Positions 1 to 64,000 of a stretch of 64,000 nucleotides of DNA are shown here, one piece after another. The stretch's first letter is position 1, and each line of letters begins with the position of its first letter. The stretch is from Dictyobacter arantiisoli (GTDB lineage Bacteria; Chloroflexota; Ktedonobacteria; Ktedonobacterales; Ktedonobacteraceae): positions 1-64,000 of the forward strand of contig NZ_BIXY01000031.1 in the NCBI RefSeq assembly GCF_008326305.1, in the 5' to 3' direction. The notes under the pieces were generated by a model. That model saw nothing but the letters and a program-made list of their open reading frames with translations. It made no database searches and had not been told where the DNA came from. The translations under genes and the position numbers were made by a program.

Positions 1-107
1 CGTCGTGGGTCTGGGAGGGCCTGAAGTGCTTCGTACAGTGAGAGCAACGAAAGGCTTTCTTCATTCGTCACGGATGCTCTCTTGAGCGTCAAGGTAGTAT
101 AATCCAT
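1..107 (-). CDS. Transposase N-terminus, ISAs1-like (runs off the left edge)
   Basis: The minus strand reads an ATG at 107 with AAGGA 8 nt upstream and stays open to the window edge (35 codons). The peptide is Ser/Leu/Glu-rich and ends in SLYEALQALPDPRR. That segment resembles the first helix and the DPR motif at the start of ISAs1-family transposases, which are DDE enzymes that cut and join insertion-sequence ends. Only the N-terminus is visible, so the family call rests on one short motif. The ribosome site lies inside an inverted repeat described separately. Confidence 0.5.
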   Translation of the reverse strand, partial: MDYTTLTLKRASVTNEESLSLLSLYEALQALPDPR

Positions 108-109
108 AT

Positions 110-159
110 GAGATTTCCTTTGTGGTTTTGAAGTTTTTTGTATTCTACAAGGAAATCTC
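110..159 (-). promoter_or_regulatory. Inverted repeat that can mask the transposase ribosome-binding site
   Basis: GAGATTTCCTT (110-120) and AAGGAAATCTC (149-159) are perfect 11-nt inverted repeats separated by 28 nt. In minus-strand RNA the downstream arm contains the AAGGA that serves the ATG at 107. Transcripts entering from outside would therefore fold the ribosome site into a stem. This type of protection is known for several insertion sequences; its use here is inferred. Confidence 0.5.
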
Positions 160-236
160 TTTTTTTTCACCTCCTCTAGGAGAATTGGAAAGCCCTGACA
201 AGTTGTTGTGTGGTCTTGCGCATTGGGAAAAGGTTC

Positions 237-245
237 TGTTATACT
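237..245 (+). promoter_or_regulatory. Extended -10 promoter upstream of the PAS gene
   Basis: TGT followed by TATACT matches an extended -10 element (TGn-TATAmT). It lies about 125 nt upstream of the triple-PAS start codon. No good -35 is seen. The leader between them holds an imperfect hairpin around ACGCC/GGCGT at about 261-278. Confidence 0.4.
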
Positions 246-372
246 TTTCAATATCGCTTTACGCCAGGAAAAAGGCGTGAGCGGTTGAAATATTGGTTTT
301 TCTCGCTGCGAAGGGGCGTTATCGATGTGGACGTGACTTCTGTAGCTTCATAGAGAGAGCGGAGGTAGTTCT

Positions 373-1692
373 ATGTTTGAGCACAGCGCTCCACTGGTGT
401 CAACTACGCAACCATCCAGTGCTCAGCAGCCCGGGAGTATATCGATTAGTTCTCTGGATGCCGATATTATCATTAAGAATGCTCCTGATCCGATCTTCAT
501 TTCTGATCTAGAAGGCAAGATTTTGTCGGCCAATGATGCAGTCTATGAGTTGCTGGGATTCCGCAATGATGAAGTTCTGGAACAGTCGCTCTCGCGCTTT
601 ATCAGTGCAGAGGAGACGCGTGAGTTTACGGCGGCGCTGCGTGAGGTGATCGAGCGTGGTGTGACGCGTAATGCGCGTTTGAATCCGCAAAGTGCCTCGG
701 GCGAGGTGATCCCGACGACGTTGAATGCTTCGGCATTACGCGATACGGATGGCAGGGTGATTGGCGCGATTGGTATCCTGCGTGATATGCGTGAGTTGGA
801 TAAGGCCCGCGCCTATGCTGATAGCTTGATTAAGAATGCGCCGGACCCGATCTTTATCTCCGATCTGGAAGGCAAGATTCTGTCGGCCAATGACGCAGTC
901 TATGAATTGCTGGGATTTCGCACTGATGAGGTGTTGGAACAATCGCTCTCACGCTTTATCAGTCCTGAGGAGACGCGTGAGTTCCTGGCGGCACTGCGTG
1001 AGGTGATTGAGCGCGGTGCGACACGCAATGCGCGCTTAAATCCTCGTACGGCCTCTGGAGAGGTGGTACCGACGACATTGAATGCTTCGGCGTTACGTGA
1101 TACGGATGGCAAGGCGATTGGCGCGATTGGTATCCTGCGCGATATGCGTGAGTTGGATAAGGCCCGCGCCTTTGCGGATAATTTGATTAAGAATGCGCCG
1201 GACCCCATTTTTGTGTCTGACCTGGAAGGCAAGATTTTGCAGGCTAACGACGCAGTGTATGAGTTGTTGGGCTTCCGACCTGATGAAGTATTAGAGCAGT
1301 CGCTCTCACGCTTTATTAGCGCGGAGGAGACGCGTGAGTTCCTGGCGGCTCTGGAAGAAGTAATTGAGCGCGGGACCACGCGCAATGCTCGTCTGACACC
1401 CCGTACGGCCTCCAGTGAGGTGATTCCAACAACGTTGAATGCTTCAGCGTTGCGCGATACGGATGGCAAGGCGATTGGTGCGATTGGTATCCTGCGTGAT
1501 ATGCGTGCTTATGAGAAGGTGTTGCAGGATTTACAGGAGTCGAAGTCTGAATTGCAGGAAAAGATCCTTGATCTGGAGAAATTTGAAGAAGTGGTAGTGG
1601 GCCGCGAGTTGAAGATGATTGCTCTGGAAAAGGAAATTGAAAATCTGAAGCGTGAATTGGGGAGGGTGCGAGGTCAAAATAAATGGACATAG
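373..1692 (+). CDS. Sensory protein with three near-identical tandem PAS domains
   Basis: A 439-residue cytoplasmic protein without membrane segments. After about 33 residues come three PAS domains in exact tandem with a period of 357 nt (119 codons): copies start at 472, 829 and 1186. Each begins IKNAPDPIF and ends near AIGILRDMRE. The C-terminal 75 residues are a charged coiled coil. It has no kinase or output domain, so it probably senses a signal and passes it through the coiled coil to the kinase encoded next, whose ORF overlaps it by 10 nt. The start has GGAGG 8 nt upstream. PAS domains bind small ligands, haem or flavin; the ligand cannot be told from sequence. The near-identity of the copies suggests recent duplication or gene conversion. 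Confidence 0.85.
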   Translation: MFEHSAPLVSTTQPSSAQQPGSISISSLDADIIIKNAPDPIFISDLEGKILSANDAVYELLGFRNDEVLEQSLSRFISAEETREFTAALREVIERGVTRNARLNPQSASGEVIPTTLNASALRDTDGRVIGAIGILRDMRELDKARAYADSLIKNAPDPIFISDLEGKILSANDAVYELLGFRTDEVLEQSLSRFISPEETREFLAALREVIERGATRNARLNPRTASGEVVPTTLNASALRDTDGKAIGAIGILRDMRELDKARAFADNLIKNAPDPIFVSDLEGKILQANDAVYELLGFRPDEVLEQSLSRFISAEETREFLAALEEVIERGTTRNARLTPRTASSEVIPTTLNASALRDTDGKAIGAIGILRDMRAYEKVLQDLQESKSELQEKILDLEKFEEVVVGRELKMIALEKEIENLKRELGRVRGQNKWT

Positions 1693-2834
1693 TGCAGTCG
1701 TCTGTGCCAGATACTGTTGCTTATCAAGCGATGAGCCATGAGCAATTGCTTGAGACTTATCAACAACTTCTGTTACAAAACAGTTCGCTGGAGATGCGTC
1801 TGCATAAGAGCGAGGAGCGCCGCCGTGCTTTTATCCATATTCTAACTGATCTGAATATGGTCAATCGGAAGCTGCACGATCAGCGGAAGGCGATGATCCA
1901 TATTCTGGCTGACTATGAGCATGATCGGAGCCGTCTGGCGGCGCAGACCGAGCGCCTGCATAATTCGCGCCGTGCGTTGATGCATATCCTTCAGGATGCC
2001 CATCAGTCGAATCTGCGCCTGGAGAATAGCCGCAAGGCGATGATCCACATTATGAGCGATCTGAAAGAGACATCTGGCGAGGTGCAGCGCCGTGAGTTGG
2101 AGTTGCGTGAGAAGCAGGAGCAATTAGTTCAGGCGGGTAAGCTAGCCACGTTGGGCGAACTGACGACAGGTGTCGCTCACGAACTGAATAATCCTTTGAA
2201 TAATATTGGTCTCTTTGTTGGCAACGCTATTGATTTGATCGATCTGGGAATGGCCGATACTGATCCTGAGCGTATCTTGCAGGAACTTGATAGTGCGATG
2301 CGTCAGGTCCGTAAGGCCACGGAGATCATTTCTCATCTGCGTACCTTTGGTCGTGCGGCCTCGGTCAGTCGCGAGCCAGTCATTCTGGCTTCGGTGATTG
2401 AGAATTCCATTTCGTTGATGCAGGAGCAGCTTCGCCTGCGGCAGATTGAAGTGCAGTTGCATCTTCCAGTACAGGAGGTGGTGGTGATGGGGAATGAGAT
2501 TCAGCTGGAACAGGTGTTTATTAACTTATTGACAAATGCCCGTGATGCGTTGAGTGAAGTTGTCCATAAGGTGATTACTATTACCTGTGAGATCCATGGG
2601 CCAATGGTCGATATTAAATTTGGCGACAATGGTCCTGGTATCCCCGAGGGGCTTGAGCAGCGTATTTTTGACCCATTCTTTACGACCAAGGATGTCGGAG
2701 CCGGGACGGGTTTGGGATTATCGATTACATACGGTATTATTAAAGAACATCAGGGAGCAATCGTGATTGAGAATCATCCAGGCGAGGGGGCCGCATTCTT
2801 GATCCAATTGCCTTTGAACGCAGATGAGTTGTGA
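1683..2834 (+). CDS. Sensor histidine kinase with four-fold His-containing coiled-coil repeats
   Basis: A 383-residue soluble histidine kinase. The first 150 residues are a coiled coil carrying four repeats of a motif like KAMIHIL, with histidines at about 52, 73, 101 and 122, always 21 or 28 residues apart and so in heptad register. Then comes the phosphoacceptor H-box GVAHELNNPL (H166) and a HATPase domain with DNGPGIP, FDPFFTTKD and GTGLGLSI. No PAS, GAF or membrane domain is present. Sensing probably comes from the overlapping upstream PAS protein (10-nt overlap, translational coupling). The repeat resembles the ALLNILEDxEE linker found before many kinase cores, here iterated. The kinase call is firm; the partnership is inferred from overlap. 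Confidence 0.9.
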   Translation: MDIVQSSVPDTVAYQAMSHEQLLETYQQLLLQNSSLEMRLHKSEERRRAFIHILTDLNMVNRKLHDQRKAMIHILADYEHDRSRLAAQTERLHNSRRALMHILQDAHQSNLRLENSRKAMIHIMSDLKETSGEVQRRELELREKQEQLVQAGKLATLGELTTGVAHELNNPLNNIGLFVGNAIDLIDLGMADTDPERILQELDSAMRQVRKATEIISHLRTFGRAASVSREPVILASVIENSISLMQEQLRLRQIEVQLHLPVQEVVVMGNEIQLEQVFINLLTNARDALSEVVHKVITITCEIHGPMVDIKFGDNGPGIPEGLEQRIFDPFFTTKDVGAGTGLGLSITYGIIKEHQGAIVIENHPGEGAAFLIQLPLNADEL

Positions 2835-2852
2835 AGTGAGTGATTTGTCATT

Positions 2853-4064
2853 ATGACCGAAGCATATATTCTCATTGTCGATGATGATACCGCTTTATTG
2901 CAGGCTCTACCTCAGGCTTTGCATTTACGCTTGCCTGGTACAAAGGTTGATACGTCTGATAGTGCGCTGAATGCGTTGGAAATGATTCAAACGCATGATT
3001 ATGATGCAATTGTCAGTGATATTAAGATGCCTGGGATGGATGGACTGGCGTTGTTGCAGCACATTCAGAAATACCGCCCGGATACTCCTACGTTGTTAAT
3101 CACCGGTCATGGCGATCATAGCCTGGCAATCCAGGCGTTGCGTGGCGGCGCCTATGATTTTATTCAAAAGCCGATTGATCGTGAGTACTTTGTAGCGGCT
3201 CTGCGACGTGCGACTCAGCATCGACAGTTGCGCCGCAAGGTACTTGAGCAGCAACAAGCTCTGGAACTGCATGCAAAATCCCTGGAAAGAACGGTCCAGG
3301 AGCGGACACGCGAGCTAGTAGAGGCAAATGCGGCGAAGGATGATTTTATTGCGATGGCCTCGCATGAGCTAAAGACACCTCTCTCCAGCCTTAAGGGCAT
3401 GACGCAGCTTTTGCATCGCCGTCTGATCCGTGCCAACTCACCAGAAGTGCCTAGCCTGGTTAGTATGGAGAATTCGATTCGGCGCATTGAGGTGCTGGTC
3501 AATGACCTGCTGAATATCTCGTCGCTTGAGACAGGGATGTTTGATTTGTATTGCCAGCAGTGCGATTTTGTGGAACTGACCAGAAGCCTGGTTGAAGAAT
3601 ATATGGTTGGTACCAATCCCCGTCCTATCATTCATCTCCAACTCCCATCTGATCCTATTATCGTCAATATTGATGTCGAGCGTATGGGTCAGGTTGTACT
3701 TAATCTGCTCTCGAATGCGCGCAAATATTCGCCGGCGGGCTCAATCATTACCGTCTCCCTGGTTCATCGCGAGCATGATTATTGTATCCTGGTCAATGAT
3801 ACTGGTGTGGGAATTCCGGCTGAGATGATGGAGCATATTTTTGATCGTTTCTATCGCGTGCCGGGTATTGAGGTTCAGACAGGTTCCAGTGTGGGTTTTG
3901 GCCTGGGTCTCTATATCTCCCGTCAGATTGTCGAGCACCATGGAGGGCGCATCGAAGTGGAGAGCAAGCTGAACAGGGGAAGCACCTTCTCTATTGTGTT
4001 ACCCCTGCTGGTCGAGCCGAAAAGCTCAGATTCTGATATCAGTCTCTCCTCACAGTCCTCATGA
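2853..4064 (+). CDS. Hybrid protein: N-terminal receiver plus histidine kinase
   Basis: A 403-residue cytoplasmic protein. Residues 1-125 form a receiver domain with acidic pocket DDD near 10-12, phosphoacceptor D56 in SDIKMPGMDG and conserved K near 106 (QKP). A short coiled coil leads to a HisKA domain, H-box ASHELKTPLS (H171), and a HATPase domain with NLLSNARKYSP, NDTGVGIP and GFGLGLYIS. The order receiver-then-kinase suggests that phosphorylation by the upstream kinase controls this second kinase. It is the third gene of the unit, 18 nt after the previous stop. The DNA-binding output protein is not in the window. Its TGA abuts the stop of the opposing ABC-F remnant (TCATGA at 4059-4064). 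Confidence 0.9.
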   Translation: MTEAYILIVDDDTALLQALPQALHLRLPGTKVDTSDSALNALEMIQTHDYDAIVSDIKMPGMDGLALLQHIQKYRPDTPTLLITGHGDHSLAIQALRGGAYDFIQKPIDREYFVAALRRATQHRQLRRKVLEQQQALELHAKSLERTVQERTRELVEANAAKDDFIAMASHELKTPLSSLKGMTQLLHRRLIRANSPEVPSLVSMENSIRRIEVLVNDLLNISSLETGMFDLYCQQCDFVELTRSLVEEYMVGTNPRPIIHLQLPSDPIIVNIDVERMGQVVLNLLSNARKYSPAGSIITVSLVHREHDYCILVNDTGVGIPAEMMEHIFDRFYRVPGIEVQTGSSVGFGLGLYISRQIVEHHGGRIEVESKLNRGSTFSIVLPLLVEPKSSDSDISLSSQSS

Positions 4065-4697
4065 CTTCTGAATGAGCATTCCGGCATTGATTTCCCAGCA
4101 TTCCCCCGCGTAACGCTGGTTAAACCAGCGATCATGTGAAATCACCAGAACGGGACCGGGAAAGTGTAGAATCGCGGCCTCAAAAGCCTCGAGGAGATCC
4201 AGGCTGATATAGTTGGTGGGCTCATCCAGGAGCAGCACATTGGGTCGGGCCGCCAGCAAACAGGCCAACTCCAACTTGCGCCGTTGCCCGATACTCAACT
4301 GACGCACCTGCTTCTCCATATCCTCAAGCCGGAAGAGACCATAGCCAAGCAAACGTCCAATGAGCTCGCCTTCATACCCGATCTGACCATGGCGATAAGT
4401 TTCGATCACAGTTTGATCCTGTGCCAGCGCAGTGGGTTCCTGGGCCAGATAACCAATACGCGCCCCATCGACAATCCTAATCGTCCCCTGATCAGGTCTT
4501 TCTTCGCCCTGAATCAGTTTAAAGAGAGTGGTTTTACCGGACCCATTGGGACCGGTAAGCAGGATACGTGTCGTGGATGAGAGGCTCAGATTGACATTCT
4601 TAAGAATACAGCGTTCACCGAAGCGCTTACAGACATGCTCCAGACTTCCCTCCCTTTCCGGCCACCGCAGCCCGTGGTTAAAAAGCGCTAAAAGCAT
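4059..4697 (-). pseudogene. C-terminal half of an ABC-F ATPase (probable remnant)
   Basis: A 212-residue open frame containing one complete ATP-binding cassette: Walker A GPNGSGKTTL, signature LSIGQRRKLELA, Walker B NVLLLDEPTN and switch VISHD. This is the second cassette of an ABC-F protein. Those proteins normally carry two cassettes in 500-650 residues and act on the ribosome, some giving antibiotic resistance. The first cassette is absent, and the first 17 residues do not look like ABC-F. No Shine-Dalgarno sequence is seen before the ATG at 4697. A 5' truncation is the simplest reading. A functional single-cassette protein is less likely but possible. Confidence 0.65.
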
Positions 4698-4876
4698 TAA
4701 AAGCCATAGAAAATATAAAATGCTCCTTTTGTAATGGATTGATATGCATCTTTCGATTGTGGTACCGCATGTATAATGCTAATAGAGGCTTGTGAGAAAT
4801 AAATATCATCACAGGCTGTTATGCAAGATAAATAAGGTCTTGCAATGTAAAATATAGTGTGAGGATAGAAATCAAT

Positions 4877-5833
4877 ATGCAACAAACCCGAAAAAGCCTG
4901 AAGAAGGGCACACAGCTCGCTGGTACCACTGCGCTTGCCTTTGGATTTGCGGCTATTTTGGCATCTCATAGTGCACATGCTGCAACATATTCCCGCCATG
5001 GTCACAATCTTCCAGTTGCTTTACACCACCATGCTTGCATTGTTCCGACTCCAGCAAGCTACTGTGGAAGTAGTTATCCATCGACATTCCAGTCACCTCC
5101 GGCCCCGGTTGTTGTAAGTTTACCTGCGCAACCACCGCTGGTGGTAAATTTACCTGCGCCGCCACCGCTCGTGATTGCACCGCCACCACAAACCGTGGTC
5201 GTGAACCAGCCGCCACAAACGGTGAATGTTTTACCTGCACCCACACCCAGTGTCCAGTTCTCTGCGCCCTCATCAAATGTGACGTACTCACAGCCGCCCG
5301 CTCCATCGGCGCAACCTGGTCCAGCCCCAACCGGGGATGTTTGTCCGGGTCCGGTTACTTGTATACCTGCTCCATCGGCTATACCTGCCCCATCGGCGCA
5401 ACCTGGTCCAGCCCCAACCGGGGATGTTTGTCCGGGTCCGGTTGCTTGTATACCTGCTCCATCGGCGCAACCTGGTCCAGCCCCAACTGGCTACAGCCCG
5501 GTTCCAACGGGAGCCCCAACTGGTTACGGCTCAGTTCCAACAGGGGCTCCAACTGGTTATGGCTCAGTCCCAACAGGGGCTCCAACTAGCTATGGATCGG
5601 CTCCTGTCGACAATTCTTGCCCGGTTAATTGTGTACCCGCCTCCCCGGCACAGCCTGGGCCTTCAGTGCAACCTGGACCCGCTTCATGGAGTGTAACGGT
5701 ATCGAGCCCGAGCAGTTATGGCTACTGTTCTACTGGCGCTTCGGTTTCTTGCACAAGTGGTTATGGAGGTAGTTTTGCGCCATCGACAGCAGATGGGTTT
5801 CCATGTCCATCCTTATTCCGCGGTAATTTCTAG
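4877..5833 (+). CDS. Secreted proline-rich repeat protein
   Basis: A 318-residue protein beginning with a signal peptide: KK-rich N-region, hydrophobic core TALAFGFAAILA, cleavage near AHAA. The mature part is low-complexity, rich in Pro, Ala, Val, Gly and Ser. It contains PPxPLVV stretches, two copies of an APTGDVCPGP segment and at least three copies of a PTGAPTGYGS unit. Cysteines are sparse but regularly placed (CPGP..C). There is no catalytic domain; a cell-surface or wall-associated role is inferred. The ATG at 4877 is preferred over a GTG at 4859 because GAGGA lies 11 nt upstream of it. A strong hairpin terminator follows. Confidence 0.75.
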   Translation: MQQTRKSLKKGTQLAGTTALAFGFAAILASHSAHAATYSRHGHNLPVALHHHACIVPTPASYCGSSYPSTFQSPPAPVVVSLPAQPPLVVNLPAPPPLVIAPPPQTVVVNQPPQTVNVLPAPTPSVQFSAPSSNVTYSQPPAPSAQPGPAPTGDVCPGPVTCIPAPSAIPAPSAQPGPAPTGDVCPGPVACIPAPSAQPGPAPTGYSPVPTGAPTGYGSVPTGAPTGYGSVPTGAPTSYGSAPVDNSCPVNCVPASPAQPGPSVQPGPASWSVTVSSPSSYGYCSTGASVSCTSGYGGSFAPSTADGFPCPSLFRGNF

Positions 5834-5870
5834 CCCATTGGATCATATCCTGGATTGAAATAGTAGCGGT

Positions 5871-5917
5871 AAGGAGTACAGTTTTGGAGTTTTTCTCCTG
5901 CTGTACTCCTTTTTTTG
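5871..5917 (+). terminator. Rho-independent terminator of the Pro-rich gene
   Basis: GGAGTACAG (5873-5881) pairs with CTGTACTCC (5901-5909) and is followed by TTTTTTT. A smaller inner GGAG/CTCC stem lies in the loop. Confidence 0.85.
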
Positions 5918-5941
5918 TTTTATAGCGCTCTTTCTCTTTTG

Positions 5942-7120
5942 TTAAGCCTGTCCACGTGTGGTGACGATATCATTGTTGGCGGCCCACAGATTTAGATCTT
6001 GCTGTTGGATGGCAGCGGCCATGAGATCTGGAAATAGCTCTGGTGTGCAGGCAAAGGCTGGAATGCCCATAGCAGCCAGTGCTTTTGCATTATTTTGATC
6101 GTAGTCGGGTGCCCCCTGGTCGCTCAATGCCAGTAAGCAGACAACCTGTACACCGCTGCTGACCAGTTCAGCGGCCCGGCGCATCATGCCCTGTCGATCT
6201 CCTCCTTCGTAGAGGTCGGTGATGAGGACCAGGATGGTTTGCGCAGGACGCGTGATGACCTGTTGACAATAGGTAAGCGCTCGATTGATATCGGTTCCTC
6301 CGCCCAGCTGGGTGCCAAACAGCAGATCTACTGGATCTTGCAAGTCGTCAGTCAGATCAACAACTGCTGTATCAAAAACGATCATGCGTGTGCTGACAGC
6401 TTTGAGGGTGGCGAGAACCGCTCCAAAGATGCCCGAATAGACGACCGATGAGGCCATTGAGCCGCTTTGATCGACGCAGAGGACGATATCACGCAATGAT
6501 GAGCGTTTATGTCCATGTCCCACCAGCCGTTCAACAATAATTGAGCGCTGCTCCGGGAGATAATTTTTCAGATTCAGGCGAATGGTGCGATCCCAGTCGA
6601 TCTCGTTTTGCCGGGGGCGATAACTTCTGGTGGCACGATTCAAGCTCCCACGTACGGCCTGTAAGAGTGGATTTGCCAGCTTGCGTTCCAGATCTTCTAC
6701 CACTTTCCGTACCACCTGCCTGGCGGTCTCTTTGGTCTTTTCAGGGATAACGCGGCTGAGTGAGAGAAGTGTCGCTACCAGATGGACATCGGCATCCACC
6801 TGCTCCAGTATCTCTGGCTGAAGCAACATCTGCTTAAGATTGAGGCGCTGGAAAGCATCCTGTTGCATCACGCGTACCGTTGAGGAGGGAAAGTAGCTAC
6901 GGATATCCCCTAGCCAGCGTGCGACGTTGGGCGCGGAACCGCCCAGGCCACCCGTGCGCTCGGCATTATATAATGCCTCCAGAACACGATCCATCTCGCC
7001 ATCAGCCCCCTCAAGGTTACCCAGGAAGCCAGTAGCAGTATTGGAGGTGAGCTCGCTGGCGGCATCTTTGCCCAGGACCAGGCGCCAGCGGCGTAAGCGT
7101 TCAGTTTCATCAATTGCCAT
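5942..7120 (-). CDS. VWA-domain protein of the MoxR/SWIM cluster
   Basis: A 392-residue protein, last gene of the five-gene minus-strand operon. The N-terminal half is helical and charged. The C-terminal half is a von Willebrand A domain with a complete metal site: DQSGS (MIDAS DxSxS) at about 215, the Thr in GGTDIN and the Asp in LITDLYEGGD. VWA partners of MoxR ATPases bind the ATPase and substrates in chaperone-like complexes, typically inserting cofactors or remodelling targets. The start at 7120 is chosen because GGGAG lies 7 nt upstream and the reading overlaps the previous gene by only 11 nt. The longest frame (to 7204) would add 28 unlikely residues. No signal peptide or membrane segment is present. 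Confidence 0.9.
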   Translation of the reverse strand: MAIDETERLRRWRLVLGKDAASELTSNTATGFLGNLEGADGEMDRVLEALYNAERTGGLGGSAPNVARWLGDIRSYFPSSTVRVMQQDAFQRLNLKQMLLQPEILEQVDADVHLVATLLSLSRVIPEKTKETARQVVRKVVEDLERKLANPLLQAVRGSLNRATRSYRPRQNEIDWDRTIRLNLKNYLPEQRSIIVERLVGHGHKRSSLRDIVLCVDQSGSMASSVVYSGIFGAVLATLKAVSTRMIVFDTAVVDLTDDLQDPVDLLFGTQLGGGTDINRALTYCQQVITRPAQTILVLITDLYEGGDRQGMMRRAAELVSSGVQVVCLLALSDQGAPDYDQNNAKALAAMGIPAFACTPELFPDLMAAAIQQQDLNLWAANNDIVTTRGQA

Positions 7121-9419
7121 AAGATACTCCCATGATTTGCGCGAGAAGTGGTAAAACAAGATCAGCATGTGCTGGATGCAGGATCGGCCCCTGTCCGGAT
7201 GCACCGGTTATCCTCTGGCTGGCGGGCTGATGCAGGCGTTTGACCTTTTCGCCCATCTGCCGCCGTTCGGGAGGTTGGAAATTGGCGAAGGCGCGCCGTA
7301 GAATGGGCAAGAGCGCGGTAAAGGTATCGGCTGCAAGCTCGCTCTGCCAGCGATCCAGCGCCAGCCAGAGATTATCCTGATGCAGGATGCGCACTCCGTT
7401 GCCGTGTAAGATGCCCTCGATCCAGGCCGCCGCCTGTGCGGTAGGAACGGCTGAAGCCAGAGCCAGATTGATAAGGTTCTGTATCTCATCATTATTCAAT
7501 GCCTGCTGATCCAGCAGCAGCCGACAACAATGTCCACGGACCAGCCCATGAATGTTCTCGCTTTCCGCAATGCGCCGTAATGTCCGGTTCCAGTGTGTGC
7601 GTTGCTCGGCCAGATCCAGCAATTGGATACTCTCCATCACATGATCAATGCTGGTCAGCATACCCGCAGCAGCCTCGTCATCAAGTGAGGCACAGGCACC
7701 CGGCAGACCGATCAGGCTGCGCTCGAAGAGGCCATCAATGATCGGCAAGATATCCTCGGCCCTGGTCTGACGCACATCGCTATAGCGGGCGATCTGTGCC
7801 AGGGGCGGCAAGGCATCCATGAGATGGCGTACATCGGCGGTGATGGTGGCGCGTTTCTGTATCTCCTTCAGGAGTTGTGCGATGGCGACGGGTAATTCAG
7901 CGAGCAGTGCCCCTTTGAGCAGATGGGTGAGCTGTGGCAGTTCTGGCTGTTTGCTGGCGGCGTCATTGAGATAGGCCGTGGTGGCCGTTTCAATGGTATT
8001 GCCCCAGATATTTGCCTCAATGATTGTCAGTGAGAACTCGACCTTCCATTGAAGTTGCCAGTATTCCCAGAAGGTCCCTTTTTTGTTGCGCACCGGCATT
8101 ATTTCTCCCCAGGGAATGCCCAGGAGATGCAGACGATGCAACAACTGGCTGCGGGCACGCTCATTCTTCTCACGCAGATCTAATTCCAATTGCTTGTGTT
8201 CGGCGGACGGTTTGAGGCGGAGACGGCGTTGTAGCTGCTCCAGATCATGTTGTAATGGGACGGCTGGTACATCCTGAGGTACCTGTCCCAGTTTCTCACC
8301 AATCTCCATTTTGGTGCGGATGAGATCCATAGGTGCGCTATCGCCGTGACAGAGCACGGTCTGGATGGCTTCGTTATGTTCAGCCAGACCGGGCTGGGTG
8401 AGATCGCGCATCGCGGACAGGGCTTCGCTGAGACGAACCGCTTCGATCACGCTGGCCGACGAAGCATCCAGATCATTTTTACGCAGCAAGCGAGCGGCCT
8501 TCGTAATCCAGCGGATAGCATTGCGATCTTTGACGGACCAGAGATGGGCATACCAGCCGGGCGCTTCGACACCCGCGCCATAGCCGCTGCGATAGGCGAG
8601 ACGTGAGTTCGTCCAGGGAATCCAGGTGCTGGCAACTTTGATGCGTTTGAGGCCATGCAATAGTTCCGCGTCGGCTTTATCGGGGCCGGGATCAACCAGG
8701 ACCGGTGCGTGCCAGGCTCCGCAGACGACCGCGATTCTCTGAAAGCCCTCGCGCTGGGCTACGCGAATGTTCTGACGCATTGAGGCTTCGCGTTGCGCCT
8801 CATGCTCATCTTTGGGCGGTCTATTGATGCGCAACTCAGTCATCGCCTCAAGGATACTCTCAAAGAAGCCCACCATATCCTGACGTTGTTCAATCTGGCG
8901 CTCCCACCACAGTTCATGATCCGTATAGCCAGCGGCCTGAGCCAGCAGAGACAGTGGATCATCGTGCAGCTGGATTTGTTGCTCCTCCTCACTTTGTCCC
9001 GACTGAGGGAGAGTCAGCACATCACTGTTTGTTGGATTGCTCTCTGTTTCTCCCTCTGATCCTGCCAGCGGTTCCTCTTTATCCTGTTCCTCGTGCGTAA
9101 CCTGCGCCAGTTGGATCGCCTGTGGTAGATCTATAAAGCGTGCTGGCACGTTGGCGCTATGGGCATACTTGAGCGCCTGCCACTCGGGCGAATAGTCGGT
9201 AAAAGGATAATAGACGGCCTTTGCAGGCTGATCGGGCGCATAGATCAGTAAAGCAACCGGCGGCTTCATAGCTGGATTTTGGATAAAGGGCAACATGTCT
9301 TGCGCATCGGGTGGCCCTTCGATCAGCAGGATATCCGGCTCGAGTTTGAGCAGGGCGGCGCGCAAGCTGCGCGCACACCCCGGTCCATGGTGGCGAATGC
9401 CAAAGACATGTATTGTCAC
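7110..9419 (-). CDS. DUF5682 family protein of the MoxR/SWIM cluster
   Basis: A 769-residue cytoplasmic protein starting with GTG. The N-terminus has the family hallmark GIRHHGPGCARSL followed by LIEGPPDA, and later VVCGAWHAPVL. These motifs recall the fold of TraB/ChaN-like hydrolases, an inference without a confirmed activity. A Glu/Gln-rich low-complexity stretch lies near 115-150. The rest is predicted helical. The GTG overlaps the stop of the AAA+ gene by one base (TAGTG), so the two are translationally coupled. The family is found in the same gene order, between a MoxR ATPase and a VWA protein, in many actinobacteria and other bacteria. Its biochemical function is unknown. Confidence 0.85.
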   Translation of the reverse strand: MTIHVFGIRHHGPGCARSLRAALLKLEPDILLIEGPPDAQDMLPFIQNPAMKPPVALLIYAPDQPAKAVYYPFTDYSPEWQALKYAHSANVPARFIDLPQAIQLAQVTHEEQDKEEPLAGSEGETESNPTNSDVLTLPQSGQSEEEQQIQLHDDPLSLLAQAAGYTDHELWWERQIEQRQDMVGFFESILEAMTELRINRPPKDEHEAQREASMRQNIRVAQREGFQRIAVVCGAWHAPVLVDPGPDKADAELLHGLKRIKVASTWIPWTNSRLAYRSGYGAGVEAPGWYAHLWSVKDRNAIRWITKAARLLRKNDLDASSASVIEAVRLSEALSAMRDLTQPGLAEHNEAIQTVLCHGDSAPMDLIRTKMEIGEKLGQVPQDVPAVPLQHDLEQLQRRLRLKPSAEHKQLELDLREKNERARSQLLHRLHLLGIPWGEIMPVRNKKGTFWEYWQLQWKVEFSLTIIEANIWGNTIETATTAYLNDAASKQPELPQLTHLLKGALLAELPVAIAQLLKEIQKRATITADVRHLMDALPPLAQIARYSDVRQTRAEDILPIIDGLFERSLIGLPGACASLDDEAAAGMLTSIDHVMESIQLLDLAEQRTHWNRTLRRIAESENIHGLVRGHCCRLLLDQQALNNDEIQNLINLALASAVPTAQAAAWIEGILHGNGVRILHQDNLWLALDRWQSELAADTFTALLPILRRAFANFQPPERRQMGEKVKRLHQPASQRITGASGQGPILHPAHADLVLPLLAQIMGVSYGN

Positions 9420-10543
9420 TAAAGCACCTCATTGAACGAACGGTACAAATCTTTCCAACCTTCACGATCTTTGACCACGGTTTGCAGGTATTCCAACCAG
9501 ACGACGCGATCCTGCACAGGATCTTTAAGAATCGCTCCTGTCAGGCTGGCCGCCAGATCGCTGGCATTGAGGATGCCATCCCCATAATAGCCCGCCATTG
9601 CCAATCCACTATTGATGACCGAGATGGCCTCAGCCGTAGAGAGGGTGCCGCTGGGAGATTTGAGCCTGGTTTTGCCGTCGATAGTGAGGCCGGAGCGCAA
9701 TTCGCGGAAGATGGTCACGACACGGCGAATCTCTTCGAGTGCCGGTTTTTCGGCTGGCAGTTCCAGAGCACGACCCAGGCTGGTGACGCGCTGATCGACA
9801 ATCTGGATCTCTTCATCAATGCTGTCGGGCAGTGGTAAGATGACAGTATTAAAGCGGCGCATCAGGGCGCTGGACAGTTCGTTGACCCCTTTATCACGAT
9901 TGTTGGCGGTCGCGATCACATTAAAGCCTTTGTGTGCCTGGGCCTCGGTATTCAGCTCCGGTATTGGCAGCGTCTTTTCAGAGAGAATCGTGATCAGGGT
10001 GTCCTGAACCTCGCTGGGAATACGTGTCAATTCCTCGATGCGGGCAATTTTGCCTTCCTGCATTGCATTCATCATTGGACTGACGACCAGGGCTGCTTCT
10101 GATGGCCCCTCAACCAGCAAACGAGCATAGTTCCAACCATAGCGGATGGCGTTTTCGTCAGTGCCCGCTGTTCCCTGAATAAGCAATGTTGAGTCGCCCA
10201 TGATGGCGGCGGCTAGATGCTCACTGACCCAGGATTTAGCTGTGCCTGGAACACCATAGAGGAGCAGGGCGCGATCAGTAGCGAGCGTGGCGACGGCAAT
10301 TTCGATCAGGCGCGCATTCCCGACGTATTTTGGCGTGATAACAAAGCCATTCTTGAGGGTGCCACCCATCAGATAGGTGCGTACCGCCCAGGGAGAGAGT
10401 TGCCAGTTTGGTGGTCGCTGACGGGTATCATGTTTTGCCAGTTCTGCCAACTCTTCCGCATATTGTTGTTCGGCGTGGCGGCGCAGGACGGCCTGCTCTA
10501 AGCTTGTCGTGTCAGTATGCTCAATGTTTTTGGCTGTCGTCAT
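9419..10543 (-). CDS. MoxR-type AAA+ ATPase of the SWIM/VWA cluster
   Basis: A 374-residue AAA+ ATPase. Walker A is GVPGTAKS; the Walker B region reads GKIARIEELTRIP; sensor 1 is ATANNRD; the arginine finger lies in ALMRRFN. MoxR ATPases form hexamers that use ATP to remodel proteins together with VWA partners, and here a VWA gene lies two genes downstream. The ATG at 10543 has AAGGAG about 11 nt upstream. The gene lies 28 nt after the DUF5691 gene and overlaps the DUF5682 gene by one base, so all are likely co-expressed. Family assignment is firm; the substrate is unknown. Confidence 0.92.
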   Translation of the reverse strand: MTTAKNIEHTDTTSLEQAVLRRHAEQQYAEELAELAKHDTRQRPPNWQLSPWAVRTYLMGGTLKNGFVITPKYVGNARLIEIAVATLATDRALLLYGVPGTAKSWVSEHLAAAIMGDSTLLIQGTAGTDENAIRYGWNYARLLVEGPSEAALVVSPMMNAMQEGKIARIEELTRIPSEVQDTLITILSEKTLPIPELNTEAQAHKGFNVIATANNRDKGVNELSSALMRRFNTVILPLPDSIDEEIQIVDQRVTSLGRALELPAEKPALEEIRRVVTIFRELRSGLTIDGKTRLKSPSGTLSTAEAISVINSGLAMAGYYGDGILNASDLAASLTGAILKDPVQDRVVWLEYLQTVVKDREGWKDLYRSFNEVL

Positions 10544-10571
10544 GGTCGTTAAATCTCCTTGTGCTAGCGAT

Positions 10572-12119
10572 TTATATTTCTGTTAAGATGCGCTTGCGTA
10601 TATGAATAAGCGTGGCCAGGCTGTGCAGTTGATTTTGGCGTCTCTGGCGAGACCAGTGCGTGTCATCCTCTGGTAGTTCAGTGCTCGCTATTTCCAGGGC
10701 GAAATCCAGCTTTGAAGGATCTAAACAGATAGCAAGCTGAAACAACAGTGTGCTGTCCCAAAAGCTGTAATGATCATTTGGATTGGTTGTGATATATGTT
10801 TTGAACATCGTGAGATACTTATCGCTGAAACTCGCGCTCCATGGTGCTGGCAATAGTAGCAGTGGATGCTGGCTTTTTTCACGATCCTCTAATAATGGCG
10901 TGAGTATTTCCTCCGCATCTGCTGGTGCTAATGCTGCGAAGAGTTCACGCGCAGCTTTTCCTATCGGTTGCAGGCTCGTGGACAGGACATGCTGGATATA
11001 CCAACCGAGTAGTGGTTGATACCAGTTGCTGGTGTGATGACGATACGCGGCTTTGATCAGATCTACGATGAGTGCTTTTCCCATCTCATTGGGGTTAAGC
11101 GCGTCAATAAATGTAGCTGGCGCGACGTCGAAACGGCTTTCCCAATGTTGTGGTGAGATGCGCCCGATAGCTTTATGGAACCAGTATTCGCTACTCAGTT
11201 TATCCTGCTTCAGTTTGGCGATAGCGATATCATTCTTCCAGTCCAGATCAATCTGCTTGGGAAGCGTGATGAGCAGTTTATTCTGCAATGAGGATTTTTT
11301 GAAGTCGAGCATACTATCGGCACGTGCGAGCAGGCGTTGTACAGAAGGTGAGGTTGGGATGTGCAGCAGGAGTCTGGCTGCGGCCAGACGTACACTCTCG
11401 CCGCGATCATTTAATGCCTGCTCGATAAAGTCTTGATCGGCGTCCGAGATGCCACTTTCAAGGCAGGTGAGCAGTGTGGCACGTACATCAGCCTTCTCTT
11501 GCTTCCAGACCTGCTCGAGCCAGGTGCGTGCCTGAGCGGGATCTTGTGTGCGTAGACGGCTCAGGATTTCTTGCCGTTGCTCAAGCGTTCCTTCTTGCCA
11601 GAGCGTTTCTGCTTCTGCCGGGAGTATGGTGGCATGCTCATCCACCAGATAGCGAGATGCCCATTTCCAGGTTGGTTTGAACTGACTGAGCCAGCGTCCC
11701 CGTTCACCCAGCAGTGGCGCCAGCTGTGAGCGATGCTCTGAATTGGTGGTGCCATAGGCGAGACATTGTGGCAAGACCTCATCTGGTATTCTGTGCCCAC
11801 TGCTGCGTAAGCGCTCCAGGGCTTCAGGTAACAGTATTGTATAGGGCGGTTGGAATAGTCCGATCAACAATTGGGCGTTCCGGGATAAGCAGGCTGGCAT
11901 AGTTTCTGGCGCGGCAACTTCAGGGAGTGTCTGCGCGCTGCTAACCAGACTACTTGCCTGCTTATAGATAGCTAGTGCTCCGGCGGTTAACAGGAACGAG
12001 CGCTCTTTCTGCTCAACTGGTAGCTGCGCGGCCAGGGTATCGATGGCTGTATGTGTCTCTGGCAGTGCCTCATTGGCCTGTCCCGTCCCCACAATCGCCG
12101 TCGTAACAAAGGTATCCAT
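10572..12119 (-). CDS. DUF5691 family protein of the MoxR/SWIM cluster
   Basis: A 515-residue soluble protein, largely alpha-helical, with HEAT-like stretches around 190-270 (for example RGESVRLAAARLL). The N-terminus TTAIVGTGQA and the WKWASRYL region around 165 are typical of DUF5691. It lies 14 nt after the SWIM gene with GGAG before its ATG, and 28 nt before the MoxR gene. The helical repeats suggest a scaffold or adaptor for the ATPase. No enzyme motif is recognised. Family membership is based on recall of the conserved neighbourhood and motifs. Confidence 0.8.
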   Translation of the reverse strand: MDTFVTTAIVGTGQANEALPETHTAIDTLAAQLPVEQKERSFLLTAGALAIYKQASSLVSSAQTLPEVAAPETMPACLSRNAQLLIGLFQPPYTILLPEALERLRSSGHRIPDEVLPQCLAYGTTNSEHRSQLAPLLGERGRWLSQFKPTWKWASRYLVDEHATILPAEAETLWQEGTLEQRQEILSRLRTQDPAQARTWLEQVWKQEKADVRATLLTCLESGISDADQDFIEQALNDRGESVRLAAARLLLHIPTSPSVQRLLARADSMLDFKKSSLQNKLLITLPKQIDLDWKNDIAIAKLKQDKLSSEYWFHKAIGRISPQHWESRFDVAPATFIDALNPNEMGKALIVDLIKAAYRHHTSNWYQPLLGWYIQHVLSTSLQPIGKAARELFAALAPADAEEILTPLLEDREKSQHPLLLLPAPWSASFSDKYLTMFKTYITTNPNDHYSFWDSTLLFQLAICLDPSKLDFALEIASTELPEDDTHWSRQRRQNQLHSLATLIHIRKRILTEI

Positions 12120-12133
12120 GATAGACTAGCTCC

Positions 12134-13462
12134 TTAGAGTAGATGATAGGTGGTGTGATCGACCAGCACACCCAATGGCAATAATGCCTCACCATTCCAT
12201 TCACCGGCAAAATCCAGAGGATGTCCTCCTGAAAGTGCCAGCAATTTCCAGTGTTCATTCGCTGTCTCGACGAGAGGAACGGCCTGGCCCACCTGATCAC
12301 TTAGATACCAGCGATTCTGGTTACTATCGTAGATGGGAATGGCGGATTGGAGCAGGCAGAGAAAGGTTTCACGCCAGGGCTGTTTGGCTAATTGGGTCGC
12401 GACCTGGGCGAAAAAAGCATCGAGCGTTTCAGCCCCGAATGATCCCTGGATGGCCTGAGGCATGTCTGGCCGCCGCACGAATAATGCTCGCTGTGGATCG
12501 TTTCCCGGCCAGTAGACGATCTCCGCCCGTTGCTGCATTCCCAGTGGAAAGTTCTCTGCAAAAGGAGCGCTGGCATAGGCAAATTGTAGTATCTGGGCGC
12601 TGCGACCGGTTTCCTTTCCATAGAGCCAGGTTGATTGGACACGATTGCGCTCGACTTCACTTGTCTGTTGTCCCAGCATGAACCAATCGTCGCTGACATG
12701 TTCACCACGCTCATGTACCTCTGCCTCTTTCAGTGTCCAGCCAACCAGCAACTTGATATCCTCTTGCAGTGGTGGCGCAAAGCGTTCGAGATGGTGATAG
12801 GACTCGCTGAGGAGCGCCAGTTTTCCCAGCTTCCCGAGCAGCTTTTCGGTCCAATCTGGCGATGCATGCGGTATAGCTGACATCGTACGGAGTGCTTGTG
12901 CCAGCCCGAGTGCCTGCGCATCCACCATTTTTGCAGCCTGTTGGTGCCAGATGGTGGTTGAATGCGTGTCCAGGCTGCCCAGACCGTTGCGTATCAGATC
13001 CTCAAGCCAGAGATCGAGTTGCGCAATACCTTGCAGGATTTTCTCCTGTCGCTTTGCAGTACTCTTCTGAGTACTACTGGCGGCTGGCTTTTTTGTTGGA
13101 CCCTGCGTCGCCAGCGTCGCTTTCTGTTGCTGGATCGCGGAGCGTTTGTTCAGCCAGCTGATTACCCAGTCCGGTGGTTCGCCTGTCGCGATGGCGGTAG
13201 GCGTATTCGCGCATAAATAGAGCAGGCCCAGGCTATGTTTGCAGGGTATTTTGCGGCTGGGACAACTGCATTGTGTGGTCAGTGTAGAGAGTTCAATGCG
13301 AACCTGATAGAGTGCGCTGCCCTGACATTCGCCCCACAATGCCTGAGCGTTTTGTCCGACAGTTTTCCAGTTTTTGGGCAGGGAAAGCTTTCTACCAGCA
13401 TTCGCAACACTGACATCAGGAGCCATTTTTGCGACCTGATCGACTGTGACATGTATATTCAA
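12134..13462 (-). CDS. SWIM zinc-finger protein, first gene of the MoxR/VWA operon
   Basis: A 442-residue protein. The SWIM zinc-binding motif CxCx(n)CxH is visible as QCSCPSRKIPCKHSLGL near residue 65. SWIM domains bind nucleic acid or protein. The start is a TTG at 13462 with GGGGG about 9 nt upstream. It keeps the VDQVAKMAPD segment that homologues carry at their N-termini; an in-frame ATG 12 codons in would remove it. The remaining 350 residues are helical with no catalytic motif. It heads the operon, and the divergent small gene at 13726 shares the 263-nt upstream region. Confidence 0.85.
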   Translation of the reverse strand: MNIHVTVDQVAKMAPDVSVANAGRKLSLPKNWKTVGQNAQALWGECQGSALYQVRIELSTLTTQCSCPSRKIPCKHSLGLLYLCANTPTAIATGEPPDWVISWLNKRSAIQQQKATLATQGPTKKPAASSTQKSTAKRQEKILQGIAQLDLWLEDLIRNGLGSLDTHSTTIWHQQAAKMVDAQALGLAQALRTMSAIPHASPDWTEKLLGKLGKLALLSESYHHLERFAPPLQEDIKLLVGWTLKEAEVHERGEHVSDDWFMLGQQTSEVERNRVQSTWLYGKETGRSAQILQFAYASAPFAENFPLGMQQRAEIVYWPGNDPQRALFVRRPDMPQAIQGSFGAETLDAFFAQVATQLAKQPWRETFLCLLQSAIPIYDSNQNRWYLSDQVGQAVPLVETANEHWKLLALSGGHPLDFAGEWNGEALLPLGVLVDHTTYHLL

Positions 13463-13725
13463 TCCTGAAGCCCCCTAACGTCTTTTTGTATTCTACTTAT
13501 CTATTCCTTCGCCATCCTATAAAAGTGGAAAAGATAGGACCTGCGCAGTGAGATGTGAAGGGAAGTTGATGCGTTCTTTGAAACTTCTTCCCCTATCTCA
13601 TACGTGAGAGGAGTAGCATTTACTTGTATGACAGGACTGTTTTGCTAGTATATTCCTTTGATCCTGCGATTGTAAGCAATGCAACACCGAGGATGAGTTT
13701 GTTTATATAGAATGGAGGATGAAGA
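13463..13725. promoter_or_regulatory. Divergent intergenic region between SWIM operon and Hsp20 operon
   Basis: This 263-nt gap carries outward-facing starts on both sides and must hold promoters for the minus-strand five-gene operon and for the plus-strand small protein/Hsp20 pair. No clear consensus -35/-10 pair or palindromic operator could be assigned. GGAGG lies just before the start at 13726. Confidence 0.4.
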
Positions 13726-14103
13726 ATGGAAGCTCATCAGAAGCAAGTGGATACGCAGACCGCTGAGCAGAAAGCTTTGAATGATCGCGCTAACGCCGAG
13801 GGCACGACCCCTGAACGGATTCAGCAGCGGCAATCCTCAGGCGAGCAGCAAGTCGTTCCCGGTACCCGGCATGGTCGCCCATTGGTTGATGGTTATGCGG
13901 TGACGGAGGGCGAGAACTATGCGACACCTCAGCGTGACGAGCTTGAAGGCTATGATCCCGCCCATAGCGGCGTGCGTAGCGCCAAGAACCAACCTGGTAA
14001 GCCAACCGAGACGCCGGGGCGTGACGAAGGAACCGCCTGGTCTTCGCAGGAACAGAATGGTAGTGTACGCGACACATTCGATAAGAAAAATCCCGCCCAA
14101 TAA
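13726..14103 (+). CDS. Small hydrophilic protein of unknown function
   Basis: A 125-residue, very polar protein rich in Gln, Glu, Gly, Arg and Pro, with no membrane segment, cysteine or recognisable domain. It looks disordered. GGAGG before the ATG and a 49-nt gap to the Hsp20 gene on the same strand suggest one transcript, and so a possible stress-related role. That link is context only. I do not recognise the family. Confidence 0.7.
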   Translation: MEAHQKQVDTQTAEQKALNDRANAEGTTPERIQQRQSSGEQQVVPGTRHGRPLVDGYAVTEGENYATPQRDELEGYDPAHSGVRSAKNQPGKPTETPGRDEGTAWSSQEQNGSVRDTFDKKNPAQ

Positions 14104-14152
14104 GCGCACATAGAGTCGGTAGTGTCATTACTACAATGGAAAGGTACACATC

Positions 14153-14545
14153 ATGCAAGAGAAAACAAAAATCCAACATATTCCGGTAAAAGTATACCGT
14201 ACCGCCGATCACCTGATGGTCGCTGCCCCCATGCCCGGCTTGCAGCCAGATGATATAACGGCTGAAGTCACAACGGACAATCATCTCATCCTGCAAGGCG
14301 AACTGCGCGGCATCCTCAAAGAGATGAAAGAATTGCTGGTCGATGAGTGGAGTGTTGGTGGTTACTATCGTGATATTACCCTTCCCTCAATCGTTGATGC
14401 AGTGCATGCCAATGTCAGCTATGGCAATGGTGTACTGGTAATCGCCTTCCCGATTAGTCAGCAAACGCATCCCGACCGTCTCACTCTGCAGCGCATCGGC
14501 GTCGACCGTGGTGAGCATCGCGGTACCGCCAATGTCAACCCATAA
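14153..14545 (+). CDS. Small heat-shock protein, Hsp20/alpha-crystallin family
   Basis: A 130-residue protein. The alpha-crystallin domain covers about residues 10-105, with typical strands LMVAAPMPGLQPDDI, LILQGE and YYRDITLP, and the GNGVLVIAFP strand before a short tail. These ATP-independent chaperones hold unfolding proteins in large oligomers. The usual C-terminal IxI anchoring motif is not evident. The start has GGAAAGG upstream. It follows the small hydrophilic gene by 49 nt, and a strong bidirectional hairpin lies about 190 nt downstream. Confidence 0.9.
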   Translation: MQEKTKIQHIPVKVYRTADHLMVAAPMPGLQPDDITAEVTTDNHLILQGELRGILKEMKELLVDEWSVGGYYRDITLPSIVDAVHANVSYGNGVLVIAFPISQQTHPDRLTLQRIGVDRGEHRGTANVNP

Positions 14546-14735
14546 CACATCATAGAGGTAATCCACCCAAAAAGATAGGCATACAAAGAGTCAATTTTTG
14601 GATATTTTAGAAGCAACTTTTCTGGAAGTAGAAGTGCAGGAGATGCAATCTCCCGCCCAGATTTCAGAGGTGCATCCTGATTTTTCCTCCCTCCACGCTT
14701 ATAATGAGCGCATCATTTAATGGTAGAGGCATTCA

Positions 14736-14786
14736 CCTGAAAAGGCCCCATTCGATCCTGAATAGATCGAATGGGGCCTTTTCAGG
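14736..14786. terminator. Perfect 22-bp bidirectional terminator hairpin
   Basis: The arms 14736-14757 and 14765-14786 are perfectly complementary over 22 bp with a 7-nt loop. The AAAA and TTTT runs at the arm ends (starting CCTGAAAAGG) make it work on both strands. It closes the Hsp20 transcript and insulates the sigma-factor gene. The remaining sequence from 14546 to 14943 is AT-rich and otherwise unremarkable, apart from AACAAACA/TGTTTGTT inverted copies near 14848 and 14903. Confidence 0.8.
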
Positions 14787-14943
14787 CTGGATTTAGTGCT
14801 TTTTGGCACGTTTCGTAACGGTCTCGTAACGGTGAAACTGTACAATAAACAAACAGAAATATATCAATGTTCTGTTCATGATAGAAGGAAAGTTAATTGA
14901 TTGTTTGTTAAGTAAGTGATCTCGTGATAAATGAGGTGTATGT

Positions 14944-15696
14944 GTGTCAGTACAATATGCAGCAGTGACGACTGATCTCGCACCGCCCCTACCTGTAGCT
15001 GTTTCTCCGCCACGTGTTCAACGTATGAGTTTGACCGAACTAGTAAAAAATTGTCAGGTGGAAATGCAGCGTTATTGTCGTGGTGAGGCGGATGATGAGT
15101 GTTATGCCCTGGAGATTTTCCGACGAGCTATGAAGTTGCACGATCCTCTGGCCTGGGATGCGTTGCAGCAGTGTTTTTCTGGCCTGGTTTTTACCTGGAT
15201 GCGTCGCCATAGCAGGCGTGAGCGTGCCTGTTCCCTGGACAGTGAAGAAAATTATGTGGCACAGGCCTTTACACGCTTCTGGCAGGCCAGCATAAATAAT
15301 GCTGAATTACATTTTTTTTCTCTGGCGTCAGCTTTAAATTATTTACGTGCGAGTCTGAATGGGGCGATTATGGATACCTTGCGTGTCTATACACATCTGA
15401 ACGAGATTCCCCTGCCAGATGCCAACGATAGCGTATTTGTTAGAGAATTGGCCGCTGAAGAGCATGAGGATGGTGATGAACTCTGGCAGATTGTGTGTTC
15501 TCTCTTGAGCGGTGAGCGCGAAAAACGCCTGGCGTATCTCTATTTTCACTGTGGCCTGAAGGCACGTGAGATTGTCCAATTTTGTCCCGATGAGTTTCAT
15601 GATGTGCAGGAAGTCTATCGTTTACGCCATAATATATTCAAACGCCTGACCCGTAACGCCGACCAGATTCGCTGGCGTTTAAGCTCTGAGGCATAA
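14944..15696 (+). CDS. Divergent ECF-like RNA polymerase sigma factor
   Basis: A 250-residue protein starting at GTG 14944 with GAGG upstream. Residues about 55-140 resemble sigma region 2 (FSGLVFTWMRRH, YVAQAFTRFWQA, and the core-binding helix near ALNYLRASLNGAIMDTLR). Residues about 185-240 form a helical region-4-like segment (GEREKRLAYLYFHCGLKAREI). Region 4 is poorly conserved. No anti-sigma factor gene is adjacent. It resembles the many orphan sigma-70-like proteins of Ktedonobacteria. Regulon unknown. Confidence 0.65.
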   Translation: MSVQYAAVTTDLAPPLPVAVSPPRVQRMSLTELVKNCQVEMQRYCRGEADDECYALEIFRRAMKLHDPLAWDALQQCFSGLVFTWMRRHSRRERACSLDSEENYVAQAFTRFWQASINNAELHFFSLASALNYLRASLNGAIMDTLRVYTHLNEIPLPDANDSVFVRELAAEEHEDGDELWQIVCSLLSGEREKRLAYLYFHCGLKAREIVQFCPDEFHDVQEVYRLRHNIFKRLTRNADQIRWRLSSEA

Positions 15697-15700
15697 AATA

Positions 15701-15709
15701 TGCTATACT
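15701..15709 (+). promoter_or_regulatory. Extended -10 promoter of the fluoride riboswitch
   Basis: TGC followed by TATACT immediately after the sigma-factor stop. Transcription would begin near 15716, about 15 nt before the riboswitch P1 stem. Confidence 0.5.
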
Positions 15710-15728
15710 GGAAATAGAAAAAGTACTC

Positions 15729-15797
15729 AGTGGCGATGGAGCTCGCCAGATGAAAGAAGTATCTTTTATCGAACCGCAGAGAAGCTGATAGCCCCTG
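15729..15797 (+). promoter_or_regulatory. Fluoride (crcB) riboswitch aptamer
   Basis: The segment matches the crcB-motif layout. P1 is GGCGA (15732-15736) with TCGCC (15743-15747), enclosing the TGGAGC loop. Then come an insert, the conserved AACCGC and GCTGATAGCCCC. The loop GGAGCT can pair with AGCCCC as the pseudoknot with one A-C mismatch. Fluoride riboswitches bind fluoride through Mg2+ ions and switch on exporters. The aptamer sits upstream of two crcB genes and runs directly into a terminator, as expected for transcriptional control. Confidence 0.88.
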
Positions 15798-15834
15798 ACA
15801 ACGTATGAGAACTTGCGCGTTGTCGGGGCTTTTT
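15791..15834 (+). terminator. Expression-platform terminator of the fluoride riboswitch
   Basis: GCCCCTGACAACG (15791-15803) pairs with CGTTGTCGGGGC (15818-15829) with a single bulged T, followed by TTTTT. The 5' arm overlaps the pseudoknot strand of the aptamer. Ligand-stabilised aptamer would therefore block the terminator and allow crcB transcription. Confidence 0.88.
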
Positions 15835-15918
15835 GCGTGCACTGTTGCAGGCTGTCCTTTTGTATAGATGTTACAGTATATTATGCTTTAGTGTTCATGC
15901 GCAGGTGAAAAAGATTTT

Positions 15919-16299
15919 ATGCAGATGTCGTATTTGTTACAGTTAGTGCTGATAGGTAGCGCGGGTGCTTTTGGTGCGGTGGCACGCTACGTGCTGGGTC
16001 ATCTTGTTGCCAGCCGTGTTGGTTCTACATTTCCCTTTGGAACGTTAATCATCAATGTCAGTGGCTCTTTTGTCATTGGTGTGCTTTTTGCGTTAACGGC
16101 GCGCCATCTCCTGAGTACGACCGGACAATTGATCCTGGCGACCGGCTTTCTGGGTGGCTATACCACCTTTAGCAGTATGTCGTGGGAAGGAGTACAGTTA
16201 GCGCGTGCCGGAAGTCTGCGTGCTAGCGTGCTCTATCTAGGCGAGAATGTGGTATTGGGACTGCTGGCGGCGAGCGCAGGTATCGCGTTAGGATGGTGA
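15919..16299 (+). CDS. crcB: Fluoride channel subunit CrcB (first copy)
   Basis: A 126-residue membrane protein with four transmembrane helices. Family motifs are present: GAFGAVARYVLG, INVSGSF and GFLGGYTTFSSMSWE. Fluc/CrcB proteins form dual-topology dimers that let fluoride leave the cell. Two adjacent genes usually encode a heterodimer of oppositely oriented subunits. It is preceded by a fluoride riboswitch and terminator, and overlaps the second crcB by 7 nt (ATGGTGA). An ATG at 15925 is an alternative start. Confidence 0.93.
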   Translation: MQMSYLLQLVLIGSAGAFGAVARYVLGHLVASRVGSTFPFGTLIINVSGSFVIGVLFALTARHLLSTTGQLILATGFLGGYTTFSSMSWEGVQLARAGSLRASVLYLGENVVLGLLAASAGIALGW

Positions 16300-16805
16300 G
16301 TGTAGTGCATAAAGAACATTTACAACTGAAGCGCCTGCTAATCGTCTTCTGTGGCGGCTTTCTGGGTACGCTGGTGCGCTATCTGCTCAGTCATACCATT
16401 CAGGGGATACTGGGGACTGGCTGGCCGTATGATATTCTCTTGATCAATATTACTGGCGCATTTGTGCTGGCGTTCCTCTCAACGCTGGCGGATGCCACGG
16501 TCTATGTGACACCTGAGCGCCGTTTATTTCTCAATGTTGGCTTTTTAGGAGCCTATACAACTTTTAGTAGTCTGGCACTAGGGGATGTCAACCTCTTCGC
16601 CAACCAGAAGATCTGGCTGGCGCTGTTGTATCTCGCAGGTAGCCTGTTGGGAGGTGTGCTCGCCGCCCTGACTGGTCAATTCTGGGGCTACAAAATCGTA
16701 CAACGTGTCCGAGCACGCCAATCCATCGGTGTCCAGGACCAGGATGAATTGTTGGGTGTACATGCCAGTACACAGGCACTCCGAGATGAAGAGCAGCTCT
16801 ATTAA
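16293..16805 (+). CDS. crcB: Fluoride channel subunit CrcB (second copy)
   Basis: A 170-residue four-helix membrane protein with GFLGTLVRYLLSH, INITGAFVLAF and GFLGAYTTFSSLALG. It carries a hydrophilic C-terminal tail of about 35 residues, longer than usual. The ATG lies inside the last codons of the first crcB, so translation is coupled and equimolar expression of a heterodimer is likely. The two subunits differ in charge distribution, as expected for opposite orientation in the membrane. Confidence 0.92.
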   Translation: MVSVVHKEHLQLKRLLIVFCGGFLGTLVRYLLSHTIQGILGTGWPYDILLINITGAFVLAFLSTLADATVYVTPERRLFLNVGFLGAYTTFSSLALGDVNLFANQKIWLALLYLAGSLLGGVLAALTGQFWGYKIVQRVRARQSIGVQDQDELLGVHASTQALRDEEQLY

Positions 16806-17163
16806 ACCGCCCACGGCACGCACTTACAGGAAACGAGCCAGAAAGCCCTGTCCATTCATAGCAGGGATGAATGGCTCTTCCTGATTGACAACCATTAAAA
16901 CATTTTGTATACTCTCCTGTATGAAATGAAGCCATTGCAAAAAGATTCGTCTGAAGACGATGAGGCACGATACCCACCTCACGGTTGGTTGGGCTTCATG
17001 CACCACAAGAACAAGTGGTTGGTACCGAGGGGCACTCGGAAACCTGCAAACCTCGGTTTGCGCAACGCTTCTGGACATGTGGACCGCTACCTTTCAGTTG
17101 TGAGACTGATGGGCAAGTCTCATGGATGAAGGAAGAATCCCTGTGCATTTATGCCAGGGAGTG
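16806..17163. other. Intergenic region without a supported gene
   Basis: 358 nt between convergent crcB and the MmyB-type regulator. Short inverted repeats are present (CCGAG/CTCGG near 17028, GAGACT/AGTCTC near 17102). The piece GGCACGCACTTACA at about 16815 resembles the tail of the dispersed repeat found at 43491. Open frames here are short and lack ribosome sites. Confidence 0.4.
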
Positions 17164-18051
17164 TCAAATCTTTCCATCATGTATATGAGACTCCTGATCT
17201 TTGTGTTGATACCACTGCTTCAGGAGCTGCTCCAGTTTGCGAGGTGTGTCTGCTTCCTCCAATGGTGTATACACAGTGACTTTGAGATCTGGTGTGTCAA
17301 AGACCTGAAAGGTGAGACGTTCAAACATGAGATATCCCACCTGTGGATGGTTGAGCGTTTTCCGCCCTTCTTGTCCACTGAGGACTTCATGATCAGGCCA
17401 CCAGGCGCGAAATTCGGGGCTGGAGAGCATGAGGTCATGGATCAACTCGGTCAATTGGGGGTCTTCAGGATGACGGCCACAGCTGCTACGGAATTGTGCT
17501 AAGAGCAGTCGCGCATCTTCTTCCCAATCGACGATGAATTGCCGAGACAAGGGATTGGTGAAGATGGTCCAGATGGTATTGCGTTCGCGGCCGGTTCTCA
17601 AGTGGAAATCGCCAAAGATAGCGCATCCGGCATCGTTCCAGGCCAGTGTATCCCATCGTCTTCCTGACACAAAGGCTGGACGAGAGCCAAACTGGTCAAG
17701 GAAATGCTGTAACGCTGGACTTACGACCTCAGGTTCTAGCACAAGTGCTGGCGGTGGTTGCTGATGTGCTAAGAGGAAGAGATGGTTGCGTTCATTCGCA
17801 TCCAGACGTAAGGCCTGTACCAGACGTTCCAGGACCTGTGTCGAAGGAGTAATAGGGCGTCCCTGCTCCAGCCAGGTATACCAATCGACGCTGACACCAA
17901 CCAGTTGGGCCACTTCTGCCCGCCTGAGCCCAGGTGTTTTGCGCCTGCTTCCTCGTGGCAGGTCCACCTCCTCAGGGGTTAGCCTTGCCCTCCGGGTACG
18001 CAAAAAATCTCCGAGTTCCTGCAAGCGATGTTCTTGTTGCTGACTTACCAT
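17164..18051 (-). CDS. XRE-family regulator with MmyB-like ligand domain
   Basis: A 295-residue transcription factor. Residues about 10-85 form a helix-turn-helix (TPGLRRAEVAQLVGVSVDWYTWLEQGR). Residues about 105-280 match the MmyB-like ligand-binding domain, with PAFVSGRRWDTLAWNDAG, the NTIWTIFTNP segment and the C-terminal HPQVGYLMFERL/VYTPLEEADT strands. MmyB-type regulators often control a neighbouring oxidoreductase. An SDR gene starts divergently 158 nt away, which fits local control. The effector is unknown; binding of a fatty-acid-like ligand is known for the founding member. Confidence 0.9.
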   Translation of the reverse strand: MVSQQQEHRLQELGDFLRTRRARLTPEEVDLPRGSRRKTPGLRRAEVAQLVGVSVDWYTWLEQGRPITPSTQVLERLVQALRLDANERNHLFLLAHQQPPPALVLEPEVVSPALQHFLDQFGSRPAFVSGRRWDTLAWNDAGCAIFGDFHLRTGRERNTIWTIFTNPLSRQFIVDWEEDARLLLAQFRSSCGRHPEDPQLTELIHDLMLSSPEFRAWWPDHEVLSGQEGRKTLNHPQVGYLMFERLTFQVFDTPDLKVTVYTPLEEADTPRKLEQLLKQWYQHKDQESHIHDGKI

Positions 18052-18209
18052 CCTCTGTTATCCTTACATCTGGAATGTTTACTCGCGAACCATAGGAGTC
18101 TTAATCCTATGATTAATGCTCATCTTGTCCTGTGATTTCTTTCAGTATACCATCACAGAGATGCAGGTGAAGTGCCTGCGATCAAATGAGTGAAACATGA
18201 GGTATTCAT
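18052..18209. promoter_or_regulatory. Divergent promoter region between MmyB-type regulator and SDR
   Basis: 158 nt between divergent starts. CCTATGATTAATGCTCATC and the mirrored ATAGGAGTCTTAATCCTATG (around 18090-18112, with ATAGGA/TCCTAT inverted copies) are plausible regulator binding sites. GAGG precedes the SDR start. Confidence 0.4.
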
Positions 18210-19013
18210 ATGGATTTAAGACTGGCAGGGAAGAGGGCACTGGTGACTGGATCGAGTTCCGGGATAGGTGAGGCGATTGTGAAGCTGCTCGCTGCGGAGG
18301 GTGTTGCTGTCGTCGTGCATGGTCGCGACGAAAGCCGGGCCAACGCTGTAGCCGAAACGATCCGCGCTGAAGGAGGGAAAGCCGAGGTTGCTCTTGGTGA
18401 TCTCGCCACCGACACTGGCGCTGACGCGGTTGCCGCCGCGGCGCTCGCTGGCGGACCGATTGATATTCTGGTCAACAATGCCGGAGTCATTCCATTTCAT
18501 TCATGGGCGGAGGCAACGGCTGAAATCTGGGCCCAGACATACAACAGCAACGTGATTTCTGGCGTGCGGATGATCCAGCGCCTGGTACCGCAGATGCGCG
18601 AGCGACGCTGGGGTCGGGTGATCCAGATTGGTGGTGGCCTGTCGCAGCAGCCTCAGGCTAGTGGGCCGCACTACAACGCGTCGTTGGCTGCTCGCCACAA
18701 CCTTGCGGTCTCCCTCGCGCGTGAACTGAAGGGCACCGGCGTGACATCCAACGTCGTGTCTCCCGGCGCGATCCTTGCGAGCGAGGCAGCTCGGGCAACG
18801 TTAATCCACATGGCACAGGCTCATGGCTGGGGCGAGACGTGGGAGGAAATGGAACGCAACGCTACCCAGGCCATCGCTCCAAACGATGTCGGTCGTCTTG
18901 GTCGGCCAGAGGAGATCGCCGCAGCCGTAGCATATCTGGCCAGCCCGAGCGCTGATTATGTGAGCGGCGCAACGATCCGCGTCGATGGCGGCACGATTCG
19001 TTCGGTTATATAG
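18210..19013 (+). CDS. SDR-family NAD(P)-dependent oxidoreductase
   Basis: A 267-residue classical short-chain dehydrogenase. The cofactor motif is VTGSSSGIGEAI (GxxxGxG), followed by NNAG at about 89-92. The catalytic Ser lies in the QIGGGLSQQ region. The family's YxxxK is replaced by HYNASLAAR, where Tyr is present but the usual Lys position reads Ala/Arg, so catalysis may differ. The C-terminus VSGATIRVDGG is typical. The substrate is unknown. It diverges from the MmyB-type regulator, which probably controls it. Confidence 0.85.
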   Translation: MDLRLAGKRALVTGSSSGIGEAIVKLLAAEGVAVVVHGRDESRANAVAETIRAEGGKAEVALGDLATDTGADAVAAAALAGGPIDILVNNAGVIPFHSWAEATAEIWAQTYNSNVISGVRMIQRLVPQMRERRWGRVIQIGGGLSQQPQASGPHYNASLAARHNLAVSLARELKGTGVTSNVVSPGAILASEAARATLIHMAQAHGWGETWEEMERNATQAIAPNDVGRLGRPEEIAAAVAYLASPSADYVSGATIRVDGGTIRSVI

Positions 19014-19032
19014 TATCGGTTATATAGTATCA

Positions 19033-19303
19033 TTCGAACAAGGAATGTGTTTGATTCCCATGCTCTCCACGATCTCTGTGCATGAGTTTTCGCACCTGCG
19101 GTGCTCAAACCAATGTTTAGTATGTGGTGCAGGAAAGGTGTACAGCACCTTTCCTGCACCACATACTAAAAACAGTTGAGGCACACTAAGAAGGGCACAG
19201 GCGCTTGCACCTGCTAGCAGGTGAGCAGTAAGATCCCGAGGGGAGTAGGAATCAAACACTTTGAAGGAGAATAGGGTTTTCCCCATATTCTCCTTGTTCG
19301 AAC
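19033..19303. repeat. Structured dispersed repeat, copy A1
   Basis: The element is bounded by inverted TTCGAACAAGGA sequences (19033-19044 and its reverse complement ending about 19302). Inside are GCATGAGTTTTCGCACCT (19079-19096), a perfect 25-bp hairpin (arms 19116-19140 and 19146-19170, 5-nt loop), an 8-bp CACCTGC/GCAGGTG hairpin near 19208 and GGAATCAAACACTTT (19248-19262). Copy A2 at 25321 shares the flanks but has a different stem sequence with every change compensated. No coding capacity. Confidence 0.75.
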
Positions 19304-19443
19304 GGCGTTGTCCGTGAGGAGTGGGTGCTCTGATCTGTGCAAATGGTCGATTTTGGCGTACAATCAAGAGAAACCGATGGATCGATGGATCTGTGGATCG
19401 TATTATGAGCCAAAGATGGCTGAGTATAGTAAAGGAGCGTTCA

Positions 19444-20982
19444 ATGCAATCTCTGCTTGGTATCGACCTGGGGACAACAGGAGTCAAGGCCGCCCTTTTT
19501 GCTGCTGAGGATGGGCACGTCATCGCTGATGCATTTGTAGATTACGAATTATATCATCCACATCCTGGATGGGCGGAGCAGCAGCCTGCTGAGTGGTGGC
19601 AGGCAACTATTTCAGCGATTCGTAGCTGTCTTATAGAGGGAGCACGCCTTGGCGTTTCCGCTGAAGATGTGCGTGGCCTGGGTTTGTCGGGCCAGATGCA
19701 TGGTGTCGTGCTATTGGATAGCAATCAGCAGGTGTTGCGTCCCTGCATTATTTGGGCGGATCAGCGTAGCGATGCGCAGTGCAAATGGATCACGGAGAAG
19801 GTTGGCGCGAGTAAGCTGATCGATTATGTGAGCAATCCAGCCCTGACGGGCTTTTCCGCGCCGAAGTTGCTCTGGATTCGTGATAATGAGCCTGAGATAT
19901 TTGCACGTGCACAGACGATGCTGTTGCCAAAAGATTATATCCGCTATCGTTTGACCGGCGTGCTGGCAATGGAGATTTCTGATGCGGCTGGTACCTGCTT
20001 GTTGGATGTAAAGCATGGTCAGTGGTCGCAAGAGGTTTTAACGGCCCTGGAACTGAACCCTTCGTTGTTGCCGCCAGTGGTGCCTGCTGCTACGGCGAGC
20101 GGCACGATTACTGCCGAGGTCGCTGATCTGACTGGTCTGCGTCAGGGGACACCTGTAGCTGGCGGTGGCGCGGATAATGCCTGTGGTGCTGTCGGCAATG
20201 GTGTGGTTGAGCCCGGTCTGGCCCTGGTCTCAATTGGTACCAGTGGTATCGTGCTGGCTCATGCCCAATCCCCGCAGGTAGATGCTTCGGGTCCGGTGCC
20301 ACGTGTGCATACCTTTAATCATGCGGTTCCCAACGCCTGGTATCTGATGGGCGTAACGCAAGGTGCTGGACTCTCCTTCCACTGGCTGCGTGATAATATC
20401 GGCCTGCCTGAGCATGCCCTTGAGCGCTGGACAGGTATTGATTCCTATGAACTCCTGGCGCGCGAAGCCGCAGGCGTATCTGCTGGTAGTGATGGTCTGG
20501 TCTTCCTCCCCTATTTACAGGGTGAGCGTACACCCCATCTGGATGCCTATGCACGCGGCGGTTGGATCGGTCTTACCGCTAGCCATGATCGTCGCCATCT
20601 GATTCGCTCTGTCCTGGAAGGGGTCGCGTTCAGCCTGAAGGACTGCTACTCGATCATTCGTGAGCAAGGACTGGAATTAAATCAGTTACGTGCCACTGGT
20701 GGCGGTGCCAAGAGTCCTATCTGGCGGCAAATCATTGCTGACGTATTGGGAGTTGAATTGGTAACTACTAATGCCAGCGAGGGGCCTGCCTTTGGCGCGG
20801 CGCTGTTGGCAGGAGTCGCAGGTGGCGTCTATGCATCTGTTCAGGAAGCCTGCGCTCAGACCGTCAAGATCGTCTCGCGCACAGAGCCCAACACCGCCCT
20901 GGCACCCGTTTACGAGCAAACATACGAGGTCTACAAAGCCCTCTATCCCGCACTGAAACCGATTATTAGTCGTCCGCTCTAA
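19444..20982 (+). CDS. xylB: Xylulokinase
   Basis: A 512-residue FGGY-family sugar kinase that phosphorylates D-xylulose to xylulose 5-phosphate for the pentose phosphate pathway. The N-terminal phosphate loop GIDLGTTGVKAALF, the xylulokinase-typical LGLSGQMHGVVLLD and IIWADQRS, and the C-terminal ATGGGAKSPIWRQI are present. The start at 19444 is chosen because AAAGGAG lies 8-9 nt upstream and the phosphate loop then begins at residue 5. The longest frame would add 41 residues from the repeat region. A sugar porter 5 kb downstream could supply pentose. A terminator follows. Confidence 0.93.
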   Translation: MQSLLGIDLGTTGVKAALFAAEDGHVIADAFVDYELYHPHPGWAEQQPAEWWQATISAIRSCLIEGARLGVSAEDVRGLGLSGQMHGVVLLDSNQQVLRPCIIWADQRSDAQCKWITEKVGASKLIDYVSNPALTGFSAPKLLWIRDNEPEIFARAQTMLLPKDYIRYRLTGVLAMEISDAAGTCLLDVKHGQWSQEVLTALELNPSLLPPVVPAATASGTITAEVADLTGLRQGTPVAGGGADNACGAVGNGVVEPGLALVSIGTSGIVLAHAQSPQVDASGPVPRVHTFNHAVPNAWYLMGVTQGAGLSFHWLRDNIGLPEHALERWTGIDSYELLAREAAGVSAGSDGLVFLPYLQGERTPHLDAYARGGWIGLTASHDRRHLIRSVLEGVAFSLKDCYSIIREQGLELNQLRATGGGAKSPIWRQIIADVLGVELVTTNASEGPAFGAALLAGVAGGVYASVQEACAQTVKIVSRTEPNTALAPVYEQTYEVYKALYPALKPIISRPL

Positions 20983-21005
20983 CCAGTAAGCATATCCAAT
21001 TCTAC

Positions 21006-21057
21006 CCGGCAGGCGTCCTTGCGTTCAGCGTAACAGAAGGGTGCCTGCCGGTTTTTT
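21006..21057 (+). terminator. Rho-independent terminator of xylB
   Basis: CCGGCAGGC (21006-21014) pairs with GCCTGCCGG (21043-21051) and is followed by TTTTTT. Confidence 0.85.
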
Positions 21058-21816
21058 CTATGCTTCGGGCTTCACGACCGTTTTGTAGTAGTCGCAGAGA
21101 TCGGTGATCGCACATCTATTGCAGAGTGGATGCTCATAGACGCAGACGCGTTGTCCATGTCTCAGTAAAGCCTTGTGGAAATTATAGATACTACGTGCAT
21201 CCTGGGGTAGGAGCGCCTGTAAGAGAGGATGGGCGGCTTCGGGCGTCACTTTCTTGCCGATCAAGCCCAGTCTGATCGAGACGCGGTGGACATGCACATC
21301 GACTGGTAAGAGTGGGAATTGGCAGGAGAAGAGGAGTACGCAGGCGGCAGTTTTGGGTCCTACCCCTTCAAAGCGATTGAGCCACGCGGCGGCCTCTTCG
21401 ACCGGCATGGTGCGTAGAAAGTCAAGATTGAGCTCGCCGCGCTCGGCGGTGATCTGGCGCATAATATTTTGCAGACGTGGCGCTTTGACTTCAGGCCAGT
21501 TGACGTTAGCGATGGCATCCTGCACCTCATTTGTCGGCGCATCGCGCACTGTTTCCCAGTTCCCAAAGCGTTCTAACAGTTGTGCATAGGCGGCGGCGGT
21601 CTGTTCGTCTTTTGTACGATGCGAGAGGATGATATCTACCAGCATGCTCAGAGGATCTTTCTCGGACCAGGCCGATACCCCATAGGCCTCTGTCAGGCGT
21701 CGTGATACCGCCAGGGTTTTGGCTGAGAGGGCGAGGATATCGGTGGAGGGATAGCCATATTCTAAACCATCCTTGCGCCTGCTGGTGCGCGATTCTGTTT
21801 TCATTTCTATTCCCAT
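21058..21816 (-). CDS. nth: Endonuclease III (DNA glycosylase/AP lyase)
   Basis: A 252-residue base-excision repair enzyme that removes oxidised pyrimidines and cuts at abasic sites. The helix-hairpin-helix FEGVGPKTAACVLL carries the catalytic Lys, and LPVDVHVHRVSIRLG the catalytic Asp. The four Cys of the [4Fe-4S] cluster follow as Cx6Cx2Cx5C (CVYEHPLCNRCAITDLC). The N-terminal 35 residues are an extension compared with the E. coli enzyme (about 211 residues). It converges on xylB, with the terminator between them. Confidence 0.93.
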   Translation of the reverse strand: MGIEMKTESRTSRRKDGLEYGYPSTDILALSAKTLAVSRRLTEAYGVSAWSEKDPLSMLVDIILSHRTKDEQTAAAYAQLLERFGNWETVRDAPTNEVQDAIANVNWPEVKAPRLQNIMRQITAERGELNLDFLRTMPVEEAAAWLNRFEGVGPKTAACVLLFSCQFPLLPVDVHVHRVSIRLGLIGKKVTPEAAHPLLQALLPQDARSIYNFHKALLRHGQRVCVYEHPLCNRCAITDLCDYYKTVVKPEA

Positions 21817-21970
21817 CTTTCTATTGTTATAGCTGATTTTCTGGTCTGTATTGTCTATACGGAATGGGATGGGGTGACTGTTGCAGTCGTGCGGCAGAGG
21901 AGGTCGTAGCTAAGGGGCAGGAAGAGAGGGCAGGCGAGCGCGTGACTGCTCTCTTCCTGTATTAAAATCC

Positions 21971-24088
21971 TTAGACCAGTTGGTAGGCGTTGATTTCGCT
22001 GTCGGTGATGAAGAGGGTATTATTGGCAACGCTGGGACGGCTCAATTTTCCTAATCCCATTCTCTCGGCCAGGATGAGTTTACCGTTCAGGGCATCCAGG
22101 AGATAGAGTTCCTGGCTCTGGGTGACGAGATAGACAATGCCATCCACGGCCAGTGGAGTGGCATCAATCTCACTCCTGAGGTTGGCAACCCAGATCTGGT
22201 CACCGCTGATGACGTCGATTGCGAGAATTCTGGTGTGGGCCGCGCTATTGGGGAAGGTTCCCTGCAGACTGATATAGGCAATTCCTGCTGTAATCTCGAT
22301 GTCGTGAACGATAGGCTGCTCAATTCGAATGGTCCAGTAGGTTTCACCAGTCTGCATGTCAATAGCGTATAACTGATCTTCGAGTGAGAAGAGGCAGACA
22401 ATGCTTTCCGCATGCGGAAAGGCTGCGTGTAGATGTCCCACGCTTGAGAAAGTGGCGAGCTTTTGACCATGCTCAGAATCAACGACATAGCAATGCCCAC
22501 GTGCACTGGTGATATAGACGGCGTTATCGGCTATCATCGGGTGGCCTTGTAGCGCGGCTTTGAGCGTCACATTCCAGTATTCCTGTCCCGTGGCGGCATT
22601 GACGGCGTAGACGGTATGCTGAGAATGGGCGTAAACGATATCATCGGTGACGATGGGGGCATCCTGCAACAGTTCATCGGTTTCTACACTCCAGTAGATT
22701 TCACCGGTATCGGCATCCAGGGCGCAGATCTTACCCGCTGTCTCGACGTTGCCGGAGCAGAAATAGACGATCCCCTGCGTAATCACAGGCGCGGAATGGA
22801 TGCCAGCATTATTCTTGTAGGACCAGAGATGCTCGCCGGTTGCGGCATCCAGGGCGCGCAGATGGCGGGGACTGGCGGTCGTGCGCGTACCATCACTATA
22901 GGTTCCGGCATAGATAATGCCCTTCGTGACGCTGGAGGCGGAGTAAAAAATGCCCGCGCTCCCCGAAGTGGTGGCCCAGAGTGGACGGATCTGACTGACA
23001 GACTGTCTGGTGGAAGATGTATGCTGCGCTTGCGCCGGACGCACTGTCCGCGATGGCACTGACTGCGTCTGTGGCTTCTGCTTCTGCTTCTGCAGGAAAG
23101 GCGGCAGGTTGACATGAGGATTCGCTGGCGTGGTGCCGCGTTTATTGTGCAGCGACATATCATTTTCGGGCGCACTTCCCTGGTTGGTTTTTGTAGCAGG
23201 ATGTTTGCCGGTACGCGAGGTGACGGCGCTAGAAGCGCGTCCCTGCGCTGGACGCACCTGCGTTGCGGCATCCTGAAGTGCCTGGATAAAGTCCGAGACA
23301 TTTTCATAGCGATCATCGCGCTCTTTTGCCAGCGCTTTGAGGATTACCGTTGCCAGTTCGAGTGAAATAGCGGGATTGAGATCGCGTGGTGCGATGGGCT
23401 GCTCATAAATATGTTTATACCCGATGGTATAGGGATCGTCCGCGATGAAGAGTTGTTGACCGGTAAAGATTTCATAAGCGATACAGCCCAGTGCATACTG
23501 ATCACTCTTTTTACTAATTTTTCCTTTAAATTGTTCGGGCGACATATACGCAGGTGTCCCAATCTCATCGACGCGCCGTGTTTTCTGGATCTGTAGCGCG
23601 ATGCCAAAATCTGCCAGCAGGGCGTCGCCATTGGCATCAAAGAGAATATTGGCTGGTTTAAGATCCCTGTGTACGATATCCAGATCGTGGGCATGTTGCA
23701 GACCATCCCCAACCTGTTGCAGGACCCGGACACCATCCTCTAAAGGCATCGGGGCCCCATTCAAGCGATCCAGGTGATCGCGCAACGATCCTCCCGGCGC
23801 GTATTCCGCCACAAAGAATGGATACCCTTCGTAGAGATTGGCGTCGCTAATTGACAAAATATGAGGATGCGACAGGGCATCCAGGATGACAGCTTCCTGA
23901 AAGAAGCGATCAATTTCCTCCTGTGAATTTAAAGCCGTATTTAATATCTTGATCGCAACGGGAGGTTTTTGTGCCAGCAGGAAGTGTTTGCCAAGATAGA
24001 CACTCCCAAATGCCCCTTGCCCTAATACTTGAATGAGTAAATAGCTGGCAAGTTGTTTGCCTAATAATTCTTCCTTCACCAAACGCAT
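21971..24088 (-). CDS. Ser/Thr protein kinase with C-terminal PQQ-type beta-propeller
   Basis: A 705-residue protein. Residues about 12-270 are a Hanks-type kinase: glycine loop LGQGAFGSVYLG, catalytic HRDLKPANILF, ADFGIAL and GTPAYMSPEQFKG. A Gln/Pro/Ser/Thr-rich linker runs to about 370. The C-terminal 330 residues are repeated blades of a PQQ/YWTD-like propeller (ALDAATGEHLWSYK, ALDADTGEIYWSVE, AVNAATGQEYWNVT, AIDMQTGETYWTIR). No transmembrane helix is seen, so the sensor part is cytoplasmic. The ATG at 24088 has its purine run directly adjacent. A GTG at 24079 has AAAGGA at better spacing and may be the true start. Confidence 0.9.
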   Translation of the reverse strand: MRLVKEELLGKQLASYLLIQVLGQGAFGSVYLGKHFLLAQKPPVAIKILNTALNSQEEIDRFFQEAVILDALSHPHILSISDANLYEGYPFFVAEYAPGGSLRDHLDRLNGAPMPLEDGVRVLQQVGDGLQHAHDLDIVHRDLKPANILFDANGDALLADFGIALQIQKTRRVDEIGTPAYMSPEQFKGKISKKSDQYALGCIAYEIFTGQQLFIADDPYTIGYKHIYEQPIAPRDLNPAISLELATVILKALAKERDDRYENVSDFIQALQDAATQVRPAQGRASSAVTSRTGKHPATKTNQGSAPENDMSLHNKRGTTPANPHVNLPPFLQKQKQKPQTQSVPSRTVRPAQAQHTSSTRQSVSQIRPLWATTSGSAGIFYSASSVTKGIIYAGTYSDGTRTTASPRHLRALDAATGEHLWSYKNNAGIHSAPVITQGIVYFCSGNVETAGKICALDADTGEIYWSVETDELLQDAPIVTDDIVYAHSQHTVYAVNAATGQEYWNVTLKAALQGHPMIADNAVYITSARGHCYVVDSEHGQKLATFSSVGHLHAAFPHAESIVCLFSLEDQLYAIDMQTGETYWTIRIEQPIVHDIEITAGIAYISLQGTFPNSAAHTRILAIDVISGDQIWVANLRSEIDATPLAVDGIVYLVTQSQELYLLDALNGKLILAERMGLGKLSRPSVANNTLFITDSEINAYQLV

Positions 24089-24315
24089 CCTTTACACCGA
24101 GAAACTATACTGATAGTGTTGCATAGAATTATATACGATTTGTCACCTCTTCAGAAGACTCTCCTTTTTCTTTCCCTCGCTTTCAAATTGAGGCTCTTCT
24201 GTCAAAAGAGAAGAGCAGGTGTTTTTCATTTTCAAATGGTATCAGGCTAGCATATAATGATACAACAACACTACGTTGTTCTGAGGAATATTCACCCTAT
24301 TGGGAAGGAAATTTT

Positions 24316-25236
24316 ATGCACTTATTTAAGCGCCTGCAAGCTAAAATCGCGCATGATAATCAGACAATACCGTATGCTAACAATCCGGTCAATAGAGAAT
24401 CGGATATGGTGACTGATGATCCCTTTCCATCTGTTATTGATGCCCCTTACTTACTGGCTCATGATTTACCTGAACACAATCGATTAGAATTTCAGCATTT
24501 TTTTCTCAAAGGAGTTCTTCACACTAATTATCAAGCTCCTCTTGACAAGACATCACTACAGGCTATTCTGGATGTTGGATCGGGCACTGGTCGCTGGGTC
24601 ATTGAAATGGCGCAGTCTTTTCCACAGGCAACCGTCACGGGATTGGATCTTGTCGAGACCGCGATCACTGATCCACCCAATATCTTGTTTGTGCAGCATA
24701 ACGCGTTGGATGGTCTTCCCTTTGCCAATGATTGTTTCGACTATCTGCATTCGCGTCTGCTCGTGGCAGGTATTCCAGCGGCCGCCTGGTCGAGCCTGCT
24801 TCTGGAATATGTACGTGTCACACGGCCTGGCGGCTGGATCGAGCTTCTCGAAGGGGGCACCACATTTGTCAATATTGGTCCTTGCACCCAGCAATATCTC
24901 ACCTGGTGGGACCAGATAAGCCGACAACGTGGTATTGATGCATCCTTGATCAGCCAATTGCCTGAAATCATGCAGCGCATCGGCGTCAAAAATCTGAGAA
25001 AAAGGCTTCTGCATGTCCCGATTGGCGAATGGGGTGGACGTGCTGGCTCCTTATTATTGACGAATATCACGGCGGGCTGGAAAAATCTCAGGGGGACCTT
25101 CATCGAGCAGCTCGGTATTGCTCCCAGCCAATTTGATTACACCTTCAATGGTTTGACAGAAGAATGGGAGCGTCTTCATACCCAATACGAATACATCTCC
25201 ATCTTCGGACAAATTCCCGATCCTCGTACTCGATAA
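24316..25236 (+). CDS. SAM-dependent methyltransferase (paralogue 1)
   Basis: A 306-residue class I methyltransferase. Motif I is ILDVGSGTGRWVIEMA; the acidic residue after strand 2 lies in VTGLDLVE; the DxL region is FDYLHSRLLV and the post-motif GGWIELLEGG. A paralogue of similar length lies at 50240 on the minus strand; both begin with a short basic N-terminus and share an APYLL...RLxxQH...LHxNYxAPL block before motif I. The substrate is unknown. The ATG has GGAAGGA upstream. Confidence 0.88.
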   Translation: MHLFKRLQAKIAHDNQTIPYANNPVNRESDMVTDDPFPSVIDAPYLLAHDLPEHNRLEFQHFFLKGVLHTNYQAPLDKTSLQAILDVGSGTGRWVIEMAQSFPQATVTGLDLVETAITDPPNILFVQHNALDGLPFANDCFDYLHSRLLVAGIPAAAWSSLLLEYVRVTRPGGWIELLEGGTTFVNIGPCTQQYLTWWDQISRQRGIDASLISQLPEIMQRIGVKNLRKRLLHVPIGEWGGRAGSLLLTNITAGWKNLRGTFIEQLGIAPSQFDYTFNGLTEEWERLHTQYEYISIFGQIPDPRTR

Positions 25237-25320
25237 ATGCGCCAGACTTCTATTTCGCCTAAAAAACTCTTGAACGGCATTGGCGCGAAGATTCATAAGG
25301 AAGTGTCAGCCTCCCGTGGT

Positions 25321-25548
25321 CTCCAAGGTCTCTGTGCATGAGTTTTCGCACCTACGCTGCTCAAAAGGGTTTTAGTGTGTGATGCAGAATATGTGCATAG
25401 CACATATTCTGCATCACACACTAAAAAAGGCGTGAGCGCGTCAGCGCTCACCTGTGGGTGAGCCACAAAATCCCGATGGTCTTCGCCATCCTGGCGCCTG
25501 CCAGCAGGTCAGCAGCAAGATCCTGCTGGTAGAAGGAATCAAACACTT
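25321..25548. repeat. Structured dispersed repeat, copy A2
   Basis: It aligns with A1 through CTCTGTGCATGAG, TTTTCGCACCT, a perfect 27-bp hairpin (arms 25370-25396 and 25400-25426, loop ATA), a GCCTGC/GCAGG hairpin near 25496 and GGAATCAAACACTTT at about 25535-25549. Extra GTGAGCGC/GCGCTCAC and GATGG/CCATC hairpins lie between. Stem sequence differs from A1 but remains perfectly paired. It follows the methyltransferase gene and encodes nothing recognisable. Confidence 0.75.
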
Positions 25549-25552
25549 TGTA

Positions 25553-25651
25553 AGCTCGACTTTGTACAACTTTGAAAATGTGAGCTCGAAAATGCGTCGC
25601 ACGCACCCTTTTTCGCAGGCTTAAAAGCCTAAAAATGTACAAAGTCGAGCT
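25553..25651. repeat. MITE-like element with 16-bp terminal inverted repeats
   Basis: AGCTCGACTTTGTACA (25553-25568) and its exact reverse complement (25636-25651) enclose 67 nt with no coding capacity, for a total of 99 bp. It sits directly against the 3' end of repeat A2. No clear target-site duplication is visible. The rest of 25652-25912 holds no supported gene. Confidence 0.65.
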
Positions 25652-25912
25652 AAGCGAGAATCGCAAAAATTGAGCATCAGGTATACTTGTTACAGGTGTA
25701 GCGTGGAGAGGGAGCAAGGGTGAAATTCCACCAACTATTTCCACCTTTGGGTTGATTACAATGCATAAATAGACTTTGTATACTGACTATGTTGTTCCTC
25801 TTCCGGTATCCCTTCAATGGTGAAGGGGGCACCTTTGGGATATAAAGCATGTATCACCAAAACAAGGCTGTTGGATTGGCCGGTTCTTTTACCATGATGG
25901 TGGAGGTATATT

Positions 25913-27322
25913 ATGGAACAAGCAAATCCCCGGCCACAGAAGCAGTTGTCTGTTTACTTTATTACCTGTGTTGCCGCTCTGGGTGGCCTGCTATTTGGCT
26001 ATGATACTGGCGTGATTTCTGGCGCACAGCTTTTCCTGGTTCAGACCTTTTCGCTCAATTCGCAGCAGCAGGAATTGGCCGTAAGTTGTGTACTGGTTGG
26101 CGCGATCATTGGTGCTGTGATCACAGGGAAGATAAATGACGCTATTGGGCGTAAGAAAACCTTGTTAGGATTGGGCATTTTGTTTACAATAGGCGCGATT
26201 CTGACAGCTATCGCGCCTAACTTTGTACTCTTTCTCTTGTTTCGCCTGATTGTCGGTATTGGAATTGGTTCCGCTTCCAGCGTGGTGCCGACCTACATCT
26301 CTGAGATGTCTCCATTCCAGATTCGTGGTAAACTGGTAACTTTCTATCAGTTGGCGGTAACCATTGGTATTGCGCTCTCCTATGGGGTAGATCTTTACTT
26401 CGCACATCTCGGTATGGGTTGGCCTCCCATGTTTGCATCGGCTGCCATTCCAGGTGTTTTACTGACTGTGGGCATCTTGATGAGCCTGGAGACGCCACGC
26501 TGGTATGCCAGTAAGGGACGTTGGGATGATGCTCGTGGGGTGCTTGAGCGTATCCAGGGGGCGGACCCGGATTTTGAGCTGAACGAAATTCATTCCTCTC
26601 TCTCCATCGATCAACAAAAGGGTCGCCTCGCGGATCTCTTCGGACCTGGATTACGCTGGGCACTACTCGTCGGTGTTGGATTAGCCGTTTTGCAGCAGTT
26701 TGTGGGCGTCAACACCGTCATTTACTATGCCCCGACGATCTTCCAATCCGTTGGTGTGTCGTCAGCCAGTAGCGCGATCCTGGCGACCAGCGTGGTGGGT
26801 ATCGTCAATGTGCTGGCAACCATTGTGGCGTTGTTCCTGGTTGACAAAGCAGGACGTCGGATTCTCCTGATCGCTGGCTGTATTGGCATGATTATTGGAC
26901 TGGGATTGCTGGGCGCAGTGTTTGCTATTGGCCCTACTCATGCCAGTCTTGTGACCCTGATTGCCTTGATGATCTATATCATCGCTTTCGCTATCAGCAT
27001 GGGACCCGTTTTCTGGCTGATGAGTGCGGAAATTTTTCCTACCAAGGTCCGTGCCGCTGGCGCAAGCACCTGTTCCTTCTCCAACTGGGTTGCGAACTTC
27101 CTTGTCAGCGTAACCTTTTTAACCTTGATTAATGGCCTGGGATCGGCGGGCACCTTCTGGCTCTATGGTATCATCGGTGTGCTCACGCTTGTCTTCTGCA
27201 TTACGCTGGTACCGGAAACCAAAGGCAAAACCCTGGAGCAGATTGAGGGCTATTGGATGAATAATCGCCATTGGGTTCCTTCGACCCAGCACACACCATT
27301 GAGTACCGGACATGGCGATTAA
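25913..27322 (+). CDS. MFS sugar porter (proton symporter type)
   Basis: A 469-residue transporter with 12 predicted transmembrane helices. Sugar-porter signatures are present: LFGYDTGVISGA in TM1, GRKKTLLGLG after TM2, RLIVGIGIGSASSVVPTYISE, QQFVGVNTVIYYAPTIF in TM7, DKAGRRILLIAG and the C-terminal PETKGKTLEQIE. It is closest by eye to XylE/GalP/AraE-type symporters, so xylose or another aldose is a likely substrate; the xylB gene 5 kb upstream supports pentose but the two are not one operon. The start has GGAGG upstream. Confidence 0.92.
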   Translation: MEQANPRPQKQLSVYFITCVAALGGLLFGYDTGVISGAQLFLVQTFSLNSQQQELAVSCVLVGAIIGAVITGKINDAIGRKKTLLGLGILFTIGAILTAIAPNFVLFLLFRLIVGIGIGSASSVVPTYISEMSPFQIRGKLVTFYQLAVTIGIALSYGVDLYFAHLGMGWPPMFASAAIPGVLLTVGILMSLETPRWYASKGRWDDARGVLERIQGADPDFELNEIHSSLSIDQQKGRLADLFGPGLRWALLVGVGLAVLQQFVGVNTVIYYAPTIFQSVGVSSASSAILATSVVGIVNVLATIVALFLVDKAGRRILLIAGCIGMIIGLGLLGAVFAIGPTHASLVTLIALMIYIIAFAISMGPVFWLMSAEIFPTKVRAAGASTCSFSNWVANFLVSVTFLTLINGLGSAGTFWLYGIIGVLTLVFCITLVPETKGKTLEQIEGYWMNNRHWVPSTQHTPLSTGHGD

Positions 27323-27353
27323 TATGGAAAACAAATTGCGAACTCACCCTGTA

Positions 27354-27390
27354 GAGAAGGCCTGATCCCTTGTGATCAGGCCTTCTCTTT
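27354..27390 (+). terminator. Rho-independent terminator of the sugar porter
   Basis: GAGAAGGCCTGATC (27354-27367) and its exact complement (27374-27387) form a 14-bp stem with a 6-nt loop, followed by TTT. Confidence 0.8.
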
Positions 27391-27594
27391 GTCGCATAAT
27401 CGCCACAATGAGAAAAATGCCCACATTACCACTTTTTTAGCAATATTTGCAATAGTGATCAAATTTAGCTTGAGATGTAAATACTAATAAAGTATTGTTA
27501 ATATTTATAAATATATTTGTCTATAGATTAAATGCTATTCATAGTAATGATATAAAAAATGCAAAAATATTGTGCAATGTAACCAAAAATTCCA

Positions 27595-27624
27595 TTGACG
27601 GAGCATCTACCGCCTCTTTATACT
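27595..27624 (+). promoter_or_regulatory. Sigma-70-type promoter of mntR
   Basis: TTGACG (27595-27600) and TATACT (27619-27624) are separated by 18 nt, close to the housekeeping consensus. The sequence upstream to 27391 is very AT-rich. Transcription would begin near 27631, leaving a leader of about 270 nt before mntR. Confidence 0.6.
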
Positions 27625-27630
27625 GATAAT

Positions 27631-27903
27631 GTGAGTAGAGATGTCTCCAGGCATTCGTTTAGCTTGCTAATGGGTCCGCTTGCTTGTTGTGCGGCTGGAT
27701 TCTCCTCGGAGCACAAAGATGTGTCGAGTCGCACATGCTCATTTCTTCAAACTCCCCTAAATATTCCTCAATCTCTTTTTGCCGCCTTCGGCTATAAAGA
27801 GAACGGGAATTCCCTGTATTTTTGCAGTTCCCCTTGAATTTGTTTTGGTTCTGTGGTACTCTATTTTTTAGAGGGCTGAAATAATTTTTAAGGAGTGAAA
27901 AAA
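27631..27903 (+). promoter_or_regulatory. Long 5' leader of mntR
   Basis: About 270 nt between the predicted start of transcription and the mntR start codon. It contains a hairpin CTCTTT..GCCG..CGGC..AAAGAG (about 27774-27802) and a GGGAATTCCC palindrome (about 27806-27815). It does not match the yybP-ykoY manganese riboswitch by eye. A similar hairpin in opposite orientation lies at about 31930-31956. Confidence 0.4.
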
Positions 27904-28635
27904 GTGCAAAAACCTATTCAGGAACTTGCACCACGTATGAGTGATTGCCTCAAGCTTATCTATTCGCTACAGGAGCGGGGACAAAAAGTTTCGACTTCTG
28001 TTGTGAGCGAGCATTTGAGGGTCAGTGATGCAACTGCGACGATGCTGTTCAAAGAGCTGGCAAATGTAGGTTGGGTTGAGCATGTTCCGTATCATGGGGT
28101 GCGTTTGACCCCCGAGGGTACGCAGCGGGCGATGGAGGTGATCCGCCATCATCGTTTACTGGAGCTCTATCTGGCACGCGAATTGGGATATAGCTGGGAT
28201 AAGGTGCATGCAGAAGCGGATAGATTAGAGCACGTCATTTCCGAAGAATTTGAAGAGAGGGTTGATCGATTGTTGGGATACCCTACGGTTGATCCTCATG
28301 GCGATCCTATTCCCAGTAAAGATGGAGTGATGGTGGTTCAGCCAGGTGTGCAGTTGTCACAGTTGGCGATTGGACAGGTCGGGCGGATCTTGCGCGTCAG
28401 CGATCAAGATCCTGAGAAGCTCTGTTATTTAGGGCAGCTTGGTCTCTATCTGGGATGCTCGATTGAGTTGATTTCGCGTGCGCCCTTTGGCGGCCCACTC
28501 GGAATTCGGGTTGGCGAGGTTCCTACACAGAGTGAACATATGCTGGGAATTGAGCTGGCTGATCACATTATTGTGACGTCTCCGTCAACGGAGGCTGTAC
28601 GTACTGATACTAATAGCGCAAGCATACAGGCGTAG
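27904..28635 (+). CDS. mntR: DtxR/MntR-family metal-dependent repressor
   Basis: A 243-residue regulator. The N-terminal winged helix (SDCLKLIYSLQERGQKVSTS, RVSDATATMLFKELANVGW) binds DNA. The dimerisation and metal-binding domain follows (RHHRLLELYLARELGYSWDKVHAEADRLEHVISEEFEERV, with His and Glu ligands), then PTVDPHGDPIP. The last 75 residues are an SH3-like FeoA-type domain. The family represses uptake genes when Mn2+ or Fe2+ is plentiful. The adjacent mntH supports manganese. Two in-frame GTG codons compete: AAGGAG overlaps the first (27895), so the second (27904, spacing 8) is taken as the start. Confidence 0.88.
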   Translation: MQKPIQELAPRMSDCLKLIYSLQERGQKVSTSVVSEHLRVSDATATMLFKELANVGWVEHVPYHGVRLTPEGTQRAMEVIRHHRLLELYLARELGYSWDKVHAEADRLEHVISEEFEERVDRLLGYPTVDPHGDPIPSKDGVMVVQPGVQLSQLAIGQVGRILRVSDQDPEKLCYLGQLGLYLGCSIELISRAPFGGPLGIRVGEVPTQSEHMLGIELADHIIVTSPSTEAVRTDTNSASIQA

Positions 28636-28742
28636 AGGAAAGACGCATAGCATCATGCTTCTGGCGCGGGCGACCGCGTTGGAAGTACAAAAGTAAGTAG
28701 ATTGAGTATCGTATACATTTCTCGTAGCGGGGGGACGCGTGC

Positions 28743-30068
28743 ATGGCATTGTTATCAAAATCACGGAGTAAGGTTGCGTATGACTCTCCACTTCATATTC
28801 GTTTTCTCTCAGGTTGGACGCAGGCATGGAGTGGCGATAATCACTGGGGCATTGGAGGACGAGATGTCCTCAAGGCCCTGGGTCCCGGTTTCCTGGTGAG
28901 CGTTGGCTATATGGACCCCGGCAACTGGGGAACCAATCTAGCGGCCGGAGCGGGCTTTGGTTATCAATTATTATGGGTCATTTTAGTAAGTAACATTGTC
29001 GCTATCTTCCTTCAGATCGCAGCCGCGAAACTGGGGATCGCAACGGGCAAAAACCTGGCGCAGTTGATTCATGAGCAGTTTTCACGTCCGGTCGCCAGCT
29101 TTCTGGGGGCGACGGCGGTGATTGCAATTATGGCGACCGATCTGGCTGAGATTCTTGGTGGCGCGCTTGGCTTTAATATTCTTTTCGGTATCCCTCTTTT
29201 TCCAGCTGCGTTGCTTACCGGTATTATTGTGATGGTTTTGTTGGGTTTGAGCCATTGGGGACTGCGGAAGATCGAATATGTGATTATGGGCTTTGTCTCG
29301 ATTATCGGACTGGCCTATGTCTATGAGACCGCGCTTATCCATGCCAGTTGGGGAAGCATTGCCTTTCATACCGTCATCCCTCAGATCTCATCGGGCAGTA
29401 TCCTGGTGGCAGTTGGTATCATCGGGGCAACAGTTATGCCTCATAACATCTTCCTGCATTCCTATCTCTCCCCGCACCGCCTGAGCAGTCCCGATGCTCC
29501 TATGCAGGAGCGGCGCAAGGTATTGCGCCTGGCGAAGATCGATACAATTGCGGCCCTGAACGTGGCCTTCTTTGTAAATGCCGCCATGCTCGTCGTCGCG
29601 GGCGCTGTCTTTTATGGACATGTCAGAGCCAATAATCTGGATTTACAGACCGCCTACATCACACTGATCCCCATTCTCGGCTCCCTGGCAGGATTCGCCT
29701 TTGGTATTGGCCTGCTGGCTTCCGGTCTCTCCTCTACTATGACCGGCACCCTGGCGGGACAGGTAGTACTGGAAGGCTTCTTGCAACGCCGCGTGCCCAT
29801 GTGGATCTGGCGGGTTATCACGCTTATTCCCGCCTTGTTGGTCGCGGCCCTGAATATCCCGACCGTGCAGGTACTGGTAGTCAGTCAGGTCGTCTTGAGC
29901 TTACAATTGCCCTTCACAATTGTCGCCCTCCTGATCCTATCCAACCGGCGCGATCTGCTCGGCGATTTTGTTAACACGCGCCGTCTGACCAGCATACATG
30001 TAATTATCGCATTAATCATCATCGCACTCAACGTCTGGCTCCTCTACTCCACCTTCCGAGGACAATAG
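28743..30068 (+). CDS. mntH: Nramp-family divalent metal transporter MntH
   Basis: A 441-residue membrane protein with about 11 transmembrane helices, importing Mn2+ (and Fe2+) with protons. Metal-binding motifs are intact: DPGNW in TM1 and ATVMPHN in TM6. The hydrophilic N-terminal 45 residues are longer than usual. It starts 107 nt after mntR on the same strand, so it is probably co-transcribed with or controlled by that repressor. GGGGGGA lies 7 nt before the ATG. Confidence 0.93.
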   Translation: MALLSKSRSKVAYDSPLHIRFLSGWTQAWSGDNHWGIGGRDVLKALGPGFLVSVGYMDPGNWGTNLAAGAGFGYQLLWVILVSNIVAIFLQIAAAKLGIATGKNLAQLIHEQFSRPVASFLGATAVIAIMATDLAEILGGALGFNILFGIPLFPAALLTGIIVMVLLGLSHWGLRKIEYVIMGFVSIIGLAYVYETALIHASWGSIAFHTVIPQISSGSILVAVGIIGATVMPHNIFLHSYLSPHRLSSPDAPMQERRKVLRLAKIDTIAALNVAFFVNAAMLVVAGAVFYGHVRANNLDLQTAYITLIPILGSLAGFAFGIGLLASGLSSTMTGTLAGQVVLEGFLQRRVPMWIWRVITLIPALLVAALNIPTVQVLVVSQVVLSLQLPFTIVALLILSNRRDLLGDFVNTRRLTSIHVIIALIIIALNVWLLYSTFRGQ

Positions 30069-30450
30069 CATTGAGATAGAGTGCCGCACCTGCGTTCGTG
30101 CCGCACCTGCGTTTTTTTTTTCACGATTGCCGGTATTAAAGTATATTGTGTAGCTGTGTGGTAGGAGGGTGGCGATTTTTGGATACAAGTTCAGGTGCGC
30201 TATGGCATTCTCGTCTATGGTTTTTATGTGGCGACTGTGCTAAGATTTTCCTACAGATAAAGCAAAATTCCATAGCCTATTCAAGGTCAAACAAGGACGC
30301 ATAGCAGGACTCAACGTCCGATTTTTTACGCATGTGCATCACAGCGATGGCTATAGTCATACAAAAGGAAGTGGGCATTCCTCCCCGGCCTGAAGGCGCG
30401 GGGCTTCTTGCCCATCTTATATGTGATATTTATTATAAGGAGTGACTCTT
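30069..30450. other. Intergenic region with IS200/IS605-like end and short tandem repeat
   Basis: Just after mntH, GTGCCGCACCTGCGTT occurs twice in tandem (about 30080-30112), followed by a run of T; a related CGTTCGTGCCGCACCT occurs at 41830. The region ends with the IS-like hairpin at 30372-30413. An open frame of about 37 codons enters that hairpin (…GYSHTKGSGHSSPA, stop at 30391) without any start or ribosome site. Confidence 0.45.
30372..30413 (+). mobile_element. Probable IS200/IS605-family right-end hairpin (solo scar)
   Basis: GGGCATTCCTCCCC, then GCCTGAAGGC and CGGGGCTTCTTGCCC form a nested imperfect palindrome. Its sequence is typical of the subterminal hairpin at the 3' end of IS200/IS605 and TnpB-only elements. 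No tnpA or tnpB gene is present, so this is a remnant. It sits 38 nt upstream of the FAD oxidoreductase start. Confidence 0.55.
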
Positions 30451-31686
30451 TTGGCAACTCACGAGAAAAGATATGTAATTATTGGCAATGGTGTTGCCGG
30501 GACGACCGCGGCCGAGACGTTGCGTAAGAATGATCCTAATTGTAGCATTCATTTGCTGACCAACGAGCGGTATCCACTGTATAACCGTGTTTCGTTGCCA
30601 CGCTTTTTGCAGGGCGTGATCGTTGAGCAGAAGGTGATGATTCGCGATTTTGCCTGGCATGAGCAGCGCGAGATCCAGTTGATCACTGAGACAGTGGTGA
30701 GTAGCGTTGATACCGAGGGCCGTGTAGTTCACACTGAGGATGGACGCGAGTTCCCTTATGATGCCTTACTGATCGCCAGTGGCGGCTGGGCGAATCCCCT
30801 TGATGTGCCGGGGGCACGCGATACCAAACATATTTATAACTTTGTAACCCTGGATGATACGCGAACCATCGTTGAGCGCATGCTGGAGTCTCGCACAGCG
30901 CTGGCCTATGGCGGTAGCTTTATCTCCTATGAGCTTTGTGATGGTTTCGCGCTCCGCAAACTGGATACCGTGTGGATGATGCGTGGCCCCTACTGGCTGC
31001 GTAATTCGCTGGATACCGATGGCGGCGAGGTCGTGGATAATATCGCGAAGAAGTTTGGCGTTGAGGTTATCCATGGAGATGAGATTGATGCGGTGATTCC
31101 GTCGAATGGCGTGCCAAGCTATGTGAAGACGAAAAAGGGCCGTGAGATTCAGGCCGATATCATCGGAGTGGGCCTGGGTATTACCCTCAATACACAGATC
31201 CTGGAAGGCTCGCCGATTGAGGTCAATGGCGGCGTGGTCGTCAACGAATATCTGGAGACCAATGTGCCCGGCGTCTATGCCGCCGGTGACGTGGCGAACT
31301 TCTATGATGCTACCGTGAAGACTCATCATACCATGGGCACCTGGGACAATGCCAAGGGTCATGGGCAGATTGCTGGCATAAACATGGCCGGTGGTCATCA
31401 GGCTTATGTAGATGTCCCAACCTATACTAGCCCGCTCTTTGATGTCAATATCGCCGTGGTTGGGAGCGCGGAATCCAACAATCCTGATATGGAGACAATT
31501 GCATTGCGCGAGCCAGGTGAGAAAGGCAATGAAAATTATCGCCGTCTCTTCTTCCAGGAAAATAAACTGGTCGGCGTGCTGATGATTGGGAGTCCTAAGG
31601 GCCGCAAGAAGCTGGTTGAGCTGGTAAAGAATCAGCAGGTATTTGCCACAGCCGCTGAGCGCGAGGCCATTCTGACCCTGAAGTAA
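30451..31686 (+). CDS. FAD/NAD(P)-dependent pyridine-nucleotide-disulfide-type oxidoreductase
   Basis: A 411-residue flavoprotein. The FAD site is YVIIGNGVAGTTAAE (GxGxxG), a central segment ALLIASGGWANPL is typical, and the second FAD motif is VPGVYAAGDVANF. The NAD-binding segment ALAYGGSFISYELCDGF deviates from the usual GxGxxG. It most resembles NirB/rubredoxin-reductase-like domains and nitrite-reductase-associated reductases. There is no redox-active CxxxxC. The electron partner is not in the neighbourhood. AAGGAG overlaps a GTG at 30442, so the TTG at 30451 (spacing 8) is chosen. Confidence 0.85.
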   Translation: MATHEKRYVIIGNGVAGTTAAETLRKNDPNCSIHLLTNERYPLYNRVSLPRFLQGVIVEQKVMIRDFAWHEQREIQLITETVVSSVDTEGRVVHTEDGREFPYDALLIASGGWANPLDVPGARDTKHIYNFVTLDDTRTIVERMLESRTALAYGGSFISYELCDGFALRKLDTVWMMRGPYWLRNSLDTDGGEVVDNIAKKFGVEVIHGDEIDAVIPSNGVPSYVKTKKGREIQADIIGVGLGITLNTQILEGSPIEVNGGVVVNEYLETNVPGVYAAGDVANFYDATVKTHHTMGTWDNAKGHGQIAGINMAGGHQAYVDVPTYTSPLFDVNIAVVGSAESNNPDMETIALREPGEKGNENYRRLFFQENKLVGVLMIGSPKGRKKLVELVKNQQVFATAAEREAILTLK

Positions 31687-32096
31687 GTCGACATCGTGCC
31701 ATGTGGTAGTACTCTCTGGTAGCAAAAAGAGTAGCCAAAAATACGTAGAGACAGAAATCCTGTATAATGCGATTACAATTATGTAGATCGATAATCATGC
31801 GCAGGAAATATGTTCTCTACGTCTTTTTTTATAGTGTTCTTTCTTATGCAATAAATGTCGCAGGGGGTGGAGTGAGACGAGAGCCCTCCTGCCGGAGAGT
31901 GGGGTGTCCTCACATTTTCTCTCTTCTCTCTTTGCCGAAGGCGGCAATAAAGAGATTTAGAAAGTCTTGTATCAAATAAGGTGAGGCAATTGTATATATG
32001 TGCTATGTATAACCATATTGCTTGACTGATAGTATTTTTTCGACTACCGTAAAATCCAGTAAGAGCTATTAAGAGCTATATAGTAGGAGATGCTCC
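31687..32096. other. Intergenic region upstream of the zinc-ribbon gene
   Basis: 410 nt. It holds TATAAT at 31763-31768, a CTCTTT..GCCG..CGGC..AAAGAG hairpin around 31930-31956 (an inverted counterpart of the one in the mntR leader) and TTGACT at about 32022. No gene with a ribosome site is seen. Confidence 0.4.
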
Positions 32097-33572
32097 GTGG
32101 CGACAGTTTGTTCTCATTGTGGGAAAGATTTACCGCGAGGGGATTCGCGGTTTTGCACGAATTGCGGAACGCTCGTTCCTGATTATCCTTTAAATCCCCC
32201 TAATCGCATGGCGACGCAGAATGCCAATACTCCGACGAATACCAATAGTGCTACTACGAAGAATAATGATGCACAGGGGCACCAGAATGCCGGGATGCGT
32301 GAGCAGGTTGCTCAGCAGCCAGCCGTCCGTCCCGCCCAGTCTGATAGCAGTAATGTTACCCCCTGGCTGGGTCTGGAAGGACAGAACGCGACGCCCTGGT
32401 TAGGCATTCAAGGCTATGATGTTATACCGCAGACGCCGCTTCCGCAGGCTGAGGTTCGTACACAACGTGAGCAGTCTGCTCAAGCAACCTGGCCGACAGA
32501 TCGCCCGGCGTCCATGACTCCGCCGCATCTCCCCTCTACCCCTCAGCCAGCCCGTGACCTGCATGCCAGGGTATGGGATGAGGATAGACAGGATATTGAT
32601 GAATTGCCGACGCAGGCTTTCTCCAGCAATGGTGTGCGCACCAGCGACTGGCCTGAGCAGGAGATAGATAGTCTCCCAACCTCCGCGTTATCATCTATAG
32701 GATCAGGGCAGCAGGTGAAGGATGAGCCACGCCAGCAGAAAGCTCAATCGCCAGTAGAACAGTCTGTCAGCAATATTGATGAGTTGCCAACAGCCCAATT
32801 CCAGATTGCAGATGTAGAAAAGAAATCTCCCACCCCAAATCCTGCGAGCTGGCCGGGAAATGTTGCCCAAACGCCTCAACCGATGCGCCAGCCGAATCCT
32901 GCGAGCTGGCCGGGAAACGTTGCCCAACCGGCAAGTCAGCCAAATCCAGTAAGTTGGTCGGGGAATGCTGCAGCACTCGCTTCTGGACAGGATTCGCATG
33001 CGCAGGGAGTGCCCACGCCAGTATCTACTTCGCGTCCGCGCAGCAAGAAACCGCCGCTTCTGTTTGCGATTGTGGGTGTGCTGGTCATTTGTGTGCTGGC
33101 TATCGGTGCCTGGATGATGCTGGCTCAGCCGTTTGCCGTCTCGTCGGTTACTGATCCCTTACAGGCGGTCAGTAATAATACGTTGGGTGTGAAACTGACG
33201 TATCCGTCTTCCTGGCATTCCAACCATGAGGCGACCTCGCTTTCGTTGGCCGACAGTAGCAATACTGGACAGATCAAGCTGACTATGTCTGATGCGACCT
33301 CCACCGATCTGGCGAAATATCTTCAGCAGCAAGCCACGAAGGTACAGATGACGAATGCAAAGGTGGGTGCGGCTCAGATGTTTGCTGGCAGTACGTGGCA
33401 GCAGATCCAGGGCAATGTACAGGTGCTGGGTGCGAACTATGTCGAGACCATTGCCGTCACGATCCATAACAATCATCTCTACACATGGAGCCAGATGGCC
33501 CCGAAAGTCTCCTATGCCGATGAGGAAAGCCTGATCTTCGCACCAGCCCGCTCCTCTCTTAAATTCAACTAA
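32097..33572 (+). CDS. Zinc-ribbon membrane protein with C-terminal extracytoplasmic domain
   Basis: A 491-residue protein starting at GTG with AGGAG upstream. The N-terminus is a zinc ribbon (CSHCGKDLPRGDSRFCTNCG). A long Gln/Pro/Ser/Asn-rich disordered region follows, with three PNPxSWxGN repeats near 265-300. A single transmembrane helix (LLFAIVGVLVICVLAIGAWMML, about 320-342) leads to an outside domain of about 145 residues with strands such as LGVKLTYPSSWHS and DSSNTGQIKLTMSDA. That domain resembles PsbP-like/DUF1795 modules. The layout suggests a cytoplasmic metal-bound head and an exterior domain. Function unknown. Confidence 0.8.
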   Translation: MATVCSHCGKDLPRGDSRFCTNCGTLVPDYPLNPPNRMATQNANTPTNTNSATTKNNDAQGHQNAGMREQVAQQPAVRPAQSDSSNVTPWLGLEGQNATPWLGIQGYDVIPQTPLPQAEVRTQREQSAQATWPTDRPASMTPPHLPSTPQPARDLHARVWDEDRQDIDELPTQAFSSNGVRTSDWPEQEIDSLPTSALSSIGSGQQVKDEPRQQKAQSPVEQSVSNIDELPTAQFQIADVEKKSPTPNPASWPGNVAQTPQPMRQPNPASWPGNVAQPASQPNPVSWSGNAAALASGQDSHAQGVPTPVSTSRPRSKKPPLLFAIVGVLVICVLAIGAWMMLAQPFAVSSVTDPLQAVSNNTLGVKLTYPSSWHSNHEATSLSLADSSNTGQIKLTMSDATSTDLAKYLQQQATKVQMTNAKVGAAQMFAGSTWQQIQGNVQVLGANYVETIAVTIHNNHLYTWSQMAPKVSYADEESLIFAPARSSLKFN

Positions 33573-33590
33573 AACACTCCCAGGCAATGA

Positions 33591-33620
33591 AGGCCCGATC
33601 CCTTGCGGTCGGGCTTTCTT
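33591..33620 (+). terminator. Rho-independent terminator of the zinc-ribbon gene
   Basis: GGCCCGATC pairs with GGTCGGGCT across a CCTTGC loop, followed by TTTCTT. It lies about 20 nt after the stop codon. Confidence 0.75.
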
Positions 33621-33866
33621 CTCATACGATCATCCCCTACACGCAACTCGTCGATTCACGGAACCTCACCGTAAAGGATGAGGTCTTCTTTACCCGAGAA
33701 GATGGGGCGCAAGGCGAGCTTGTATGATATAATATGGGCACTTTGTAGGCAGTTACAGAAGATACCCTGGCGCTGTTTCAGGCAGTGTATGGTTCGGTTT
33801 GTCTATAGGTATAGGCCGTTCTGCTTGCCTGTGGAATAGATAAGATTGATAGCTGGAGAAAGGAGC

Positions 33867-33903
33867 GCGTAGCAGTAGCGCTACTCTACGCACGCAATTT
33901 TTA
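33867..33903 (+). terminator. Terminator-like hairpin in the leader of the small gene at 33966
   Basis: GCGTAG (33867-33872) pairs with CTACGC (33886-33891), stacked on the self-complementary AGTAGCGCTACT. ACGCA and TTTTT follow. With TATAAT at about 33730 upstream, it could attenuate transcription into the gene at 33966. Confidence 0.5.
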
Positions 33904-33965
33904 AGATGGATGATATTCACTTCGAGCGTCATTTCCGCACTCCCTCCTCGGAAGGATATTATATT

Positions 33966-34256
33966 ATGCAAGGAAATAACTTGCAGAGCAATAATCGCCT
34001 GGGGACGGTTGATATCCACTTTACCAATACCGCGGTTCATGGCACGCTGATCCTGGAGCGTGAATTGGAAGAGTCCGATTTGACTAAACTGATCGAGCAG
34101 ATTGATGAAGATCTGGTCCTCTCGGCCGATATGCCACGCGATGATTTTTTGGTGAGTGTGTATGTCGGTAAGGATGTCGGTTTCTATAGCGATGAATATT
34201 TCGCCGAAGAGAACAGTGATGGCATTGAGCTGGACGGCGATGATGATCTCATTTAA
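33966..34256 (+). CDS. Small acidic protein of unknown function
   Basis: A 96-residue protein (pI clearly acidic) with alternating strands (TVDIHFTNTAVHGTLILE, DFLVSVYVGKDVGFYSDEYF) and a C-terminal acidic tail ending DGDDDLI. No cysteine, membrane segment or known motif. The ATG at 33966 is chosen because GGAAGGA lies 9 nt upstream; an ATG at 33906 lacks a ribosome site. It converges on the NarL-type regulator, 39 nt away. Confidence 0.65.
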   Translation: MQGNNLQSNNRLGTVDIHFTNTAVHGTLILERELEESDLTKLIEQIDEDLVLSADMPRDDFLVSVYVGKDVGFYSDEYFAEENSDGIELDGDDDLI

Positions 34257-34295
34257 GCTTTAAGCTGATGCACTGATATTCCCGGAACGGGCTGC

Positions 34296-34946
34296 TTAAT
34301 CTTCAAGCAGCCCACGGCGCATAGCATATTTGACCAGTTCGGCGCGGCTATGCAGGTTGAGCTTATCCATTACATGGGTGCGATGGGTATCAACGGTTTT
34401 GGGACTGATAACGAGGCGTTCGGCAATCTGATTGTTGGTATGTCCTTCGGCAACCAGTTTGAGGATCTCGCGTTCCCGCTCAGTCAGGCTACTATAGCTG
34501 TCGCGCTCTTCTCCAGTGCGGACACGTTGCAGATAATCCCCAATGACGACCGATTGTGCGGTCGGCGAGAGATAGAACTGACCGATCTTGATCACATGGA
34601 TTGCGGTAATCAGTTCGGTATCCGCCGCCTCTTTAAGCATATAGCCCGAAGCTCCGGCGCGCAGGGCCTGAAAGACATACTCATCATTCTCATGCATCGT
34701 CAAAACCAGGATTTTCACATCGGTCAGGATACGTTTGATCTGTCTGGTGGCCTCAATGCCATTGATATCAGGCATCGTGATATCCATCAGAATAACATCT
34801 GGCTGTAGCTTCTGGGCCTCTTCAATCGCCTGACGCCCATCCTGAGCCTCGCCGATTACTTCCATATCGGGCTGGGCATTGAGCATCATGCGGAGACCGG
34901 CACGCAAAATGGTGTGATCGTCCGCCAGTAAAATGCGTATTTTCAT
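34296..34946 (-). CDS. NarL/FixJ-family response regulator
   Basis: A 216-residue response regulator. The receiver domain (1-120) has DDH at the start, the phosphoacceptor Asp in DVILMDITMPDING and the conserved Lys in YMLKEAA. The C-terminal LuxR-type helix-turn-helix reads LTEREREILKLVAEGHTNNQIAERLVISPKTVDTHRTHVMDKLN. The cognate kinase is the gene immediately upstream (58 nt gap). The respiratory cluster is read in the opposite direction from just beyond the kinase, so it is a candidate target by position only. Confidence 0.93.
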   Translation of the reverse strand: MKIRILLADDHTILRAGLRMMLNAQPDMEVIGEAQDGRQAIEEAQKLQPDVILMDITMPDINGIEATRQIKRILTDVKILVLTMHENDEYVFQALRAGASGYMLKEAADTELITAIHVIKIGQFYLSPTAQSVVIGDYLQRVRTGEERDSYSSLTEREREILKLVAEGHTNNQIAERLVISPKTVDTHRTHVMDKLNLHSRAELVKYAMRRGLLED

Positions 34947-35004
34947 GTTTTTCTTTAAATCCTATGTTTCGTGTTATATGCAACTGTGCAATAGCAATCT
35001 TTGC

Positions 35005-36093
35005 TTAGTCGGCGATAGATGATGTGACCGCTTTGTCACAGGACGCCAGACGGACAGGGATATGGATGTAAATGGTGGTACCCTGCCCTGGTTTTGAATC
35101 GATGCGCAGATTACCATCCAGCAGTTTGGCGCGTTCAAGCATGCCAACCAATCCCCAGCCGCGTTCCTGACCAATACCGGGTTTCTTCAGCATCGCATCG
35201 ACATCAAAGCCTTTGCCATTATCTGAAATGATGGTTGTGATCGCGTTATCCTGTTCTGTCATCGTAACACTTACTTTATTGGCGGTGGTATGACGGGCAA
35301 CATTGGTCAAGGATTCCTGGACGATACGATATAAAGCGGTTTCTATTTCAGAGGTGAAGCGTTCTTTGAAATTGCTGCCTTGAAAATCTACCTCAATCGC
35401 ATATTTTTGTTGATATTCTTTAATATACCAGCGCAAGGCGGGCATCAGGCCCAGATCATCCAGGGCGCTGGGGCGCAGATCGATGCTCAGGCTCCGAATA
35501 GCCCGCAACGTCTGATGGGCAAGTTGTCGTGTCTCACCAATGCGTTCCCGCGCCTCCGGCGAGGTAACCGACTCTTCTAAAATGGCGAGACTGATCAAGA
35601 GGGATGTCAGGACCTGGGATGTCTCATCATGTAACTCGCGTGCCACGCGCTTACGCTCCTCCTCCTGGGCATTAATGATTTGCGCGGCGCGCTGGCGATT
35701 GGCCTCATCGATGGCTTCCAACATCGTATTCAGCGTTGTAGCCAGTTGATCTGCCAGGGGATCTGCCCCGGTAGTCGGTGCTCGCAGTGTACGCTCACCA
35801 GATTGGATGCGCTTCATCACCTTTTCCAACTCGATCAGGGGATGAAATGCGATCTGGAGCAGCACAAAATTGAGTGCCACACTCACCAGCCAGCCCAGCG
35901 TCACAAAAATTAGCAGAGGCACATACGAAAACGTATTCAATCTGGTCGCCAGCCAGGTCCCGCCAGTCGCGCCCGCGAAGATAATCACGCTATTCGCTAC
36001 CAACACGCGATAGAAGACCGGTATATTGGAAAACGGCTCCAGCAGCTTATAACTCTTCTGAGCCTTCGTTTCTTTCATCTCGGAATCAGACAT
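35005..36093 (-). CDS. NarX/DegS-type membrane histidine kinase
   Basis: A 362-residue kinase. Two transmembrane helices near residues 26-46 and 57-80 flank almost no outside loop, so sensing is probably within the membrane. A HAMP-like segment follows. The HisKA_3 domain has the phosphoacceptor in EEERKRVARELHDETSQVL. The HATPase domain carries ISDNGKGFD and GWGLVGMLERA. The ATG at 36093 is preferred over a GTG 7 codons upstream because AAAGAGAAG precedes it. It forms a two-component pair with the response regulator 58 nt downstream. Confidence 0.9.
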   Translation of the reverse strand: MSDSEMKETKAQKSYKLLEPFSNIPVFYRVLVANSVIIFAGATGGTWLATRLNTFSYVPLLIFVTLGWLVSVALNFVLLQIAFHPLIELEKVMKRIQSGERTLRAPTTGADPLADQLATTLNTMLEAIDEANRQRAAQIINAQEEERKRVARELHDETSQVLTSLLISLAILEESVTSPEARERIGETRQLAHQTLRAIRSLSIDLRPSALDDLGLMPALRWYIKEYQQKYAIEVDFQGSNFKERFTSEIETALYRIVQESLTNVARHTTANKVSVTMTEQDNAITTIISDNGKGFDVDAMLKKPGIGQERGWGLVGMLERAKLLDGNLRIDSKPGQGTTIYIHIPVRLASCDKAVTSSIAD

Positions 36094-36779
36094 CGCCAAC
36101 TTCTCTTTACCCACACTTCATTTTTAAAATGACAGATCGTTCCTATGGTAATTGTATCGGTTATTCCCATGAACGTCAAACGCATCTAACCTCTCCGCTC
36201 ATCAGCACAAACAATCATAATAAATGCCAAACAACGGCATGGTTTGGGGGGTAGGGGGAGAAAAGAATGCTACAGTTTGCACGAGGTCGTGATTTTTTGC
36301 TTGAATATAGATAGACCTATATTTCTCGACAAAGATTTTCAGATCCTTCCTGATCAAGCAAAATGCTCAAAGCCCGGATGGATCTGGAAATCAGGTAGGC
36401 GCTACAGAAAAATCAGGTATGCACCTGATGACTGCCTCGGTATGGCGGGGTATCTTAGGTTTAACTGTCTAATTGAAGGAGAGAGACGTTTGGAAGAATA
36501 ATCCGCTTCTCTTCCACTTCCTCTGGACAATCCATTATAATCTGTCGTAAAGAGAGCAAAAGTTCCGACTTCTTTTATCTTCTGGATTGCGGAGCATGAG
36601 AAAAAAAGATTGAGCAATATCAGGAAGGCAGGCACACAGGCCAGCGAGAGAGGTACCAGTGTTGGTAGACGTATGCTATAATCAGCGTCACATTACAAGA
36701 AGAACTTTTGCAATGATATCTTTCCAATCCGATCAGGTCTTTCTTCTCTTTACAGGCTTGATCCCTTTGAGGAGGCACA
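36094..36779. other. Intergenic region between two-component kinase and bc complex
   Basis: About 690 nt with no supported gene. It holds a CCAAAC/GTTTGG inverted repeat beside a G-run (about 36222-36260), an ATCAGGT/ACCTGAT hairpin (about 36412-36430) and an extended -10 element near the right end. Several weak hairpins suggest a regulated upstream region for the respiratory genes. Confidence 0.4.
36674..36682 (+). promoter_or_regulatory. Extended -10 promoter of the bc-complex operon
   Basis: TGC followed by TATAAT, about 98 nt upstream of the cytochrome b start. No -35 consensus is evident, consistent with an extended -10 promoter. Confidence 0.55.
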
Positions 36780-37589
36780 GTGAGCTCTACTAATAAAAGC
36801 TTACTCGACGTGGCAACGCAGAAGATCGTCGAGAGCCAGCTTTGGCGTTCTATCTTCCGTCACGGCTATCCAGATACTCCCTTGAACCAGTCGCTGGTCA
36901 TGATGAGTAACGTATTTCTGCATCTTCATCCTGTGAAGGTAAGCCGCAAAGCGATGAAGATCACCTACACCTGGTGTATGGGCGGCATTTCATTTTTCCT
37001 GTTCTTGCTGCTAACCATTACCGGCGTTTTCCTTATGTTCTATTATGTTCCTGATACAAATGTTGCTTATCAAAATATCAATCAGTTGAGTAGTGCAGTT
37101 TCATTTGGTCATCTGGTCCGTAACATGCACCGCTGGTCGGCCCACTTAATGGTGGTGTCGGTGACGCTGCATATGATTCGCGTCTTCTATCATGGTGCGT
37201 ACAAGCCACCACGAGAATTTAACTGGGTGGTTGGCGTCCTGCTATTCTTTGTCACCCTGTTCTTAAGCTTTACCGGCTACCTGCTGCCCTGGGACCAGAT
37301 TGCATTGTGGGCTATCACCGTTGGCACAAACCTGGCTCCCTATGCACCGCTGGTTGGTAATCCTGTCTACAAGGTACTGGTAGGAGGAGGTGCGGTCAGT
37401 CAGGCGACGCTGATACGGTTCTACGTGGGGCATGTCATCTTGCTTCCATTGGCGGGCGCGATTCTGATGGCTGTGCATTTCTGGCGCATTCGTAAAGATG
37501 GTGGTGAGGCTGGTCCTCCTCCTCCCTCGCGCCGTGAATATGAGACTCGATCTGAGAGTGAGCGCTCAATAGCTGCTGGCTCACGCTAG
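36780..37589 (+). CDS. Cytochrome b N-terminal subunit (b6-like) of a bc-type complex
   Basis: A 269-residue membrane protein with about four transmembrane helices. Paired haem-ligand histidines are present: HLVRNMHRWSAHLMVV with HMIRVFYHGAYKPPRE nearby, and FYVGHVILLPL with AVHFWRIRKDGG. This is the quinol-oxidising core that carries two b haems. As in b6f and many Gram-positive complexes the cytochrome is split, the C-terminal part being the next gene (50 nt). It starts at GTG 36780 with GAGGAGG upstream. The C-terminal tail after RKDGG is hydrophilic. Confidence 0.92.
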   Translation: MSSTNKSLLDVATQKIVESQLWRSIFRHGYPDTPLNQSLVMMSNVFLHLHPVKVSRKAMKITYTWCMGGISFFLFLLLTITGVFLMFYYVPDTNVAYQNINQLSSAVSFGHLVRNMHRWSAHLMVVSVTLHMIRVFYHGAYKPPREFNWVVGVLLFFVTLFLSFTGYLLPWDQIALWAITVGTNLAPYAPLVGNPVYKVLVGGGAVSQATLIRFYVGHVILLPLAGAILMAVHFWRIRKDGGEAGPPPPSRREYETRSESERSIAAGSR

Positions 37590-37639
37590 TGACGAGGAGC
37601 CCCGTAGTGTGTGCTACGGTGCCATGAGAGGATACCTCT

Positions 37640-38185
37640 ATGTCAATTGAACAGAAAGAACCACAGGTACAGCAGCCCCAAACTGCGGCGACGCAGCGGC
37701 GCTATCGTACCCTGGCGGTTGTGAAGCAAGAGGCAATTACGCGTGTAGAGAAGCCACTCGAAGATTCCGTCTTCGTGTGGCCCCATCTGCTTGTGCGCGA
37801 GTTTTTTGCCGCAACCGCTTTGACCGTGATGATTACCTTGCTTTCATTGGTAATTGATGCGCCTTTGCAGGCACCGGCCAGTCCAAGTTCGACGCCAAAC
37901 CCTGCCAAAGCGCCATGGTACTTCCTGGGGTTGCAGGAACTGCTGCACTACTTCCCACCAACCAGTGCCGGTGTGCTGGTTCCTGGCTTTACGCTGGTCG
38001 CGTTGGCCGCATTGCCGTATATCGATCGGAACCCGAGCCGTGCGTATGCTGATCGGAAAGTTGCTATTGTGACGTTCACCATGTTTGTGGTGTTCTGGGC
38101 TGTGATTACACTGGCCGGTAGCTTTTTCCGAGGACCAGGCTGGCTCTGGGTCTGGCCCTGGCAGCACATTTACTTTGATTTGTAG
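37640..38185 (+). CDS. Cytochrome b C-terminal subunit (subunit IV-like)
   Basis: A 181-residue protein with a hydrophilic N-terminus and three transmembrane helices. The quinol-site motif of the family (PEWY/PDWY in most) is represented here by KAPWYFLGLQELLHYFP, a recognised variant in which the Glu is not present at the usual place. It completes cytochrome b with the previous gene. The Rieske gene starts 24 nt downstream. The PxWY divergence may tune the quinol site. Confidence 0.88.
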   Translation: MSIEQKEPQVQQPQTAATQRRYRTLAVVKQEAITRVEKPLEDSVFVWPHLLVREFFAATALTVMITLLSLVIDAPLQAPASPSSTPNPAKAPWYFLGLQELLHYFPPTSAGVLVPGFTLVALAALPYIDRNPSRAYADRKVAIVTFTMFVVFWAVITLAGSFFRGPGWLWVWPWQHIYFDL

Positions 38186-38209
38186 GCTGAAGAAAGAGGA
38201 TTTCAAACT

Positions 38210-38896
38210 ATGAGTATTGATACACCTCCCATTTCACCCCAGCAGTATGAAGTACTGCATGGAGGTGGTGCGGAAGCTGCAGAAATAGCTCAGCAGCGTA
38301 TCTCACGCCGACGCTTTCTTCGCCGGTCGATGCTAGCTGTCTGGGGTGTTTCAACTGTCTCCGCAGTTGCGGGCGCTTTGTTTTATATGTATCCCCAGCT
38401 TTCAGGCGGCTTCGGCTCGGTCCTGACGGTGGGAAAAGTCGCTGAATTCAAAGCAGCCAAGCCAGCGGATTTCAAGTTGGAAGCGGCAGGTGTTTATCAT
38501 CGGCCAGTTGCCCGTACCTATGTCATTCACCTGGACCCCAGCACCGAGTTCTTGCTCAAGGGGCAAGATCTGGATGCGCAGTTGTCCTCGGAGAATGTGG
38601 TCAAGGCATCGGATGGCTCGTACTGGATCGCGCTGTATCAGAAGTGCGTGCATCTGGGTTGTACCGTCCCATTCCGCGATAATTGTTCCAGCTTTAAGTG
38701 CCCCTGCCATGGCTCACACTATAACGTCTCGGGCGAATTTTTGGATGGTCCTGCTCCCCGGAGCCTTGACCGCTTCCAGATTTCTATCGAGGGAGATGAT
38801 GTGAAGGTCAACACAGGTGCAATTAACTCGACGGTCGCCCATCCAGATGAAACGACGCGCCTGATCCACGCTCCAACAGTTGATTGTACGGTTTAA
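38210..38896 (+). CDS. Rieske iron-sulfur subunit
   Basis: A 228-residue protein. A twin-arginine-like segment ISRRRFLRR precedes the single N-terminal helix (about 43-65), so it is probably Tat-exported and membrane-anchored. The [2Fe-2S] site has CVHLGCTVPF and CPCHGSHYNVSGEF, with the two His and two Cys ligands plus the disulfide cysteines. It passes electrons from quinol to the next carrier. It lies third in the bc operon. AGAGGA precedes the ATG. Confidence 0.93.
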   Translation: MSIDTPPISPQQYEVLHGGGAEAAEIAQQRISRRRFLRRSMLAVWGVSTVSAVAGALFYMYPQLSGGFGSVLTVGKVAEFKAAKPADFKLEAAGVYHRPVARTYVIHLDPSTEFLLKGQDLDAQLSSENVVKASDGSYWIALYQKCVHLGCTVPFRDNCSSFKCPCHGSHYNVSGEFLDGPAPRSLDRFQISIEGDDVKVNTGAINSTVAHPDETTRLIHAPTVDCTV

Positions 38897-38999
38897 CGCG
38901 TGAGGCGATGTTCTGACAATGTCAGATATGCATGGGAAACCTGGACAACTGAAACAACTGTCTCTGGCGGTCGCTTTGTAGCTGTTCCACGGAGGCAGT

Positions 39000-40082
39000 T
39001 TGTTTCTGCCACAATTGCCAACAATTGAATTTAAGGTGAGAACACCTCGGGATCGCGCACTGGTGCGTGAACGCGAGGATGCATATCAAAAGGTGTGTAT
39101 TATGGTGAATTTAGGACAAGCTGCTGTGGGTATCATCCTGCTGCTGATAGTCGTGGGTGGCTTGCTATGGATATTCTACTCGAAAACCAATGCGGTAGAG
39201 AAGACGGGCTTTGGTTCAATCATCATGCTGGCGCTGGTGGCGCTCATGATTCCCGTGTTCTGGATTGTTGAGGGTGGAAACCAGGCCAGCGCGACGGCGC
39301 AGCAGAGTACTCTCGCCATTCAACGTGGTATGCAAACATATGGCGAGCAATGCACAAATAGCTGTTTTGCGATCGTCAATAATAAGGTTGTCGATGCGAC
39401 ATACAATGGCTATCCCATGAAATTCTACTGGGGGCAGACCGATGACTTTCTGCGCCAGTATGTAAGCGCCGGAATCTATAATCCCAAAGCTCTGATCCAA
39501 CCAATCAACCAGGGTGCGATCCCGCACTCGGATCAGTATGGCGGTGCTTTATCAAGCAATGATATTGATTATTTGATCGCTTTCATTCGCTCTACCGATC
39601 CTGCGTTGCATGAGCACAATGGTCTTAACGATCTGCCTGCCTACCTGCAAGCCAATGATGCCACGCTCTATGCGAACGCGGTAACCTTTGGCAAAGAGGG
39701 TCAGTTTGGCGCGCCGCAGGACCTTACTGCTCAGAACGAGGTCGCGCTCTCGATTGTTGATCCAGGCACCAACGGGGTCACCTGCCAGAGCCAGAGCGGT
39801 TGTTTTACACCGATCAATATCAAAGTGAAGGTTGGCACCAGGATTACCTGGACCAACAAATCAAAACTGGCACATACGATTGTCGCGGTACAGGGAACAG
39901 ATATCTCTTCGCCCAAGCCAGCCAGCCAGATTTTTGACTCGAAGGTACAGATCCCGACCGATGGCACCTTCTCGTATACCGTGACGGATGCGGCATACAA
40001 TTTCAATACTGACACGCATGGAGTGTTGTATTATTGCTCGATCCACCCCGATATGGTGGCGCAAATCATCGTTGAGAAGTAA
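39000..40082 (+). CDS. Membrane-anchored cytochrome c-like/cupredoxin hybrid
   Basis: A 360-residue protein. Two transmembrane helices (about 33-55 and 68-88) are followed by a cytochrome c-like domain: AIQRGMQTYGEQCTNSCF...GGALSSNDIDYLIAFIRS. The haem motif CxxCH is not intact: cysteines are spaced CxxxC and the His is replaced by Phe. The last 110 residues are a cupredoxin with a type 1 copper site (LAHTIV, YYCSIHPDM: Cys, two His, Met). Copper may therefore be the electron carrier to the terminal oxidase. It starts at TTG 39000 with GGAGG only 4 nt upstream, so the exact start is uncertain. Fourth gene of the bc operon. Confidence 0.82.
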   Translation: MFLPQLPTIEFKVRTPRDRALVREREDAYQKVCIMVNLGQAAVGIILLLIVVGGLLWIFYSKTNAVEKTGFGSIIMLALVALMIPVFWIVEGGNQASATAQQSTLAIQRGMQTYGEQCTNSCFAIVNNKVVDATYNGYPMKFYWGQTDDFLRQYVSAGIYNPKALIQPINQGAIPHSDQYGGALSSNDIDYLIAFIRSTDPALHEHNGLNDLPAYLQANDATLYANAVTFGKEGQFGAPQDLTAQNEVALSIVDPGTNGVTCQSQSGCFTPINIKVKVGTRITWTNKSKLAHTIVAVQGTDISSPKPASQIFDSKVQIPTDGTFSYTVTDAAYNFNTDTHGVLYYCSIHPDMVAQIIVEK

Positions 40083-40094
40083 GGATTGCGATTT

Positions 40095-41480
40095 ATGCAA
40101 CAAGTATCACAACAACGAGAATTGCCAGAGCGGATGTCGTGGGCGCGCGCGATGGTCTTTGCCATTGGGTTTTTCCTGCTTGCGGCGCTGCTGGTTGGGC
40201 AAATTCCCGGCTACATCTATAACGCGATGACCTCATCCAGCCTGCAAACGTTTGAGAGTGGCGCGTTCACTCTCGGACTGACCTGTCTGGCTAGCTTTAT
40301 CGTGATCATGTTCATTGTCATGCTCTTTGATCCCAAGCCAGTCTTTCCGCCCATCATCTTGACGGTGCTGGGTGTAATTCTCGCGCTGGTGGGTCTGGGC
40401 GTCACATACTGGGCTGCCACGAGCGGGAATCAGTTTTACCCGACCGCGAAAAGCGATTTTGCTCCCTTGCTGGGTGGCAAGGTCCTCTGGTTCCAGGCCG
40501 GTGCGCTGGATCTGGTCGCGCTGGGCCTGATTATTCTCTTCGTCGGTCTCGCAGCCATCTTTTATAGTGTGCTGGCAATCGGCGAGCAGCGCAATCCCGA
40601 CCGCCGCGATCTGGGCACTACGCCTGCGATTCGCATTATGCTGATCATCTCAAGCTTACTGCTGATCGTGTTCCTGTATGGATATCACTACAACGCTATC
40701 TCTGGCGTGGTTCAGAACGTGTTGATTGGTATCGCCACCTTCCTGGCGCTGGGTGCTTTCGCGCTGCGTCTGCACTATCTGATGCGTCCGGCACGCAAGC
40801 GCACCATGTCGGCTCTCTATGCCGTGGGTGCGCTCGGATTAGCCCAGACGGGTGCACTACTGATCGTATTTGCGATCGTGGCTTATCCTTTACTGGCCTT
40901 CTTACATCCATTGCCTGTGCTGGGATCATTCCTGGTCAACTGCACACGGCAGACAGTTGTGCCTGGAAGCTGCTCTTTCTCCCAGGACGCTGGCTATATC
41001 GTGGACGCCATTATCACCTCAAGTTTCTTTGGTGCCATGCTGGCCGCTGTCTGGGCCTGGAAATCGCAGCGTAACCTGGTTGTGGTTGGTTCGGTTGCTA
41101 TCGGTGCTGTGCTGGCTTTAACCGCGCTGCTGATGCACGATACCCCTGCCATGCTGCCGACTGCTATGATGATGTGTGCCGGTATCCTGATTGTCACGAC
41201 CATCTGGACGATCACCGCCCGTCGGGAGTTCGCGGTCGTGGGTGAAAACAATCTGGGCTGTCTGGGACAATGGCTGGTTGTGGGGACCTGCCTGTTTGTC
41301 TATCTTTCGGCTTTTGCCTTCTTCTCGATCGCCAACTTTGCGACAGAAGAGACACCACCAAACATCCCCAATCCTGTCAACACAGCAGGTGCGACGGACT
41401 CATTCGTGATGTTTGCCTTGTTTGCCGTGCTAGGAATTATTCAATTCTTCTTCCTGGCGCGCAATCGCTATCGTGTCTAA
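40095..41480 (+). CDS. Polytopic membrane protein of the bc operon, unknown function
   Basis: A 461-residue protein with about 12 hydrophobic segments and short loops, and a two-cysteine loop (FLVNCTRQTVVPGSCSF) between helices 7 and 8, probably outside the cell. There are few histidines in membrane segments, so haem-copper oxidase membership is not supported. It starts 12 nt after the cupredoxin gene (ATG at 40095 with AAGGA 9 nt upstream, preferred to TTG 40086) and ends at a strong terminator. Its place as last gene suggests a structural or quinone-related subunit. Confidence 0.8.
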   Translation: MQQVSQQRELPERMSWARAMVFAIGFFLLAALLVGQIPGYIYNAMTSSSLQTFESGAFTLGLTCLASFIVIMFIVMLFDPKPVFPPIILTVLGVILALVGLGVTYWAATSGNQFYPTAKSDFAPLLGGKVLWFQAGALDLVALGLIILFVGLAAIFYSVLAIGEQRNPDRRDLGTTPAIRIMLIISSLLLIVFLYGYHYNAISGVVQNVLIGIATFLALGAFALRLHYLMRPARKRTMSALYAVGALGLAQTGALLIVFAIVAYPLLAFLHPLPVLGSFLVNCTRQTVVPGSCSFSQDAGYIVDAIITSSFFGAMLAAVWAWKSQRNLVVVGSVAIGAVLALTALLMHDTPAMLPTAMMMCAGILIVTTIWTITARREFAVVGENNLGCLGQWLVVGTCLFVYLSAFAFFSIANFATEETPPNIPNPVNTAGATDSFVMFALFAVLGIIQFFFLARNRYRV

Positions 41481-41500
41481 GCAAGCACCCAAACCAAAAG

Positions 41501-41542
41501 AAGGAGGCTCCGCACCATCCCGGGATGATGCGGAGCCTCCTT
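41501..41542 (+). terminator. Terminator of the bc operon
   Basis: AAGGAGGCTCCGCA (41501-41514) pairs exactly with TGCGGAGCCTCCTT (41529-41542); the inner CATCCC/GGGATG extends the stem. Confidence 0.75.
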
Positions 41543-41592
41543 CATGCTTGATAGCAAAAAATACACCGGTTTCAAATCAAATAAACGGAAAC

Positions 41593-41665
41593 GTAGGTGC
41601 GGCCCGACGTCGCAACGGAGGTCCGCTTTCCCGTTCATCGTACGATATGCCCGCCCATAGGTTCA
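41593..41665 (-). repeat. Dispersed repeat family B, inverted copy
   Basis: On the minus strand this reads ATCGTACGATGAACGGG, then a segment containing CCGTTGCGACGTCGG and GCCGCACCTACG. It matches, with about 15 percent differences, the family-B copies at 43405 and 41711. Function unknown. Confidence 0.6.
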
Positions 41666-41710
41666 TCCGTACCCCAGGATTCGCATTTGGTTACATCAAC
41701 GAGCACTAGG

Positions 41711-41800
41711 GAAGAATTACGGTACGAGACGAGGAAGGCGCACATCGGTTGCGACCTCGGCACGCATCTACACTTCTCCATCGGGATTTGGGAAACCTCC
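41711..41800 (+). repeat. Dispersed repeat family B, second copy
   Basis: It contains GGTACGAGACGAGGAAGGCG, CGGTTGCGACCTCGGCACGC and CTACACTTCTCCATC, in the same order as the copy upstream of hsdM. With the copy at 41593 it forms an inverted pair between the bc operon and ilvA. The rest of 41543-41981 holds no supported gene. Confidence 0.65.
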
Positions 41801-41925
41801 TAATAAGTACGATCAACAGGAAGCGGGACTCACATGCGTTCGTGCCGCACCTACGCTCTTCTTCGTACCGACCATCTCGCTCATAGATCCAGAGAACGAG
41901 CATCATGATGGGGCGATATTGATTT

Positions 41926-41951
41926 CAAGTGTATGTAGCTACATACACTTG
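41926..41951. repeat. Perfect 26-bp palindrome downstream of ilvA
   Basis: CAAGTGTATGTAG followed directly by its reverse complement, with no loop. It lies 30 nt beyond the ilvA stop on the minus strand. It could be a terminator stem for ilvA (without a T-run) or a binding site. Confidence 0.6.
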
Positions 41952-41981
41952 CCTGGCTTTTTCGTTCCTATCGGATCTTTT

Positions 41982-43262
41982 TCATTTTTGGAGGGCCTGG
42001 ACTTCTTCGACGACGAAGCCTGCGGCGCGGAGGTTGCTCATGATGTCATCGCATTGGGCACGGTGGCGTGTTTCGAGCGTGATGATCGCTTCGTGCTGCA
42101 TAAATTGGCGCTGCTTGGTGATCTGTTGGTAGCGCACGTCCAGGATATTGACACGCATGCCAGCGACCAGATTGAGTATCTGGGCCAATTCGCCGGGACG
42201 ATCCATCAGGCTGACGCGGATACTCAAATAGCGGTTGGCTCCAATCAAGGCATGCTCGGTAATGCGACCGAGCAGATGGATATCCAGATTGCCGCCGGTC
42301 AGCGGGGCGAGGACTTTTTTACCCTGGATCTGTATCGAACCATTGAGGAGGGCCGCCACACCTGCCGCACCCGAACCTTCAACCAGGATTTTATGGCGCT
42401 CCATCAGCAGGAGAACGGCATTGATAATTTCTTCATCATCCACAACCACCACATCATCAACAAGTTTTTGGATCAGTGGAAAGGTCACTTTGCCTGGTTG
42501 CTTGATCGCGATTCCATCGGCGATAGTCGCCATAGCAGGCAGTTTTTGAATCTTGCCTGCTTTGAGCGAAGCATGCATGCTGGCCGCACCTTTGGCCTCT
42601 ACCCCGATAACCTTGATCGAAGGTTTTAGCGCACGAGCGACGCTGGCAATACCCGCGATTAAGCCGCCACCGCCGATTGGAACTACAATCACCTCGGCTT
42701 CGGGTAGCTCGGTAAGCATCTCTAATCCCAATGTACCCTGACCGATCACCACATCCAGATCATCGAAGGCCGGAATATAGGTCGCGCCAAGTTCCTTTTG
42801 CAACTGACTGCAATGGTTAACCGCATCGTCGTAGGAAGCTCCGGAAAAGATCACGCGGGCACCATAGCTCTGTGTGGCAGTTACCTTGGTCAGCGGGGCA
42901 TTCTCGGGCACCACAATCGTACAGGGAATACCATAGGAGGCAGCGGCTATCGCGACGCCCTGCGCATGATTGCCTGCCGAGGCCGTAATCACTCCTGCGC
43001 GGCGCTGCTCCTCAGTCAGGCGGGACATTTTATAGGTCGCGCCCCGGACCTTGAACGAGCCACCGCGCTGCATCTGCTCAAACTTCAAATAGATTTGCGC
43101 CCCCGTCTGCTCACTCAACGCCCGTGAATGCACCAGCGGCGTATGATCGATCAACGGCTCAAGATACTGCCTCGCCTGCCAGATCGCGGCAAACGGCACC
43201 TGCGCGGCACCGCTGTCTGCTGTCTCATCGATAGCGGACTCCTCATGATGGATGGATGACAT
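41982..43262 (-). CDS. ilvA: Threonine ammonia-lyase (threonine dehydratase)
   Basis: A 426-residue PLP enzyme converting threonine to 2-oxobutanoate, the first step of isoleucine synthesis. The PLP lysine is in GGSFKVRGATYK. SAGNHAQGVA and PIGGGGLIAGIA bind substrate and phosphate. The C-terminal 75 residues are a single ACT domain (YLSIRVSLMDRPGELAQIL), which fits the shorter one-ACT class near 400 residues. The start at 43262 is supported by AAGGAG 8 nt upstream; the longer frame would add 38 residues. It is divergent from hsdM. Confidence 0.92.
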   Translation of the reverse strand: MSSIHHEESAIDETADSGAAQVPFAAIWQARQYLEPLIDHTPLVHSRALSEQTGAQIYLKFEQMQRGGSFKVRGATYKMSRLTEEQRRAGVITASAGNHAQGVAIAAASYGIPCTIVVPENAPLTKVTATQSYGARVIFSGASYDDAVNHCSQLQKELGATYIPAFDDLDVVIGQGTLGLEMLTELPEAEVIVVPIGGGGLIAGIASVARALKPSIKVIGVEAKGAASMHASLKAGKIQKLPAMATIADGIAIKQPGKVTFPLIQKLVDDVVVVDDEEIINAVLLLMERHKILVEGSGAAGVAALLNGSIQIQGKKVLAPLTGGNLDIHLLGRITEHALIGANRYLSIRVSLMDRPGELAQILNLVAGMRVNILDVRYQQITKQRQFMQHEAIITLETRHRAQCDDIMSNLRAAGFVVEEVQALQK

Positions 43263-43404
43263 AGATATACTCCTTGCGAAAAAAATAGCTATTTCATCCA
43301 TCAGTAAAGCACATCCCGTCAAATGCTGCACGGCCATCTCGACCAAAATATGGAGAATGATGAGGAATCGGCGCATCTTCCATTATCTCTCGATGCCAGG
43401 GAAA

Positions 43405-43518
43405 GGGATACAGGGCTTGGGGGGGAATCGTACGAGGAACGGGCAAGCGCACCTCGGTTGCGACCTCGGCACGCACCTCGGTTGCGACCTCGGCACGCAC
43501 CTACACTTCTCCATCATG
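43405..43518 (+). repeat. Dispersed repeat family B with two 24-nt tandem units, upstream of hsdM
   Basis: It begins GGGATACAGGGCTTGGGGGG, then AATCGTACGAGGAACGGG, then two exact 24-nt units (43449-43472, 43473-43496; each starts GCACCTCGGTTGCG), then a tail ending CTACACTTCTCCATCATG. The last 28 nt recur inverted at 49635-49662, beyond hsdR. The first part recurs at 54173. Confidence 0.75.
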
Positions 43519-43532
43519 ATTCTCGTTGTTTT

Positions 43533-45095
43533 ATGCCTGCAAATCATACTGAGTTAGAAAAGAAGCTCTGGTCTTCCGCTGATAGTTTGCGTGCGAACTC
43601 CAAGCTACGCTCCTCTGAATATTCAATACCTGTTTTGGGATTAATCTTTCTGCGTTTCGCTGATCATAAGTTCACTCTGGCACAACAGCAGCTTGTGCAG
43701 GAACAAGCTGCGTCACCACGTCGACGTGCGATTGAAAATCTGGACTATCAGGCGATAGGCGTGCTGCCTCTGCCTGATAAAGCGCGTTTCTCGACCCTGC
43801 TGGCGCTGCCTGAGAGCGAGGATATCGGCAAGGCTCTCAATGAGGCGATGAAGGCGATTGAGGCTGAAAATGATGAGCTTGCTGGCGTGCTGCCTAAAAC
43901 CTATACGCGCCTGGAAAAGGATCTCTTGATTGCCTTGCTGAAGACCTTTTCGGGCATCCCGATGGATGTGGAGGGGGATTTCTTTGGGAAGGTGTATGAG
44001 TATTTCTTGAGTAAGTTTGCGATGACGGAAGGTCAACGCGGCGGGGAGTTCTTTACTCCTACTTCACTGGTAAAACTGATTGTAGAGGTGATCGAACCCT
44101 TTTATGGCCTGATTCTCGATCCTGCCTGCGGGTCCGGCGGCATGTTTGTGCAGAGCGCCCACTTTGTGGCCGAGCATCGCTTGAATCCCAGCACCGATAT
44201 TTCGATCTATGGGCAGGAGAAGACCTCCGAGACGGTGCGCCTGTGCCGGATGAATCTGGCGGTCCATGGACTCTCAGGCGATATCAAGCAGACGAATACC
44301 TATTATGAGAATGCCCACAATTGCACGGGCCGCTTTGACTTTGTGATGGCGAATCCTCCCTTCAATGTCAATGGCGTGGATAAAGAGAAGGTCAAGGATG
44401 ATAAGCGCTATACCTTTGGGATTCCACGCGTCGACAATGCCAACTATCTGTGGATTCAAGAGTTCTATACGGCCCTCAATGAGCGTGGCCGTGCGGGCTT
44501 TGTGATGGCAAACTCCGCCAGCGATGCCCGGGGTTCCGAGCAAGAGATCCGCGCCCAACTGCTGCAAAGCCAGGCCGTCGATGTCATGATCGCGATTGGA
44601 TCGAACTTCTTCTATACCGTGACTCTGCCCTGCACCCTCTGGTTCTTTGACAAGCGCAAGCGCGACAGCGAGCGCCGCGACAAAGTCCTCTTCATCGACG
44701 CCCGCGCCATCTACCAGCAGATCGACCGTGCCCACCGCGAATTCACCCCTGAGCAGATCGAACGCCTCGGCAACATCGTGCGCCTCTATCGCAGAGAAGA
44801 GATCGCCAGCAGCCACGGCAGCCAATCTCAGATGCAGGAACTCTTTCCTGATGGTAGTTACAGAGACATCCCCGGCCTCTGCAAAGTCGCCACCCTCGCC
44901 GAAATCGAAGCCCAGGGCTGGAGCCTCAATCCTGGTCGCTACGTCGGCGTCGCCGACCGCGCCATCGAAGACTATGACTTCAAAGAAAAACTCGGCTCTC
45001 TTAATGAAGAGTTAGAGATCCTCAATGTCGAAGCTCATGGTCTCGAAATATCCATTAGTGAAAATATTGCAAAGTTGTTGGAAGGTGATAACTAG
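43533..45095 (+). CDS. hsdM: Type I restriction-modification methyltransferase subunit HsdM
   Basis: A 520-residue N6-adenine methyltransferase. The N-terminal helical domain ([29 protein letters not shown]) is typical. The SAM site is [13 protein letters not shown] and the catalytic motif NPPFNVNG (NPPF). It methylates the host site within an M2S complex, with HsdS giving specificity. The ATG at 43533 has no evident Shine-Dalgarno sequence; the frame extends 70 codons upstream only through repeat B. hsdS begins one base after its stop. Confidence 0.93.
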
Positions 45096-45096
45096 T

Positions 45097-46398
45097 ATGG
45101 TTAAAAGTTGGGAGAAAATTATACTACGGGATGTTTGTGAAAAAATTAATTATGGCTTTACTGCAAGCTCAACAATGAAGCCAATTGGCCCAAAATTTCT
45201 CCGAATAACTGATATAGTTCCTGAATTGATAAATTGGAATGACGTTCCTTTTTGTTCTATAAGTGAACAGGAGGCAAAAAAATATCTTTTAGAAACTGGT
45301 GATATAGTTATTGCTCGTACTGGAGCTACCTCTGGTTATGCAAAACATATTAAAAGTCATCCCAGTGCTATTTTTGCTTCTTACTTGGTAAGATTGCGCA
45401 TTAAGAAAGAACACGATAGCCAGTACATAGGTTTAATTGTAGAGTCTGGAGATTACAAACGTTTTATTCAAGCTAATCTTGGTGGCTCTGCTCAACCTCA
45501 GGCTAATGCACAAATATTGACTTCTTATCCTTTATCTCTTCCACCTCTGCGAATCCAGCACAAGATAGCCTCGATCCTTTCGGCGTACGATGATTTGATT
45601 GAGAACAACACGCGCCGTATAGCTATATTAGAGGAGATGGCGCAATCCTTGTACCAGGAATGGTTTGTGCATTACCGCTTTCCTGGGCACAAAAAGAATA
45701 AGCTGGTAGAATCCGAACTCGGCCTGATACCTGAAGGGTGGCAGTTACAGTTAATTGGAGATGTAGTAGAAGTTTTAGGCGGTGGAACCCCTTCTACTAA
45801 AAACCCTGAATATTGGCTTGATGGTGATATTATCTGGTTCTCACCTACTGATCTTACAGCAGCATCTAGTATGTTCATTAGTGACTCTGCTAAGAAAATT
45901 AATGCCCAAGGACTGCAAAAAAGCTCGGCCAGATTGTTTCCTGCTGGCTCAGTAATGATGACAAGTCGGGCGACGATTGGAGTTATTGCCATTAATACTC
46001 AACCTGCTTGTACTAACCAGGGTTTTATTACCTGTCTTCCAAATGAGTATATGTCTGCTTATCAATTGTATTTCTGGTTAGCTGAAAACAAAGAGAAAAT
46101 TATTAGTCTGGCTTCAGGTTCCACTTTTAGAGAAATCAATAAAGCAACCTTTAGAGGTTTGCCTGTAGTTATTCCTGAGCAAAAAGTAAGCCAGCATTTT
46201 AATTCTATCGTTCAGCCATTATGTCAACAAATAGAAAATTTAATATTCAGGAATATTAACCTTCGCCGGACGCGTGACCTGTTGTTGCCGAAGTTGATAG
46301 CAGGAGAGTTGGATGTTGAGCATCTCTCTGTACCTTCTTCGGTTGAGGAGGGGCTTGAGGTGGCGGAAGAGCCGTTGGAGGCAGCGGTTTCTATGTAG
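45097..46398 (+). CDS. hsdS: Type I specificity subunit HsdS
   Basis: A 433-residue DNA-recognition subunit with two target-recognition domains (about 1-155 and 205-385). Each is followed by a conserved helical spacer: PPLRIQHKIASILSAYDDLIENNTRRI and the C-terminal IENLIFRNINLRRTRDLLLPKLIAGEL. The two domains define the two halves of the recognition site. Both are clearly richer in A+T than the spacer and the flanking hsdM and hsdR, a pattern expected from exchange of recognition domains. The start at 45097 lies one base after hsdM. Confidence 0.93.
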   Translation: MVKSWEKIILRDVCEKINYGFTASSTMKPIGPKFLRITDIVPELINWNDVPFCSISEQEAKKYLLETGDIVIARTGATSGYAKHIKSHPSAIFASYLVRLRIKKEHDSQYIGLIVESGDYKRFIQANLGGSAQPQANAQILTSYPLSLPPLRIQHKIASILSAYDDLIENNTRRIAILEEMAQSLYQEWFVHYRFPGHKKNKLVESELGLIPEGWQLQLIGDVVEVLGGGTPSTKNPEYWLDGDIIWFSPTDLTAASSMFISDSAKKINAQGLQKSSARLFPAGSVMMTSRATIGVIAINTQPACTNQGFITCLPNEYMSAYQLYFWLAENKEKIISLASGSTFREINKATFRGLPVVIPEQKVSQHFNSIVQPLCQQIENLIFRNINLRRTRDLLLPKLIAGELDVEHLSVPSSVEEGLEVAEEPLEAAVSM

Positions 46399-46447
46399 CA
46401 TCATTCTATTGATTTTCTTCGATGGTGTGTGAAAGGACTCATGCGGT

Positions 46448-49619
<3,172 letters not shown>

Positions 49620-49623
<4 letters not shown>

Positions 49624-49800
49624 ACAACGAGAAGCATGATGGAGAAATGTAGGTGCGTGCCGCCCTGGGTGGCAAAAGGAGCCAGGTTGCGATCTTGCCA
49701 GGGTTCCAACCGGACCCGCAAGCGCCTACTCACCTGCTGGAAGAGGGTCTGCATCCAGGGGACGGCCCGATGGAGGCGGTTGTAGATGGCCTTTTTCTCT
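49620..49800 (-). pseudogene. Possible transposase remnant next to hsdR
   Basis: The minus strand stays open for about 60 codons, reading KKAIYNRLHRAVPWMQTLF and then QQVSRRLRVRLEPWQDRNLA, followed by the repeat-B tail. The first part resembles N-terminal helices of IS4-type transposases. No start, active site or terminal repeats are seen. This is a weak call. Confidence 0.3.
49635..49662 (-). repeat. Family B tail, inverted copy bounding the hsd locus
   Basis: Reverse complement of the 28 nt at 43491-43518 with one mismatch (27/28). It lies 11 nt after the hsdR stop, so inverted copies bracket hsdMSR. Confidence 0.75.
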
Positions 49801-50061
49801 GTTGCAGAAGAAGAGACACGTGATACAACCTTTCTGCCTGCGCTCAGGAGCCAGGATTTTGCCCAATTAGGTTATCAATTTATGGATTGCTGGCTACAAT
49901 ACTATGGTCCGCAGGTCTTGCAGAACAACGCAGGCCGCGAGGTCCTGGCTCAATCCCTGACGGAAGTGATACAGGATTTTGAATATAAAAACGCAACCTT
50001 AACCAATCTCGACAACGGCGGCATACTCTTCCGCTCAGGCTCTAATCCCTGGGGATCCTGA
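49786..50061 (+). CDS. Hypothetical fragment downstream of hsdR
   Basis: A 91-residue open frame with reasonable amino-acid composition (DFAQLGYQFMDCWLQYYGPQ, LAQSLTEVIQDF) but no ribosome site at its ATG. It may be the 3' end of a gene truncated by the repeat/transposase insertion. I do not recognise it. Confidence 0.3.
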   Translation: MAFFSVAEEETRDTTFLPALRSQDFAQLGYQFMDCWLQYYGPQVLQNNAGREVLAQSLTEVIQDFEYKNATLTNLDNGGILFRSGSNPWGS

Positions 50062-50088
50062 CGATGAAGATGAATAAGTCGTGTTTGA

Positions 50089-50277
50089 CTACTCTTCTTC
50101 GGGGAGTTCACTGGTCAGACCAAGATGCTGTGCAGCCTCCTCGCGGCTAAAGCGATATTCTTCGTTGCGACCACCAGTGCGATAGAGTTCTGGCACCTCG
50201 CTCCGTGTTGTGCCTGCGTTATTGTGTATATCGGTATTATTAGGATTGTTGGGCGATGGCGATATACATAGGCGCAA
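50089..50277 (-). CDS. Possible small ORF after the methyltransferase
   Basis: A 62-residue frame that overlaps the 3' end of methyltransferase 2 by 38 nt. The C-terminal half (EEYRFSREEAAQHLGL) is acidic and helical. There is no clear ribosome site. It is a weak candidate for a short co-transcribed gene. Confidence 0.25.
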   Translation of the reverse strand: MRLCISPSPNNPNNTDIHNNAGTTRSEVPELYRTGGRNEEYRFSREEAAQHLGLTSELPEEE

Positions 50278-51130
50278 AGCAGTTGCGACTGTCCTGGGGA
50301 TTGGCGAGTTCTGTCTTTGCTTTCGCGTACATCATATCGTAATCCTGGGCGGAGGCGATCTTCAGGGCAATAATGGGCTCGCGCACCGCTTCGAGGAGGG
50401 ATAGGAGGTTGCGTGCGGTTAATTCGCCCGCCTGTCCCGCGTAGACGCCGACCGGGAAGTTGATCTCTTTGCGTGTGACATTGCTCAGACCGGCCTCCCT
50501 GAGGAATCTATCCAGCCGCTTACCGGCCTTCATATCGATACCTTTTCGACTGCCTAACTCCATCAGCCATGTCCACAGCGTCTCCAGTCCCACACCAGCA
50601 TTGGCCACAGGTCCCGGTTCAGCCAGTTCGATCCAGGCGCCTGGCTTCATTACGCGACGCAGTTCATTGACGACCCGCTGAAAATCTGCCATCGGCAACG
50701 CTCCAAGTAAGAAGCGCATATGGATATAGTCGAAAATTTGATCCGTAAATGGTAGCCCTTTCAGGATATCGCGTTGCAGAAATAATACATTGCGGGGCCG
50801 CTGAGCCATATCCTGGGATGGTTTAATAATGTCCAGACCGACAATATCAGAGTCAGGGAACGTCTCGGCCATCTCTAGTGCCCAACGGCCAGTGCCGCAG
50901 CCGACATCTAGAATACGATTAGGGGATTGCAGGGGGGCAACATAGTTTTCGTGGAGCATATAGCGAAAAATATAATGTTGTAAATCCAGGCGATCAATCT
51001 CTTGATCATCTTTTGGAAGGAGATACGGTGCAGCCTTAATATAAGCGCGGTTTCCCTGCGTCACAAGCTGCTCGGATTGTTCTGTAGGTGGATGTGTGTG
51101 GCCCTTCCATAGCCACTGAAATAGTCCCAT
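50240..51130 (-). CDS. SAM-dependent methyltransferase (paralogue 2)
   Basis: A 296-residue class I methyltransferase paralogous to the gene at 24316. Motif I is ILDVGCGTGRWALEMA, the acidic strand-2 end is IVGLDIIKPS, and IFDYIHMRFLLGALP and GAWIELAEPG follow. The shared APYLL and LHENYVAPL segments show recent common ancestry. The substrate is unknown. The upstream 395 nt separate it from divergent glgA. Confidence 0.88.
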   Translation of the reverse strand: MGLFQWLWKGHTHPPTEQSEQLVTQGNRAYIKAAPYLLPKDDQEIDRLDLQHYIFRYMLHENYVAPLQSPNRILDVGCGTGRWALEMAETFPDSDIVGLDIIKPSQDMAQRPRNVLFLQRDILKGLPFTDQIFDYIHMRFLLGALPMADFQRVVNELRRVMKPGAWIELAEPGPVANAGVGLETLWTWLMELGSRKGIDMKAGKRLDRFLREAGLSNVTRKEINFPVGVYAGQAGELTARNLLSLLEAVREPIIALKIASAQDYDMMYAKAKTELANPQDSRNCFAPMYIAIAQQS

Positions 51131-51525
51131 AGAGATGAACTCCTGCTGTATCCGGCCTCTACCTTCATCCTGGAATCAAAGGTGGCGGCATGAAGAATAC
51201 CCGCCTCACTCGCAGCGTTATTCAACTGAAAGCAAGGTGCCATGAGCAAAACAAGGTCAAAATAAACTCTGGGATTCAATGTTTTCTGTATTGTTACTAC
51301 TTTCTATATATTACCATACTAACCTCAAAAGGTACATCTATAATAGAGCACCATCAGAAAAATTGGATGTAATCCAGCACGCACTAGAGCTAAATTCTAT
51401 CAGGGATAGATGCTAGAAAGTATCATAAATTTGTGTTTTATGAGTTTATGTAATCGGGTTGTCTTCCGTCTTACCAGTTACACATGCTATAATGGGGTAC
51501 ATTTCGTGAGTGGGAGGGAACTTGT
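51131..51525. other. Divergent intergenic region, methyltransferase 2 and glgA
   Basis: 395 nt, AT-rich in the middle. It carries the glgA promoter at its right end. No gene with a ribosome site is visible. Confidence 0.4.
51485..51493 (+). promoter_or_regulatory. Extended -10 promoter of glgA
   Basis: TGC followed by a perfect TATAAT, 32 nt before the glgA start codon. TTGTCT lies 23 nt upstream, too far for a standard -35. Confidence 0.6.
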
Positions 51526-52995
51526 ATGCAGTCTGAACAACCTCTCAAGGTGCTGATCCTTGCGGCTGAAATTGAGCCGTTCGTGAAAGTCGGTGGCCTG
51601 GCTGAGATCGTTGGCGCGCTTCCTAAGGCCTTACAGGCTCTGGGCCATGACGTTCGCCTGGTGATGCCTCGTTATCGGCAGGTTGATACGAACCATTTTC
51701 AGTTGACAACGACCCTTGATACGATTTCGGTTCCGATGGGCAATTTTCAGGTTTCGGCTTGCGTACGACAGGCAGAAATCGGTAATCATATTCCCGTCTA
51801 TATGATTGATGCTCCACGGTTCTTTGATCGCGAAAATATTTATGGCTATACAGATGATGGTGAACGGTTTATCTTGTTCTGCCGAGCTGCCTTAGAAGCT
51901 ATGCGGGCATTGGATTGGTCACCTGATATTGTGCATTGTAATGATTGGCACACCGGTATTGTGCCCAATTGGTTGCATACTATCTATCGCGATGATGCGT
52001 TCTATTCCAATACGGCGTCGGTTTATACTATCCATAATCTGGCTTATCAAGGGATCTTTGGGTATCGACTGCTTGAGGTGGCAGGCGTGGCGGCGAATGG
52101 CTTCGTCTATCCTCAGATCGCGGAATTGGCGAATGTGGTGGATATTATGGGTCGCGGTATCCTGTTTGCGGATGCGGTGACGACGGTAAGCGAGCGCTAC
52201 GCGCAAGAGATCCTGACGCCGACGTTTGGCGAGAAGCTGGATCATATGTTGCGTTCGCGCCGGGATCGTTTGTTTGGTATTCTCAATGGTGTGGATTATG
52301 TTACCAATAATCCGACCGAAAATAGCTTTATTCAGACGCCCTATGGGGCTGAGAGTCTGGACAAGCGTGCGGAGAATAAGGCGGCCTTACAGGAGCAGGC
52401 GCATCTGCCAGTGAGGTCTGAGGTACCAATGCTGGCGATGATTTCCCGTCTGGCGGATCAAAAAGGTTTCGATCTGTTAGCGCAAATCATTCACCCTTTG
52501 CTGGCGCAGGGGGTACAGTTTGTCCTGCTGGGCGTCGGCGACCAACATTATCATGAAATGTTCCAGAATCTGGCCGCGCGTTATCCCGAGCAGGTCGCTA
52601 TCTTCCTGACCTTTAATACCGAACTGGCGCAGCGCATCTATGCGGGCGCTGATATGTTATTAATGCCGTCGCGCTTTGAGCCATGCGGCACCAATCAAAT
52701 GTATGCTATGCACTATGGTTGTGTCCCCATCGTACGTCACGTCGGAGGATTGGCGGACACAGTACAGGAATATAATCCGCACAGTAGTGAAGGCAATGGT
52801 TTTGTCTTCAACAACTACGATCCCTGGGAATTCTTCGCAGCCATCGTACGTGCCCTGGCGCTTTATCCTTTCAAAGACATCTGGCGTTCATTGCAGTTAC
52901 GAGGCATGGAGGCTGATCACTCCTGGCATTCCTCGGCCTTGCGCTACGTCGAAGTCTATCGCAACTCACTGGCATATCATCATACCGGAAAGTAA
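51526..52995 (+). CDS. glgA: Glycogen synthase (GT5)
   Basis: A 489-residue glycosyltransferase that extends alpha-1,4-glucan from ADP-glucose. The N-terminal KVGGLAEIVGALPKAL motif binds nucleotide sugar. HCNDWHTGIVPNWL, AYQGIFGYRLLE, SRLADQKGFDLL and the C-terminal PSRFEPCGTNQMYAMHYGCVPIV with the catalytic Glu are present. Length is normal for the family (about 480). GGGAGGGA precedes the ATG. No other glg gene lies next to it, so glycogen synthesis is split in this genome. Confidence 0.95.
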   Translation: MQSEQPLKVLILAAEIEPFVKVGGLAEIVGALPKALQALGHDVRLVMPRYRQVDTNHFQLTTTLDTISVPMGNFQVSACVRQAEIGNHIPVYMIDAPRFFDRENIYGYTDDGERFILFCRAALEAMRALDWSPDIVHCNDWHTGIVPNWLHTIYRDDAFYSNTASVYTIHNLAYQGIFGYRLLEVAGVAANGFVYPQIAELANVVDIMGRGILFADAVTTVSERYAQEILTPTFGEKLDHMLRSRRDRLFGILNGVDYVTNNPTENSFIQTPYGAESLDKRAENKAALQEQAHLPVRSEVPMLAMISRLADQKGFDLLAQIIHPLLAQGVQFVLLGVGDQHYHEMFQNLAARYPEQVAIFLTFNTELAQRIYAGADMLLMPSRFEPCGTNQMYAMHYGCVPIVRHVGGLADTVQEYNPHSSEGNGFVFNNYDPWEFFAAIVRALALYPFKDIWRSLQLRGMEADHSWHSSALRYVEVYRNSLAYHHTGK

Positions 52996-53033
52996 AACGC
53001 CCAGACCTATAAGCTGAGTGCATCATAAAAAAC

Positions 53034-53078
53034 AGAGCCATGAGCTGGAAAAATGTCCTTTTCCAGCCCATGGCTCTT
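53034..53078 (+). terminator. Terminator of glgA
   Basis: AGAGCCATG..GCTGGAAAA pairs with TTTTCCAGC..CATGGCTCT with one A-C mismatch; T-rich sequence follows. Confidence 0.75.
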
Positions 53079-53259
53079 CTCTTTCACCTTTTAAAATTAC
53101 CGTTTATGCCCATTGACGTGCCTGAACTTGCAAATTATAATCATATATAAATATAGAGTATTGGAGGCGTTGTTTCAGTATTCAAGGGAAGATGCTTCCA
53201 TGCTATGTTTTTCTTTATTATAGCCATGGTATGTGATTTTAGGATGAGGGAGCGGTGTT

Positions 53260-54072
53260 ATGAAAGATATAATACAGCAGCGTCATATGTATACACAGCT
53301 ATTTAACAATCTTCCTGAGTATGGTTCCATTGAGTTCTGGCAGACCGTTGAACATGTAAACTTCCCCAATGAAGTTTTAGTACGTATCCTTCGTTCCATG
53401 CGAGCGGAGCAGGACGCGCAGGCAGCACAGAGCGAATACATTTGCCAGCGGCTGTCCACTCTAATTCTCACGCGTTTGCAGCCCCGTAATGAACGTTGGG
53501 CGGCAGGTGTATTCCCAAATTATACTGTGCTGGGCCGGGAAGAGTGCAGCAATTTGCGTCGCGATTTATGTGCAGATCTCAATGAAGCGATTTTAAAAGC
53601 AATCTACAATGCGCAGCGTCCTTCCTGGGAAGAACATTTTGTCAGTAGTCTCAAATATGAACGTCTCCATGTGCGCCATTCTTTTCTGATGCGTGAAGGG
53701 CACATGACTGTGGCGCGTGTTGCCCGGGGCCAGCGCATCCCGCGACACTTACTGACCAGTCTGGATCGCATGGTAAATGAGCAAGAAAGCCTGTACAATC
53801 CCTTTGAGATTGAGGATGAGAGTGCCCATGATCTGACGCGCTTTATCGATACCTGTTTTCTCGCCGAAAAGGTCCAATGCTTGCCGGAGCGTCTGCGTAC
53901 TGTCGTTGCGCTCACCTTTTGGGGAGACAAGACCGAGCAAGAAATCGCGGAAGTATTAGGTGTTGCCACACGCACCGTGCATAACCGTTTGCAGGCCGCC
54001 ATGCATCTGCTTTTCCAAATCGTCAGTAGCGACCCGGACTTTAACGACGAATGCATCTCGGGAAAATCATAA
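53260..54072 (+). CDS. ECF-like sigma factor with clear region 4
   Basis: A 270-residue protein. The C-terminal 70 residues match sigma region 4: LPERLRTVVALTFWGDKTEQEIAEVLGVATRTVHNRLQAAMHLL, the helix-turn-helix that reads -35 elements. The N-terminal 180 residues are helical and only loosely like region 2. It differs from the sigma-like gene at 14944, in which region 4 is the weak part. No anti-sigma gene is adjacent. GGGAGCGG precedes the ATG. Confidence 0.75.
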   Translation: MKDIIQQRHMYTQLFNNLPEYGSIEFWQTVEHVNFPNEVLVRILRSMRAEQDAQAAQSEYICQRLSTLILTRLQPRNERWAAGVFPNYTVLGREECSNLRRDLCADLNEAILKAIYNAQRPSWEEHFVSSLKYERLHVRHSFLMREGHMTVARVARGQRIPRHLLTSLDRMVNEQESLYNPFEIEDESAHDLTRFIDTCFLAEKVQCLPERLRTVVALTFWGDKTEQEIAEVLGVATRTVHNRLQAAMHLLFQIVSSDPDFNDECISGKS

Positions 54073-54127
54073 CGCCTCACGGCTATTTCTTATAGCCTTG
54101 AAGGTGTGTACTTTGTAGTATTGCTGA

Positions 54128-54155
54128 TTGACAGTGCTATACCATATCATATACA
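54128..54155 (+). promoter_or_regulatory. Sigma-70-type promoter upstream of the LarC-like gene
   Basis: TTGACA (54128-54133) and TATACA (54150-54155) with a 16-nt spacer. The transcript would carry a leader of about 275 nt that includes a family-B repeat. Confidence 0.55.
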
Positions 54156-54172
54156 TATATTCCCGAGAACCA

Positions 54173-54222
54173 GTAGGATACAGGGCTTGGGGGGCTTGGG
54201 AATCGTACGGTGAACGGGAAAT
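54173..54222 (+). repeat. Dispersed repeat family B, 5' part only
   Basis: GGATACAGGGCTTGGGGGG, then CTTGGGAATCGTACG and TGAACGGGAAA match the first half of the hsdM-proximal copy. The 24-nt units and tail are absent. The remainder of 54223-54437 shows no gene; GCCCC-containing pieces and a weak hairpin are present. Confidence 0.65.
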
Positions 54223-54437
54223 TGAAGTGGTATTGTCCTTCACGGGCGGAGGGGCATTGCAATCTCGCCCCAAAGACGTGCCAGAGCAGGATGTAGGCTC
54301 TGAATACCGGGATTACGTTGTCGCACGGAAGGAGCAGGATCGGTTTCACTCCACCCGTGAAGGATGGCTGCTACATGGGTTGTCGGGTTCTTTCGTATTC
54401 GTATAGGTGGGACCTGATAAAGTAGGTGGTGTTTTTT

Positions 54438-55646
54438 ATGATTGCATATGTGGATTGTTCTGCTGGCGTCACGGTTCCAGGGCTATTAGCGGCCCTGTTG
54501 CATCTTGATTCTGTGTTGTTGCCAGTGGATCAAGCCCTGGCAGCGGTCAAGCTTCTTCCTGTTGATATACACATCGAGGAGGTAACTTTCCGAGGGATAT
54601 TGAGTAAGCGCCTGGCCTTCAATGGTCCTACGATTTCAGCGGCGCACGCGGTGGATGTGTGGCGTAAGGTAATTGAGTCAGCCGGGCTAAAAGAATCGGT
54701 TAAGGTTGCCGTATTGTCCTGCCTGACCTGTTTGTCTGAGGCCCAGAAGTCTCTTTCCCCCGGCACACCTTCCCTGGTGACGGAGGTTTCTGGTAGTCAA
54801 CCTTCCACTCTTTCTCTTACTGTGCGCGATATGGCGGCCCTGGTAGGGATTGCGGCTGTTCTCAATGTCGCGCATATCGCGCAGTTCTCTGCTTCTGCCC
54901 TGCCCTTGACCAGCGGCAGTGTGCAGACAGCGGATGGTATTCAATCCATCCCTGCTCCGATCACGTTGGAGATCTTGCGCCGCACCAGAGCACTGTGGAT
55001 GAATAGTTCGTTGACGGGTGAGCTGATTACGCCGCTGGCAGCTGCTTTACTGGCTACCTTTGCCCGCTTTGATGTGCCTGCCTTTGTCATGGAGCGCGTC
55101 GTCTATGGTATAGATGCATCCCTACCCGAGGGATGCGCGCCGCTACGAATCTGCTTTGGCGAGAGCCAGACGGTTATTCCTGCTACTGGAGCGGATATCG
55201 ATTGGGTCACCGTCATCGAATCCCATCTCGATACTATGACAGGTGAGCTGCTGGGCGGCCTGATGGAGCGCCTGCTGACGGCTGGCGCACTCGATGTGAC
55301 CTATACACCGATCCAGATGAAGAAGAATCGTCCCGCCACTCTACTAACGGTGATCTGTCCTCTGAAACTGGGTGAGCAATTGTCGCTGCTCCTCTTACGT
55401 GAAACCACCACACTCGGTGTACGCATCCAACAGATCCAGCGTCTGAAGGCGCAACGCGAGCAGATCTCAATTGAGACTCCCCTGGGAGCCATGCTGGTCA
55501 AGGTCAAGCGCCTCGGTGAGCAGGTGGTCAGTGTGGCCCCTGAATATGAAGAATGCCAGCGGATCGCTAAAGCTCATGCGCTGCCCCTTGCAGATGTCTA
55601 TGAGGCTGCCCGCGCCGCCATCCGCATGGTTTATAATAGAGAGTAA
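54438..55646 (+). CDS. Diverged LarC-like protein (DUF111)
   Basis: A 402-residue protein aligned by eye with LarC, the nickel chelatase that completes the lactate-racemase cofactor. The family frame is kept: YVDCSAGV at the start, PAPITLEILRRT, GELITPLAAALLATF and the C-terminal MGA-like VEVKVKR-type domain (TPLGAMLVKVKRL). The metal-rich features are lost: there is no GDM after the first motif, no HxHHHR cluster and no EVHFHE. No larA, larB or larE gene is nearby. It may bind another metal or be non-catalytic. The ATG at 54438 is chosen over GTG 54426 by spacing to GGTGG. Confidence 0.7.
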   Translation: MIAYVDCSAGVTVPGLLAALLHLDSVLLPVDQALAAVKLLPVDIHIEEVTFRGILSKRLAFNGPTISAAHAVDVWRKVIESAGLKESVKVAVLSCLTCLSEAQKSLSPGTPSLVTEVSGSQPSTLSLTVRDMAALVGIAAVLNVAHIAQFSASALPLTSGSVQTADGIQSIPAPITLEILRRTRALWMNSSLTGELITPLAAALLATFARFDVPAFVMERVVYGIDASLPEGCAPLRICFGESQTVIPATGADIDWVTVIESHLDTMTGELLGGLMERLLTAGALDVTYTPIQMKKNRPATLLTVICPLKLGEQLSLLLLRETTTLGVRIQQIQRLKAQREQISIETPLGAMLVKVKRLGEQVVSVAPEYEECQRIAKAHALPLADVYEAARAAIRMVYNRE

Positions 55647-55784
55647 TACGCTTCGAGAATTCAGGTGAATAGCCCCTGAAGGATGGGATGACTGAGAAAA
55701 AGGATTTGCCTTTTTTTGTTTTCACGGATAAAGAGTGTTTTTCAGTGCAGAGAGAGTTTTTCAATGCTAGGAAGGAGTGGCACT

Positions 55785-56330
55785 TTGGATTTTGTGGATT
55801 GGCGTAAGCGAACAGATAAGCCATCATTGCAGGCGGAGGAGAAGCGGCAGGCGGCGGCCTTTCGTGGTCGGCGCATGGGTGATTATGTTGAGGAATTGAT
55901 TCGCGCGGCTCAGGAGCGCGGCGAATTTGATCATCTGGCGGGCGCGGGAAAGCCCTTGAATCTGGAGCAGTATCAGGAGTGGGATGAGTTTAGTATGGCG
56001 CATCACTTGCTGAAGGGTAGTGGCTATGTTCCGGCGGAAATTGAGTTGCAGCGCCAGATCGACCGTGAGCTAGCTGAGGCCCAGGAGAAGCTTCAGCGTA
56101 TCCTGGCCTGGCGACAACGCCTGTTGAACAGACGCTTTGTCTTGATCGATCATCAGAAGAGAGCTTATCTGACGGCCCTTGATCTGGCCGCCGTAGAATA
56201 TGATGATGTCCTGCGCCGTATTAATAAAAGGATCTTAACTCTGAATCTATCGACCCCGGCACCTATGCATCGACCCATCATAAAAGTAGATGAACTGGTC
56301 ACACAATTCCGTGAAGAAGCTGCTCTTTAA
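55785..56330 (+). CDS. DUF1992 (DnaJ-homologue C28-like) protein
   Basis: A 181-residue soluble helical protein. The family signature is clear: VEELIRAAQERGEFDHLAGAGKPLNL, followed by a basic coiled-coil region (LAEAQEKLQRILAWRQRLLNRRF). The start is taken as TTG 55785, with AAGGAG 7 nt upstream, giving MDFVDWRKRT; an ATG at 55764 and the longer frame are less likely. The cellular role of the family is not established. Confidence 0.85.
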   Translation: MDFVDWRKRTDKPSLQAEEKRQAAAFRGRRMGDYVEELIRAAQERGEFDHLAGAGKPLNLEQYQEWDEFSMAHHLLKGSGYVPAEIELQRQIDRELAEAQEKLQRILAWRQRLLNRRFVLIDHQKRAYLTALDLAAVEYDDVLRRINKRILTLNLSTPAPMHRPIIKVDELVTQFREEAAL

Positions 56331-56394
56331 GCCCGGTCGGGCAGGCAGGTACAGGTATAAAAAGGCGGTAAAAAGAGGTTTTGGGCAACAAAAA

Positions 56395-56466
56395 AGCCGA
56401 TGGTCGGAATTGAACCGACGACCGACGCTTTACGAAAGCGTTGCTCTACCCCTGAGCTACATCGGC
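56395..56466 (-). tRNA. tRNA-Thr (anticodon CGT)
   Basis: The minus strand folds into a complete cloverleaf: acceptor GCCGATG/CATCGGC, D arm with AGCTCAGGGGTAGAGC, anticodon stem ACGCT/AGCGT enclosing TTCGTAA (anticodon CGT, reads ACG), a short variable loop and T arm GTCGG-TTCAATT-CCGAC. The CCA end is not encoded; TTTTTTG follows the discriminator. Confidence 0.95.
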
Positions 56467-56659
56467 GGGTATTATCTTGAGTCTCGTACACTGACTGGCA
56501 GGGTGCGCTTCTCTTAACACTGAGGATTATACCTATAAACCGGGACCGTGTCAAGCATTTTTCTACAAATATTTTAGGAGAATCTTCATCTCGACAATTC
56601 TCCTGCTGTATGATAGTATTAATGGCAATGTTTTGATCTCACCTAGTCTGGAGTCTTGT

Positions 56660-57253
56660 ATGCGCGTCCTATTGGTTGCAACAACAAATCAGCATAAGTT
56701 GGAAGAATATCGAGCAATCTTCAAGGATTTACCCTATCAATTATGCTCGCTTACTGATCTTCATCTGGATTTCGATGTTGAGGAAACCGGCACGACCTTT
56801 CAGGAAAACGCAGAACTTAAAGCCCTGGCATACGCGCGTGCTGCGGGTGTACTCTCTCTCGCTGATGACTCTGGTATCGCAATCGATGCGCTCGGGGGTG
56901 CTCCCGGTGTGTATTCAGCTCGTTTCGCTGGCGTGGATACTCCCTATCCTGAGCGCTTTCGCATTCTCTATGATCAATTGCGTGATGTTCCACCCGTACA
57001 GCGGACCGCCCGTTTTCTGTGCGTAATTACCATCGCTGAGCCTTCCGGCTATCATCAGAGTGTTGAAGGGTCGATTGAAGGTCTGATTGCGGATGTTCCT
57101 CGTGGCGACAATGGGTTTGGCTATGACCCGATCTTCTTTGTTCCTGAATTAGGCATGACAACCGCTGAAATTTCACCCGAGCAAAAAAATCAAATCAGTC
57201 ATCGTGGCCGGGCTGCTGTGAAAGCTCGTGCCTTGCTCGAAAACTGGCCTTGA
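56660..57253 (+). CDS. rdgB: XTP/dITP diphosphatase (RdgB/HAM1)
   Basis: A 197-residue housecleaning enzyme that hydrolyses dITP and XTP, keeping deaminated purines out of DNA. TTNQHKLEEYRAIF at the N-terminus, DDSGIAIDALGGAPGVYSARFAG, GFGYDPIFFVPE and ISHRGRA are all intact. The ATG at 56660 (GGAG 7 nt upstream) is chosen over a frame starting at 56633. The exonuclease/helicase gene follows 79 nt downstream on the same strand, possibly one nucleic-acid-quality operon. Confidence 0.95.
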   Translation: MRVLLVATTNQHKLEEYRAIFKDLPYQLCSLTDLHLDFDVEETGTTFQENAELKALAYARAAGVLSLADDSGIAIDALGGAPGVYSARFAGVDTPYPERFRILYDQLRDVPPVQRTARFLCVITIAEPSGYHQSVEGSIEGLIADVPRGDNGFGYDPIFFVPELGMTTAEISPEQKNQISHRGRAAVKARALLENWP

Positions 57254-57332
57254 CCCCCTGTGTCTCCCGAGTGGTTGTGGGGATTTTGAATTTTTAAAGT
57301 AGTCGAGAGAGACGTGAGGAACAAATAAATCT

Positions 57333-60300
57333 ATGGCGAAGAGATCTGCCATTCGTGTTGCCCTTGATCTAGAAACCACTGGCCTCCATCCTGAACAAGA
57401 TGCCATTCTTGAGATTGCCGCGGTGAAGTTTCAGGGGTCTGAAATCATCGATACGTTTGAAACATTCGTATCCCCTGGCCGTTCCATTCCTTTTCGCGTG
57501 CAACGTTTGACCGGGATCAAGCCTGAACATGTCATTGGCGCTCCTCCTTTTTCAGCAGTGGCCCGTAAACTCCAGCATTTCCTGGGCGATTTTCCGATTG
57601 TCGGACATAGCATCCCTTTTGATGCTAGTTTCTTGCGTATGCGTGGCATCGCTCGCACAAACCCTCTGGTAGATACATTTGAGATGGCGACGGTCCTCTT
57701 GCCTTCACTGGTCAGCTACAACCTGGGTCAGGTAGCTTCCGCGCTGGGTGTACAGGTTCCCGCGGATCGACATCGCGCCATGGTAGATACCATCCTGGCT
57801 CAAGAGGTCTTTCTGGCCTTGCATCAGCGCCTTCAAGCGGTTGATCTGGATGTATTGAACGATCTGGCGAATCTGGATGCCCCTCGTTCCTGGCCTCTTC
57901 TCCATTTTTTTCGCCAGGAGTTGCGCGAACGGCAAGAGCAAGAGGGTGTGTTTGGCAAACTTTCACGTGGTAGCCTGGGTGATCGCTTTGCCGCACAATT
58001 AGGGATGGACCCACGCGTTCTCTCTTTCGCGGTCGGCGATCAGAAGAATAGTACTTCTATCGTTGAGGCGGATGAGGCTCCGACCCCTGTCATACCGGCA
58101 CCGGTGCAAGAACGTATTCGTCTGGCTCAGGAGAATCGTACGGTTACGGCTGCTGTCAGTCAATCATTAGAGCAGCGGACGCCTCTCCTTCTGGAGGTCA
58201 CGACGGGTGGGCATGATTATATTTCAGCCCTCTATCCAACCCTGGAGTGGCTGGTCAAGGAAAATGCTCGCACTCCTGAGCAGCCCAAAAGATTATTGAT
58301 TGCGTGCGCGAATCAACAGAATGCACGCCTGCTGGTGAATACGCTCTTGCCGCAACTCCAGGCCAGTTTGCATTCTCATCTGTCGGTTGCTTATCTGGCC
58401 GAGCATGGCGGATATCTCTGTACGCATCGCTGGTTTGGAGCGGCAATGCGCCGTACTGGCGGCGAACTCTCAGCCGAGCAGGCGCGCGGTCTGGCAAAAT
58501 TACGTTTATGGACGCATGAGACGTTGCGTGGTGAACGTAGTGAGCTGAATTTCCTGCAACAGGAAATGGCCGCCTGGGACCGCATCTCATCTGATTTTGA
58601 GCAGCGACGTTCAGTGGATAAGCGCTTTGAGGCGAACTATGATCGTTGTATGTATCGGCGCAAGGGCTACTGCTTTGTCAGTCAGGCCGAAGAGCGCGTG
58701 CAGGCAGCCCAGATTGTCGTCACAACCCATGCCGGTCTCCTGGATGATCTCTCGCTCTCATCGTCGCTCTTAGCTTCAATCGAGCAGCGTCTGATTCTGG
58801 ATGCCGATATGATTGAAGAGGATAATATCCGTTGGGGTGGGGCTGAATTTGAGCCATCTCAACTGCTGAGCTTGCTGAATAGTATCGGGACCGAATTGCC
58901 GGATGGACGCTATCAGGGCCTGCTGGCTCTGGCCGCTCCGCTGTTACGTGAAAATGGTCCTGGCGGCTTATCCACGACGCCGACGGTGGCAAAATCTGAG
59001 TTAGATCCACGTCTACTGCACTGGTTCCAATGCCTGCGTCAGGCCCGTGGCGCGGTGGAAAAGCTCTTCCTGGCCTTTTTCAGTCTGGTTGAAGATTCGA
59101 CGCAGCAGGCCAATGGACGCGAGAAGCCGCGTGGAGATGGGAATCATCGTGCTCCGACACGGGCCCATGAGCGGGCCGATCAGCCGATACGCATGAATAG
59201 CTCCATCCGCCATTTGAGTACCTGGACCGAAACTGAACAGGCGTGGCAACTGGCGCAGCAGCGTCTCCAGATGGTCGTTGATCTGGCAAATGAGGCCGAA
59301 AAGATGATTCTGGATGGACAAAAGAAGCGCCGTAAGCAGTCTCCCGGCAGCGGTGAGGATAGCTCAGTGGCCTTTGAACTGGTGACCGCCGCTTACCAAC
59401 TAGCGGAAAAGCTGCATATGGTTGAGCAAGCGATCTCTTTGTCGGAGAATGGGACGGTGTATTGGCTGCGTATGCCTCCTCCCTCGGCTGTCGCGGCCCA
59501 GCAAGCAGGTGGAGCACGTCATGCGTCCACTTATCCTTTCGCCGAGCCGGTGCCGATTCTCTATTCCCAGATTGTGCATACCCCTGCGGTCTTGCGGCGT
59601 CTCTTGCTACAAGAGCAGACCAGTACGATCTTTGCGGGTGCGGCCCTCTCGGTGGATGGTTCGCTGGCGTTTGCGCGGCAACGTCTGGATCTTGAACAGG
59701 AATCGGTACAGGTTTGTTCTTCTGTGCCGGGACATCCCGATCAAACATTGATCTATCTGCCGGATGATGTTCCAGAGCCCAACTCGCCCCAATATCAGCG
59801 CCATCTGGATGAGGCATTGATCAATCTGGCAACCGCTCTGGATGGTCAGGTGGTGGCGCTCTTTACCTCGCATGCCGCTCTGCGCAGTACCTATACCGCG
59901 ATTAAGCCAACGCTGGAGGCACGCAATATTCTGGTCCTGGGACAGGGGGCGGATGGGTCGCCGCGTCAATTGTGGCAGGTCTTTCAATCACAGGAGCGCG
60001 TGGTTATCCTGGGTACGGGGAGCTTCTGGGATAGTATGGATACGATCACACGGCCACCGGCCTGTCTCTTTATTGCACGCCTGCCAATGCCGGTGCTCAA
60101 TGATCCTCCGATGGCGGCGCGCGCCGAGCAATATACCGATCAATTGCATCAATTGACTGTGCCGATGGCAACCTTGCGGGTACGCCGTGTGGTTGATCGC
60201 ATCTTATGGGGCCAGGAGAAGCGTAACAGCGTGGTCCTGTTTGATCGCCGCGTGACAGCAAAGGAATATGGCTCAACCGTCCTGCATAGCCTGCCAGAGT

Positions 60301-60392
60301 GCTCAGAGCATCAGGGGGCCGCATCATTGATGCCGGATATGATTCTGGATTGGTTGACTGGCGAGGGTGCTCTTGCCGCCGAGAATGGCTGA
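57333..60392 (+). CDS. DEDDh exonuclease fused to a degenerate DinG-like helicase
   Basis: A 1,019-residue protein. Residues 7-175 are a DnaQ-type 3'-5' exonuclease with all catalytic residues: DLETTG (D, E), VGHSIPFDASFL (D) and HRAMVDTILA (H, D). Residues about 260-1010 follow the DinG/XPD layout but helicase motifs are damaged: Walker A reads LLEVTTGGHDYIS with no GK(S/T), the DEAH position reads LILDADMIEE, and motif VI (usually QGFGRLIR) reads RRVVDRILW. Only two of the four Fe-S cysteines remain (RCMYRRKGYC). LPDDVPEPNSPQY, LFTSHAALR and GTGSFWDSMD are conserved. An active exonuclease with a structural, non-ATPase helicase body is inferred. Confidence 0.85.
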   Translation: MAKRSAIRVALDLETTGLHPEQDAILEIAAVKFQGSEIIDTFETFVSPGRSIPFRVQRLTGIKPEHVIGAPPFSAVARKLQHFLGDFPIVGHSIPFDASFLRMRGIARTNPLVDTFEMATVLLPSLVSYNLGQVASALGVQVPADRHRAMVDTILAQEVFLALHQRLQAVDLDVLNDLANLDAPRSWPLLHFFRQELRERQEQEGVFGKLSRGSLGDRFAAQLGMDPRVLSFAVGDQKNSTSIVEADEAPTPVIPAPVQERIRLAQENRTVTAAVSQSLEQRTPLLLEVTTGGHDYISALYPTLEWLVKENARTPEQPKRLLIACANQQNARLLVNTLLPQLQASLHSHLSVAYLAEHGGYLCTHRWFGAAMRRTGGELSAEQARGLAKLRLWTHETLRGERSELNFLQQEMAAWDRISSDFEQRRSVDKRFEANYDRCMYRRKGYCFVSQAEERVQAAQIVVTTHAGLLDDLSLSSSLLASIEQRLILDADMIEEDNIRWGGAEFEPSQLLSLLNSIGTELPDGRYQGLLALAAPLLRENGPGGLSTTPTVAKSELDPRLLHWFQCLRQARGAVEKLFLAFFSLVEDSTQQANGREKPRGDGNHRAPTRAHERADQPIRMNSSIRHLSTWTETEQAWQLAQQRLQMVVDLANEAEKMILDGQKKRRKQSPGSGEDSSVAFELVTAAYQLAEKLHMVEQAISLSENGTVYWLRMPPPSAVAAQQAGGARHASTYPFAEPVPILYSQIVHTPAVLRRLLLQEQTSTIFAGAALSVDGSLAFARQRLDLEQESVQVCSSVPGHPDQTLIYLPDDVPEPNSPQYQRHLDEALINLATALDGQVVALFTSHAALRSTYTAIKPTLEARNILVLGQGADGSPRQLWQVFQSQERVVILGTGSFWDSMDTITRPPACLFIARLPMPVLNDPPMAARAEQYTDQLHQLTVPMATLRVRRVVDRILWGQEKRNSVVLFDRRVTAKEYGSTVLHSLPECSEHQGAASLMPDMILDWLTGEGALAAENG

Positions 60393-60428
60393 GTATTGAC
60401 TGCTGGTAATGGAAAGGATGGTAGGTTT

Positions 60429-62600
60429 ATGTCACTGAATACGCCGATCAGGCAGGAGAAAGGACGCGATCTGCGCGTTGTCTATGGTGCGTGTCCCCAC
60501 GATTGTCCCGATAATTGCGCACTGGAGACACAGGTAGATGAAAATGGACGTGCCGTCAGCGTACGTGGTCGCTCCAATCATCCCGTGACACGTGGATGGC
60601 TCTGCGCCAAGGTCAATCGCTATTTAGAGCGTGTCTATCATCCCGAACGTTTGCTCTATCCATTGCGTCGCACAGGTCCCAAGGGGAGTGGTCAATTTAT
60701 CCGTATTTCATGGGATGAGGCGCTGGCGGAGATTGCGGAGCGCTGGCAGTCGATTTCAACTCTCTATGGTGCTGAAGGTATTTTACCCTATAGCTATGCC
60801 GGTACGCTGGGATTAGTACAGGGGGCGGTGACGGATTCACGGTTCTGGAATCGCCTGGGGGCCAGCCAGTTGATCCGCTCGATTTGTGGCTTTGCGGCCG
60901 AAGAGGCCGTTTCCCTGACCATCGGTGGGCGACTGGCCCCCGCGCCAGAGGATCTCGTGCATAGCAAGCTGATCCTGATCTGGGGGAGTAATCCCGCCAG
61001 TACGGCTCCCCATGTGATGCCATTTTTGCGTGAGGCACAACGCAACGGCTCACGTGTCATTGTGATTGATCCTATTCGTACCCTGACCGCACGTTCCGCC
61101 AATCAGCATATTCAGCCGTTGCCCGGTTCTGACGCTGCTCTGGCCCTCTCTATGATGTATGTGATGGTCAGCGAAGGCTTGCATGATGCCGCCTGGATCT
61201 CCGAGCATACTGTGGGTTGGGAGCAACTCCTACCGCGCATTATGCAATATCCTCCTGAGCGTGTGGCCAGGATTACGGGCCTGGCAGTTGAGACGATTGA
61301 GGCTCTGGCCCGTGAATATGCGACGACCAGACCTGCTGTGCTGCGTCTTTCAGATGGTATCAATCGCCATACCAATGGCGGCCAGACTGTGCGCACGCTG
61401 GCCTGCCTGCCCGCTATCGCAGGACACTATGGACATGTTGGCGACGGTTTGATGTATAGTACCAGTGACTGGTTGCGCTGGGATAAGCAGGCCGTAAGCC
61501 ATAGCCAGGATGCGGCCTGTCCAACCGGGACACGCTCCTTGAATATGAATCGCCTGGGATCACTGCTGATGGGCGAAGCCGATCCCGCCATTCGTTCGCT
61601 CTATGTCTATAATGCGAATCCTGTGGCCTCGGCTCCCAACGCAGGCAAAGTCGTCGAGGGACTGCTGCGCGAGGATCTCTTTACCGTCGTGCACGATCTC
61701 TTTGAAACCGATACTGCGCGCTATGCGGATATTATCCTTCCTGCGACCAGCCAGCTTGAGCAGGTGGATCTCCACAAGCCCTATGGACATCTCTCCCTGC
61801 AATATAACGCGCCCGCGATTGCGCCACTGGGTGAGGCGCGCAGCAACTGGGATGTCATGCGCGCTCTGTCTGCGGCCATGCATTTTGATGAGCCCTGGCT
61901 CCAGAGCGATGCCGAAGAGGTGATCCGTGAGATCTTTGCTGCCAGCGCTACCACGCAATCCACCCTGGATGGCTTAAGCGTTGATCGCTTGCAGGCCGAG
62001 GGTTCTCTGCCCCTTTCCATTCCGGCTGAAGCCCGTGTACCTTTTGCTGAAGGCATCTTTGGGACGCCCTCGGGCAAGGCCGAGCTGTTTTCAGAGACAG
62101 CGGCTGCCAAAGGCTATGATCCCCTTCCCGGCTGGGTTCCAGAGGTAGAGGCCAGACCGGAGCCGACACGTCCCGCCTTGAAAGATGAGCCTTTGCCCCT
62201 CCTGTGTCCGGCGGCCCATCACTTTATCAGCTCAACCTTTGCCAACCAGCAAACTCTGATCTCCAAGGAGCGCACGCCTACCTTGCGTATTCATCCCGAA
62301 GATGCGCAGGTGCGCGGCATTCGCTGCGGACAACTGGTACGCGTGAGCAATGAACGTGGCTGGTGCCGTTTAGTCGCGGATATCTCGGAAGATGTGCGTC
62401 CAGGGGTGCTGGCGACCACCACTGTCTGGTGGCCGAAGTTCAGTCCAGATCAACGCAACGTCAACTGGACCACCTCGGATCGACTGGCGGACTTCAATGG
62501 TGGTAGTACATTTTATACCAATCTGGTCACAGTCAGTAGTGAAGATGTCGATGCCAGTGCCAGTGAGCAGCAGGTGGGGGTCTTTGTCGCAGAGGCATAG
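60429..62600 (+). CDS. Molybdopterin-dependent oxidoreductase (DMSO-reductase family)
   Basis: A 723-residue enzyme. The N-terminal [4Fe-4S] site is CPHDCPDNC with a fourth Cys in GWLCAKV. The molybdopterin domains follow (GTLGLVQGAVTDSRFW, LIWGSNPASTAPH, ADIILPATSQLEQ) and the C-terminal beta domain (LRIHPEDAQVRGIRCGQLVRV, VWWPKFSPDQRNVNW). There is no Tat signal and no neighbouring electron-transfer subunit, so it is likely cytoplasmic. The substrate is unknown. The ATG at 60429 has GGTAGG upstream; a TTG at 60396 is an alternative. It lies 36 nt after the exonuclease gene. Confidence 0.9.
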   Translation: MSLNTPIRQEKGRDLRVVYGACPHDCPDNCALETQVDENGRAVSVRGRSNHPVTRGWLCAKVNRYLERVYHPERLLYPLRRTGPKGSGQFIRISWDEALAEIAERWQSISTLYGAEGILPYSYAGTLGLVQGAVTDSRFWNRLGASQLIRSICGFAAEEAVSLTIGGRLAPAPEDLVHSKLILIWGSNPASTAPHVMPFLREAQRNGSRVIVIDPIRTLTARSANQHIQPLPGSDAALALSMMYVMVSEGLHDAAWISEHTVGWEQLLPRIMQYPPERVARITGLAVETIEALAREYATTRPAVLRLSDGINRHTNGGQTVRTLACLPAIAGHYGHVGDGLMYSTSDWLRWDKQAVSHSQDAACPTGTRSLNMNRLGSLLMGEADPAIRSLYVYNANPVASAPNAGKVVEGLLREDLFTVVHDLFETDTARYADIILPATSQLEQVDLHKPYGHLSLQYNAPAIAPLGEARSNWDVMRALSAAMHFDEPWLQSDAEEVIREIFAASATTQSTLDGLSVDRLQAEGSLPLSIPAEARVPFAEGIFGTPSGKAELFSETAAAKGYDPLPGWVPEVEARPEPTRPALKDEPLPLLCPAAHHFISSTFANQQTLISKERTPTLRIHPEDAQVRGIRCGQLVRVSNERGWCRLVADISEDVRPGVLATTTVWWPKFSPDQRNVNWTTSDRLADFNGGSTFYTNLVTVSSEDVDASASEQQVGVFVAEA

Positions 62601-62739
62601 CAGGCGGCCTGACGGGATCAAACAAGCGCTTTATCAGCACATGCCGGTCCATACTTTTTATTTGACGGGGTTTATGCTCTATGTTACCATACCATTAAGC
62701 GGATTTTTTTAAGTCTGTTATTTATGAGGGAGGTGTAAC

Positions 62740-63096
62740 ATGAACTTATATGAGCAGTTATTAGTGGTGAGGGAAAGACTCGAAGGTATCGGGGCCCATG
62801 ATGATAGTATGGACCAGGTTGAAAAACTATTGAAGAAGGCAGAGGCTGCCAAACACGATAACACGAGTATTTCTCAGGTCCAGGTGTTGCGTCACATGTT
62901 GCGTATGCCCGAGACAGTTGACAACTACAACGTGTATAACGATCTACAGGAGCTGATCAGCGAGCGCGATGAAATAGAAATCGCAGCCCGAGAAGATGCC
63001 GCTCCTGCCGCTTACGTAGATACCGAGCGTCGTCCCAAGCCAAAGTCTTATTATAAAGATAAGGCACGCAAAGAGAAAGAGCAGAAAAAGGGCTAG
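62740..63096 (+). CDS. Small basic-tailed helical protein of unknown function
   Basis: A 118-residue helical protein; residues 1-75 are amphipathic helices (LLVVRERLEGIG, QVEKLLKKAEAAKH) and the tail is Lys/Arg/Glu-rich, ending KARKEKEQKKG. GGGAGG precedes the ATG. It converges with pspA, 3 nt between stops, so the two may be regulated together only by proximity. I do not recognise the family. Confidence 0.7.
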   Translation: MNLYEQLLVVRERLEGIGAHDDSMDQVEKLLKKAEAAKHDNTSISQVQVLRHMLRMPETVDNYNVYNDLQELISERDEIEIAAREDAAPAAYVDTERRPKPKSYYKDKARKEKEQKKG

Positions 63097-63099
63097 CTA

Positions 63100-63858
63100 C
63101 TATTCAGTAACTGGCCCATTAATTTGCTTTTGTTGCGCATCTGAACCGCCGAGCTGCAATTGCTGTTTCATGGCTTGCAATTGTGCCTCGACATTCTGCT
63201 CGGCGGTAATTTGCTGCAACTCATGGTCAAGTGTATCGCCACTTCCGCTCCCGAGCAGGCCCTGATCAGCCAGACCACCCTGTTCGATCAGCGCATCCAT
63301 TGCATTGGCACGCGCCTGCATATTGAGCACCTTATCCTGTGCGCGCTGCATTGCCATATTCATCTCAGACATCTCCTGAGAGATCCCTGTCAGAGATTCA
63401 TTGATCTTCACCTGAGCCTGTGCCGCACCATACTGAGCCTTCACCATCTCCTTCTGGGTACGGAACGTCTCTACACGGGCCGAGACATTGCGCTCCATCG
63501 TAATCAGTTTCTCTTCCTGATTCTTCAGCTGGGCGATTTGCTGCTCATAGCTATTCAACTGCATTACCAGCGTCTCCTTGCGCTGCAAAGCCAGGCGGGC
63601 GAGATCCTCGCGGTTGGCATGCAGTGCCTGCTGAGCCTGGTAATCCAGTGTGCGAGCCTTCTCTTGTAGTTGGGACTGCTGAAGCTCCAGGCGTTTCTCT
63701 TGCGTCACCACATCCGCGATTGAGCGTTTTAGATTTTGCAATTGTTCCAACTGCTTGCCATACGAATAATCCATCACCTGCCCGAGATTTTCGGCCTTAT
63801 CGAGTGCTGAATTCGCACGAATATTAAACCAGGTAGCGATACGAGAAAAGAGCCCCAT
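63100..63858 (-). CDS. pspA: PspA/IM30-family membrane-stress protein
   Basis: A 252-residue coiled-coil protein. The N-terminal amphipathic helix GLFSRIATWFNIRANSAL is the membrane-binding helix; long coiled coils follow (LEQLQNLKRSIADVVTQEKRLELQQSQLQ, MERNVSARVETFRTQKEMV). PspA/Vipp1 proteins polymerise on damaged membranes. The ATG at 63858 is chosen because AGGAGG lies 5-6 nt upstream; the longer frame adds 16 unsuitable residues. The promoter lies in the last 94 nt of the window, which contain no other gene. Confidence 0.9.
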   Translation of the reverse strand: MGLFSRIATWFNIRANSALDKAENLGQVMDYSYGKQLEQLQNLKRSIADVVTQEKRLELQQSQLQEKARTLDYQAQQALHANREDLARLALQRKETLVMQLNSYEQQIAQLKNQEEKLITMERNVSARVETFRTQKEMVKAQYGAAQAQVKINESLTGISQEMSEMNMAMQRAQDKVLNMQARANAMDALIEQGGLADQGLLGSGSGDTLDHELQQITAEQNVEAQLQAMKQQLQLGGSDAQQKQINGPVTE

Positions 63859-64000
63859 AAATCCTCCTGTTACAAATGAAATAGAACCTGCTTCACAACC
63901 ATTCACTGTAACTATTTACGCCCTGAGAAGAAAAGCGTTGCTTTTTATTCATAATCATACCATAATGAGCTGCATTTTTTTCTAAGCGCCATCACCGCTC
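63859..64000. other. Right edge, pspA upstream region
   Basis: 142 nt of AT-rich sequence upstream of pspA. No gene and no clear operator are visible. Confidence 0.4.

Follow-up and report, generated by a model that had tools for sequence, protein, structure and literature searches.

MoxR-VWA systems are already known as a kind, and the protein families described below, as well as their co-occurrence, are visible in annotated genomes. NorQD is responsible for the insertion of non-haem iron: a finger of its VWA protein enters the AAA+ pore, the use of ATP twists a linker, and the target is presumably gripped by the MIDAS (PMC13036017, PMC9976466). In the MoxR-vWA ternary conflict systems the third component is a VMAP, iSTAND, FtsH or beta-propeller protein, and the vWA proteins are effector-diversified (Kaur et al. 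2020, PMC7159879). Escherichia coli K-12 carries the related genes yehL-yehM-yehP-yehQ, with DUF4132 (yehI) and WGR (yehF) genes upstream, and DUF5691 is absent there. Of 5426 complete E. coli genomes, at least 5181 have ≥80% of yehLMPQ, almost always as one chromosomal copy. A search of 5.4 million open-access papers found no published function for yehLMPQ or for the five-gene set described here, in line with the original prediction, which names no defined function for the set.

The window, which is the whole 64,000-nucleotide stretch of Dictyobacter arantiisoli DNA that was analysed, carries the five genes on the minus strand at positions 5942-13462, and the open reading frames and Pfam matches confirm the families first proposed for them. 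The SWIM zinc-finger protein (12134..13462, minus; 442 aa; Pfam SWIM 7.7e-07) is a putative target-recognition subunit; its gene has a TTG start, and a TTAGGGGG stretch lies shortly 5' of this start. The DUF5691 protein (10572..12119, minus; 515 aa; Pfam DUF5691 1.2e-105) has a weak HEAT_2 match (0.0033) and is a HEAT-repeat-like putative scaffold. It is followed by a MoxR-clade AAA+ ATPase of the YehL type (9419..10543, minus; 374 aa; Pfam AAA_5 4.1e-37, bpMoxR 9.1e-07), a DUF5682 protein of the YehM type (7110..9419, minus; 769 aa; Pfam DUF5682 1.6e-261) and a CoxE-type VWA protein of the YehP type (5942..7120, minus; 392 aa from the ATG at 7120; Pfam PF05762 VWA_CoxE 6.9e-52). The gaps of 14 and 28 nt and the overlap of 1 nt originally given are exact in the ORF coordinates. 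The further overlap of 11 nt holds when the VWA gene starts at ATG 7120 (MAIDETER...), and becomes 95 nt with the GTG at 7204 of the ORF list, from which the frame is also open (the long ORF); ATG 7120 is located just upstream of the point where BLASTP similarity to YehP starts. No strong minus-strand terminator was detected within the operon in a terminator scan. The 7.2 Mb genome contains a single DUF5682 gene, and the nearest relatives of the window AAA+ protein in the AAA+ comparison are from Dictyobacter and Ktedonobacteraceae (Chloroflexota). Searches of the window proteins returned no curated NCBIfam family at cut-off and just weak partial PADLOC matches (AAA+ and SWIM). A divergent gene for an Hsp20-type small heat-shock protein (14153-14545; Pfam) is located upstream of the operon.

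The order SWIM-DUF5691-AAA-DUF5682-VWA is exact in 61 of 80 loci from GTDB genomes of about 14 phyla, these 80 being the best of at least 567 DUF5682 relatives in one GTDB scan; many of the loci without the exact order are short or ended by a contig edge. The phyla among these best 80 of at least 567 include Chloroflexota, Cyanobacteriota, Planctomycetota, Pseudomonadota, Bacteroidota, Actinomycetota, Acidobacteriota, Deinococcota and others. Across the 62 complete loci with all genes on one strand, successive genes are separated by medians of -4, 1, 12.5 and -4 nt, and the set covers a median of 7.5 kb. The recurrence of gene order and spacing in about 14 phyla puts them far beyond chance. 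Among 201 sampled genomes of the window's phylum, DUF5682 was found in 27 and DUF5691 above cut-off in 18, all 18 of which also have DUF5682 (Fisher p = 2.3e-19). At five loci DUF5682 stands alone, and each of these genomes has the AAA+ and VWA partners (55-74% identical) at another place. A split or truncated locus was examined in nine genomes: all nine have the VWA partner and seven the AAA+ partner, and the two misses may be assembly gaps. The five genes are one unit, as originally claimed, given the order across phyla and the confinement of DUF5691 above cut-off, in the phylum sample, to genomes with DUF5682. Homologues scattered among related genomes, which would have spoken against such a unit, were not the rule: the order is kept across phyla, and genomes in which the genes are unlinked mostly retain the AAA+ and VWA partners. 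With respect to horizontal transfer, the AAA+ tree shows 19 label changes against a minimum possible of 12, much of the tree being weakly supported. A divergent three-gene form, VWA-AAA-DUF5682, was observed at four loci of one genus of the window's phylum, where it is preceded by a conserved 452-aa protein without a Pfam match.

The relation to yehLMPQ, which was absent from the original prediction, extends over part of the set. YehL is 42% identical to the window AAA+ protein (BLASTP 2e-77), YehM 27% identical to DUF5682 (9e-35) and YehP 34% identical to the VWA protein from residue 34 of the long ORF onward (2e-73). YehQ is also a SWIM protein and aligns with that of the window at the SWIM motif only; judged from this alignment, the C-terminal domain of the window-type SWIM protein may not be essential, because YehQ shares just the motif. 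DUF4132 accompanies AAA-DUF5682-VWA-SWIM on plasmids of Iodobacter and Allorhizobium, and further plasmid copies of the gene set exist. The mobilizable Iodobacter plasmid NZ_CP025783 has the arrangement DUF4132-DUF4132-AAA-DUF5682-VWA-SWIM, with type I restriction genes and transposases on its flanks. A DUF4132-AAA-DUF5682 set is found in Streptomyces. Six Chitinophagaceae loci carry a DUF4132 gene (MolR-like, about 980 aa) directly 3' of the VWA gene, except that in one of them (L140) it sits between DUF5682 and VWA instead. When flank clustering was used to seek a recurrent downstream target gene, DUF4132 alone among the clusters inspected regularly adjoins the operon, in Chitinophagaceae; WGR proteins were found only in E. 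coli. The E. coli, plasmid, Streptomyces and Chitinophagaceae arrangements therefore define AAA-DUF5682-VWA as the core, usually joined by a SWIM protein and by a single large putative scaffold of HEAT-like type, either DUF5691 or DUF4132, and DUF4132 appears to take the place of DUF5691 in the E. coli-type version. The genome of the window has two DUF4132 genes on other contigs (G000:C17:11995-12534 and G000:C28:39621-40160). AAA+, DUF5682 and VWA genes were also seen on a faecal phage scaffold designated 'unverified' (MT835988.1); phage carriage was not accepted from this record, and the scaffold may well be bacterial DNA labelled phage.

The AAA+ protein contains Walker A (GVPGTAKS), Walker B (IEE), sensor-1 (ATANN) and RRF motifs. 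Walker A, the sensor-1 Asn and the Arg pair are kept in about 97-100 relatives. In 99 of 100 relatives Walker B has EE where DE is usual, and the EE form is, on these alignments, a signature of this AAA+ family. The VWA protein has a complete MIDAS (DxSxS-T-D), likewise conserved in about 97-100 relatives (D245, S247, S249, T304 and D330 in long-ORF numbering). Its C-termini are uniform across relatives (median 88 and maximum 101 residues past the MIDAS Asp), and no effector fusions were detected. The 'complete active sites' ascribed to both proteins are thus intact as motifs, with the qualification that Walker B is EE rather than DE. The nearest solved relatives of the AAA+ protein are Midasin and, among those after it, NorQ, and the intact motifs together with the nearness of NorQ support the earlier suggestion of MoxR-VWA remodelling as the likely engine. 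In the same order as the window's genome, one YehL-type AAA+ gene contains an intein within the AAA+ domain (L071:6590-8989; Pfam Intein_splicing 4.4e-23), which carries a LAGLIDADG endonuclease domain. In the SWIM protein the ligands CxCx6CxH are conserved in 83 of 83 relatives. Its AlphaFold model (pLDDT 94.3) consists of an N-terminal SWIM domain, a helical middle and a C-terminal beta domain, for which Foldseek retrieved baculovirus LEF-3, RPA70, HIN domains and a telomere end-binding protein at TM-scores of only about 0.2. There is an even chance, going by this model, that the C-terminal domain is OB-like, resembling two OB folds, and possibly nucleic-acid-binding. For DUF5691 and DUF4132, weak HEAT_2 matches suggest a HEAT-like scaffold.

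Pfam assigns DUF5682 no function, and the open-access literature searched yielded no paper that names it. Its N-terminal 240 residues read GIRHH...LIEGP...SPEWQA...DLP...REASMR...VVCGAWH, in which H10, E34, E79, D97, R210, E211, M214, G234 and H237 are the same in all 105 sequences compared and the Gly of the first GxxH is present in 98 of 105. The resulting signature is GxxH...E...RExxM...GxxH, and GxxH...E...RN/RE...GxxH is taken here to be the pattern of TraB/TIKI proteins. E. coli YbaP, annotated as TraB family, reads LIGSIHMGSH...LIVEADV...QRNLAWRDKL...VVAVGALHLYG. TIKI enzymes use a 2His/2Glu site, and ChaN belongs to the TIKI-type fold (PMC6254334). The AlphaFold model of DUF5682 (79 sequences; pLDDT 89.4) shows an alpha/beta domain (about residues 1-300) with the expected order of elements, followed by helical repeats. 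In BFVD, a set of predicted viral structures, this model is matched best by a TraB family protein, with Foldseek probability 1.00, TM 0.44 by target length and E 0.018, which is not significant by E-value. A Foldseek search of the PDB with the full-length model gave no TIKI protein in the top 50, which are mostly helical-repeat matches that swamp the rest, and a sequence search against the PDB returned nothing convincing. HMM-HMM comparison of the N-terminal domain with the TraB and Ere families was not significant, nor did the positive control (TraB against Ere) succeed; the TraB sequences came from genomes of other phyla, no TraB loci having been found in the window's phylum. From the model, a TraB/TIKI-like fold is likely. 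This predicted domain and the invariant signature indicate that DUF5682 is probably a hydrolase or cofactor-binding enzyme; that it is specifically a hydrolase is plausible, at somewhat less than even chances. Neither this domain nor the tandem-OB-like domain of the SWIM protein figured in the original prediction.

The operon may be read, with about equal chances of being right and wrong, as one ATP-driven protein-remodelling machine with DUF5682 as the predicted enzyme at its centre. The YehL-type AAA+ subunits would form a ring, on which the YehP-type VWA protein would dock and grip the target by its MIDAS metal site, by analogy with NorD on NorQ. DUF5682 would be the obligate catalytic or cofactor-binding partner, presenting a modelled TraB/TIKI-like domain with invariant His and Glu on a helical-repeat arm; DUF5691 would act as a HEAT-like scaffold, and the SWIM protein, by its zinc finger and putative tandem-OB-like domain, would recognise the target, either nucleic acid or protein. 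ATP hydrolysis would then activate, load or release DUF5682 on the target. The analysis shows which genes are present, their order and co-occurrence, and the conservation of their motifs; complex formation, hydrolysis by DUF5682 and this direction of action are what we infer, and the DUF5682 fold and the OB-like domain are predicted. A bolder and rather unlikely extension is an undescribed class of AAA+-controlled hydrolases, widespread in bacteria, in which a MoxR-VWA motor gates a TraB/TIKI-type DUF5682, a zinc-finger/tandem-OB protein brings DUF5682 to nucleic acid or nucleoprotein, and the HEAT-like scaffolds (DUF5691 or DUF4132) are interchangeable.

The set could instead be a chaperone for the insertion of a metal centre or cofactor, of the CoxDE/NorQD kind, in which the MoxR ring and its VWA partner open a target by twisting, with DUF5682 as a ChaN-like cofactor carrier, not a hydrolase. 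ChaN binds haem, and metal-insertion pairs usually adjoin their target enzyme. The CoxE type of the VWA protein, the near relation of the AAA+ protein to NorQ, the insertion of non-haem iron by NorQD (PMC13036017, PMC9976466), the inclusion of ChaN in the TIKI-type fold (PMC6254334) and a SWIM protein predicted to bind zinc are all consistent with this. However, among the flanking clusters inspected no target enzyme recurs beside the operon, and the two invariant His and two invariant Glu of DUF5682 suit catalysis at least as well, so that such a chaperone is considered unlikely. It is improbable, in turn, that the set serves in nucleic-acid damage or processing, with the SWIM and OB-like domains, and in the E. 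coli type the WGR and DUF4132 partners, bringing a MoxR-VWA-DUF5682 machine to DNA or RNA: the C-terminal model of the SWIM protein resembles ssDNA-binding proteins, YehF (WGR) and YehI (DUF4132) adjoin yehL, and DUF4132 genes are repeatedly next to the operon, in Chitinophagaceae, Iodobacter, Allorhizobium and Streptomyces, but the TM-scores of the OB match are low (about 0.2), the flanking clusters that were identified include no recurrent nuclease, helicase or repair gene, and the WGR proteins found are from E. coli only. A role in conflict or against phages, in which the SWIM/OB protein senses nucleic acid, the MoxR-VWA pair is the switch and DUF5682 is a hydrolase acting as effector, would accord with the described conflict systems driven by MoxR-vWA pairs (PMC7159879), with the E. 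coli-type set adjoining a type I restriction system and transposases on the mobilizable Iodobacter plasmid, with the other plasmid copies and with the patchy occurrence in 27 of 201 genomes of the phylum, but is likewise improbable, and the original placement among NTP-dependent conflict systems is not upheld, since the PADLOC matches are weak and partial, Pfam shows no VMAP, iSTAND, FtsH or beta-propeller partner among the five window proteins, the VWA C-termini are uniform and without effector fusions, the genome has a single DUF5682, the E. coli relative is core chromosomal, and just one phage record, itself unverified, was found. As a role for the operon, chromosomal housekeeping or stress is likelier than defence.

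The remodelling machine built around DUF5682 is the preferred reading. In the open-access papers searched, no description was found of the five genes as one system, of their relation to yehLMPQ, of a TraB/TIKI-like domain in DUF5682 or of an OB-like one in the SWIM protein. Nor was a published function found there for the gene set, although it spans about 14 phyla and nearly every E. coli strain has the version of that species. The predicted active site of DUF5682 (H10, E34, E211, H237) and the tractable yehLMP genes of E. coli make this anonymous operon directly testable; if the reading is true, a hydrolase or cofactor enzyme joins the targets controlled by MoxR-VWA motors.

Compared with known systems, DUF5682 is similar to TraB/PrgY/GumN, erythromycin esterase and ChaN (the TIKI superfamily) in its predicted alpha/beta core, in GxxH...E...GxxH and in the RN/RE before the second GxxH, but differs by its large C-terminal part of helical repeats and by its link to an AAA+ operon, with sequence-level homology that is not significant. 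The MoxR-vWA ternary conflict systems likewise combine MoxR and vWA with an obligate third protein, whereas in the window this protein is DUF5682, diversified effectors are absent, the set is single copy in the genome and the E. coli version is core. NorQ/NorD, CoxD/CoxE and other MoxR-VWA chaperones share with the window a MoxR AAA+ protein with ATPase motifs and a CoxE-type VWA protein with a complete MIDAS; in contrast to NorQ/NorD and CoxD/CoxE, the window operon has three more conserved subunits, no known target enzyme alongside and EE in Walker B. The yehL-yehM-yehP-yehQ operon lacks DUF5691, has DUF4132/WGR genes upstream and the SWIM gene last, and its YehQ shares the SWIM motif alone, but it unites the same AAA+, DUF5682 and VWA families with a SWIM protein in one operon, as the window does.
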